Shown: positions 1-42,924 of the stretch, piece by piece
How the letters are laid out: each line of letters starts with the position of its first letter
Numbering within the stretch: position 1 is the first letter of the stretch
Origin: a virus
Direction: 5' to 3' (one strand)
Virus record (IMG/VR): IMGVR_UViG_3300025626_000040
Coordinates: 1-42,924 of that record
Length of the DNA: 42,924 nt
Program-made: the position numbers and the translations under genes
The notes under the pieces: model-generated
What the model was told of the DNA's origin: nothing
Seen by the model: only the letters and a program-made list of their open reading frames with translations
Databases searched by the model: none

Positions 1-84
1 TACTACACATGGTAAATCTAACATTGATTGGAAATCATTGATATTGGTAGATTGAAAATATGTTCTTAAGTTTTGTAATGCCAT
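1..84 (-). CDS. 5' end of an unrecognised gene, cut by the window edge
   Basis: An ATG at 84-82 opens a frame of 28 codons that stays open to the first base of the window (starts MALQNLRTYFQSTN). It begins 10 bp after the stop codon of the ligase-like gene, the usual spacing in this operon. The piece is too short to assign a function. It is supported only by position, strand and lack of stops, so it could be a chance opening, though the tight packing of the region argues for a real gene. Confidence 0.6.
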   Translation of the reverse strand, partial: MALQNLRTYFQSTNINDFQSMLDLPCVV

Positions 85-94
85 GTTATATTGT

Positions 95-1381
95 TTATCT
101 TCCGTACTTAATAATACCCATAAGCTGGTTAATTGCAGCGAATGTTCCTGTTAACTTAAATGTCTTGCCTTTATAAACAAAGACAATGCCTTCAGTTGGC
201 ATAATTGAATCAATTCCACCTATTCTTTCTAATCTAGCTAATTCAGCTTCGACCTTTTGTATTTGATCAATTGATCCGCCTTTTTTAATTTTATCAGCCT
301 CAGTTCTAATTTGATTATGTAATCTTTGCATTTCAGCGTCTGGTGAGGCCGCAACAAAATTAGAAGCATTTTTTAGGATAATAGAACCAAGCTCTAAGAA
401 TAGATCTTCAAATGGCCTAATGTTCTCTTTGTATTTCTTTTTCACATCCTCTTTGTCAAACTTTTTAATTAAAGATGCTTTTTCTTTACCAAGATCTTTA
501 TCTAATGATCTTAGATTTAGAGTCTTTTTATCACCATATGCCCATCTTAATAATAAACCTTCTTTGTGATCTTGTGTTAAATCTGGAAAATTTGAATCTA
601 TAGTTTCTCTCCACCACATTTCATGATAGCGGCTAACTTCATCAGCGTCTGTCAAATTATATCTGTCGCGGAGCGCTTCAACCTTCTTGATAAATTTATT
701 TTTATTTTCTTCAAAATTAAGATCCTTGCCTAATTTAATTATTTGAGGCGGAATTATAGTAAATGTTTTACCGACATTTGCTTTAACAGACTCTAATGCT
801 TTTGCTATTACTGATGCAGGTTTACTATCTTCACCAATTATATTACCATTACCATCTGTCTTTTTTATACCATGAAATTGAATAATATCTCTGTCATAAT
901 AGATTACGTTTGGATTTTTAGAATAGATCAATTCCATATTCATCCAATTAAGACCATTTTCAAATACTTCTTGTTGAACTTTAGCTGGTAATTTAATTAA
1001 TGCATTGGCTAAATCTTCTGCTGCAAATTTAAATGTTTCTTCGACCATTGCTGATGCATGACCGTCGAATTTTTGCTTAAATGTTTGAAGATCCATTGGT
1101 GTTATAAGTTCACCCTTATTACGAGCAAATTTAACTTCACCATTTTGAATAGTTGCGAATACATTTTGTCCATCAGTTTTTTCAGTAGCGTCTTCTTCAA
1201 AATTAAGTTCACCACTTAAACCAGCTTCTATAAGAGCTTTAAAGTCTGCGAATGTTAATGACTTATCATCAAATGGATGTGCCATGTGACCGGCAGCTCC
1301 ACCTTCTAAAATTAAAGCTTCTTTTATATTTGAATGTAATCTCTCAGTTACAAACTGTTCAAAATTATTGTAGATCTTCAT
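95..1381 (-). CDS. Polynucleotide ligase-like nucleotidyltransferase with capsid-targeting-like propeptide
   Basis: 428 aa. The sequence carries the signature motifs of the covalent nucleotidyltransferase (DNA/RNA ligase, capping enzyme) superfamily: KTDG at residues 68-71 (motif I, K68 the predicted adenylated lysine), ARNKGE at 86-91 (motif Ia region), MELI at 149-152 (motif III region), EGIV at 397-400 (motif IV) and KGKTFKL at 404-410 (motif V). A long helical, charged insert lies between motifs III and IV. Related proteins with the GHMAH...KTDGQN arrangement occur in marine T4-like phages, mostly as hypotheticals. The first 26 residues (MKIYNNFEQFVTE...) resemble the capsid-targeting sequences of T4 internal head proteins and end in ILE|G, which fits the T4 prohead-protease consensus (L/I-x-E|A/G/S), just before the conserved domain. 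Substrate and activity are not known; packaging into the head is an inference. Confidence 0.7.
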   Translation of the reverse strand: MKIYNNFEQFVTERLHSNIKEALILEGGAAGHMAHPFDDKSLTFADFKALIEAGLSGELNFEEDATEKTDGQNVFATIQNGEVKFARNKGELITPMDLQTFKQKFDGHASAMVEETFKFAAEDLANALIKLPAKVQQEVFENGLNWMNMELIYSKNPNVIYYDRDIIQFHGIKKTDGNGNIIGEDSKPASVIAKALESVKANVGKTFTIIPPQIIKLGKDLNFEENKNKFIKKVEALRDRYNLTDADEVSRYHEMWWRETIDSNFPDLTQDHKEGLLLRWAYGDKKTLNLRSLDKDLGKEKASLIKKFDKEDVKKKYKENIRPFEDLFLELGSIILKNASNFVAASPDAEMQRLHNQIRTEADKIKKGGSIDQIQKVEAELARLERIGGIDSIMPTEGIVFVYKGKTFKLTGTFAAINQLMGIIKYGR

Positions 1382-1402
1382 AAGATATGTATCTTGTTTT
1401 TA

Positions 1403-2899
1403 TTATGCTCCTAATGAGCTGGTCAACATACCTACTGCTACGCCATAATCTCCATCAGCTTTAGCTAAAATTCCATCAATTACTTTTTTTGCTTTAGCCT
1501 CATCATAATCTTCACCAAATGCTTTTTGTAAAACTGTTATTGCATATTCATTAAATTCTTCATCAGAATTAACTTCAGCTTCGTTTACTTTAGACTCTTC
1601 GATATATTCAGCTAAATCTGGATCGTCCCATCCGTATTCGCCATCAGCAAGAACCTTTTCAAGATCTTTTCTTTTTCCTTGCATTGTAATTTCAGGGTGT
1701 CCAGTTGGGCCTGATTTTACAGTATCTGTGATTTCAACTTTATTCTTTTTTAAGAATTTTAAAAAGTCCTTATCTTCAGGGTTTATTGCATCCATGACAA
1801 CAGTAGCTTCACAAAGTAGTTCACCAGCTTCTACGACAGTAGATTCATTGAACATGTTAAATGCGTTTAATAAAGATTGCCCTGCAGCTTCTTGTTTGAT
1901 TTGTTGTAAATAAAGTGCAGTACCTTCAACGATACCAATACCCGACCATCCTGCTGCATTAGCGATATCTGAATAGTATTGATCTAAAATTCTCTTTGTT
2001 GTAGTTGCTCCTATTTTAATATAGTATCCGCCTAATCCTGGCATTTTTACTTCATATGAAGAAATTGAGCCTTTAATGTTTTTAGAAATTGCAAAACCTT
2101 CTCTTGAGAAGTTTGCGTCTTCCATTGCCATTTCAAATAAGTACTTAATACAACCTAACACTGATTCTTTAGACATTGCACCAAAGTCAGTTAATTTTTT
2201 TGCAAATAGATTATTGTAAACTGTAACAACTTTCTTAGCGTCTCTTTTAAATTGTACTGCAATAGCTTCATTTACAGAAACTGAAACAGATTCAAATGCT
2301 GGTACTAATTCATCGTAACCATTACCATAAATGTCTGCCATTAACCATTCTTTATTAGATTCGTCCCAAAGATAAACAAATTCTGCTCCACCGTTATTAG
2401 CTACATCTCTTAAATATTTAGAAACATCCGAGATCGAACCCTTTGACGGTGTCATTGCATTTTTATCTCCATAAAAATTTATCTTATCAATACTGGTTTC
2501 TAAACCAGAACAATCTCCCTTTGCAATAACAGCATCTACTGATTTTGAATTTTTAAAAGATTTTTTAATGATAGGTAACATGTTTTCTGGATACGAATCA
2601 TAATGAGTGTATATCGATGTAATATTACCCTTCTTGTCGATTTTACCAAATTGACCTCTTGTACCTTCTTCAATAAGCGTAACTGCTTCATTAATTTCAG
2701 CACCTCTTAATTTGGTAAAAAATTCTGATCTTTGATCTTCAGTTAATTCTTTAACAGAAGTGACATTAAATTCAGAGAGTAAGTTTTTAAACGTTTCTGC
2801 TTCATTGCTTCTTTTTGCGATTGCTTCTTCTTCAATTTTTCTAGTATTAGAAATTTGAACTTCCGTAGCAAATTGTTGAAAAGATTTTAATTTTTGCAT
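1403..2899 (-). CDS. Probable internal virion protein, multidomain, unknown function
   Basis: 498 aa. It begins MQKLKSFQQFATE, similar to its downstream neighbour and to T4 capsid-targeting sequences. Two matches to the T4 prohead-protease consensus, INE|A at 69-72 and IEE|G at 76-79, stand just before a conserved domain (about 80-205) starting RGQFGKIDKKGNITSIYTHY. I recognise this as the phage family that usually reads x-IG-x-x-(D/N)G-x-IYxHxDGYPE; its function is unknown. The middle part is a second globular region with no recognised motif. The last 60 residues are acidic and helical (NEAEVNSDEEFNEYA...). A TATATAATA box lies about 35 bp upstream of the start. Assignment as a head-internal or prohead-core protein rests on the N-terminus only; it could instead be a cytoplasmic late protein. 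Confidence 0.75.
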   Translation of the reverse strand: MQKLKSFQQFATEVQISNTRKIEEEAIAKRSNEAETFKNLLSEFNVTSVKELTEDQRSEFFTKLRGAEINEAVTLIEEGTRGQFGKIDKKGNITSIYTHYDSYPENMLPIIKKSFKNSKSVDAVIAKGDCSGLETSIDKINFYGDKNAMTPSKGSISDVSKYLRDVANNGGAEFVYLWDESNKEWLMADIYGNGYDELVPAFESVSVSVNEAIAVQFKRDAKKVVTVYNNLFAKKLTDFGAMSKESVLGCIKYLFEMAMEDANFSREGFAISKNIKGSISSYEVKMPGLGGYYIKIGATTTKRILDQYYSDIANAAGWSGIGIVEGTALYLQQIKQEAAGQSLLNAFNMFNESTVVEAGELLCEATVVMDAINPEDKDFLKFLKKNKVEITDTVKSGPTGHPEITMQGKRKDLEKVLADGEYGWDDPDLAEYIEESKVNEAEVNSDEEFNEYAITVLQKAFGEDYDEAKAKKVIDGILAKADGDYGVAVGMLTSSLGA

Positions 2900-2932
2900 A
2901 ATATTGTTTTTGTTTTTTGAATGTTATTATTT

Positions 2933-2941
2933 TATTATATA
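2933..2941 (-). promoter_or_regulatory. TATATAATA box before the 498-aa gene
   Basis: The minus strand reads GATATATAATA here, overlapping the last codons of uvsW, about 35 bp before the start of the next gene. The identical 11-mer occurs before three other genes or gaps in the window. It resembles the single-box T4 late promoter (TATAAATA). This is a sequence match only; the overlap with coding sequence (GAT ATA TAA) lowers its weight. Confidence 0.4.
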
Positions 2942-4443
2942 TCTCCTTCAAAATCTACATTTTTAATATCATATTTGAACTTCTGTTCCCTGTAGATTCT
3001 TTGGCGTTCTTTAGCATGTCTTATTAAATAGTTATCCCAATCAGATGAACTTAAATCATCTACAAAATCAATAATATTTACGCTATCTTTGGATTTATGT
3101 TGGCGTAATCCTCGACCGATTGATTGTCTAATTATTACTTCTGATTTGAACGATTCTGTAAAAAAGATATTGTGAATTTTTTTGATTGAGATTCCTGTTG
3201 AGAAGGTACCGTAAGACGCAACAATAACAACTTCTTCGCCTGCTTCCATTTTCTTTTTATGTTCTTCTCGTATATCTTTATCAATTCCACCGTCAACATA
3301 ATAAACAGTTTTATCACTGTCTCTGCGAAGTTTTTCATATATTTTTTTACCATGTTCAATCCTGTGGAAAAGGACCAAACTATTACCGCGTACTCTGGAA
3401 ATAATACTTGTAATAAAGTTAAGCCTGCCTGGTGAATTAATGACATAGTTTTGTTCAAATTTAAAAACATCTTTACTTTCATATCTATTTTGTGACATTT
3501 CTCTAAATGCGTCCTTTGTAGATTGAGGAGCATAATCCATTTTAATTATTTTTACTTTACAACCAGCAATGTGTCCTTCATTTTGCAAGTAATTTGCACT
3601 TATTTCAGTAATAAGAGGTCCGGTGTATGCCATTAATGTCAATCTATCTAAAGTACCTTCTTTTGGTATAGTACCCGATAATCCATATTTGTAATCTGCA
3701 TTAACACATTTTTGAAGGATAGTTTTAATAGATGCTGATTTTGCCTTATGCGTTTCATCCACAATTATAGCATCAAATTCACTAAAATAAGATTTGTCTT
3801 TTTTAACTAGAGACTGATAAGTTCCTATGACTACATTTCTTCCCGGTCTTATTTTTTGACCAGAATATATTTGTTGTACTTTTATGTCTACTGCATTTCT
3901 ATAGTTATAATCTAAAAAATCTTCACTTGCTTGTACTACTAAAGAAACATTAGGAACTATAAATAAGATTTTTTTAGCCTTTTCATGTTCTAATAAATAA
4001 GCAACTGTTAAAAACGAAATTAATGTTTTACCAGCTGAAGTTGCTAATTCACTTAGGCATCTTTTAAATTTTAAAATATTAAAAGCTGCTTCTATTTGAT
4101 AATCTCTTGGTGTTATTTCTGATTTTTCGAAAAAATCTAACGCCCATTGAGTAAACTTTTCTTGATTTATATTGGTATCAAATATATCTGTAATACCATT
4201 TAACTTAAATTCAAATTTATATTCTTTACATATGCCCATGACTTCTCGCCATAAACCCGAAGGAATCCATTTATCATCCTTAATATACGAAACATAACCG
4301 TCCCATAAACCCTTTTTGACCAAAGGGTTAAAACGCCAAGACTCAATTCTTCTATTTAAAGAAATATTGAGTTGTTCCAATTCTAATTCAGTTGCTGCAT
4401 CAATGCGTAACAACTGTTTGTTTTCAGTTAACGTAAGCTCCAC
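2935..4443 (-). CDS. uvsW: UvsW-like recombination DNA/RNA-DNA helicase
   Basis: 502 aa, close to T4 UvsW (about 503 aa in its classical annotation). It has an N-terminal alpha/beta domain (1-105), then a superfamily 2 helicase core: Q-motif-like TPRDYQ (111-116), Walker A SAGKT (136-140), DETH box at 229-232, SGT motif III near 256, and arginine-finger motif VI QSIGRGLRQ near 440. In T4 UvsW unwinds R-loops and branched DNA, shuts off origin replication and promotes strand annealing with UvsX/UvsY. It lies 25 bp after uvsY, as in T4 where the two genes are neighbours. The start is a GTG (4443-4441): an in-frame TAA closes the frame 18 bases upstream, and the nearby ATG is in another frame. 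Confidence 0.95.
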   Translation of the reverse strand: MELTLTENKQLLRIDAATELELEQLNISLNRRIESWRFNPLVKKGLWDGYVSYIKDDKWIPSGLWREVMGICKEYKFEFKLNGITDIFDTNINQEKFTQWALDFFEKSEITPRDYQIEAAFNILKFKRCLSELATSAGKTLISFLTVAYLLEHEKAKKILFIVPNVSLVVQASEDFLDYNYRNAVDIKVQQIYSGQKIRPGRNVVIGTYQSLVKKDKSYFSEFDAIIVDETHKAKSASIKTILQKCVNADYKYGLSGTIPKEGTLDRLTLMAYTGPLITEISANYLQNEGHIAGCKVKIIKMDYAPQSTKDAFREMSQNRYESKDVFKFEQNYVINSPGRLNFITSIISRVRGNSLVLFHRIEHGKKIYEKLRRDSDKTVYYVDGGIDKDIREEHKKKMEAGEEVVIVASYGTFSTGISIKKIHNIFFTESFKSEVIIRQSIGRGLRQHKSKDSVNIIDFVDDLSSSDWDNYLIRHAKERQRIYREQKFKYDIKNVDFEGDI

Positions 4444-4468
4444 ATTGTTAGAGCATTTTTATTTGTCG

Positions 4469-4891
4469 TTATAGATCTTTTAATGCAAGTCTATTACGAA
4501 TGGCAAAGCCCATGTTATCTAGGGTTTTTACCGAATCTCTAAAGAATTCCACTTGATTTTCTAAATGAGATAATATCATGTTTTCATCAGCTAGATCAGT
4601 TTCAATAAACTTCTCTTTTTGTTTTTCTCCTAACTTATAATCATATTCATAATATCTAATATAAGCTTCTCTATATCTAACTGCTACTTTATTTTTCTGT
4701 TCTTTTACTTTCATATTTAAATAAGACATCTGCTCAACGAGAGATTGTCTAGAAGATAATACTTCAGCAATAGTTTCCTCCATGGTGTTTAAATTTCTTA
4801 AACTTTGTGCTAATCCTTTAATGTTGTTAGTCCACTCTGTTCTTTGGCCACTTAATTTGCGGTCCAATGCTAAAATATTTTCTTTACTCAT
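4469..4891 (-). CDS. uvsY: UvsY-like recombination mediator
   Basis: 140 aa (T4 UvsY 137 aa). It is wholly helical in appearance, with many charged residues. The C-terminal segment pairs with T4 UvsY: a helix ending in DNMGFAIRNRLAL (about 124-137) corresponds to the SRGFAIKHIQDMRA end of the T4 protein. UvsY helps UvsX recombinase displace gp32 from single-stranded DNA. The gene lies between primase/73-aa gene and uvsW, in keeping with recombination-dependent replication. It starts at ATG 4891, 1 bp beyond the stop of the upstream gene, so it is probably translated by coupling. Similarity outside the C-terminus is weak; gene context raises the confidence. Confidence 0.85.
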   Translation of the reverse strand: MSKENILALDRKLSGQRTEWTNNIKGLAQSLRNLNTMEETIAEVLSSRQSLVEQMSYLNMKVKEQKNKVAVRYREAYIRYYEYDYKLGEKQKEKFIETDLADENMILSHLENQVEFFRDSVKTLDNMGFAIRNRLALKDL

Positions 4892-4892
4892 A

Positions 4893-5114
4893 TTAAAATA
4901 ATGATTTCTTATTGGGATTAGGCTTGATGAACTTAGACGTTATTTGTCTTTTCTTAAATTTAGGTTTTGGCATTTCAATGTCAGGTGACTCGATACTTAG
5001 ATCCAATGGTTTGAAATCTAATAAAAGTTTCATACCTTTAAACCTATCACTGTCTTTTTGAAATTCTTCGAAGTTGTCTTCAACCATTATACTAATATCT
5101 TCTATACGTACCAT
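4893..5114 (-). CDS. 73-aa protein between primase and uvsY; possible gp33-like or clamp-binding factor
   Basis: 73 aa. The N-terminal half is acidic and helical (MVRIEDISIMVEDNFEEFQ), the C-terminal half is lysine- and proline-rich, and the protein ends in KKSLF. It overlaps the end of the primase gene by 13 bp. A short aromatic C-terminal tail after basic residues is reminiscent of sliding-clamp-binding peptides (the T4 polymerase gp43 C-terminus contains KASLF). In T4 the gene two places after gene 32 is 33, a clamp-binding late transcription co-activator, and a divergent gp33 is one possibility. I do not recognise the family, so these are inferences from tail sequence and position only. 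Confidence 0.7.
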   Translation of the reverse strand: MVRIEDISIMVEDNFEEFQKDSDRFKGMKLLLDFKPLDLSIESPDIEMPKPKFKKRQITSKFIKPNPNKKSLF

Positions 5115-6178
5115 AGATCTAATTGACTAGAGGTGAAATATTGATCGATCTTTTTATGAGCATCGATTTTAAGCTCAAAACATTTCAACATCAAATCATT
5201 AAGATCTTTGATATTATATTTATCTAACCCATTTTCTTTAAGAAATTTAGACCACATAAAAACAGGTCTACCCTTTTTAAGCTTCTCGGCCATTTTCTTT
5301 TTACCAGTTACATCATTATCAAACATATATCTAACTGTTGGAATTTCATCAAAGTCATCAGTTGATCTACCAGCAGTTGCAAGGGCGAGGGAATTTGCCA
5401 TAAATTTAGCATCTAACGGGCCTTCAAATATAGTAATAGGCCTTTGAAAATTCAATTGCATGATTCCAAATAATGTTGATACTTTAGTAAGAGACGTTAG
5501 TTCTTCGTTGGATAATTCTAAAGGTTGTCCCATCTCTTCATACAATTTTGGTAAATCATATGTTAGATATCTTTGTCCGTATCCCTTCATTCTACGTGTC
5601 TGTGCACCTATAATTTTATTATCTGCACCAAAATTAAGAATCCAAAGTCTATGTTCTTTTTCAGAATACAAGAAATCATCTACTCTATTGTGTAGTAGTC
5701 TATCTTTTAATTGAAACCAAATCCAATCGCCTGGTTCTATTACCTTTGCCTTAAATTTAGCTTTAAATGTATCTATATCAATTGATAATTCTTGAACCTT
5801 TCTTAATGCATCATGCTTCAGTACAGATTCTGAATTAACCTGTATCTTATTTTGTTTAATGTAATCTATAACCATAAATGAATCATCACTTGTGGCTAAT
5901 TTAACTTCATGATCTTTTAAAAAGGAATATAAGTTAGTGTGATAACTACAATTATAACAGTGATACTGTAGAGTGTCCCAGAAGATATTACCTCGTTTTT
6001 TAGTATCGTCCGAGTGGGAATCACCACAATAGGGACATGCACAGGTTATTCGCCCATGCATGTCCTTTAGTAGCTTCTTATTAGGTTCAGGATGTACTTG
6101 AGATACTACTTGTTTAAGTGCATATCTTATTTTATCCTTTAACTCTTCAGTAAGTTGTATATTAGATGTCGAGGTCAT
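5102..6178 (-). CDS. 61: gp61-like DNA primase
   Basis: 358 aa (T4 gp61 342 aa). The N-terminal zinc ribbon has C48-x2-C51 (CACPYCGDSHSD) and C74-x2-C77 (HCYNC). The central domain is followed by a TOPRIM fold with the catalytic glutamate in FEGPLDAKF (E252, D256) and the DxD motif FDNDV (D287, D289), the metal-binding signature of DnaG-type primases. It makes RNA primers for lagging-strand synthesis together with a gp41-type helicase, which is not in this window. The start overlaps the end of the gp32 gene by 17 bp, so primase translation may depend on gp32 translation. Confidence 0.95.
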   Translation of the reverse strand: MTSTSNIQLTEELKDKIRYALKQVVSQVHPEPNKKLLKDMHGRITCACPYCGDSHSDDTKKRGNIFWDTLQYHCYNCSYHTNLYSFLKDHEVKLATSDDSFMVIDYIKQNKIQVNSESVLKHDALRKVQELSIDIDTFKAKFKAKVIEPGDWIWFQLKDRLLHNRVDDFLYSEKEHRLWILNFGADNKIIGAQTRRMKGYGQRYLTYDLPKLYEEMGQPLELSNEELTSLTKVSTLFGIMQLNFQRPITIFEGPLDAKFMANSLALATAGRSTDDFDEIPTVRYMFDNDVTGKKKMAEKLKKGRPVFMWSKFLKENGLDKYNIKDLNDLMLKCFELKIDAHKKIDQYFTSSQLDLWYV

Positions 6179-7079
6179 TCAAGAAAGAATCTAGATCATC
6201 TTCTGATGATACGCTTGAAGTTGACTCTGTTGTTACTGGAGCTTCAGCTACAGCTGTTTGTGCAGATGTATTTGTAGCTTTTGCAGTTTTCTTAGTAGTC
6301 GTTGTAGTAACTTCTGCGATAGAATCACCTGGATTTAAGTACATTCTCAATACATCGTTTACGAATGATCGAGTGTCCTCGTCCCATGCTTGATAATCAT
6401 ACCCTTTCAATGAAGGCGCATTCTCTAATTCTTCTTTGATAGACGCCATAGTCTCTTTTGTTCTTTCTGCTGGAGCATCGCCCATAATAATTGCAGATTG
6501 ACTAGCAGAGAATTTAGACTTGTCGTAGTTATTGTATTCACCTTGACGTGTAATGATCAACTCAAAGTTCTTACCTTCAAAAAGGTCAAATACTTGTGTT
6601 GGTTCACCAAAGTCTGGTTTCAACTCAGCGTCAATTTTTTCTTTAATTTTGTAACCGAATTTGAATACTTTGTAAGTACCTTCTAATTCTGGGTTCTGTG
6701 GATCTTTAATGATCTTAATTAAAGAATAGTATTGTTGACGTCTTTTCAGCTTCTCTGAAGATTTACGATCTACAGCTGAATCTGATTTACGTAGTTTCCA
6801 AAATACGTCTGCAATTGGACACTTCTCACCAATAGTAGATGGACTATCAACTAGTTTACCATCACCACTTGAGTTTGTCAACCAGTGTACATATTTTTGG
6901 ATTAGGGAATTACGAGGGTTTTCTGGATTTGGTACAAAACGAATTAATGCTTTGTAAGTTCCGTCTTTACCGTCGTCTGCGGTTGGTTTGTACACTTCGT
7001 TTGAAGCTGTACTTGTGGGTGCCTGATGCGTTTCTACGTCTTCTACACCCAAGTTAAAAATGTCAAATGAATCACTCAT
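6162..7079 (-). CDS. 32: gp32-like single-stranded DNA-binding protein
   Basis: 305 aa (T4 gp32 301 aa). The OB-fold core shows strong T4-like landmarks: YVHWL (63-67), a basic stretch KSSEKLKRRQQYY, IKDPQNPELEGTYKVFKFG and the NYDKSKF segment. A low-complexity Thr/Ala/Val linker then leads to an acidic tail ending SSEDDLDSFLNDLDI, the region that in T4 recruits replication partners. The T4 zinc ligands are H64, C77, C87 and C90. Here H65 and C87 remain, but the C77 position is proline/serine and C90 is alanine, so the canonical zinc site is broken. The N-terminus lacks the T4 cooperativity motif KRKST. The leader before the start resembles the T4 gene 32 operator. Confidence 0.95.
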   Translation of the reverse strand: MSDSFDIFNLGVEDVETHQAPTSTASNEVYKPTADDGKDGTYKALIRFVPNPENPRNSLIQKYVHWLTNSSGDGKLVDSPSTIGEKCPIADVFWKLRKSDSAVDRKSSEKLKRRQQYYSLIKIIKDPQNPELEGTYKVFKFGYKIKEKIDAELKPDFGEPTQVFDLFEGKNFELIITRQGEYNNYDKSKFSASQSAIIMGDAPAERTKETMASIKEELENAPSLKGYDYQAWDEDTRSFVNDVLRMYLNPGDSIAEVTTTTTKKTAKATNTSAQTAVAEAPVTTESTSSVSSEDDLDSFLNDLDI

Positions 7080-7080
7080 A

Positions 7081-7130
7081 CCTTTAAATTGTTTAATTTG
7101 TTAAATTTGTTTACCTTGAAATTACTTTCA
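7081..7130 (-). promoter_or_regulatory. Candidate gp32 translational operator in the mRNA leader
   Basis: The 50 bases before the gp32 start hold a small hairpin and then an unstructured AT tract. In the transcript the hairpin is TGAAA-GTAA-TTTCA (7130-7117), a five-pair stem closed by a GNRA-type GUAA tetraloop. The tract 7111-7081 is made of near-repeats: ACAAATTTA, ACAAATTAA, ACAATTTAA. It ends in AAAGG one base from the ATG. The T4 gene 32 leader has a 5' pseudoknot followed by repeats of UUAAA on which gp32 nucleates to repress its own translation. The likeness in layout is seen directly; autoregulation here is inferred. Confidence 0.45.
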
Positions 7131-7159
7131 GTTCTTATAAATGTATATTACAAAAGGTT

Positions 7160-7336
7160 TCAAATATTTTGCATTGTAAGTATAGCACCTTCTGAATCTT
7201 GCCACCTGTTGCTCTCTAGTTTTTGTAAACCAGCTTTACGAAGTAAGTCTTCACGCTCTTGTGTCGTGATCTTTTGCTCTCGCACCATTATAATGAGAGC
7301 TTTGTTCAGGTTCATGATTTCAGTAGTACACAACAT
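7160..7336 (-). CDS. Possible 58-aa small protein before gp32
   Basis: A frame from ATG 7336 (alternative ATG 7315, 51 aa) to TGA 7160 encodes a charged, helical, soluble-looking peptide containing VREQKITTQEREDLLRKAG and ending TMQNI. It sits in the only gap longer than 300 bp, on the coding strand, with a TATATAATA box about 37 bp upstream and the gp32 leader directly downstream. Its amino-acid make-up (Glu/Gln/Lys/Arg rich) is more protein-like than the opposite-strand reading. I recognise no family. No Shine-Dalgarno sequence is present, as for most genes here. It may be a real small phage protein or part of a long gp32 leader. Confidence 0.45.
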   Translation of the reverse strand: MLCTTEIMNLNKALIIMVREQKITTQEREDLLRKAGLQKLESNRWQDSEGAILTMQNI

Positions 7337-7372
7337 AAAATTGACTAATATCTTAGCTTTTGTTAATATACT

Positions 7373-7381
7373 TATTATATA
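7373..7381 (-). promoter_or_regulatory. TATATAATA box before the small ORF and gp32
   Basis: The minus strand reads GGATATATAATAAGT in the non-coding gap. The same GATATATAATA occurs before three other genes in the window. Position and strand fit a promoter driving the small ORF and gp32. No clear -35 element was seen; a single box like the T4 late promoter is possible. Confidence 0.5.
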
Positions 7382-7396
7382 TCCACATTTGAATTT

Positions 7397-7441
7397 GTTT
7401 CACCAGAGATTAAATTATTTTTTTTTAATTTAAAATGAAAC
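7397..7441 (-). other. Nested inverted repeat after the RuvC-like gene
   Basis: An outer 6-base pair arm (GTTTCA at 7397-7402 with TGAAAC at 7436-7441) encloses an inner 7-base arm (TAAATTA at 7411-7417 with TAATTTA at 7426-7432) around an 8-base T/A loop. It could end or process the transcript coming from the RuvC-like gene, about 50 bp past its stop. No U-run follows on the transcribed strand, so it is not a standard intrinsic terminator, and AT-rich sequence makes chance pairing likely. Confidence 0.25.
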
Positions 7442-7491
7442 AGTTTTATACAACTTGCATATAACAAATGTTAGTTAAGCCAGAAGATAGA

Positions 7492-8142
7492 TTAGGCTTG
7501 GAGGCTTGCAACGTATGCAACGAGAAAATAAGCGTCAACAAGATCGTCAAGGGGCTTCGGGATCTTTTTCCCAATTTCAAGGTCTTTAACTATTTTCCAC
7601 AAAGGACTTTTAGCTAAGATTGGGTCTTCGTTCACGTTTTTTTGAAAGGACTCAAACAACTGAAGCTTATTCATATTACCTTTACCAGCAAATTTCTTAA
7701 TAGTAGTTGGAGCCACAGTCAAGATGTCATCGGGATTTAAGGTCTTTAAGAGTTTGAGTTTTAGAATTGCAGCGCCTGCTGCCATGTCTATCATATTATT
7801 AGTTCCCATCTTAGAACCATAAGAAGTTCCTTCAAATGAAACAATAAACCCATCACCATCGTATGAGTTTTGTAAGACAAGATTTATAATGTCGGCTGCC
7901 ATTTTATCATAGCGCTTAACTTTTAAGAGTTCAGCACTTGAGAAAGCTTCATTGTTAGTAAAATCAGGTTGATCAACCAAAGTAACATCCTCTAATAAGG
8001 ATATTTCTTCTTGTAGTTTTTGTTCAGCCTTTGTTCCAGTTTTAGGTTTTATATAACTAATAAAATGATATTTCTTACCTTTATCATTATATAAACATAT
8101 ACCTGGTGAATTTAGAGAAAAATCTACTGCGAGGTAATTCAT
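7492..8142 (-). CDS. RuvC-like Holliday junction resolvase
   Basis: 216 aa with the RNase H-fold resolvase pattern: first-strand aspartate in NYLAVDFSLNSPG (D7), glutamate in FIVSFEGTSYGS (E104), and C-terminal acidic cluster PLDDLVDAYFL (D199, D200, D203). These match the four acidic residues that bind two metals in RuvC. The basic segment TIKKFAGKGNMNK resembles RuvC sequence before the last motif. The expected role is resolving or trimming branched DNA before packaging, the job done by the unrelated endonuclease VII (gp49) in T4. The start overlaps the upstream gene's end (coordinates abut), suggesting coupled translation. Specificity for Holliday junctions is inferred from the fold. Confidence 0.8.
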   Translation of the reverse strand: MNYLAVDFSLNSPGICLYNDKGKKYHFISYIKPKTGTKAEQKLQEEISLLEDVTLVDQPDFTNNEAFSSAELLKVKRYDKMAADIINLVLQNSYDGDGFIVSFEGTSYGSKMGTNNMIDMAAGAAILKLKLLKTLNPDDILTVAPTTIKKFAGKGNMNKLQLFESFQKNVNEDPILAKSPLWKIVKDLEIGKKIPKPLDDLVDAYFLVAYVASLQA

Positions 8143-8511
8143 TTATAGTTTTTTACCAAGACTAGCACCTAGAGCGGCACCTACAAGTCTTGAAGTTAAT
8201 AGATCATAAAAGATACCCTTTTGAATACCTAAAACTTTTGCTACCATTTTACCAACTGATTTACCTAATGCAAACCCTGTTAAACCACCTATAATAGAAC
8301 CAAAGAAACCTTCATTTGTTATTTCTTCGTTAAGTCTCTCTAAGTCGTATGTACCATCCTCTTTCATGTATTCCTTTTCGAATAATTCTAAAGCCTCATC
8401 TATTTTAGCTTCTAATTCAGGAGTCCACTCTTCTTGAAGACCTTCGTTAACAAGTTTCATATCATTCTCAGTGATAGTGTTCTCGATTAAGTATTTATTA
8501 AATGTTTTCAT
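8143..8511 (-). CDS. Small glycine-zipper protein with capsid-targeting-like N-terminus
   Basis: 122 aa. It starts MKTFNKYLIE, very like the T4 internal-protein targeting sequence. An acidic helical stretch follows (residues 18-67, rich in E/L) with candidate protease sites IDE|A (37-40) and TNE|G (65-68). The last 55 residues are glycine/alanine rich with small-residue spacing (SIIGGLTGFALGKSVGK, VGAALGASLGKKL), typical of glycine-zipper membrane-inserting segments. It may be an acidic prohead scaffold piece whose C-terminal part stays in the virion or enters the host membrane at DNA entry. No family is recognised, so the role is inference. Confidence 0.8.
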   Translation of the reverse strand: MKTFNKYLIENTITENDMKLVNEGLQEEWTPELEAKIDEALELFEKEYMKEDGTYDLERLNEEITNEGFFGSIIGGLTGFALGKSVGKMVAKVLGIQKGIFYDLLTSRLVGAALGASLGKKL

Positions 8512-8512
8512 A

Positions 8513-8521
8513 TATTATATA
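8513..8521 (-). promoter_or_regulatory. TATATAATA box touching the start of the 122-aa gene
   Basis: The minus strand reads TTGATATATAATATATG, where the final ATG is the start codon of the 122-aa gene. The box matches the repeated GATATATAATA motif but is so close to the start that a transcript from it would be leaderless or would serve the next gene (RuvC-like) instead. Confidence 0.3.
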
Positions 8522-8531
8522 TCAATTTATT

Positions 8532-9086
8532 TTATTCTATCTCTAATCTAAGATTTAATTTATTATAATAGAATGTAACCTCAAATGTATTAAAGGATGC
8601 AACATTTTCCGCAAAGTTTAAATTTAACTCGTTAATAGAATTCATGATACAATCTGTAAATTCCATATATGCTACAGATGCACCTTCAGCATCTAATATT
8701 CTTAAACACAATGGATCTATAATATATGCCTGCTTAGTTGATCTAGCATAATACCACAAAAGAGTATCCATCATAATCCAATAATTAATAAAACCATCCA
8801 ACAATTGCATACTGACCGTAAATTCTCTATTAATTACATTTTGAATTGGCAATGCACCCCTGTGATATCTCTTAGTACCATCGTTATCTTCTTGTGATAA
8901 TGGATCAAACGATACACCTGGTATATTAATACCCTGTATACTGTAATTAATAAAATCTACAGGTTCTGATAGTAAACTTCCTGGTATTTTATTTAAATAT
9001 TTTTTATACTTATCTGCAACATCTTTAGGTACAAATCCCCTAGGAAACCTAAAATCGAATGAATTATTTCTGCTATTTAATACCAT
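8532..9086 (-). CDS. Probable tail-tube-like structural protein
   Basis: 184 aa. A basic N-terminus (FDFRFPRGFVPKDVADKYK) leads to a beta-rich body with INYSIQGINIPGVSF (47-61), NREFTVSMQLLDGFINYW (about 85-102) and a strand-rich end (FNTFEVTFYYNKLNLR). The order of an early loop with a Pro-Gly turn, a strand with alternating residues and a final beta hairpin is like the gp19-type tail-tube fold also found in tube-initiator proteins of contractile tails. The match is by pattern only. It stands 2 bp after the upstream 687-aa gene. It could also be a neck or baseplate protein. Confidence 0.6.
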   Translation of the reverse strand: MVLNSRNNSFDFRFPRGFVPKDVADKYKKYLNKIPGSLLSEPVDFINYSIQGINIPGVSFDPLSQEDNDGTKRYHRGALPIQNVINREFTVSMQLLDGFINYWIMMDTLLWYYARSTKQAYIIDPLCLRILDAEGASVAYMEFTDCIMNSINELNLNFAENVASFNTFEVTFYYNKLNLRLEIE

Positions 9087-9088
9087 AA

Positions 9089-11152
9089 TTAGATTTCAAA
9101 TTTACCTGATAAAATCATATTTTCATCTATACCATTATTAACACTAATATAGAATGTATTGTTTTTCATACCCCTTATTGTGTTAGCATTTGCTTCACTT
9201 ATTTTAAAGAGTACTTCACCTTCACCCATATTAATATCCTTATTGAATATATTATTAAATTTTAATTTTTGTTTACCATCTCCAAATGTCATGATTACAT
9301 TTTCTATATTAGTAAATGATATGAATTCTACATCATCTCCTTTTCTTTTAGCTATTACAAATTTATAATATGATGTGAACGGCGGAATTTTAATGAGCAA
9401 ATCACCTTCAGATTTAAAATCAGAAGTATCTACTTCACTAATATCTTGTCTTGTAATATCGTCAGTATTAGATTCAAATACAATTTTTGACTTGGAAGCA
9501 ATTACATTATGTCTCTCTAAAAATGTAGGGACATACTTAGTACTTTTAGGCATGTTGTCAGTAAAAATGCCATTTATTATTTTGTTAGATGCTAGTTGAG
9601 GTAATACATTGTATACTTCGGTTAATTGATTAGGAGAATTAATTTTTAGTTTATTTAATCTCTTACCATATTTAGCAGCTTGTTTAACTGTTAAACTAGC
9701 CATTTTTACAATTTGTGTATTATCAGTTTGATTCCATATTCTCATTATAACATCAATAGAAAAACTAGAAGCTGTACTACTATTCATAATAACAGGTCTA
9801 AACACAATGGGTGTGTTAAAGTCCTCATATTGTGTATATGAAGTTTGGAATGTTTTAATTTCAGATGTACCTATAGTTTCAAAAACATCTATGTCATACA
9901 TTACTATAATATCGTCTGAAGTTGTGTTTATTTGATTTAATACATATGCTTCAAACGCACCTATAGAATTATCCTTTTCACCGTATATTCTAAAATAATC
10001 TCCATCATCAGCGTCTTCTACGACTACTGTAAAATCTTGAAATTCATCTTCTCTTGATATCGTAAATCTATTTTCTTCACCAGTAATGAAATAATCATAT
10101 CCATTAAAGGTTTCTAATTGATCAATTAATTTAAACGTTAGTTCATAATTAGAAGAAGGATCTAAATCACTTGAACCTATTGTACCATCTCCATAAAACC
10201 TATCATTGAATTCTTCATTTTGTTGAACTAATGTGGGTATTTTAAGATCTATAAATTTGCTATACAGTGTTTCTCCTAAAATAAATGGCTTAGGATTAGC
10301 ATATTCATAATTACTAGTATTTAAATAAACAAGTTGAGTTAAATTATTTCTTACATTAGAAGATCTCTTCGCCGCTATTTCAAATAAAAATCCTTCATAA
10401 CCTCTGGCAGAAAAATTATAACCACTCCTAAAGTGTAATCTAATACTATCGTATTTAATATAATTAATATTAGCAGTAGCTTCAGTTTGGTAATTTAAAA
10501 GATCTGTTTCGTTACCACCAGTCCAACTTACATTATTATTAATATAATTGAACATTTCATAATCACCCGTAGAATCATATCCTAATAAAGCATATCTAGT
10601 ACCACTTGCATCTGATTGTACTGCATGATATCTACCTATAGTTTGATTAATATCATTACCAGTATTTTCATCTGGATTTGCAAATAATGGATTTGCTCTA
10701 GTGTCTATTATAATTTTACCTCCTATTAAATCTCCGCACATGTATTCGATTGTGCCAGTTTGATTAGGTGTAAACTGACCAATCTTAGTAACATTTGAAT
10801 AAGAATAAATTCCTAAAGCACCACTAATTTGAAATAATTCTGGATTAGTTAATTCACTTAAATTAAACTTATAAGTTTTACCGCTCTGTAATAAAAGAGT
10901 TCTTGCAGCAAAGTTTTCTACAGATATGTAACCTGAATTTTCAGTAACATCAAAATTAACAACAGCGCTTCCTAATTCATTTATTAAGTGTCTTTTTGCA
11001 AATGGATTACCCTTAATTGTGTCTAAGAATTTTACCTCGCTACCATTGTCATCTACTTCTATTTGATATTTAGAAGGATTTGATTGGTCGTGGTAAATAA
11101 ATTCTAAAAGAATATCAGAATCTAAGTAAAAATATCTAGATGATTGTGCCAT
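9089..11152 (-). CDS. 687-aa virion structural protein, unrecognised
   Basis: 687 aa, beta-rich and Asn/Ser/Thr-rich, without signal peptide, coiled coil or enzymatic motif. It starts MAQSSRYFYLDSDILLEFIYHD. Several segments look like all-beta modules with Gly/Asp turns (GYDSTGDYEMFNYINNN; EDADDGDYFRIYGEKDNS). It sits between the spanin-like gene and the tail-tube-like gene with very short gaps, so a structural role in tail or capsid decoration is likely. I do not recognise the family. Confidence 0.65.
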   Translation of the reverse strand: MAQSSRYFYLDSDILLEFIYHDQSNPSKYQIEVDDNGSEVKFLDTIKGNPFAKRHLINELGSAVVNFDVTENSGYISVENFAARTLLLQSGKTYKFNLSELTNPELFQISGALGIYSYSNVTKIGQFTPNQTGTIEYMCGDLIGGKIIIDTRANPLFANPDENTGNDINQTIGRYHAVQSDASGTRYALLGYDSTGDYEMFNYINNNVSWTGGNETDLLNYQTEATANINYIKYDSIRLHFRSGYNFSARGYEGFLFEIAAKRSSNVRNNLTQLVYLNTSNYEYANPKPFILGETLYSKFIDLKIPTLVQQNEEFNDRFYGDGTIGSSDLDPSSNYELTFKLIDQLETFNGYDYFITGEENRFTISREDEFQDFTVVVEDADDGDYFRIYGEKDNSIGAFEAYVLNQINTTSDDIIVMYDIDVFETIGTSEIKTFQTSYTQYEDFNTPIVFRPVIMNSSTASSFSIDVIMRIWNQTDNTQIVKMASLTVKQAAKYGKRLNKLKINSPNQLTEVYNVLPQLASNKIINGIFTDNMPKSTKYVPTFLERHNVIASKSKIVFESNTDDITRQDISEVDTSDFKSEGDLLIKIPPFTSYYKFVIAKRKGDDVEFISFTNIENVIMTFGDGKQKLKFNNIFNKDINMGEGEVLFKISEANANTIRGMKNNTFYISVNNGIDENMILSGKFEI

Positions 11153-11166
11153 TGTTTATATTAATT

Positions 11167-11970
11167 TTAAAATCTTAACCATTTAGGAGAATAATATAAT
11201 CCTAATCCGATTGATGGACCAGTACTTATTACTTGATTGCTGTTTAGATTGATTCCATAACCGATACCAATACCTACTGACCATCCTCCTTTCATTTTAG
11301 GTTTTTGATTTAATCTTGTATTTATAAGGTTTATATTTTCTATATTACTAAAAGTTAATCCTGGATATGATGTAGAAATTTTTAATTGATCCGCGCCGTT
11401 TATTCTTTCTATGGCTGCTAATAGACTAATCGTATGTTCTATATCAAAAGAAGCATTTCCATAATTTAATCCAGTATCATGTCTTGTTATTAACATATTA
11501 CCCATTAAATTTCTAGAATTACCATTACCAAAATCATCAAACTTAGAAAACGTTAATTTAGTTGTTGTTGAATCCACTTCAGATGATGTTACGTCCGCCA
11601 ATAAACTATCTTTGATATCTATATCAGCTGATAAAAGAGTATTAACTTTGTTTAAATCCTTATTTAAATTAAGAGCCTTTCTGTATTTTAAAACCAATTC
11701 ATTTTGATCATCCTTTAAATCATTTATATCAAATTCATAAGATCTTATCTTAGATATTAAATTACCGTTTTCCGCTATTAATTGATTAACAGAATCCTTT
11801 GAAGCTAAATAATTATTTAAATTTCTATCTGCTGTTTGTTGAACTACCTCTAAATCATGTTTAAGATTTTCAGTTTGATTACACTGTCTTAGAAACAATA
11901 AAACAAAAAGAGCACCCAATACAAATGTAAGGGTGTTCTTATTAGTTAATATGTTTTTAAAATTAATCAT
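11167..11970 (-). CDS. Membrane-anchored coiled-coil protein with glycine-rich beta C-terminus (candidate spanin)
   Basis: 267 aa. One N-terminal membrane helix (residues 13-27, TLTFVLGALFVLLFL), no lipobox (LRQC instead of a small residue before Cys), then a long periplasmic-type coiled coil (about 33-125), a small beta region, and a C-terminus with two glycine-alternating segments, GGWSVGIGIGYGIN and GPSIGLGLYYSP, ending in phenylalanine. An inner-membrane anchor plus coiled coil is the plan of an i-spanin or unimolecular spanin. The end resembles short amphipathic strands that enter an outer membrane; terminal Phe is a hallmark of outer-membrane beta-barrel proteins. Such proteins recur in Bacteroidetes phages. 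A lysis role is inferred; no holin or endolysin was seen in this window. Confidence 0.65.
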   Translation of the reverse strand: MINFKNILTNKNTLTFVLGALFVLLFLRQCNQTENLKHDLEVVQQTADRNLNNYLASKDSVNQLIAENGNLISKIRSYEFDINDLKDDQNELVLKYRKALNLNKDLNKVNTLLSADIDIKDSLLADVTSSEVDSTTTKLTFSKFDDFGNGNSRNLMGNMLITRHDTGLNYGNASFDIEHTISLLAAIERINGADQLKISTSYPGLTFSNIENINLINTRLNQKPKMKGGWSVGIGIGYGINLNSNQVISTGPSIGLGLYYSPKWLRF

Positions 11971-11976
11971 AATTTA

Positions 11977-13164
11977 TTATCCAAGTTGTTCTCCAAAACC
12001 ATCTCCGGAATCATCGTCCTTTGATATAACTTCATCGGCTGCATTATGTACTAATATACCATTAGCAAAATACACATCTTCTGTTTCCACATCTAGTGTC
12101 CATGTTGTAAACGGCTCATTTTTACTTATTAAGTATTTAGAAGTAATTAAAACCCATTCATTATTTTCATTTAACATATATTCTCCCACATCAGAATCTC
12201 TTGCAGTTTTCCAAGAAACAATATTATCTGCGTTTTTAATTAATATAGGGTGTTCGTATGTAATTTTCAAAGATCCGTTATTAAAATCGTAATATGAATC
12301 ATATGAATCTATTTTAATGTTAGTTACACTCACAGAAGTAAATTCTCCTTCAAAATTATCTACATGCGATGACCAGTTTAGATAAGCATTTTCATCGAAA
12401 CTATAACCGTTAACATTAAAGGACAATAATGCGTCTCCAATTTTAATATTTTCAATAGCTTTAGTTTCACCATTGGCCATTGTAATTAATTCACCTGCGA
12501 TGTGACATCCACCGCCACCTGTGCCACCACTGCTAGATGATGTTGCAGTTGGACTTAGTGTAGGAAAAGGTGTTGGATCCAGTGTTGTCGCTTTTGGCGT
12601 TGAAACTGGTGTTTCCGATACTGTCGCTATTGGCGTTGAAACTGGTGTTTCCGATACTGTTGCTATTGGCGTTGGAACCGGAGTTGCAGATGCTGTCGCT
12701 ATTGGTGTTGGAACCGGCGTTGCAGATGCTGTCGCTATTGGCGTTGGAACCGGTGTTGCAGCTGCAGTAGGCACTGGCGTTGAAACCGGCGTTGTCGCTA
12801 CTGTAGGTATTGGTGTTGAAACCGGTGTTGTCGCTACTGTAGGTATTGGTGTTGAAACCGGCGTTGTCGCTACTGTAGGTATTGGCGTTGAAGTTGGAGC
12901 CGCAGTTGGTGCAGGCGTTGAAGTTGGCGTAATAACTGTATTACCAGCCTGAGTCACTTCAATAGTATCAATTGTACTTGTGTTAGCATGTCTAACAGTA
13001 AGCGTTGCGTTTCTGGCAACACCCGAATTAGGCGCTACTGTAATTGTCCAATCATCAGTAGTTCCCACCCTTACGATTGTAATCCAATTAGGTGGTGTAT
13101 CCCATGAATATGAAGTCCCTAGGGGTGTGATATTCACTGTTCTTATGTATTCGTTTGCTGCCAT
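11977..13164 (-). CDS. BACON-domain adhesin with Pro/Thr linker and C-terminal Hint (intein-like) domain
   Basis: 395 aa in three parts. Residues 8-74 form a BACON domain: SWDTPPNWITI, NSGVARNATLTVRH and IEVTQAG are its typical strands. Residues 78-207 are a Pro/Thr/Ala/Val repeat with a 12-residue unit (ATPVPTPIATAS type). After GGTGGGG comes a Hint domain (220-374): Cys220 starts block A (CHIAGELITMANG, KIGD), TYEHPI (302-307) is block B with His305, and VYFANGILVHN ends in His373-Asn374. The residue after Asn374 is Ala, not Cys/Ser/Thr, which is the bacterial intein-like type A pattern: cleavage or trans-ligation is expected rather than efficient splicing. A 21-residue acidic tail follows. 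BACON domains are linked to carbohydrate or mucin binding in Bacteroidetes and their phages. The expected result is a processed receptor-binding fibre tip; this is inference. Confidence 0.85.
   Translation of the reverse strand: MAANEYIRTVNITPLGTSYSWDTPPNWITIVRVGTTDDWTITVAPNSGVARNATLTVRHANTSTIDTIEVTQAGNTVITPTSTPAPTAAPTSTPIPTVATTPVSTPIPTVATTPVSTPIPTVATTPVSTPVPTAAATPVPTPIATASATPVPTPIATASATPVPTPIATVSETPVSTPIATVSETPVSTPKATTLDPTPFPTLSPTATSSSSGGTGGGGCHIAGELITMANGETKAIENIKIGDALLSFNVNGYSFDENAYLNWSSHVDNFEGEFTSVSVTNIKIDSYDSYYDFNNGSLKITYEHPILIKNADNIVSWKTARDSDVGEYMLNENNEWVLITSKYLISKNEPFTTWTLDVETEDVYFANGILVHNAADEVISKDDDSGDGFGEQLG
12043..12507 (-). other. Hint/bacterial intein-like domain inside the BACON fibre gene
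   Basis: This is the coding stretch from Cys220 (codon TGT at 12507-12505) to Asn374 (codon AAT at 12045-12043), 155 residues. No homing endonuclease insert is present; the length fits a minimal Hint fold. Key residues seen are Cys1, block B T-x-x-H (T302, H305) and penultimate His with terminal Asn. The upstream flank is Gly4 and the downstream flank is Ala-Ala-Asp. Confidence 0.85.
12632..12781 (-). repeat. 150-bp block nearly identical to 13267-13416 (copy in the BACON-Hint gene)
   Basis: The first 50 bases (12632-12681) are identical to 13267-13316, and by eye the following 100 bases differ at only about six positions. The block encodes the Pro/Thr/Ala 12-residue repeats. Both copies are read in the same repeat frame in their respective genes, so recombination between them would keep the frame. 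Confidence 0.9.
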
Positions 13165-13187
13165 TTTTATATTTATGTTTTTATATT

Positions 13188-13196
13188 TATCTTGTT
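13188..13196 (-). promoter_or_regulatory. AACAAGATA element before the BACON-Hint gene
   Basis: The minus strand reads AAAACAAGATAAATATAAAA about 23 bp before the ATG. AACAAGATA followed by an A/T stretch also occurs just before gp25 (33951-33959) and before the ligase-like gene (1390-1398). It may be a promoter variant (ATAAATA as in T4 late promoters) or a translation-enhancing leader. Only three copies were noted, so this is tentative. Confidence 0.3.
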
Positions 13197-13202
13197 TTAT
13201 TT

Positions 13203-14813
13203 TTATGATGATGGGCTTCCTCCGCCTCCATCAGTAGGCACTGGCGTTTCAGATGCTGTAGACAGTGGCGTTGAAACTGGTGTTTCCGATACTGTTGCTA
13301 TTGGCGTTGGAACCGGCGTTGCAGATGCTGTCGCTATTGGCGTTGGAACCGGCGTTGCAGATGCTGTCGCTATTGGTGTTGGAACCGGTGTTGCAGCTGA
13401 TGTAGGCACTGGCGTTGGAACTGGCGTTGCAGATGCTGTAGACACTGGTGTTGGAACCGGTGTTGCAGATGCTGTAGACACTGGTGTTGGAACTGGCGTT
13501 GCAGATGCTGTAGACACTGGTGTTGCAGTTGGATTATTTTCTGCAATCGGGTGTATATTCCAAATAACATACTTATTAACATCTTGAGGATGACTTATTC
13601 TAACAACCCATGGTGTACCTATTGCTCTAAGCACAGTTTCTATAATAACTCTACTATTAGCAGAATCTACAGTGATATTTAAACCGGGTTCATTAACAGA
13701 AATGTCTGAATAGTCTAATACTGTATTTGCTGGAGTAATTACATAATTTAAATATAAAGTCTCAACTTTATTGTATACGTAATATAAATCTGCTACAGTA
13801 TCACTGTCACCTGTAGTATATAATGGATCTATAAAAATAGATGCATTACCGGTAGGAGATCCATCAGTGTTAGCATCAATATCTCCTCCAGATATAGAAA
13901 TAGTATCCGTAGCGGGTGATCCATCTGCGTTAGCATTAATATCTCCTCCGGAAATACCTATACTATCACCTACCGGAGAACCACAATCAGTACATAATTC
14001 TTTCCAAGTGTTATCGTTATAATAAGCTTCTACAATATTTAAATCAGTATTATATCTAATCATACCATATTGCGGTGTTACTGGTCTTTCTCCAGTAGAA
14101 CCCGCAGGCAATCTTAAATATCCTTTAAACTCTGCGTTTATATCAACATCTAATATACCATTACCAGAAGTTTCTAGTTTTATATTAGTGTCTCCTATAG
14201 ATTTTAGATTTACACCCGCACCTGTGGCACTAAAAAAAGAAGTATTGGCTAAGAATGTAATTTTATCTGTTGTGGCACCAAATTCTATATTAGCGCTGCC
14301 GAATGAATTTTGAAAATTAAATTTAGAATACGCGCCTGATTCAGTACTAGTTAATACTATTGTTTTGTCTACGTTGTGCTGTAATTTAATATAATTTTCA
14401 AATGTTATATCTTTTGCAATTGTCAATCTAGAATTAGTATCAATATCACCATCAGTTAAACCTTCTTCAAAACTAGGATCACCTAACCAAATAATAGGCA
14501 TATTTAAATCAGTGCCTATTTTGGGTTTTAGAATGGTAATTTCGTTTCTACCGTCATTATTAGAATCTACTTCGACTTTATACCATGGGCTATCAGTAGC
14601 ACCAGATTCACCCTTTTGACCAGTATTACCGATATCTCCTTTTTCACCTTTTTGTCCTGTTGAACCAACCTGTCCTTGATCACCTTTTTGACCTTTGGGA
14701 CCAGCAGGTCCTCCTCCATTTGCTAAAATTTGATCAAAATTATAGTTAATCTTTTCAAACTTTATAGAGTCTGAATCGCTTGGATGTAATATCTCTTGAA
14801 TGTTAATTGCCAT
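13203..14813 (-). CDS. Collagen-like tail fibre protein with Pro/Thr repeat C-terminus
   Basis: 536 aa. Residues 1-34 (MAINIQEILHPSD...INYNFDQIL) resemble the N-terminus of the 188-aa fibre-like protein upstream and may be a docking segment. Residues 35-73 are 13 unbroken Gly-X-Y triplets (GPKGQKGDQ...), a collagen-like trimer. A beta-rich shaft follows, with a typical phage-fibre segment PQYGMIRYNTDLNIVEAYYN (about 243-262) and two copies of ISGGDI(N/D)AN-x-DGSP. A globular domain (about 330-420) comes next, then about 100 residues of 12-residue Pro/Thr/Ala repeats and a GGGGSPSS end. The repeat and Gly-rich end parallel the Hint-bearing neighbour, but the Hint domain is absent. It is a probable receptor-binding side or short fibre. 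Confidence 0.85.
   Translation of the reverse strand: MAINIQEILHPSDSDSIKFEKINYNFDQILANGGGPAGPKGQKGDQGQVGSTGQKGEKGDIGNTGQKGESGATDSPWYKVEVDSNNDGRNEITILKPKIGTDLNMPIIWLGDPSFEEGLTDGDIDTNSRLTIAKDITFENYIKLQHNVDKTIVLTSTESGAYSKFNFQNSFGSANIEFGATTDKITFLANTSFFSATGAGVNLKSIGDTNIKLETSGNGILDVDINAEFKGYLRLPAGSTGERPVTPQYGMIRYNTDLNIVEAYYNDNTWKELCTDCGSPVGDSIGISGGDINANADGSPATDTISISGGDIDANTDGSPTGNASIFIDPLYTTGDSDTVADLYYVYNKVETLYLNYVITPANTVLDYSDISVNEPGLNITVDSANSRVIIETVLRAIGTPWVVRISHPQDVNKYVIWNIHPIAENNPTATPVSTASATPVPTPVSTASATPVPTPVSTASATPVPTPVPTSAATPVPTPIATASATPVPTPIATASATPVPTPIATVSETPVSTPLSTASETPVPTDGGGGSPSS
13267..13416 (-). repeat. 150-bp block nearly identical to 12632-12781 (copy in the collagen-like fibre gene)
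   Basis: This is the partner of the repeat in the next gene, 635 bp away; the difference in position and the two gene phases agree, so the repeat units are in register. Deletion between the copies would remove the BACON domain and join the collagen-like fibre to the Hint domain. Confidence 0.9.
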
Positions 14814-14814
14814 T

Positions 14815-17800
14815 TTATGACTTTATTTTTATCATAGGTTTGATGTCGTAAGAATATCCTAATCTTTTATTATATATCAACCTAAAATTCATAGGCTTTT
14901 GTTTGTGCGGTTTAAACGTAAAGTTATTGTCGGGGGAAAATCCATTTTCACCTGGATTATTAACATTTGTAATGTCAGTTATACTCGATTTAGAACCTTT
15001 AAATCTGCGAGTATACAAAGATATAGAATCAACTACAAATTTCTTAATAATATTTCTATTTATGTAAAACTCCGCATCATCTTCTAATGTTGTTTTATCG
15101 CCAGCAGAATCAATAGCTTTTACATAACTTTTAATTCTATTTAAAACTCCATCGTTTTTTAATAATCTAACAACAGAATCACTTATATAAAAATCTGCTA
15201 CGAGTTGATCTTCATCTTCAAATATTATTACTTCACTTTGATTTGTAGCATTCTTTAAAATAAGATCTAAATCCTCTTGACTATTTACATGCTGAGATGT
15301 AAATGAAATAACATCATATGAATCATTTATTTTCATCGCGGTAGAAGAAAGATATGATTTCTCTTCTGCGTTGTTTATAGTTCCAGGAATATCTTGAGAT
15401 TCTCCTGAAGAAAAAGATCTAGTATAATAATCTTTATCCCATGAAGATTTAAAAACATTTACATCTTTTTTAGAAATTGCAATTTCATCAATTAATGGAT
15501 ATAACGGTAGTTTATCACTAGACTCAGATAATTTAGTAACACCCTCTGGATTAATTTCATTCACTTTGTGATAGAAGTGATTTTTAATAATACCCCAATT
15601 ATTATCATGGATATTACCATCTTTAATAAAACCTACATTAAACGTGGTTCCGCATCTATTATATCTTTCATAATATGATTTCGCAGTCTCTAGTTCTTTA
15701 ACACTATTTAAAGAATGTCTATATAAAATTGACTCTAATTTAGACTCATTGACATCAGTTGTAGATTGTAATCTATTTGATTTAAAATGAGTATACATGT
15801 CTGTGAATGTAATAACGGGTTTAAAATCAACAGTATAATCTCCATTATGTCTAATCAAAAATGGATAATATTCAGGTTCTTCAGAATTAACTAAATTATA
15901 TCCAATGATACCTTTAAATAATTTATAACTCTTAGGCTTATCATTGTCCTCTTCTATACTAATGGATGCATATTTAACTATCTCAGTACCATCTTCGAAA
16001 TTAATAGTAAATCTATTTTTATTTTCGGTACCATCTTCTTCAACAGTAGTATATGACACACTATCGTCATTTAAGTTTATCATGTCTGCTACACTGTTAA
16101 TAGATAGTTTTTCTAATAATGATTTATGTATACCAGTACCACCATTGACATAATAATATTTAATTTGTCTTTGTATATAGTTAGGCATGTATGTAACATC
16201 TAGTACATCGGTAGGATCAGATACATTAACAGGCAAAGACTGAATTTTAATAAGATTAGAATTTTCTACAGAAGAAATCGAAAATTTATATATGCTATTT
16301 CCAGGTGTATTTGGATAAATATCCATTAATACGTCTCCGTATAATCCATTCTCACCTAATAATATTTGATTATCAAAATTAGGTTGACTTCCGTCAAAGT
16401 GATCTATACCTTCTATTGAATATGGTGTATTACCTGTAAAATCAGTTTGATTCCAATTAAGTGCACCATCGAATGTTGTATTAGCATATTCATAATCTCC
16501 TTCACTGTGATTGTACAATATCTTATGATTTAATTCATACAAGAGTTTTCTATTCATGTTACCCTTGATCCAATAATCACTAATATCCACAGTGATAAAG
16601 AATATTACAAATTTGAATTTTTTATTTTGAATAACCTCAAAATCTATGTCATTTGCATTAACATCCGTTTTAGTCTTTAATAAAATACTAAATTTGTATC
16701 CATTAAATTCGCTACTTTTTACAAAATCTAATGCTGTTTTATTAATAAATTCCTTTCTATTTTTTAAAACAACCTTAAGACCTTTAAATATTGTACTAGC
16801 AAATGAACTTGTATCTCCACCATCTATTAGTGTATATTTTTTCTTTAATTCTGTTTTAAAGAATGTGTTGTTAAAGTCATCCTCTATATTTTGTATAAAA
16901 CTATAATTGCCAATATCATTTCTCATTAAACTTAGATCATCTACTGTTAGATTCTTTTCAAAACCTTCGGTAATCATAAACTTATCAAAATAATCATTTT
17001 TAACACTTTTAAATAAATCTGGAGTTAATTCAAAATCCTCGATATAATTAATATATGAGAACGTACTATTTAATTGATCATATCTTAAATATTTTGGAAT
17101 TTTATCCATATAGAACCACTCATGGGTCATATCATTTTTATTTCTAGAAGTTGAAGTTATATCTGGAGAAAAATTAGTTCTACCAAAAGCCTCATTAGCA
17201 TTCAAATAATATGGTTGATCTCTAACAGTTAAAGAATCTTTTAAAACCCACTTGTTTATATTAGGAACTACTCTAGAATTAATAGCAAACTCTTTTAATT
17301 GATTCTCTTTTAATCTGTCGTATTCACTTTCTATTTTATCAGCAATATCATCATCATTAGACTCTTCTTTTAAAATACTTGATAGATTAGAGAAATAATC
17401 TTCAGGGTTAAGTGAAAAGTTATCATCAAATATATCAGTTGCTGCCAATTTAGTGTTAAATTCACCAGTTATACTGTCTATATTGTTTATAGCATTCGTA
17501 TATGGTTCATAATCTATATTTTCTAAAGTTTCATGTACCAATTCCTTTAAGTCAGAATTTGATTTATCATAAAAATCAAAATTCATATCATATATGTTAT
17601 ACGCAGAAAATAAACCTATTTGTACTATATTTTGATTGAATACCCTAGCTTCTCCATTTTTCAAAGAAGACTTTTTATCTAATATAATTTTAGATTTATC
17701 TGAATTAGGTGTAGTAATATCTTCAACAATATCTATGACTTTATTGAATGTGTTTTTATAATTAGTTTCTAAATAATCTCCTACACTAATTTCACTCAAT

Positions 17801-20800
17801 GTGTTATTATCTACCAAAATAGATTTTCCAGTAGAATTACCACCCGTCAAATAGTGTGCTCTCCATTGAGAGAGAATTGTATTTTCTCCAGATCTAAGTT
17901 TTAATAAGTTATCAATATCTTGATTTTCCACTTTAACAAAATCGATAACATTTTGAAGATTAACTAAAACTGCATGTTGCAGTAGTTTATAACCTGGTAC
18001 CTTACTCTTGACCCAGATATCTGATCCTATGTTATATGCATCTAATGTTTCGCTATTTTGATCAATAGCTCCGGCCAATGCAGATGCAACTTCACCTAAA
18101 CTACCCTGTGAAGAGTACTGTTGACCTTTATATGTACCTTTTGGTAAAGTATAATTAGCAATATATGTACCTTTTTGAATATTAACGTTAGTCTGTAATT
18201 GATCGACTCTAATTATAGTACCCAGTGTACCAGAGACATACATGTTTAGATCTCCTAAATTGGTTTGTTTTTCTGTAATAACAAAAGATTCATCATTTTC
18301 ATCTATTTCTAAATTTAGATAAAATTTAATAGACGACATTAATTCCCAGGAATTTTCTATATTTTCTTTAGTTTCACTAAAATTATTACCATTATTAAAT
18401 GTAAACACATAATTTCCAGTAGAGTCACCTATGTTTATATTAACAGTTTCACCTGGAACATGTTTAATAAAGGTAAACTTATATGATTCTTCTCTAGAAT
18501 TTAGTACTGCTATTTTATCAGCACTTTCTGGATTTGAAATAATAGACATCTTAACAAAATCAAATCCTCTTTCATTTGTATTAGTTAAAGAAATTGATCT
18601 ACCAGTATGTGAGATACCAATACTTTTTTCTATTTCTCCAGTTGTATTGTCTACTTTAATTTCAAGCTTTTCAGTATCATAAACACCAGAGTTAGAAATT
18701 TTATAATAAACGTCATTTATTTTTACATAACCAAGTGTTGGCGATGTTGTCATTTGTTTTTGAGAAGGTATTGCTGTAAATGGTTTTTCTGGATCTACTA
18801 TTGAAGAAACCTCACTAAATTTAATTATATTATTATTAATAGAGTTAATCTCACCTGTACCTGAATTTATATCATCAACATATAATCCGAAATAACGATT
18901 TACACTATATTCACTTGCATTATCATCGTCAAATAAAAATTCTAAATTTAGTAAATTAGCACATAATACATCATTTCTTCTGAACCCATCTGTAATAAAG
19001 TCATTAGCCTCGATAATAGGCTTATCAGCTTGTACGAAATCTTTATAGATGTATTCCCCCTTGCTTGTAATTTCTCCCGACTTTAAGTCGATACCATTGA
19101 ATTTAGTAGTTTCATTTTTACCGAAAGAAACGGTTATTGGAGATTTAGGGAAAGTTTCCTGTTGAACGTGATTTCTAATATATTTACCAAGCGCTGATTT
19201 TTTGGTCAAATCAAATGATTTAACAATCTCAGCATTTTTAAGAATATCAGATATTCTATCAGTATTATTATCATAAACCTGTGTTTGATTAGAAGGATTT
19301 TTAACCTTAAATATTACAAAATTATTGGGCATGTTTTGATCTGCCCAAATTGGTGCAAATATTCTATAGTCTTCTTCGTAATTCTTAGAATAATTATATG
19401 ATGTTCCATATTGATATGCTTCTTCTATTTGTTTCTCATATGAATCTAATACTGACAAATCAGATTGAGACCTATATGTTCCGTATATCAAATCAGAAGG
19501 TGTTTTATTACCTTTAAAAAATCTAGAAACATCAGCACTATAATTGCCATCAGGATTAATACTATTTTTTTTATATTTAATATTAGACAATTCCTTAGAT
19601 GCACTTATACTTTCTAAATAAACTTCATCGCTAGAAGTAGTGACTATTTTAATATTTCCGGATAGTTTTGGATTAGTTCTTAATAATGGTTTAGCAACAT
19701 TGTCTAAATTGTAATTAGTTTGTGTATTAAAATTAGGACCCGCATTAATAGTTTCATAACCATCGACGATTGGGAATGTGTATGTATTAATAGATTGATC
19801 ATTATCACCAATTATACATTGACTAGTTTTATCACTTTCAAATACAAGAACTGAAGACTCACTACTTAGTCCTAAACTAATACCATTAGTTATAGTAGGC
19901 CTTTGTTGACTATTTATTAAAAATTCATTTAAAATATAAACGGCATCGTCTAAATCTTCTGCAGTAATTTTATAAGCGTATGTTAAACATTCACCCGTTA
20001 GTTCTGGTTGGATTACATTACCATACGATAATTCATCTATAAAGGTTTTAATATAACTACCAGTATCTCCTGAATTGACCGTATGTAATCCATCTACCAC
20101 ATATATTGGCCAATAAAGTGTTTTAGCAAAATTATTATATTGACTACCTAATTCTATCTCAGGATTAAGAGACATAAACCCATAAAATACATTTGTATCA
20201 TTTACATTAGGAACCTCTCTTTGTATTTCGTTCTCTGTGATTGTGGGTATTTGGTATGCATCACATGTACCGTACTCTGTTATATTTGAACCGCTTACAA
20301 AATTAGTAAGATCATAACCATACCATGATAAATTAACACCATCTCCTTGGTTTTCCCAAACTAAATAATTTGAGTCTACACTAAATATGTTAGATTCATG
20401 TAAATCGATAGGATCAAACGTACTTGCACCTAATGCTGTTTTATAAACAGGCGTGTTAGTTTTTGCTAGATCTAATAAGCTATCAAATGGAGTAGAACCC
20501 AGTGGTCTAGTATACCACAGAGTAGTTTCGTATACATCTGAATTACAAAATTTATTTATATCAGTTCCATCTAAATGAGGTCTATCAACGACCATACTAA
20601 ATACTGACGTTTCTTCAGCTTCTCCACATTCCCATTCTAATCCACCTTGAAGATTTTCACCCCAAGTATTAAGTGTAGATCTTTTGTAATATATTTCACT
20701 ATCAACGCTGCTGTAAATACCGCTATCTATTAATCCTGTTACAGTAGACCCGCTAGTACTTTGATATAAATTCGAAGCATATTCACTGCTAAATAATTCT

Positions 20801-22404
20801 ATTCCATCGCTTATTAATGATGATAGAGGCGATGTTTCAATGTCACCACTGTACCATAATGTTAAGTATTGAAAATCATTGTTACAGTAAGCAATAGAAT
20901 TTACAGAATATTTTACAACTATTGATTTAGATGTAGAAACTGGTCCACAATCATTAATTTTAGTAATTTTACCGCTAGAATCTATTGTCAATATAACAGA
21001 TGCTGAATTATCAGAAACTGGGAATAAATTATTAATACTGCTCGATGGCACTATAGTATTAGTTAAATTAACGTCACTATATATTGACATACCTACTTCT
21101 ACTTGTGACACATTATTTGCATCCTCTGTAGATATGTATGATATGTTATTTTTAGGTGCAAAACAAATAGAATTTATATCACTTCCAAATGAACCTGAAT
21201 TTACAGAAATCCATGGAGCACTTTCTACATCGATAGAGACTGTTAATTGAGCAGACTCTGCACCTTTAGAATCAGTTGCCTTTATAATCCAATTGTCTAC
21301 GCCCGAATAACCTAATATTGGTGTATACTTATAACTAAAAATATTGTTATTTTCACCAGTAAATTCTATTACACCGTTATTTACATCAGATATTGTAGTT
21401 ATTGAAACACTGTCATTATCTGTATCAATTACCTCAATTGTAAAATTGATAAAATCGTTTTGAGTCACCAGAATTGTTCCTGGATTTTGAATTACCGGCG
21501 CTGCGTTTAGCGGATTTATTGTTATTGTACCCTCTGGTGAAATTTGTCCGCCATCATCCTCTACAGTATATGTAAAAGAATCACTACCAATAGTGGACGA
21601 AGTATGTATATATGTTGCTATTCTACCAGTAAGACTAACTATACCTCTAGTAGGTTGATCAACTATAACATAAATTAAATTATCTTGATCAGTTTGATCA
21701 TCTGTTCCAAATAACGTGATATCTTCAGTAGCACCCCAATTAATATCATATGTTGCATCTATCGCAGACGGCGCACCGTTAGGTGTCGCAGTTGGCGTAG
21801 GCGTTGCAGTTGGCGTAGGCGTTGCAGTTGGGGGTATTTCAGTAGCCGTAGGCTCTGGTGTGGGGGTTGGCGTTGGCTCAACCTCAGTTGCAGTTGGCGT
21901 AGGCTCAATTTCAGTTTCAGTTGGTGTAGGCTCAATTTCAGTTTCAGTTGGTGTAGGCTCAATTTCAGTTTCAGTTGGTGTAGGCTCAATTTCTGTTGCT
22001 GTCGGTGTAGGCTCAACTGATGTTGGTTCTGGAGTCGCTGTAGGCTCAACTGCTGTAGGTTCTGGAGTTGCCGTTGGAGGTACTTTAGTTGGTGTAGGCT
22101 CTGGCGCCGCTGTCGGTGTAGGTGTCGCAGTTGGTACCACACATTCGTATATGTCAATTACTTCACCCGCGTTATTTATCTGTATAGAAGATATGCCAGC
22201 ATCAAATGCATACCATAAATCATCACCTGGAAATAATACACTATCATACGTAATGTACATTATAGTACCTATTTCTATTTCCGGTGTTACATCGGAATCA
22301 TAGTATAATTGACGTGGACTATCGGTTGATCTATTATCACACGAAAGTTGTGAATCAGTATAACCGTTAATTTTGATCGATATTGCCGTAGGTGTTGCTG
22401 CCAT
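14815..22404 (-). CDS. Giant (2529-aa) tail fibre / adhesin protein
   Basis: 2529 aa, the largest gene. The layout is: a Cys-bracketed beta module (C22 to C88, LYYDSDVT...GTIMYITYD); a Pro/Thr/Glu linker (about 90-208) with 9-residue repeats; two cadherin/Ig-like domains (about 210-395; GSDSFTYTVEDDGG, GYSGVDNWIIKATDSKGAES); a second Cys module (to about 484); two further Cys-bracketed repeats of about 90 residues each starting C-N-(N/S)-D and containing TLWY (about 500-690); then about 1,800 residues of Asn/Asp/Ser-rich, beta-dominated sequence with no recognised domain, ending FKPHKQKPMNFRLIYNKRL. The length, modular start and fibre-cluster position suggest a long fibre or baseplate-attached adhesin whose N-terminal modules were acquired separately. 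It starts at ATG 22404 behind an A-rich leader and a TATATAATA box. Confidence 0.8.
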   Translation of the reverse strand: MAATPTAISIKINGYTDSQLSCDNRSTDSPRQLYYDSDVTPEIEIGTIMYITYDSVLFPGDDLWYAFDAGISSIQINNAGEVIDIYECVVPTATPTPTAAPEPTPTKVPPTATPEPTAVEPTATPEPTSVEPTPTATEIEPTPTETEIEPTPTETEIEPTPTETEIEPTPTATEVEPTPTPTPEPTATEIPPTATPTPTATPTPTATPNGAPSAIDATYDINWGATEDITLFGTDDQTDQDNLIYVIVDQPTRGIVSLTGRIATYIHTSSTIGSDSFTYTVEDDGGQISPEGTITINPLNAAPVIQNPGTILVTQNDFINFTIEVIDTDNDSVSITTISDVNNGVIEFTGENNNIFSYKYTPILGYSGVDNWIIKATDSKGAESAQLTVSIDVESAPWISVNSGSFGSDINSICFAPKNNISYISTEDANNVSQVEVGMSIYSDVNLTNTIVPSSSINNLFPVSDNSASVILTIDSSGKITKINDCGPVSTSKSIVVKYSVNSIAYCNNDFQYLTLWYSGDIETSPLSSLISDGIELFSSEYASNLYQSTSGSTVTGLIDSGIYSSVDSEIYYKRSTLNTWGENLQGGLEWECGEAEETSVFSMVVDRPHLDGTDINKFCNSDVYETTLWYTRPLGSTPFDSLLDLAKTNTPVYKTALGASTFDPIDLHESNIFSVDSNYLVWENQGDGVNLSWYGYDLTNFVSGSNITEYGTCDAYQIPTITENEIQREVPNVNDTNVFYGFMSLNPEIELGSQYNNFAKTLYWPIYVVDGLHTVNSGDTGSYIKTFIDELSYGNVIQPELTGECLTYAYKITAEDLDDAVYILNEFLINSQQRPTITNGISLGLSSESSVLVFESDKTSQCIIGDNDQSINTYTFPIVDGYETINAGPNFNTQTNYNLDNVAKPLLRTNPKLSGNIKIVTTSSDEVYLESISASKELSNIKYKKNSINPDGNYSADVSRFFKGNKTPSDLIYGTYRSQSDLSVLDSYEKQIEEAYQYGTSYNYSKNYEEDYRIFAPIWADQNMPNNFVIFKVKNPSNQTQVYDNNTDRISDILKNAEIVKSFDLTKKSALGKYIRNHVQQETFPKSPITVSFGKNETTKFNGIDLKSGEITSKGEYIYKDFVQADKPIIEANDFITDGFRRNDVLCANLLNLEFLFDDDNASEYSVNRYFGLYVDDINSGTGEINSINNNIIKFSEVSSIVDPEKPFTAIPSQKQMTTSPTLGYVKINDVYYKISNSGVYDTEKLEIKVDNTTGEIEKSIGISHTGRSISLTNTNERGFDFVKMSIISNPESADKIAVLNSREESYKFTFIKHVPGETVNINIGDSTGNYVFTFNNGNNFSETKENIENSWELMSSIKFYLNLEIDENDESFVITEKQTNLGDLNMYVSGTLGTIIRVDQLQTNVNIQKGTYIANYTLPKGTYKGQQYSSQGSLGEVASALAGAIDQNSETLDAYNIGSDIWVKSKVPGYKLLQHAVLVNLQNVIDFVKVENQDIDNLLKLRSGENTILSQWRAHYLTGGNSTGKSILVDNNTLSEISVGDYLETNYKNTFNKVIDIVEDITTPNSDKSKIILDKKSSLKNGEARVFNQNIVQIGLFSAYNIYDMNFDFYDKSNSDLKELVHETLENIDYEPYTNAINNIDSITGEFNTKLAATDIFDDNFSLNPEDYFSNLSSILKEESNDDDIADKIESEYDRLKENQLKEFAINSRVVPNINKWVLKDSLTVRDQPYYLNANEAFGRTNFSPDITSTSRNKNDMTHEWFYMDKIPKYLRYDQLNSTFSYINYIEDFELTPDLFKSVKNDYFDKFMITEGFEKNLTVDDLSLMRNDIGNYSFIQNIEDDFNNTFFKTELKKKYTLIDGGDTSSFASTIFKGLKVVLKNRKEFINKTALDFVKSSEFNGYKFSILLKTKTDVNANDIDFEVIQNKKFKFVIFFITVDISDYWIKGNMNRKLLYELNHKILYNHSEGDYEYANTTFDGALNWNQTDFTGNTPYSIEGIDHFDGSQPNFDNQILLGENGLYGDVLMDIYPNTPGNSIYKFSISSVENSNLIKIQSLPVNVSDPTDVLDVTYMPNYIQRQIKYYYVNGGTGIHKSLLEKLSINSVADMINLNDDSVSYTTVEEDGTENKNRFTINFEDGTEIVKYASISIEEDNDKPKSYKLFKGIIGYNLVNSEEPEYYPFLIRHNGDYTVDFKPVITFTDMYTHFKSNRLQSTTDVNESKLESILYRHSLNSVKELETAKSYYERYNRCGTTFNVGFIKDGNIHDNNWGIIKNHFYHKVNEINPEGVTKLSESSDKLPLYPLIDEIAISKKDVNVFKSSWDKDYYTRSFSSGESQDIPGTINNAEEKSYLSSTAMKINDSYDVISFTSQHVNSQEDLDLILKNATNQSEVIIFEDEDQLVADFYISDSVVRLLKNDGVLNRIKSYVKAIDSAGDKTTLEDDAEFYINRNIIKKFVVDSISLYTRRFKGSKSSITDITNVNNPGENGFSPDNNFTFKPHKQKPMNFRLIYNKRLGYSYDIKPMIKIKS
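21901..21987 (-). repeat. Perfect 27-bp tandem repeat in the giant fibre gene
   Basis: Three exact copies of a 27-base unit (21901-21927, 21928-21954, 21955-21981) and a partial fourth encode the 9-residue unit TEIEPTPTE. Degenerate copies continue on both sides (about 21780-22140). The number of units could change by slippage or recombination without breaking the frame. Confidence 0.9.
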
Positions 22405-22442
22405 TTATTTAAATCTTTTTATACACACAGTTCTCATGTCTG

Positions 22443-22451
22443 TATTATATA
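22443..22451 (-). promoter_or_regulatory. TATATAATA box before the giant fibre gene
   Basis: The minus strand reads GGATATATAATACAG in the 57-bp gap right after the stop of the 1237-aa gene and about 40 bp before the ATG of the giant fibre gene. It has the same GGATATATAATA core as the box before gp32. This is the best placed of the four copies. Confidence 0.55.
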
Positions 22452-22461
22452 TCCAGATTTA

Positions 22462-25400
22462 TTAGTCACCGTATCTGGTCAACTTAGCAGCTCTAATAGA
22501 ATTTAAATTTTTACCTTTAGGACTATATTTAGCAAATACTTCTAAATCAAATGAAAACTGTTGATCGTGTTTATCAAATATATCCAATCCTATTTTTTTG
22601 GTATATGTTAGATTAGGAAATCTTAATTTAGCTTGTCCACCTATTCTACCTATATCTGAATCTGGATCATTACCAAAATAATCTGTCATTCTATATTGGA
22701 ATATAATATCTACCGAAATAGCGTTAGAATTATCTAAATCGCCAACACGTTTTTCTATAATCTTATTACTCTGTTTAGTATCTCCAGCAACTCTTAATGT
22801 ATTTAAGTTAATTGGTGATAAAAACAAAAATGCTCCACATGATCTTCCACCTAATAGATATTGATCGTTTGCATCAAAGGACATTTTAAATGTTCTGTCC
22901 CCACCTAACGGTATTAATTCAGATGTTTTTTGGAAAGCTAACTGTTGTGTTGCTTTAGTAGAATTTACAGCTGAAGTAGAAAAAGAATTACCAATCAACG
23001 AATTAACGCCACTGTATACGAATGTTGTTCCAGTTGCATATGTTGATGTAATAGGCATTGTATAAATAGCATTATCAACAAGTGTTTTAATGTTATTTTT
23101 CTGTTCAGCATCAGTTACGTTGTTTTGATTAGCAACGTTATCTAAAAAGTCAACATATAGGTTTTCTAAATCTGGATGACTTTTATGTATAAATAATCCA
23201 TTATTGTAATTTGCCGCACCTAACGTAGCAGTACTGCACACATCTACCATTGATTGTGAAAATTCAGTATCTAAATTGTTACCGTTATTTCTACCAAATG
23301 TTCCAGTCCATATGAAATCAACAGATCCACCATTACCAGTGTGCGACAATATTGAAATAGTATTACTATCTACATTCATATCAGCATAACTTAATGCATA
23401 CTCATAATTAGTTAATTTAGATACACCAGGTTCTAATAATGACTCGGTAACATACAATGGATTTTGATTTGCAATATCCATAAATCTAGAATATACAAAT
23501 TGTCCACGTCTTTGTGCAGATTGATATGGTGCTTCAGCTAATAAATCATATGATGTAATAGATTTACTATCTATATTTTGATATTGTATTGGAGCCAAAT
23601 CATATTTACCTTCAGATGTATAGTAGTTATCAGATGCAACTTTAGTATCTATGTTTGCTGTCCCAGAATCATTTACCATTACACCAAATCCATTATCTGT
23701 AATAGCATTTCCAGCTGCACTGGATTTATATGCTGGTAAGTTTCTGTCACCGACCAATCTAGCCACTAATTCTAATTTAGTTGCTTTAGTATTTTCTAAT
23801 AAAAGCTTAAATGTCTTGGTGACAATATGACCCTTTTTAACCGTTAAACTTGCAACCTCATCTGTATAATATCCTGCGAAGATTTGATTCTTAGTACCAT
23901 TGTTAATCACTGTTACTGTTCCATCTTCATCCATTACTTTGACGACTAGTTCACCTAATTCAACTTCTACAGTACCTTTTAGTTCAGCTATCTGAGCCTC
24001 TAATTGAGCAATCTTATCATATACTGAAATAGGTTTTTGTTCATTAGATAAAAATCCTGACGCGATACTTGTTGCACTGTGCGCGTAATATTTTTCATTA
24101 GCGCTAAATGAATCATCAATATGTGAAAATACGCCTTTAGAAATTAATTCTTCAGATATTTTAACCGCTGCTGTTTCAGCTGAATTTGACATTAATAAAG
24201 TCTCTACATTAGAAGTGTCTATTTCAGTAATAGGGAAATCTATGGTAATAGCTTCTGACCAATCAGAGTATATTGGACTGGTTGGATAACCTGCTTCAGA
24301 GACAGACTTAACTCTAACTTCTATTAGTTCACCTTCATTAATAGGTAAATCTAATTGATTAAAATTAACTTCTTGTGCATCTTCTACTAAACTATCTTGC
24401 CATTCAAATTTACCGGTTTCAGCATTTCTATAGCGATCTCTTGGTTTAGTTTTAATTTCATTCCAATTAGAAAATACTGCAGTTTTCTGCCTAGTACCTT
24501 CAGTGAAAGGTAATTGTGTTACTTCACTAGCTTTACCGCTAGTTGAAAGATATCTATATTGTAATACGAACTGAACAATATTTTGATCTAGTGTATCTGC
24601 AGTTTTCTTTGATGATGGTATTTCCCAAAATCCTCTAACTCTATATTTAGGTGCAATCTTAGTTACATTTGAACCAGATGCCAGAGATTGTATTTGATTT
24701 ACAATACTATTATATAAACTAGTCTCACTTGTTCTTTGAGTAATTAAAGAATTTAATTCGTTTCTATCTTTATCTTTTTGAATAGTAGAATCATATTTCT
24801 TAGTAGACATTTCTGACCTCTTTTTAACAATAGTCTCGTCTAATTTTTTTATATTCTCTTCTACATTAACTTTATCAGCAGATAATTTTTTAATCTTATC
24901 AGCAGTATCATTAGCTGTCAGGTGAGCATTGATTTGCACAACCTTAAAGTTGTTAACGTCTAACAATGGAGCATCGGGTGTGATACCTTGTGTTGCCGGA
25001 GGAATAGAATCCTCTTTAAGTGCAGAAATGTATTTACCAAAGTCTGCAACCTCTGCTTTATAATAATCATCTAATCTTATCTGAGAACCGTCTTCTTGAA
25101 TAAGTGTTAATTCATTAGTGTATAAACCAATTCCAGGTGACCAATTTTCAGCCAATATTTTTGAATCAGGATCAATAGCTTTAACAAACACCAATAGTCT
25201 TTCGTTAAAACCTACATTAATATTAATATTTAAATTAGATTTATCATTTTTATATATGCCCAATTGATTAGAACCCACTTTAATAGATTCATATCCTTCT
25301 ACCACTAATAATTCAACTTGATTAGTAGAACCATCAACTCTAGTTATTCTATATCTAGTATTTTTAGATCCACTCTGAACCATCAACTCATCTCCTATTC

Positions 25401-26175
25401 TAAGCATCTCAGTTTCCATAAGATCTTTAGTAGAATCAGTATAAGTTAATTTATCTAATGTGTATAATTTAATAGCTCTATTTTTAACAACGCCATCAAC
25501 CTTTACTTCTCTCTTAGAATTATTGATTTTTAAAACATCAAATTTACCCGTAAATTGAGTGCTTCTATATGGCAAGTCTCTCGTGTCTTCGTCTAAAATA
25601 TATGATAAATTATTATTTGCAATATCTCTAATTACAGTTTCATAATCTAAACCGTCCTGGTTTTTAAAATTAGTATTGAAGTATTCAACAGTTGTTGCAT
25701 TAGAAGAATTAAATACAATCCTTTTAACTAAAATTCTCTCAGTATTATTTGGTATTTGACCACTAACATTTATACTCGTTGTCAATATAGGATTTAAAAA
25801 ATCTTCAAAAAAGTAATTTGGCTTTGTTGAAAAGTTTATAGGTCTATTAAATGAAGTAATATCATTCGCTGGAGTCTTTAACGTAGAAGTTATGATATTT
25901 TGGTATGTACCATCCGGTAATTTAATTCTAGTATTACCTTTGCCTAAGCCAGAGAGAGATTTTAAATTAGTATCTAATCTCTCTAATTCTCTTTTCATAT
26001 AACCGAATGAGGGCACATATACTGTTTTAGAGCCTTCATCTGTTAGTATCTCAAGAGGTACGTCCTTTTGATCAGTTGTGATCGCCTCATTAATTCTCTC
26101 AAATGTCTTTAAGGAATTAGAGTTAATTTCAAGTAGTTTCTTGAGCGAATTAGAAATAGAGTTATTAGTGTTCAT
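22462..26175 (-). CDS. 1237-aa baseplate/fibre structural protein, unrecognised
   Basis: 1237 aa. It has a helical N-terminus (residues 1-95), then beta-rich domains, a strong coiled coil at about 420-500 (KIKKLSADKVNVEENIKKLDE...), a fibronectin-III-like or Ig-like region at about 510-640 (QFVLQYRYLSTSGKASEVTQ, GELIEVRVKSVSEAG), a second short coiled coil near 725-755 (KIAQLEAQIAELKG) and a C-terminal beta-rich half. The coiled coils suggest a trimeric elongated protein. It ends 57 bp before the giant fibre gene and starts 1 bp after the 645-aa gene, so the two are probably co-translated and co-assembled. No T4 equivalent is recognised; roles like gp10/gp9/gp12 connectors are possible. Confidence 0.65.
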   Translation of the reverse strand: MNTNNSISNSLKKLLEINSNSLKTFERINEAITTDQKDVPLEILTDEGSKTVYVPSFGYMKRELERLDTNLKSLSGLGKGNTRIKLPDGTYQNIITSTLKTPANDITSFNRPINFSTKPNYFFEDFLNPILTTSINVSGQIPNNTERILVKRIVFNSSNATTVEYFNTNFKNQDGLDYETVIRDIANNNLSYILDEDTRDLPYRSTQFTGKFDVLKINNSKREVKVDGVVKNRAIKLYTLDKLTYTDSTKDLMETEMLRIGDELMVQSGSKNTRYRITRVDGSTNQVELLVVEGYESIKVGSNQLGIYKNDKSNLNININVGFNERLLVFVKAIDPDSKILAENWSPGIGLYTNELTLIQEDGSQIRLDDYYKAEVADFGKYISALKEDSIPPATQGITPDAPLLDVNNFKVVQINAHLTANDTADKIKKLSADKVNVEENIKKLDETIVKKRSEMSTKKYDSTIQKDKDRNELNSLITQRTSETSLYNSIVNQIQSLASGSNVTKIAPKYRVRGFWEIPSSKKTADTLDQNIVQFVLQYRYLSTSGKASEVTQLPFTEGTRQKTAVFSNWNEIKTKPRDRYRNAETGKFEWQDSLVEDAQEVNFNQLDLPINEGELIEVRVKSVSEAGYPTSPIYSDWSEAITIDFPITEIDTSNVETLLMSNSAETAAVKISEELISKGVFSHIDDSFSANEKYYAHSATSIASGFLSNEQKPISVYDKIAQLEAQIAELKGTVEVELGELVVKVMDEDGTVTVINNGTKNQIFAGYYTDEVASLTVKKGHIVTKTFKLLLENTKATKLELVARLVGDRNLPAYKSSAAGNAITDNGFGVMVNDSGTANIDTKVASDNYYTSEGKYDLAPIQYQNIDSKSITSYDLLAEAPYQSAQRRGQFVYSRFMDIANQNPLYVTESLLEPGVSKLTNYEYALSYADMNVDSNTISILSHTGNGGSVDFIWTGTFGRNNGNNLDTEFSQSMVDVCSTATLGAANYNNGLFIHKSHPDLENLYVDFLDNVANQNNVTDAEQKNNIKTLVDNAIYTMPITSTYATGTTFVYSGVNSLIGNSFSTSAVNSTKATQQLAFQKTSELIPLGGDRTFKMSFDANDQYLLGGRSCGAFLFLSPINLNTLRVAGDTKQSNKIIEKRVGDLDNSNAISVDIIFQYRMTDYFGNDPDSDIGRIGGQAKLRFPNLTYTKKIGLDIFDKHDQQFSFDLEVFAKYSPKGKNLNSIRAAKLTRYGD

Positions 26176-26176
26176 A

Positions 26177-28114
26177 TTATCTTAAAATATCAGCTTCAAA
26201 TTGATAATTAGCAGGATCAATACATACTAATTCAATATATGGTTTATTTGTTATTAATTGACTAGGGTTTATATCAGCCACTAACACATCATAGTTAGTA
26301 GTAGTGCTAGTCCAAATTTTAATATTATTACCTAACATGTTTATTGTGTCAAATACTATTTTAAATGTTTGTCCTTTTTTCCAAGATATAACACCGTCAT
26401 CTATGTATATATTAAGATCACTTTCGGGATCATTTTCAATAAGACCGTTAAGACTTAATCTATTAGAAAAAGATTCTAATCTAGACCAAATTGCAAACTT
26501 TGAAGCACCGGCTCCAGCTAAACCTATGTCAAACTTATTTGTTGTTGAAATTTGACCAGCTATGGCATTTCCGGCAATATTCCAAAGATATATGCTACTC
26601 AGTGTATAACCGTCTATTGTACTGTTAATTTTAATTTTATTAGGAATAGATTTATCGATTTCTGTACCTTTACCTGCAAATATAACATCTGTATTATATT
26701 GTAATTCAACTGGAATAGAACCGTCTATTAATTTATTAATTCTATTATGAGCCTTTGAAATTAAGTCTAATAAAGAATTAGAATCTGCCAATTGAATTGA
26801 AGCATTTTGGAAATCTTCTTCTAATTCAGCAACTCTATTACTAAGAGATGCTGTATCTTCGCTCGCTGTAACCAAATTTTCTATACTATCTAATCTAGCA
26901 TCTATGTTGGCATATCTGTTATTGGCTTGAATAAGAAGTTCAGTTGCATTTTCTAGTGCGGTTGTTGTATCCATGAATAAATCCATAGAGAACGTTGTGA
27001 AATCATTAACGCTTGTTTCAACACCTACATTGTCTAATGAAGAATTAAATTTAAGATTTAATTTTAATGAAAAAGCATTACCATTAAGACCTGTAACTTC
27101 ATTCGGTTTATATTTAATTTGCTCGTTAATTTTAGAACCAGGTCCATAAGAATCTTGTATATCGTCTAATATTAAAATACCATACAAATTAGTCGCTCTA
27201 TTTGCAGGTACTGATTGGCTATAAATGTCATAGTAAACTAAAATAGCATTAAAAGTAAACTTTTGACCTTTTTTAGCAAAATCTAATAAAGACTTAACGT
27301 CAGGATTATTATTTATTTCTTCATAAGCATTGGCATTAAATTCCAAACCAACACTATTCGTAGCATTAGTTTGAATATTGTAATATGCTCCACTATTAGA
27401 AGTGTAATCATCCACCACCGTGTTAATATTAATATTAGGATCTGGGTGTGTTTGACCAGCTCTGCCTTCTATATAATCCGAAGCGTATAATTTAGTTGCT
27501 GTAGTATTATAATTACCTGGTTTGAACAATACAGTTGGTGTATAACCAACAGAAGTTGGTACATTAATGTAAACCTCGTGATATGTGTTACCTTGATACG
27601 CAACGTCATTCTCTACGTCAATAGTACCTAAATACTTTACAACTCTATCGTAATTATCACTCGCAAATGCTCCATTAACTTTTTCAGTGTAATTACCAAA
27701 TAGTGTTTGATTTGAATCCGCTGCAACAAAATCAATTGAGCCTAAAGCAGATAACCATTTGAAGAATATTTTTTCAGCATCAGATTGTAAAATGATAGGA
27801 TCATAATCGTCATCTTGCAACAGAAGTTCTTCTAAGTTCAGTGCATAGTTCTGAAATGTTTGAGCGAAGTCAACATTTGGCATACCAGGAACATATTTTT
27901 GTCCCGAAGCTTGCTTAAGGTTTAATTCGAAATCAATTGTGTTAGAACCATTAACTGAATCAGTAAAATCTGGAAGATCTAATAAAGCATATTTACTAAA
28001 CTCAAAATTTAAATCTGAACTGTTAAAAGCCCTAGTCATATCTCTCGCAGAAGATGCGAAAGCATACATTGTGCCGCCCATTGGCTGCGGTATTCTAACT
28101 AGAGGAGTTGCCAT
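26177..28114 (-). CDS. 645-aa virion structural protein with central coiled coil
   Basis: 645 aa. The start MATPLVRIPQPMGGTMYAF is a pattern I recall from structural proteins of other large marine phages. The N-terminal 380 residues are mixed alpha/beta; residues about 390-470 form a heptad-rich coiled coil (NLVTASEDTASLSNRVAEL, LLDLISKAHNRINKLIDG); the C-terminal 170 residues are a beta domain (LSSIYLWNIAGNAIAGQIS...). This is a plan for a trimeric connector between baseplate and fibre. It lies between two fibre-type genes with minimal gaps. Function is not established. Confidence 0.65.
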   Translation of the reverse strand: MATPLVRIPQPMGGTMYAFASSARDMTRAFNSSDLNFEFSKYALLDLPDFTDSVNGSNTIDFELNLKQASGQKYVPGMPNVDFAQTFQNYALNLEELLLQDDDYDPIILQSDAEKIFFKWLSALGSIDFVAADSNQTLFGNYTEKVNGAFASDNYDRVVKYLGTIDVENDVAYQGNTYHEVYINVPTSVGYTPTVLFKPGNYNTTATKLYASDYIEGRAGQTHPDPNININTVVDDYTSNSGAYYNIQTNATNSVGLEFNANAYEEINNNPDVKSLLDFAKKGQKFTFNAILVYYDIYSQSVPANRATNLYGILILDDIQDSYGPGSKINEQIKYKPNEVTGLNGNAFSLKLNLKFNSSLDNVGVETSVNDFTTFSMDLFMDTTTALENATELLIQANNRYANIDARLDSIENLVTASEDTASLSNRVAELEEDFQNASIQLADSNSLLDLISKAHNRINKLIDGSIPVELQYNTDVIFAGKGTEIDKSIPNKIKINSTIDGYTLSSIYLWNIAGNAIAGQISTTNKFDIGLAGAGASKFAIWSRLESFSNRLSLNGLIENDPESDLNIYIDDGVISWKKGQTFKIVFDTINMLGNNIKIWTSTTTNYDVLVADINPSQLITNKPYIELVCIDPANYQFEADILR

Positions 28115-28133
28115 CTATTCTTTAAGTTTTGTT

Positions 28134-28700
28134 TTATACGATTGTTGTTGCGTGTGATGAAATAACGTACCATACGTCATCAAAACATCTTAGTGTTACT
28201 GTTGAGTTTAATCCATCTAAAGCGATTGATGTGGCTCCTAAAGATACATTTGCTCCTGGTAAAATTGATTTTGAATCAGAATCTACATTGATAATTGTAA
28301 CTTCTTGACCATCAACAGCTTCTGGTAACGTAAAGTTTACGTCAACGAAGTAAGTAATAGCCTCTATAGAAGTAGGAGTTACTTGTGTGGTTGGTATATC
28401 TTTAGTACCTAATACTCCGCTTTTAATCAAAGATCCGCCAATTGATACTGACGAACCGAATGTTGTAGCAGTACTAAATACAGCACCTAAATTACTTACA
28501 CTTAACAAGTTTACACCTGCTTGTGAAATAATTAAATTTTCTGAAGTAACACTTAATAAACCTTCTAACGTTAATGTAGTTGGGTTTAGTAGTGAAATAA
28601 CAGATGCCAATTCATCGTTTAATAACTCAAAGTTACTATTAATGATCGGTCTAGATGAAGAAACTGAATCAGTTCCTAAAATTTCAGTAATGTTTGCCAT
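28134..28700 (-). CDS. 188-aa short fibre-like protein
   Basis: 188 aa. The N-terminus MANITEILGTDSVSSSRPI followed by INSNFELLNDEL matches in style the N-terminus of the collagen-like fibre (MAINIQEILHPSDSDS, INYNFDQIL), suggesting a shared attachment segment. The middle is a Ser/Thr/Leu/Val-rich repeat-like beta shaft (LLSVTSENLIISQAGVNLLS...) and the end a compact beta domain (FTLPEAVDGQEVTIINVD, CFDDVWYVISSH) of the type that closes many phage fibres. It lies directly before the 645-aa gene. It may be a whisker, collar or short-fibre protein. Confidence 0.7.
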   Translation of the reverse strand: MANITEILGTDSVSSSRPIINSNFELLNDELASVISLLNPTTLTLEGLLSVTSENLIISQAGVNLLSVSNLGAVFSTATTFGSSVSIGGSLIKSGVLGTKDIPTTQVTPTSIEAITYFVDVNFTLPEAVDGQEVTIINVDSDSKSILPGANVSLGATSIALDGLNSTVTLRCFDDVWYVISSHATTIV

Positions 28701-28713
28701 TTTATTGTTTTTA

Positions 28714-31458
28714 TTATTTTACTTTTAACATGTTCCTTTTTATAAGGTTTTTATTACCATGTGTATCTTCCGCTTCCAATTGAATTGAATAGTATCCAGG
28801 TTCTTTGAAAATGTAAGTTAACCACATATTATTATAGTATATATCAGTGATTTCTGGGTTAGTTATATTTGTAATAGTCCATTTTGAATTTTTAGCACCC
28901 GGGAACTTAGAAATATCTGTAGAAATTGTAACATGAGTAGATCTTTCTACTTCAGCAAAATCTTTAAATATCTTAGTATCGTCAAATGTTGGATTATAAT
29001 GTTTAACATGTACTTCACCACTTATATTAGAATTTGACGAAGGATTTATTTTCTCAATATAGACTTCTTCAAAGTCATATGTTTTTGAATATTCCCAACC
29101 CACAGCTAATATAAATCTAAACACATCGCTAACATCATTATCATCCAGATCTTCAAACACTGCGTTAAAATTAAACTTACTAATTACAGTGTCTTCACTT
29201 GCATTTAGCTCATCCATAATAGCAGTCCAACCATTTACGTCATTGACAGTAGTGGGAGTAGCATTAATTATAACGTGTTCACCGAAGCTTATTACTTTTG
29301 TTATTGGATCTTGGAATTTTATTACTAATTTATCACCTTGTTGAATGTCATTTATTTTAAAACTAGCCGTTAAATCTGGTCCAACTCTCATGAAGTCCCA
29401 TGAAAGATGTTCAGTATCTTTATATCTGAATGTAGATTCGTCCCATTGGTATGGTCCAGTAGTCTCTGTAAAACCAGTTCTAGCGTAAGTATCAATATAT
29501 CTTCTAACCGTTGAAAACCTTAAACCTTGATCTTCTTCCAGATGTACATAGTTCGCACGATCCAGTGTTAAATAAAGAGTAGCAATAGCATCATCGATTT
29601 GTGTTACATTATCTTGAGGAGAATCCCAATAACCACCTGAACCATTCCATGGTAACGATTTGCCGTCCCATGTTTGGTTTTCTAACCACTTATAAATACC
29701 GTATAATTCTAGTTGTTTTAATTTAACATCGATAAGGTCTTTATGTTTATAATAAGACATGTGTCCAAATAAATCATATGTTCTCATTTCGACATCATAT
29801 AAATCATTATGTGGTAATATTAATGGGAAAACTAAATAATCATCAATAGGACCTCTATATGTTTTACTCCAACCTGTGCCTTTACCAGTAATTAACCATT
29901 CTATTTCATATACCCACGCTTTCCACCAATTATCCCATGTAACTAATAACGTTTCATTTGGATTGTGTGCATCTTCCCATGTAAATTCAGCTTCATCCCA
30001 TATGTCGTCAAACGATTCGGTTCCATCTAATAACACTGGACATCCTATAGGAATATTAGGATTATAAGAGTGTAATTCTCTATCATGATATGTTTCATAA
30101 AATAATCTAAAGGCATCCTTTAATTCCACTCTTTCGTCATATGTAAGAGTGTTTTCTTCTCCTACTTTTAAATTAAGAAATTTATTATAGTTATTAATAA
30201 GACTATTTTGATCTAAAGACGGTTTTAAAACCATTGATAAATCCTCAACAAAAAGTTGTCTATCGTTTGGAAATATATTAAATTTAATAGTGTGACCTTC
30301 GCTAAAGAAATTAATATCGTTTTGAATATTCCAAACATTTATGTTTCTTTGTGTAAAATAATCACCTTCGGCTGTGATATCTATTATTTTAGATTGTAAA
30401 GGTAAATATTCCTTTTGTAATTTAGCCTTAAGTCCATATAATTTAATTAAAACCTCTTCAGGTGTATAATCAAATGTTTCAGTTACGTTAGGTATATCCC
30501 ATTGATCATATGTCCCGTTAGGTTCATTTAACCTATACACTAAACTAAACTTACTTGTTTTTTTCATCGTGCTAGAAGGCAACTTAAATTTAAGTTTCTT
30601 TCTAGTCATTTCACCTCTTGTAGAAGAATTAGCAACAGGTATTGCAAATAGTTTACCAAAGTTTTTTACTCCACTATCTACGTTTAACCAATACTCTTTT
30701 AGGGTTAATTTATCATATCCAAAGAAATCGATTGCATTTAATATAGCTTTATATGTACCGACAAATGGTTTAATATTATGTAACTCTAATAAAAGTTCTT
30801 TTCTTTTTCTATTTAGTAATTTATAGTCAGGTGACATTTCACTAATATCGTGATCTTTAAATAACATAAAGTCAGCTTCATCTAATGCTGCACCGAAGTT
30901 TTGTAATAACACTTTAAGTCTTTCGTCCTCAGTAACTACTTCACCATATATTTCTATTTGAGCTATTAGTGTTTTACTACCATCCGCGATACTATAAATA
31001 TTTAATATTCTAGCGTGTTGACCGGCTTGTGTAGAATTCAACGCTATATTTATTTGAATAGCAGAATTATTGATTGTATTAAGATGTTTAACATCATCAA
31101 TGATTGAATCTACCGAACTATAATCAATTAACTCTATCGATTGTGATTTTAATTCACTAATGACTGGTAAATTACCAGAATGATCTATGTCATATAATAT
31201 AATAGATTTACTATTAAATTTATCAACCTCTTCCCATTCAAAAATAAGACTATCTTTGTTTACAGAATCAGATATAGGAAAATTAACTACACTGTCACCT
31301 CTATATACACATTCTTCTAATATAAAAAGGTTAACTGTTTCGTATAGACCCGCAGAAACTTCTGGTAAATGAATAGTTCCAGCGTATACGTCAAAATCAT
31401 CTTTTTCAAAATTAAGATCGTATTCTAATCCTCTAAAAAATCTTAAATTGTTGTACAT
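28714..31458 (-). CDS. Large baseplate wedge protein (gp7-like by position), with PKD-like C-terminus
   Basis: 914 aa. It follows gp25, gp6 and a small protein, the place of gp7 (1032 aa) in T4-like baseplate operons. The region KPFVGTYKAILNAIDFFGY (about 232-250) is a helical segment typical of phage baseplate assembly proteins. The central part (about 480-640) is rich in Trp and Asp and probably contains Ig-like domains (EAEFTWEDAHNPNETLLVTW). The last 80 residues end in FKEPGYYSIQLEAEDTHGN, the signature of a PKD-type beta sandwich. The start ATG overlaps the upstream stop (TAATG). A gp7 equivalent is inferred from position and size more than from sequence. Confidence 0.65.
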   Translation of the reverse strand: MYNNLRFFRGLEYDLNFEKDDFDVYAGTIHLPEVSAGLYETVNLFILEECVYRGDSVVNFPISDSVNKDSLIFEWEEVDKFNSKSIILYDIDHSGNLPVISELKSQSIELIDYSSVDSIIDDVKHLNTINNSAIQINIALNSTQAGQHARILNIYSIADGSKTLIAQIEIYGEVVTEDERLKVLLQNFGAALDEADFMLFKDHDISEMSPDYKLLNRKRKELLLELHNIKPFVGTYKAILNAIDFFGYDKLTLKEYWLNVDSGVKNFGKLFAIPVANSSTRGEMTRKKLKFKLPSSTMKKTSKFSLVYRLNEPNGTYDQWDIPNVTETFDYTPEEVLIKLYGLKAKLQKEYLPLQSKIIDITAEGDYFTQRNINVWNIQNDINFFSEGHTIKFNIFPNDRQLFVEDLSMVLKPSLDQNSLINNYNKFLNLKVGEENTLTYDERVELKDAFRLFYETYHDRELHSYNPNIPIGCPVLLDGTESFDDIWDEAEFTWEDAHNPNETLLVTWDNWWKAWVYEIEWLITGKGTGWSKTYRGPIDDYLVFPLILPHNDLYDVEMRTYDLFGHMSYYKHKDLIDVKLKQLELYGIYKWLENQTWDGKSLPWNGSGGYWDSPQDNVTQIDDAIATLYLTLDRANYVHLEEDQGLRFSTVRRYIDTYARTGFTETTGPYQWDESTFRYKDTEHLSWDFMRVGPDLTASFKINDIQQGDKLVIKFQDPITKVISFGEHVIINATPTTVNDVNGWTAIMDELNASEDTVISKFNFNAVFEDLDDNDVSDVFRFILAVGWEYSKTYDFEEVYIEKINPSSNSNISGEVHVKHYNPTFDDTKIFKDFAEVERSTHVTISTDISKFPGAKNSKWTITNITNPEITDIYYNNMWLTYIFKEPGYYSIQLEAEDTHGNKNLIKRNMLKVK

Positions 31459-31739
31459 TATCTCGTTTCGTTATCGTCTTCTTTGACGGTATAATTTTTA
31501 TAATTGTTAAGGTATCTGGTACCCTTCAATAAATATTTAATAGTATCATCCATAAATATTAGAAAATGCTGGATAGTCTCGTTTCTTTGAATATGTCCAG
31601 AAAGAGATCTACCTATAAATTCTCCGGGTGGTAATTCTTCATACTTATAACCCGAGTTTAACCTAGAATCCTTTCTAGATTTTACAAAATCATATCTCTT
31701 ACGTCTTCTATATCCTAATAAGTTGTCGAATAATCCCAT
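31458..31739 (-). CDS. 93-aa protein between gp6 and the gp7-like gene
   Basis: 93 aa. It is basic at the start (LLGYRRRKRYDFVKSRKD) and hydrophobic in the second half (IQHFLIFMDDTIKYLLKG). It shares TAATG stop/start overlaps with both the gp6 gene upstream and the gp7-like gene downstream, so it is surely translated with them, probably in matched amounts. That suggests a small baseplate wedge component or an assembly chaperone. No family recognised. Confidence 0.75.
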   Translation of the reverse strand: MGLFDNLLGYRRRKRYDFVKSRKDSRLNSGYKYEELPPGEFIGRSLSGHIQRNETIQHFLIFMDDTIKYLLKGTRYLNNYKNYTVKEDDNETR

Positions 31740-33568
31740 TACTTAAGTGCTCTTCTATTTCCAGCTTGAACCCTAGTGTAAATTGTTTTAGGCACAGGGT
31801 CTGCTTCAAAGTTAATACTAACGGCCGCTTCTGCATTCATTAACACATCATCTTCTATTAAATCACCATCTCTGTCTAACCATCCACCTCTAAATACAGC
31901 AACTTCTTCTTTCTCCATGATAATATCTCCCCACTGATCTAAACCTCTCACGTGATCAGGTATTTGAGTAGATTCATCTACTGTTACTAGTTTAACATCT
32001 TCTATTTTCTTAAAGAAAACATATTTTTGTTTACCATTTCCTATAGTTTCTAGTGTAACAGGTTCTTGAGGTACTACACTGATATTAACAGATTCGTAAT
32101 AACCTTGTCTTCTAGCGGTTTCTTCAGTTTCTGAAATAAATCTAATATTAACAGCATCTATACCTTCTATTTCTTCTAAGATATAAATAATATCAGATTT
32201 AGGTAATTTATCTCTTCGAGTAATATTTAATAAATATTCTGAAACTTTAGATCTAACACTATTGTATATTTCTTCTTTAGTGTAACCCTCAAAGTATCTA
32301 ATATTAATATCCATACTATAGTGTCTAACTTGTGGTTTAACGAAAACAACTTCAGTTGTAACCATTTGTTGACCGCTATCTTCTAATACTTTATGCATAG
32401 CATCGTACTCACCTTGATCTAAAAACATTTCTTGTTCAGGCATGCTAAAATAATCTTGATTTTTTGCTAATTTTTTCTTAGCATCTGGAACAGCAAAAAT
32501 ATAAATAACATTATCGTCATCTAAATATTGATCGTCAGTCGTGTTATATGCATCGATATAAGAGAACATGTTGTATCTAGATAAAAAGTATTCATAATTG
32601 TCAGGCGTTGCCAAAACAAATGATTTACTAGCTAGCGGTGTCATGATTTTAGTAAATTGAGTAGATTCTCTATCACTTCCCATTTTAGGTGAAGATGTAA
32701 TAGTAACATCTAAAAATTCATTTAAATCATGTTCAGTTCCATTAGAATCAGAACCAACAGCGTCCCATTTAATGGTCAAGTCTGGAGAATCATCTAAATT
32801 TCCATTTAAACCAACATGTTTTACATATTCGACAACGATTGAGGCGCCAGCGGGTGGCACTGCCCCGAAACTACCATTTCCAAAATAAATATCTAAGCCT
32901 CCACTGATACCCGTTTTAACCAGATACGCTTTTTCTTCATAATTAATATCATATAAAGAATTATGTTTAGTCCATAACTCACCGTTTACGCTTACACTAA
33001 TTTTACTATGATCAGTCAGGCCACTAGTATTAACGCTATAAGACTGTAGTTTTTCACCAGTTGCAGTTAATGTTTGAGATTCAAATTCACCTTGAATTAT
33101 AGAAGTTCTAAATGAATTAAAATTTGTTTTTTCTAGTTTAAATTTATCTACAGAATTTAATAGAGTGTAAGTTAAACCATTTATATCAAATTTAAGTTTA
33201 GCTCTACCATCTATATTTAATGTGCTACCTGCAATTTTAGCCATATCTGCACCTGGTTTCCACCTAAAATCAATCTCACCCGTCGCTGCAAAACCTCTAG
33301 TTGCATCATGACCGGTCAATCTAGACATACCATAAATAGATTCAGGTTGTTGTGCAGTATATATGTTTTGTTCAACGACAGAATCTTCTATATAGAACAT
33401 AACTAATTCTACCATCTCAGATAAGACGCTCAGTATCTGTGCAAAAGGAGAAGCAACTGTAAATAAGTTGTTTGCTCTTTTATACACTCTAGAAATATAA
33501 GTTCTAGCGTCATTATTTATTTGACTAGCACTTGTTCTAATTGTATTTAAAAATTTTAATTCTGCCAT
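31739..33568 (-). CDS. 6: gp6-like baseplate wedge protein (baseplate J family)
   Basis: 609 aa (T4 gp6 660 aa). The N-terminal helical region is typical of the family (LFTVASPFAQILSVLSEMVELVMFYIEDSV, first quarter). Residues about 75-300 hold the strand-rich baseplate J-type core (GGLDIYFGNGSFGAVPPAGASI, near 225-246). The C-terminal part carries the conserved VRHYSMDINIRYFEGYTKEE and RDKLPKSDIIYILEEIEGID segments. It forms the ring of the baseplate wedge together with gp25 and gp7 in T4. It begins 17 bp after gp25, the order usual in contractile tails. Confidence 0.9.
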   Translation of the reverse strand: MAELKFLNTIRTSASQINNDARTYISRVYKRANNLFTVASPFAQILSVLSEMVELVMFYIEDSVVEQNIYTAQQPESIYGMSRLTGHDATRGFAATGEIDFRWKPGADMAKIAGSTLNIDGRAKLKFDINGLTYTLLNSVDKFKLEKTNFNSFRTSIIQGEFESQTLTATGEKLQSYSVNTSGLTDHSKISVSVNGELWTKHNSLYDINYEEKAYLVKTGISGGLDIYFGNGSFGAVPPAGASIVVEYVKHVGLNGNLDDSPDLTIKWDAVGSDSNGTEHDLNEFLDVTITSSPKMGSDRESTQFTKIMTPLASKSFVLATPDNYEYFLSRYNMFSYIDAYNTTDDQYLDDDNVIYIFAVPDAKKKLAKNQDYFSMPEQEMFLDQGEYDAMHKVLEDSGQQMVTTEVVFVKPQVRHYSMDINIRYFEGYTKEEIYNSVRSKVSEYLLNITRRDKLPKSDIIYILEEIEGIDAVNIRFISETEETARRQGYYESVNISVVPQEPVTLETIGNGKQKYVFFKKIEDVKLVTVDESTQIPDHVRGLDQWGDIIMEKEEVAVFRGGWLDRDGDLIEDDVLMNAEAAVSINFEADPVPKTIYTRVQAGNRRALK

Positions 33569-33584
33569 TTTTTTGTATACTTTT

Positions 33585-33941
33585 TTATAGCATGCTTATT
33601 TTTACAGCATATCTACTATCTATTGTAATATCGATTAAACCAATATCTCTAACTTCACCCTTTAAAAACTCAACATTAACATCTATTTTGAATTTTTCAG
33701 CTAATGGACAATATTGATTTATTTGTTCAATTATAATAGATTTCACATTATATGCACTTGCGTTGAAATCATATATAAGTTTTTCTAAATCACAACCAAA
33801 TCTATAACTACCCATCACCTCACCAGTATTAGTGAATAAAAGCGTTTGAATTTGTGTAATCAACATTTCTATTTCACTATTAGTTTGAACCTGATACGGA
33901 TCGTAATTAGGATCAGTCGGATATTTTATGTATAATTCCAT
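33585..33941 (-). CDS. 25: gp25-like baseplate wedge protein
   Basis: 118 aa (T4 gp25 132 aa). It has the compact gp25 fold pattern: early helix SEIEMLITQIQTLLFT, then GEVMGSYRFGCDLEKLIYDF (40-59), helical IIIEQINQYCPLAEKF and two terminal strands. gp25 starts sheath assembly at the baseplate and belongs with gp6; the next gene is gp6. The start ATG lies 9 bp after an AACAAGATA element in an A-rich leader without a Shine-Dalgarno sequence. Confidence 0.9.
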   Translation of the reverse strand: MELYIKYPTDPNYDPYQVQTNSEIEMLITQIQTLLFTNTGEVMGSYRFGCDLEKLIYDFNASAYNVKSIIIEQINQYCPLAEKFKIDVNVEFLKGEVRDIGLIDITIDSRYAVKISML

Positions 33942-33950
33942 TTATATATT

Positions 33951-33959
33951 TATCTTGTT
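33951..33959 (-). promoter_or_regulatory. AACAAGATA element before gp25
   Basis: The minus strand reads AAACAAGATAAATATATAA directly before the gp25 ATG, nearly the same as the leader of the BACON-Hint gene. ATAAATA matches the core of the T4 late promoter, but the short distance to the start favours a translation leader role. Confidence 0.3.
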
Positions 33960-33962
33960 TAT

Positions 33963-34805
33963 TTACGAATGCATCATCCAATCTACACCTTCGTCTCCCT
34001 TAATCTCTTCTTCTATAATACTAAGTTCATCATCTCCCATCGACTTAATAGCATCATAATCAAAATCGACATTACCGGGTAAAGCAAACTTAAAGATTCC
34101 AAGTTTAGTACCGATAGATTGTTTAATTTTAGCACTCACGTATCTAAAGAAAATCTCATCTTCATATAACGCACAATCGGGAATAGTTTCGTAAATCTCC
34201 AGAATAACATCACCCTTTGGTGTATCTCCTAAAAACTTAAGTTCACCAGTTAAACTGGAATATGCATAAGAAATGGGGTTCTCTAGGATCTGTCTAGACA
34301 GGTCTGCCATTGAAGCATTCAATACATAGTATTGTAATTCTTCTGCAGCCTCAGCCATTCCAGAACCTTCATACATACCTCTAAACAACATTCTCTCCAT
34401 TGAGAAGTCACCGCCAGACTGGAATCTAAGATCTAATCCACCTCCTTGACCATGGAAACCAGACATTAGGTCATATAATCCATAAACAGAAAATACTCCA
34501 CCTCCGCCATCTAAACTTGGTCCTGGTAAATTAAGAGTTCTATGAGATTTAAAATAATCACTACTAAATACGTTATTTGGAATATGGTATAAATTCTCTT
34601 TTACAGAATACTCATATTTTTTATAAAACCATTTTTTAGCTCTCTTAATTATATTGATAATTTCTTTTTGTGGTAAATTAATAGGAACCATACATGCTCC
34701 TGTGATATCGTCACCTAATTCATCTAGAAATGCGTTCAAACAGTTTGCATCAAATTGTCTTCCGGTTGTCAAGTCGTTATTAGACCCGCTTCTAATTTCA
34801 CTCAT
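33963..34805 (-). CDS. 280-aa tail/neck structural protein, unrecognised
   Basis: 280 aa. The N-terminal part has a basic helix IIKRAKKWFYKKYEY (about 52-66); a Gly-rich loop region (PGPSLDGGGGVFSVYG, GFHGQGGGLDLRF) comes next, then a conserved-looking C-terminal block GDTPKGDVILEIYETIPD ... EIFFRYVSAKIKQSIG ... FALPGNVDFDYDAI and an acidic end. I have seen this arrangement in structural proteins of large phages but cannot name the T4 counterpart (candidates are gp13/gp14 neck or gp53-type baseplate proteins). It sits directly before gp25 and after the amidoligase-like gene. Confidence 0.6.
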   Translation of the reverse strand: MSEIRSGSNNDLTTGRQFDANCLNAFLDELGDDITGACMVPINLPQKEIINIIKRAKKWFYKKYEYSVKENLYHIPNNVFSSDYFKSHRTLNLPGPSLDGGGGVFSVYGLYDLMSGFHGQGGGLDLRFQSGGDFSMERMLFRGMYEGSGMAEAAEELQYYVLNASMADLSRQILENPISYAYSSLTGELKFLGDTPKGDVILEIYETIPDCALYEDEIFFRYVSAKIKQSIGTKLGIFKFALPGNVDFDYDAIKSMGDDELSIIEEEIKGDEGVDWMMHS

Positions 34806-34809
34806 TATA

Positions 34810-36117
34810 TTAGTTTATTTTTTTACTTACTACTATTTCAGTTTCTTCAAATCTAGCGTCTTTACTTCTAAAGCCCTCTCTAAATATTCCACCTATCATT
34901 TTACCTTTAAACATAGTGTCTCTTCCGGCAACATAACAGTTGGTTAATTCACAACTTCCATGTGTATAACATGACTCTACTTTAGACTCCTTTATTTTAG
35001 TACCTTTGTATAGACTGCACATCATAATAGCCGAACCGCTAACTTCACAATTATAAAAACTACAGTTGGTTATATTACCTGTTAATTCACAGTCTATGAA
35101 TTCAAAATTTTCTAGTAAATAAACAGTTGGAAACTTTCCATCTTTCACCTGAACCGCACCATAATCTGAATCGTAGTTTATAATTCCTGCTTCCATAGAA
35201 CCATTGACCAATAAATCAACAACTCTGTGTTTAAATCTTTCCCAGTGTACATTAATAATAGTAGGATTACTTTGTAAATCTACTAATATTTCTATATTAG
35301 GCCAATGTTTATTGACATTAGTATAATTTTTAAGTGCCTCTGAAATAGGTTTATTTTTATTTAAAATTCTCTGAAGTTCTATTTTATTTTCAGCTGTAAA
35401 TCTAGGATCATTACAAGAATGCCACATTTGCATTAAAAAACTCTCAGTTAAATAAAGTATATTATCAACTTTCTTTTCATAATCTTGACCTCCTAAGTAT
35501 CTGAATTCTAAATAATTCTTTTCCTTCTTTGAAAAGTTTATTCCATAGTATTTAGTATCGGCAAATTTAAAATTATTAGATGCAATTTGATTTGCGTCAA
35601 AATGAAATGCTTCCCATTTTGGCATTACCCATTTGACACTCTTTGCGTATGCAGAATTTTCTCTATCAGGAAAGAATTTATAAACTTGTTTTTCATCAAA
35701 TTCTAAAATAAACTTAAGAACGTTCATTCTAGAAATAAGATCTTTATCTTCTAAGAATTTTTTATCGAATGATAAATTAACATGAATTGATGCTCTATCG
35801 TTAGTGTATCCGTTTTTAGATATCCAATCTAAAACTTTGTTTACAACTATTCTAGCATTTCTATACGGAATAGGTCCTGTAACTAGTTCCATTAGACCTT
35901 TTCCACCCGACATATCTGGTTCTATTTTAAATTCTTCAGCAGATGGTTGGAAATCAGAATGAGCTTTGTCTTCCAACCTAATCTTACGATCTAGAAGCTG
36001 AGCCAAAGATTTTTTGGTAGCTTCTAGATCGATATTAGAATAGAATTCAAATTCAACACCCATGAGTGCCGCATTCAAAATTGATTCCCTTGAAGAATCT
36101 ATATTTAATTTTTGCAT
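34810..36117 (-). CDS. Amidoligase-like enzyme fused to a C-terminal beta-helix
   Basis: 435 aa. Residues about 17-235 show the pattern of the amidoligase (COOH-NH2 ligase, glutamine-synthetase-like) family: MGVEFEFYS (19-27) as the first metal-binding strand, KIEPDMSGGKGLMELVTGPI (64-83) with the D-x-S and E-L-V-T elements, ASIHVNLSF (109-117) with the histidine, and NYLEFRYLGG (201-210) with E-F-R. Such enzymes form amide bonds using ATP. Residues about 335-430 are a cysteine-rich one-sided repeat (FIDCELTGNITNCSFYNCEV...), typical of a right-handed beta-helix. The gene lies inside the baseplate cluster, so modification or cross-linking of a tail protein is a reasonable guess. Catalysis is inferred from motifs; an inactive structural derivative is possible. 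Confidence 0.7.
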   Translation of the reverse strand: MQKLNIDSSRESILNAALMGVEFEFYSNIDLEATKKSLAQLLDRKIRLEDKAHSDFQPSAEEFKIEPDMSGGKGLMELVTGPIPYRNARIVVNKVLDWISKNGYTNDRASIHVNLSFDKKFLEDKDLISRMNVLKFILEFDEKQVYKFFPDRENSAYAKSVKWVMPKWEAFHFDANQIASNNFKFADTKYYGINFSKKEKNYLEFRYLGGQDYEKKVDNILYLTESFLMQMWHSCNDPRFTAENKIELQRILNKNKPISEALKNYTNVNKHWPNIEILVDLQSNPTIINVHWERFKHRVVDLLVNGSMEAGIINYDSDYGAVQVKDGKFPTVYLLENFEFIDCELTGNITNCSFYNCEVSGSAIMMCSLYKGTKIKESKVESCYTHGSCELTNCYVAGRDTMFKGKMIGGIFREGFRSKDARFEETEIVVSKKIN

Positions 36118-36140
36118 ATTAGATTATGATATTATCGTTT

Positions 36141-36151
36141 CAATATATATC
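36141..36151 (-). promoter_or_regulatory. GATATATATTG variant box before the amidoligase-like gene
   Basis: The minus strand reads GTGATATATATTGAAACG in the 52-bp gap, about 24 bp before the ATG. It is a variant of the GATATATAATA motif found before other genes. Tentative, because AT-rich gaps make such matches easy. Confidence 0.3.
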
Positions 36152-36169
36152 ACACTCTCGTTGCAATAG

Positions 36170-37456
36170 TTATTGAGGCATCTTTAAAAAGACTTTCATT
36201 GAATCAACATCGATTCTTGTAATTTGAACAGTGATCTTATCACCGGCCTTAAATACACTCATAACTTCTTCACCTAATTCGCTCACGTGTAATAGTCCAG
36301 TAACACCCTCTTCTATTGTAATGAATAGACCATAGTCTTTTTTAGTCTTAACAGTAGCTTCTATTACAGAAGGAATGGTGTATCTTGATGTGATATCGCT
36401 CCATGGATTTACTACGATATTTGCTTTCTGTGTTAACGTAATTTTTGTATTACTTATGATATCTTTTACCATAAAAGATATTTGATCACCTGGTTTAATT
36501 TCTCTAGCTTTAAATTTAACTAAAGTTTCTTCGTCTAAGTCATTATTATGAATCATACCAGTTAGACATTTATTAAACTCTACAAAAACACCATATTTTG
36601 CAGTTCCTGTTACATTTCCGGTAAGAGTTTCGCCTTGTGTTTCTTTTAATGACGATATTTCATTAGGAATTAACGCTTGTAAATATTTTCTATGAGAAAC
36701 TACCAATGTGCCTCTTTCTGGTGAGAAACTAACTGGCACAACATATATTTCCTTACCAATGATGGATGAAAAATCATGCAGTTTATTAATTCCAGCAAGT
36801 GATCCTGGCATAAAACACTCAATACCTTGAATCATTACCATGTAACCTCCATTTTCAATCATATGTGTTACAGTACCAACCCATGCGGTTCCGCCTGTTT
36901 CTACACCTTCTCTAAGATCCATGAATACACGATGTTTAACACCTCCGTGAATTGATCCTAATATATGTGAGTTTTTAGTAAGTTGAGTAATTAAAACAGA
37001 TGTTTCATCACCTGGTTTTAATGCTTGTATATCAGCAGGTTCTTTATCATATTTAACGTATATTAATTCTCTATAACCAATATCAACGCTAATAAATTCA
37101 GAACTTACTCCGTAAATTTTACCTTCATGAATTTCACCTGCATTTAGTTTAGTAATTAAACTATGTTTACTGTCAAATTCAGCTAATAAGTCATAAAAAT
37201 CTTGTGCGTAATCTTCTCTAGAAAAAACTTTATCTCCTCTTAGAGTTTTGATATGTGGATTGGGTTTTCTTGTTTTAGATGGGCAACTAGCTTCATATGC
37301 GTCCCACATAAATTCACCATTTTCATCGTAATAGGATTCGGTGACATCCTGTAAATCTTCTTGTGAATTTTCAACTTGATTGTTTACTTCTTCGATTTTA
37401 GTTTCCTCGACTTTAACTTCGCCAATTCTAACTCTTTTGTTTTTTTCGTTGTTCAT
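36170..37456 (-). CDS. Ribosomal protein S1-like protein with four S1 RNA-binding domains
   Basis: 428 aa. An acidic N-terminal extension (1-100; VEETKIEEVNNQVENSQED) precedes four S1 (OB-fold) repeats at about 107-172, 190-257, 275-343 and 361-427. The last two are the clearest: GNVTGTAKYGVFVEF and VKTKKDYGLFITIEEGVTGLLHVSEL carry the G-x-V/F-V nucleic-acid-binding face, and KPGDQISFMV / KAGDKITVQI are the typical fourth strands. Bacterial S1 has six repeats with the first two docking on the ribosome; this protein is shorter. It lies in the tail cluster between a structural gene and the amidoligase-like gene. It may bind phage mRNA or the host ribosome; no enzymatic motif is present. Confidence 0.88.
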   Translation of the reverse strand: MNNEKNKRVRIGEVKVEETKIEEVNNQVENSQEDLQDVTESYYDENGEFMWDAYEASCPSKTRKPNPHIKTLRGDKVFSREDYAQDFYDLLAEFDSKHSLITKLNAGEIHEGKIYGVSSEFISVDIGYRELIYVKYDKEPADIQALKPGDETSVLITQLTKNSHILGSIHGGVKHRVFMDLREGVETGGTAWVGTVTHMIENGGYMVMIQGIECFMPGSLAGINKLHDFSSIIGKEIYVVPVSFSPERGTLVVSHRKYLQALIPNEISSLKETQGETLTGNVTGTAKYGVFVEFNKCLTGMIHNNDLDEETLVKFKAREIKPGDQISFMVKDIISNTKITLTQKANIVVNPWSDITSRYTIPSVIEATVKTKKDYGLFITIEEGVTGLLHVSELGEEVMSVFKAGDKITVQITRIDVDSMKVFLKMPQ

Positions 37457-37481
37457 TTATTTTTATATTAAAGGTGTAACA

Positions 37482-37493
37482 TAATATATATCC
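37482..37493 (-). promoter_or_regulatory. GGATATATATTA variant box before the S1-like gene
   Basis: The minus strand reads AATTGGATATATATTATG, about 26 bp before the ATG of the S1-like gene and just after the stop of the 571-aa gene. It shares GGATATATA with the boxes before gp32 and the giant fibre gene. Confidence 0.4.
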
Positions 37494-37502
37494 AATTAAT
37501 TA

Positions 37503-39218
37503 TTAGAATACCACAGGTACAAAACCAACCATGGGTACTGGACCCACTGGTGTAGGTATACCTCCTAAATAAAGTAATTTAAATTCCAATAAATGCAAAG
37601 CATACGCTGCAGCGACCGCAGTAGAAACCGCAAGTGCAGGCGGCATTGGGGCAGGTAATACACTAAATGTTTTGCCAGTATTCCAAGCCTTCCTTAAATT
37701 ATTAGCTAATCTTTTTTTACTACCATAATATAATGGTATGTAGATACCTGTTAATGGTGGAGGAATTAACGCAGGTAAAGCAGATGGAGTTGGTGCAAAA
37801 GGTTTTACTAAACATGCATACCAGTAAGCAATAGTAACGGCTGCCATTTCTTCATATGGATCGCCACCTGGCCAATTATAATTAATATTAGAGCTTGGTT
37901 CAATAGCTTCACATTCATCGGCTACCTTTTTTGCATCTAAGGCTTCTTTCATTTGAAACTTAAATAAAGTACCCCCTAATTTTGGATCTATTTTTAAAAG
38001 TTCTTCGCCCGGATCAGATGCTCTAGAAGCTTGTCTTATTTTATCTTCAGGTACTTTTCTCCAATGATTTTTCCATTCACCTTTTTCGTATACAGTTTCA
38101 ATCCAATTTGGAGTTTTTATCCACTTAGGTGCAGAAACAGCAGATCCATTAAGATAAGAAAAAGAACCTTGTCTTAAACCAGGATACCAGCTAAAAGTAG
38201 CCACTACATTAGATGTTAATATTTTAGGTCTTTTACTTGGATTTTCAGGAGGATCATGATCAAAATCATATGCTACTTGAATTTTCCATTCATTTAATGG
38301 ACACTCTAATGTAGGTCCATTGCCTTCTATGCCAGCTATAAATAAATCACTCACATTATCTGCTAAAGATTGCCAGTTATAACCGGCTGCTGTTATATCA
38401 GCTCTAGTTTGTGTACTAATATTAGGATATGGTTTGTTAGATATCGATAAAGTACTGTCTTTATATTTTTTAGAACCTAAACATTCTGCCCATAATTTAA
38501 ATTCTGCTTTATCATTAGATGTTTTATATTGTTCTATCAATCTAGCAGCAAACAGATTTTCTAATTCCGACTGAGTTTCATTACCACTTAGACATGGAAA
38601 TTCAAAAAATCTAAACTTATATAAATCCCAATATGGATCATTTTTATTTTCATCTACAAACTTATCGAATTTCTTATCTAACTTCTTTTGTTCTTCGACT
38701 GGATCTGGCTCTTCGATTGGGCCCGGGCAAAAATCAGCATAATCAGGATGTGACTCTTTACCTTGTTCTATAATATTACCATTTTCATCCTTTTGGTCTA
38801 GTAAAGGTATGTCACCTTCTTTTAATAGTCTTTCAAAAACCAAACCATAACCTTGTTTTAAAATAAATTCAGCGGCTGGATTATTAGTGTGTACTGCGCC
38901 ATATGGCGTCATTGCCAAGCTTTTTACAGCCTCTAAATATCTTTCAGCTACTCTTACACCAAAATCATATCTTCCGCTTAATGGTGCCAAATTTATGGCG
39001 TTGATCATTGAAGTGGGATCAGTTGTTAAATTAGCGTTAACCGGATTTCCAGGTTTAACAGACTCTATTAGTTCTTTAGATGGTGGAAAAATAGGAACTT
39101 GATCGGTTCCAACCTTTGGGAGCTCATAAGAAACTATAGCCCCGCCTGGTTTAGTGAATGACTGACCTGCTATATCAGACGCTAATGCTGGTATGAATGT
39201 TGGCCAAAGTGCAGGCAT
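37503..39218 (-). CDS. 571-aa virion protein next to the gp5-like spike, unrecognised
   Basis: 571 aa. It starts MPALWPTFIPALASDIAGQS. The middle is charged (EEPDPVEEQKKLDKKFDKF, about 170-190) and Trp-rich. The C-terminal 95 residues are unusually hydrophobic and Pro/Ala-rich (PSALPALIPPPLTGIYIPL; VSTAVAAAYALHLLEFKLL) and end VPMVGFVPVVF; residues about 530-553 could cross a membrane. It starts 3 bp after the gp5-like gene, so the two are probably coupled. Physical partnership with the spike, possibly as a tape-measure-capping or membrane-contact protein, is an inference. No domain recognised. Confidence 0.65.
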   Translation of the reverse strand: MPALWPTFIPALASDIAGQSFTKPGGAIVSYELPKVGTDQVPIFPPSKELIESVKPGNPVNANLTTDPTSMINAINLAPLSGRYDFGVRVAERYLEAVKSLAMTPYGAVHTNNPAAEFILKQGYGLVFERLLKEGDIPLLDQKDENGNIIEQGKESHPDYADFCPGPIEEPDPVEEQKKLDKKFDKFVDENKNDPYWDLYKFRFFEFPCLSGNETQSELENLFAARLIEQYKTSNDKAEFKLWAECLGSKKYKDSTLSISNKPYPNISTQTRADITAAGYNWQSLADNVSDLFIAGIEGNGPTLECPLNEWKIQVAYDFDHDPPENPSKRPKILTSNVVATFSWYPGLRQGSFSYLNGSAVSAPKWIKTPNWIETVYEKGEWKNHWRKVPEDKIRQASRASDPGEELLKIDPKLGGTLFKFQMKEALDAKKVADECEAIEPSSNINYNWPGGDPYEEMAAVTIAYWYACLVKPFAPTPSALPALIPPPLTGIYIPLYYGSKKRLANNLRKAWNTGKTFSVLPAPMPPALAVSTAVAAAYALHLLEFKLLYLGGIPTPVGPVPMVGFVPVVF

Positions 39219-39220
39219 GT

Positions 39221-39931
39221 TTATTTATTCTTTTGTTGATAGTTAATATGAGTACTAGATAATTTTCCTACAGTTACGGGTGTAGGTGGCATAGGTGGTC
39301 CAGATGGTCCAACGCCTGTCGGGTGAATATGTGCGTTATAATCATCTAACCACATTTGTAGCCAATCTTGTAAAGATTGACCTCTTACTGCAGGTTCTGT
39401 TTCATCTGCTCCCGGTTCGCCCGTATTTGAAACGAATATATCACCACAGTCTAAGAACATTTTAGCGTCAGTACTAATTTTTATAAACCCTTCTTCATCC
39501 ATCTGAATGATTGGACGCTCTTTGGCACCACTACCTCTTGTAATAACTAAGCCATCTTCTGGAGAATGATAAATTCTTACATTTCGTTCAGCATCATATA
39601 CTAAACTTATTACATCATGTGGTGCGTCAGATGTTTCTAAAATATCTGTCTTAAGATCTGTGTTTTGATCTATTTGAAACCAATATTCTGGGTGATAAAT
39701 ATTACCATTATCAAATCTAACAGCAACAATATCACCAACTCTAGGTACAGCATGTGAACCTACTTGATCCCTATTCATAGGTGTTGCCCATGGAATAGCG
39801 TCGTCAGTTAGTTTATCAAATTTACCATAAACCTTAATCTTACATCTACCATTTAAGAGAGGATCTTCGTTTACAACTACCTCTCCTAACCAATGTGAAT
39901 CTCTAAGATTGTCTAGAAATAATTCATCCAT
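39221..39931 (-). CDS. gp5-like baseplate spike / OB-fold hub protein
   Basis: 236 aa. The N-terminal OB fold is of the gp5/VgrG type: HWLGEVVVNEDPLLNGRCKI (13-32), then DDAIPWATPMNRDQVGSH and PRVGDIVAVRFDNGNIYHPEYW, the standard three elements. A shorter beta region follows (YDAERNVRIYHSPEDGLVIT), and the C-terminus has YNAHIHPTGVGPSGPPMPP, the His-x-His-Pro-Thr-Gly segment common at the end of such spike proteins. Unlike T4 gp5 there is no lysozyme domain. The protein forms the central puncturing device with the hub. Its start overlaps the stop of the upstream gene by 1 bp. Confidence 0.88.
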   Translation of the reverse strand: MDELFLDNLRDSHWLGEVVVNEDPLLNGRCKIKVYGKFDKLTDDAIPWATPMNRDQVGSHAVPRVGDIVAVRFDNGNIYHPEYWFQIDQNTDLKTDILETSDAPHDVISLVYDAERNVRIYHSPEDGLVITRGSGAKERPIIQMDEEGFIKISTDAKMFLDCGDIFVSNTGEPGADETEPAVRGQSLQDWLQMWLDDYNAHIHPTGVGPSGPPMPPTPVTVGKLSSTHINYQQKNK

Positions 39932-41355
39932 TATTCGTATACGTTATCGTTAATGTTATTGTCAGGTGTGCTATCTACACCAGGATCATATATTCTACCT
40001 GGACTTATAGGTTGATCATTAGCTTGCTGAATAGGATCATAAACCTTTTCGTTTATCCTTTCGTCCGGGGAAGTATCAATTCCAGGCTCATATATTTTAG
40101 TAGGTGAAATATTACCCTTTATTGGTTTAGAAGATTTAGTACCAAAAAGTTGACCTGCTAAATTAGCAATACCATTAATACTACCAGACTCTAATGCAGA
40201 ATTTATATCTCCTAAAGAACCTAAACCTGTACTAGCTCCGTGAACATTATCTAATATAAGTGATTTTACTTTATCCATACCAGCATTAGCAATTGTTGCT
40301 GCCGCACCTGTCAATCCTTCCGGATAAACTCTACCTAATGGATTATTACCTTGTCCCGGTAAACTATTTTTTAAGTTATTAAATCTATTTACTAGAGAAC
40401 CTGCTAAACCATTTACTTTATCGCTAATAGCATTCTGTGCGTTTGCCAACGGATTAAATGGCGTATTTGGATATAAATCATCTTCTGGTTTTTTTGGTAT
40501 AAGATTTTCTTCTTCTGACTTAGTAATATTAGGTCCAAATTTAGAACCAGATATATGTGAATGTTGCCATGAAAAAGAAATTTTAGGTTTTTTTAATTCT
40601 GGCATTTTAGATGCATCAGCAAACATGTCAGCTATAGAGTCAGTTATCCACTCACAGAAATCTAATTCAAACATCATATGTGGTTTTGATTCAGCATTAT
40701 AATTATTGACTAAAGCAGCGTCAAAGTCACGCCCTTTTCTTGGGCCTGCTGTTTCATATCCTTTTGCCCTAGGAATGAGTTCAACATCAGAACCAGCTCT
40801 ATCTTCTGGCATCTTTGTACCGTATAAATTTAAATCTCTGGCAGCAGTATCTTGCTGAAATGTCCTAACTTCTGACATTACAATCCACACTCTAAAATAT
40901 CTTAAGTTTTTTGGTAAAATTTCAACGTATCTTTGATAGTCATAAACAGCCTTTCTGTATAACATCATAAGACTTATTGCAGTTAATTCTACATTTTCTT
41001 CTAAACACTCAATGTCTATTTTAGGACTTTCTGCACCGTGCCATGGCTCTTGCATTTTACCGTATGTCTGCGTTAACTCCAATCCAGATATTTTTTGCCA
41101 AAACCATGGCATATCTTTATTGATTTTCATTAAAACTTTTTTAAATGCAGCTAAATTTCCAGCGTAGTTTGTGTTTCCGTCTTTTGTGTCAACAAATTTT
41201 TTCAAATAAGCTTCTGCTCTACCAGATAATAGTGGAGAATGTTCAGGATCTACACTATCGAACATCAAAAAGAAACTAAGATAAGTTGGATCTTCACTGA
41301 TCTTTCTTAAAGTAGTACCTTTTCTAAATTCATTAATATGTTTAAAGTCTGACAT
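39931..41355 (-). CDS. 474-aa tail/baseplate protein, probably hub- or tube-associated
   Basis: 474 aa. The N-terminal 280 residues form a mixed alpha/beta domain with the segment KAVYDYQRYVEILPKNLRYFRVWIVMSEVR, which resembles tube-like baseplate proteins that contact the hub. Residues about 280-400 are a low-complexity, Asn/Gly/Ala/Leu-rich region predicted to be flexible helices. The C-terminal 55 residues hold two copies of a motif: IYEPGIDTSPDERINEKVYD and IYDPGVDSTPDNNINDNVYE. It stands between the gp27-like hub and the gp5-like spike, so a hub-ring role is likely. No exact T4 counterpart recognised. Confidence 0.65.
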   Translation of the reverse strand: MSDFKHINEFRKGTTLRKISEDPTYLSFFLMFDSVDPEHSPLLSGRAEAYLKKFVDTKDGNTNYAGNLAAFKKVLMKINKDMPWFWQKISGLELTQTYGKMQEPWHGAESPKIDIECLEENVELTAISLMMLYRKAVYDYQRYVEILPKNLRYFRVWIVMSEVRTFQQDTAARDLNLYGTKMPEDRAGSDVELIPRAKGYETAGPRKGRDFDAALVNNYNAESKPHMMFELDFCEWITDSIADMFADASKMPELKKPKISFSWQHSHISGSKFGPNITKSEEENLIPKKPEDDLYPNTPFNPLANAQNAISDKVNGLAGSLVNRFNNLKNSLPGQGNNPLGRVYPEGLTGAAATIANAGMDKVKSLILDNVHGASTGLGSLGDINSALESGSINGIANLAGQLFGTKSSKPIKGNISPTKIYEPGIDTSPDERINEKVYDPIQQANDQPISPGRIYDPGVDSTPDNNINDNVYE

Positions 41356-41371
41356 ATGTTATATATTCATT

Positions 41372-42924
41372 TTAATCTACGAAGCCTATTGTCATTCTAG
41401 CATTAGCTGTAAACCATTTGTCTTCTGCTTGGAATCTAACTTCAATTTTATAGTTGTCTTCATCGTATGTATATGGTGGAGATTCAAAAATCCAAGTACC
41501 ATCATTTTTAGCTGTTATTTTAGGATAACTCCATTCAGCGCCATCACCTTCAACCATCCCTTCATATTCTATTTCTACTGCTGTAAATCCTTCAAAATCT
41601 CTATTTGAAGACCAAGTACCAGTTATACTCAAATATTTATTTTGAGAAGGAGCAATAACATTACTATCGTCTTGTAAAAACGTTGAACCATCTCCGTTTA
41701 TTTTTAAAGTAATTTCTAATTCTTCTGGTTCTGGTGTTGGCTCTGGTGTTGGCTCTGGTGTTGCTTCCGGCGTTGGCTCTGGTGTTGGTTCCGGTGCTGG
41801 CTCTGGTGCTGGGCTGTTTTTAGCAACATTATCTGCTTTTTCTTCATCACTGGCACCTTCAAGTCCAGGTGGGTTAATTAAATTCTCAGTTCTAGTAGGC
41901 CACTCTCTTCTCAACAGGGTTACAGTTTGTTTAGTTTCACCGTCTTCAGTTCTATATACAATATCTTCTATTAAATAATAACCCGATAAAAAAGTATCTA
42001 GTGCCTGCGAAGGACTTCTTTTACCTTCATCGGTAATGCTTTCAGTATCTTCACCTAGGCTAAAAGGCTCGTCTTTATCCATGCCTAATTCCTTTTTATC
42101 TCCTTTAATTCTTTCGTTTTGCTCTATTGCCTGTGAATCCATCAAATACATTAAAACAGGTATTTTTTGATACTTATATAAAGATGGATTAAATGAATTT
42201 AAAGTAACTTCTAATTTCATTTTTTGAGTTTCCATCTCATTTTGTTTATTATGTAATTGAGCAAATGCGGCATTAGGGTGGACATTACCCAAGCCATCTT
42301 CGCCTGCATTTTGTCTACCAATATACTTATATTTTATTTGAGAAACATGTCTATCATCATTCCTATTACCTCTCAACGGTTCTTCTAATTCCTTTAGATC
42401 ATTTCCACCTAAAGGTTCAATTCTAAACTCTTGTTTTTTATCTTCACCGTTGTCATCATAAATTGTAATTTCTCTAGCGTAACCGGCAGTTGTACTAATA
42501 GTATTTGAATTATTTATAATTCTGTGAGATTCAATAAAAGCATTATTACCCATAAACATTATATGATTTGTCAACATCAATGGTACTTCTATATCATTAC
42601 CAGTTCCACTTTCTTCAGCATTTTTAGCAGTTTCAGCGTCAGGTGTCATTGACTCGGCAGCAGATGCAAGCGATTCTGCAAACTCTTCAATGGGTGGATT
42701 AGGAGAATTAAACAATGCATTAACATCCACATAATTCATATAATAATATGAATCTATCCAGAATTTTTGAAATGATTCTTCACCAATATAACTTTCCTTT
42801 ACTATTGATTTTATAAAATCTAAATATGGAGTAAAAGCCATAATTCTGGCTTGTTTATCATCCGCTGTATCTATATTGGTAGCTAATCCAAGGCCAAGGT
42901 CTCTAGCTATTACTTCCAAATGTT
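41372..42924 (-). CDS. gp27-like baseplate hub protein with Pro/Glu linker and Ig-like C-terminus (5' end outside the window)
   Basis: At least 516 residues; the frame is open to the window edge and the first possible start inside it is a TTG at 42919, so the true start is probably outside. The body has the features of phage hub proteins: KLEVTLNSFNPSLYKYQKIP, then VLMYLMDSQA, and GYYLIEDIVYRTEDGETKQT with TLLRREWPTR, the pattern of the gp27-type barrel that carries the spike. After a linker of PE/PT repeats (PEPAPEPTPEPTPEATPEP) comes an Ig-like domain (about 395-515; YLSITGTWSSNRDFEGFTAV). T4 gp27 lacks such an extension. Genes for a tube-like protein and the gp5-like spike follow. Confidence 0.7.
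   Translation of the reverse strand, partial: HLEVIARDLGLGLATNIDTADDKQARIMAFTPYLDFIKSIVKESYIGEESFQKFWIDSYYYMNYVDVNALFNSPNPPIEEFAESLASAAESMTPDAETAKNAEESGTGNDIEVPLMLTNHIMFMGNNAFIESHRIINNSNTISTTAGYAREITIYDDNGEDKKQEFRIEPLGGNDLKELEEPLRGNRNDDRHVSQIKYKYIGRQNAGEDGLGNVHPNAAFAQLHNKQNEMETQKMKLEVTLNSFNPSLYKYQKIPVLMYLMDSQAIEQNERIKGDKKELGMDKDEPFSLGEDTESITDEGKRSPSQALDTFLSGYYLIEDIVYRTEDGETKQTVTLLRREWPTRTENLINPPGLEGASDEEKADNVAKNSPAPEPAPEPTPEPTPEATPEPTPEPTPEPEELEITLKINGDGSTFLQDDSNVIAPSQNKYLSITGTWSSNRDFEGFTAVEIEYEGMVEGDGAEWSYPKITAKNDGTWIFESPPYTYDEDNYKIEVRFQAEDKWFTANARMTIGFVD

Follow-up and report, generated by a model that had tools for sequence, protein, structure and literature searches.

The locus raises the question of what a Hint domain would do as the last domain of a viral structural protein. 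In the window, by which we mean the whole 42,924-nucleotide stretch of IMG/VR virus record IMGVR_UViG_3300025626_000040, an open reading frame on the minus strand (11977-13164) encodes a 395-aa protein. From its N-terminus, a BACON domain (residues 24-73, 12946-13095; Pfam PF13004, 25.3 bits for a cut-off of 25) is followed by a Pro/Thr stalk (residues 79-209, 12538-12930), with a 36-bp tandem repeat at 12586-12892 and 12-aa repeats that also occur in the neighbouring fibre gene. A Gly-rich linker, GGTGGGG (residues 213-219, 12508-12528), then leads up to the putative scissile bond Gly219-Cys220, a polyGly-Cys junction seen again in relatives, and to the Hint domain (residues 220-374, 12043-12507). 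The latter contains the predicted nucleophile of an N-S acyl shift, Cys220 (codon 12505-12507), a block B of Thr302-Tyr-Glu-His305 (12250-12261) and a block G of His373-Asn374 (12043-12048). The protein closes with an acidic tail of 21 aa from Ala375 (11980-12042), a putative C-extein or leaving peptide whose length and +1 residue vary among relatives. The first-pass annotation had read a BACON domain, a Pro/Thr stalk and a complete Hint domain here, an architecture upheld by Pfam, AlphaFold2, Foldseek and the profile search, and its residue numbering (Gly216-219, Cys220, TYEH at 302-305, His373-Asn374, Ala375) was correct throughout. An assembly artefact can be dismissed, as three more contigs (L001-L003), assembled from different metagenomes, share the Hint end at 100% identity.

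The gene lies in a baseplate/fibre gene run, where it is flanked on the same strand by a 267-aa gene (11167-11970), which served as the conserved anchor for retrieving syntenic relatives, and by a collagen-like fibre gene (13203-14813) that shares the stalk repeats and has a natural GGGGSPSS end. Together with the annotations of distant relatives, this setting makes it plausible that the 395-aa protein of this marine bacterial virus is a tail-fibre or virion-surface protein; the fibre identity given at first pass thus finds support in the gene's place, although this support is indirect. A PHROGs search with the 395-aa protein itself gave no match. Near-identical 36-bp Pro/Thr repeats are common to the two adjoining fibre genes (13243-13525 and 12586-12892), where they are likely to act as a recombination handle and as a source of the change in stalk length (382-395 aa in close relatives). 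Within the structural gene run, a predicted Amidoligase_2 protein (34810-36117, minus strand; PF12224, above cut-off) is possibly a protein- or cell-wall-modifying enzyme; its gene was sought in 12 virus records without a match, and the controls gave none either. Another phage protein, encoded beside the structural genes at 36170-37456 (minus strand), carries S1 RNA-binding domains in several copies.

We examined the Hint assignment by sequence comparison and by structure prediction. With the 395-aa protein alone, Pfam placed the Hint families under the cut-off (PT-HINT, 1.6e-4). A single-sequence search of the PDB matched the bacterial intein-like (BIL) domains 6y75/6tmm and 2lwy, and a profile of 38 relatives matched BIL domains among solved structures at 1e-20 to 1e-21. 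The underlying alignment comprises 38 C-terminal Hints with 22-70% identity to the 395-aa protein, which were selected on the Cys and the His-Asn and not on the block-B His; the latter is nevertheless present in 38 of 38, the block-B Thr in at least 90%, and the +1 residue is variable. A cultured relative outside this set, LR756508, has lost the block-B His. AlphaFold2, run with the same alignment, gave a pLDDT of about 94-98 across nearly the whole Hint core, the exceptions being one ten-residue block at 86 and the last block, at the C-terminal boundary, at 80; disorder was predicted for the Gly linker and for the last part of the tail. In Foldseek, the top-ranking structure was the BIL2 of the Tetrahymena BUBL locus; the C. 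thermocellum BIL came next (TMt 0.87, 2.2 A), ahead of inteins and Hedgehog. Residues 220-374 are thus confidently predicted to form a Hint fold, one of the outcomes on which the first-pass annotation had staked its reading. The Hint reading frame is also under purifying selection (dN/dS about 0.1-0.4), and the structure prediction, the profile matches and this selection together rule out a chance motif.

In sequence and modelled fold, the Hint domain of the 395-aa protein is a type A BIL on every criterion examined, and it looks catalytically intact. It combines the predicted fold with a Cys at position 1 (Cys220) and a block-B His (His305), a C-terminal His-Asn (His373-Asn374) and no obligatory nucleophile at +1 (Ala375 here; V, L, K, G, I, T, S and others in relatives), and these features, with the Gly at -1, are the type A pattern that had been claimed for it. 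A class 1 intein would have Cys, Ser or Thr at +1 and would be inserted at a conserved host site between folded exteins; here the domain is terminal, with a 21-aa tail, and Hint-less relatives simply stop before the Hint position. With both the +1 nucleophile and a C-extein domain absent, an ordinary intein was rejected. The sterol-recognition region that follows the Hint in a Hedgehog Hog domain has no counterpart, the protein stopping 21 aa past Asn374. A polymorphic toxin with a pretoxin HINT was discarded as well, since no domain follows the Hint and PF07591 stayed under the cut-off.

The distribution of the domain was followed in syntenic relatives, which were retrieved by their neighbouring genes and not by the Hint. 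In many of them the cassette terminates the BACON protein; in L039, L040 and L043 the BACON protein lacks it, and a BACON-protein gene of this kind is missing from L033-034 and L044-L053. The cassette-free relatives have natural Gly/Ser/Pro-rich ends. In L037/L038 the cassette sits on the adjacent collagen-like fibre gene, and the BACON protein there ends ...TTSGGGGTGSTP. In L063 and L066 another Hint lineage (about 30-35% identical) occupies the same place behind a BACON domain about 80% identical to that of IMGVR_UViG_3300025626_000040. Compared with L022, dS was 0.09-0.16 in the flanking genes and 0.08 in the BACON part, but 1.33 in the Hint (Hint dN 0.22). A Hint dS so far above that of the flanks and the BACON part, between near-identical phages, indicates that the C-terminal module was exchanged. 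The cassette is a C-terminal module open to exchange, passing by recombination from one fibre gene to another. The genome of L038 also encodes a second C-terminal Hint (L237), after a long Thr/Ser/Trp repeat and with an Asp-Asp-Cys junction instead of polyGly.

Beyond this lineage, the pattern GGGGCFxxGT had at least 94 distinct matches in IMG/VR. Among the matches listed (at least 94), about 48 close with a Hint that has His-Asn and is followed by a short tail (18 residues or fewer in 47 of them); in about 30 the terminal domain is Hint-like but lacks His-Asn, and only in a few is the Hint internal. Since the pattern demands polyGly and CF, it does not measure how frequent polyGly is; polyGly was seen independently in the virus's own lineage, which was retrieved without it. 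The Hint-bearing host proteins include baseplate-hub-like, Ig, PASTA and fn3 proteins and tip protein J. In one tail tip protein J (L132:7722-9953) the Hint is N-terminal, with polyGly at both flanks, and one phage protein (L189:8802-10574) carries three tandem Hint domains with HNKGC or HNKGGGGC junctions. The proteins without His-Asn (L118, L124, L153 and about 27 others) share a conserved terminal Hint-like domain of about 140 aa ending in NVNILNA or similar, and they are possibly a Hog-like group of marine phages; a model of this group was of moderate quality (pLDDT 76) and matched Hint folds weakly (TM about 0.5). That some 30 polyGly-Cys proteins lack His-Asn points to a shared chemistry at the Gly-Cys junction. 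A scan of genome contigs gave at least one locus, in an archaeal MAG, among the matches listed. On a Euryarchaeota MAG contig (L112), a GGGG-Cys Hint lies inside a large encoded protein.

Cultured phages carry the cassette too. A tblastn search located C-terminal Hints on tail or virion proteins of jumbo phages infecting Erwinia, Dickeya and Yersinia and, likewise, of phage NCTB, an uncultured phage of 484 kb and Alcaligenes phage Afa-NA1. All of these Hints have His-Asn followed by 2-11 residues, with T, V, A, K or M after the Asn. Further matches (helicase, tape measure, RNR) are ordinary inteins or unrelated, and differ in position. The NCTB protein is annotated in GenBank as 'tail protein, contains intein domain', and those of the Erwinia, Dickeya and Yersinia phages carry the label 'virion structural protein' or are called tail fibres. 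NCTB has two tail-type Hint proteins and a stand-alone degenerate copy, BN7874_135 (L010:8459-8920), a Hint-like protein of 153 aa that lacks the starting Cys and lies beside a Hint-tailed tail protein.

We consider it probable, from the sequence motifs and the modelled fold, that the C-terminus of this fibre or virion-surface protein is a self-processing type A BIL cassette that acts mostly through hydrolytic release of the Hint. Cys220, assisted by Thr302 and His305, would attack the Gly219 carbonyl in an N-S acyl shift, so that the BACON-stalk-polyGly end would become a thioester on the Hint domain, and cyclisation of Asn374 would free the 21-aa tail. As a +1 nucleophile is absent, water would resolve most of the thioester; the Hint would then detach and leave a fibre ending ...SSGGTGGGG, an end that would resemble the natural polyGly ends of the neighbouring fibre genes. 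In a minor or conditional outcome, an amine would take over the activated glycine. Cleavage itself, its products and the location in the virion are what we infer from these features, and the Hint could act slowly or conditionally. Since the Gly-Cys junction is common to all cassettes, formation of the N-terminal thioester is most likely the selected step.

Hydrolysis has to be weighed against other fates of the same thioester. Type A BILs have His-Asn and no +1 nucleophile, and they predominantly cleave, with slight ligation (PMC4031507; PMC7664689), the ligation proceeding through attack by the freed amine in spite of the missing nucleophile (PMC4031507). The earlier expectation that Ala375 would keep splicing from finishing needs correcting, as splicing is not abolished and some stalk-tail product is possible. 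Slow splicing as the main outcome, with the Hint excised and the stalk joined to the 21-aa tail as a new acidic fibre C-terminus, would make sense of tails that are partly conserved within lineages (TDIVAKAEKT in Erwinia, acidic tails in the virus's own lineage), a conservation not expected of a tail that is merely discarded. However, some tails elsewhere comprise just 1-3 residues after the Asn, the +1 residue is not a nucleophile, and characterised type A BILs mostly cleave, and we regard this outcome as improbable. A transfer of the Gly219 thioester to an amine or hydroxyl of a virion protein or of the host surface, which would link the fibre covalently by analogy with BUBL proteins, is rather unlikely, yet it is a serious alternative because the BIL domains of BUBL, beside a Gly-Gly motif, reportedly give rise to ubiquitin-like proteins in activated form (PMC9200820). 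The closest solved structure is the Tetrahymena BUBL BIL2, flexible polyGly recurs ahead of the Cys, and the group lacking His-Asn retains only the thioester-forming side, as Hedgehog does. On the other hand, the acceptor is still hypothetical, polyGly is also the natural C-terminus of neighbouring Hint-less fibres, and the jumbo-phage relatives mostly have a single Gly before the Cys.

The mobility of the cassette also suits a near-neutral selfish element, which would persist by recombination and be rendered harmless by self-cleavage, without the phage gaining from it. Its presence is patchy, it shifts between adjacent fibre genes, in L063/L066 another Hint lineage has taken its place, and exchange is confined to the C-terminal part. 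Yet a homing endonuclease is absent, and the repeated C-terminal place on structural proteins of unrelated phages suggests selection for position; we therefore give a purely selfish cassette little credence. Hydrolytic release by a type A BIL cassette remains our preferred reading. Its most far-reaching extension, in which the polyGly-Cys-Hint cassette of many phage lineages would load the C-terminus of fibre or decoration proteins as a thioester for an ATP-free weld to a nucleophile of the virion or host surface, is speculative and, in our estimate, unlikely.

Several known systems share parts of this arrangement. The C. thermocellum BIL (2lwy) has the same Hint fold, Cys1, block-B His, His-Asn end and lack of a +1 nucleophile, and likewise resides in a variable, non-housekeeping host protein, whereas the present domain is the last one of a phage structural protein, with a polyGly linker, a 21-aa tail and a predicted activity. 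The Tetrahymena BUBL BIL2 (6tmm, 6y75), the best match in sequence and structure, has a Gly-ended segment directly before its Cys1, but BUBL proteins are eukaryotic and carry the BIL between ubiquitin-like domains, of which the 395-aa protein has none. The Hints of NCTB and of the Alexandravirus and Rivsvirus jumbo phages stand at the extreme C-terminus of collagen- or Ig-like tail proteins, with Gly-Cys, His-Asn and a short tail; these proteins, known from annotation, differ in lacking BACON and mostly in having a single Gly before the Cys (polyGly in NCTB). Hedgehog Hog (Foldseek match 1at0) is also a C-terminal Hint with a thioester step at Gly-Cys, after which the N-terminal part is released or conjugated, but it has a sterol-recognition region and no His-Asn, neither of which fits the 395-aa protein. 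The S74-type intramolecular chaperone autopeptidase also removes itself from the C-terminus of a tail fibre (PMC7824862), but its fold is unrelated and its chemistry is Ser/Lys. In the open-access literature, we found no description of the function of the cassette in phages, in keeping with the first-pass view that no such phage system had been described, but the architecture itself is widespread and already annotated. What is new is the architecture, and that it recurs at the end of phage structural proteins as a cassette that can be exchanged.

To our knowledge, the natural role of BIL domains is so far not clear. That they recur at the very end of phage tail and virion proteins, behind a Gly-Cys junction and on recombining cassettes, in an architecture that cultured jumbo phages share, offers a concrete setting for such a role, namely maturation of the fibre or covalent conjugation without ATP at the surface of the virus, and a naturally C-terminal, thioester-forming tag would serve as a ligation tool.
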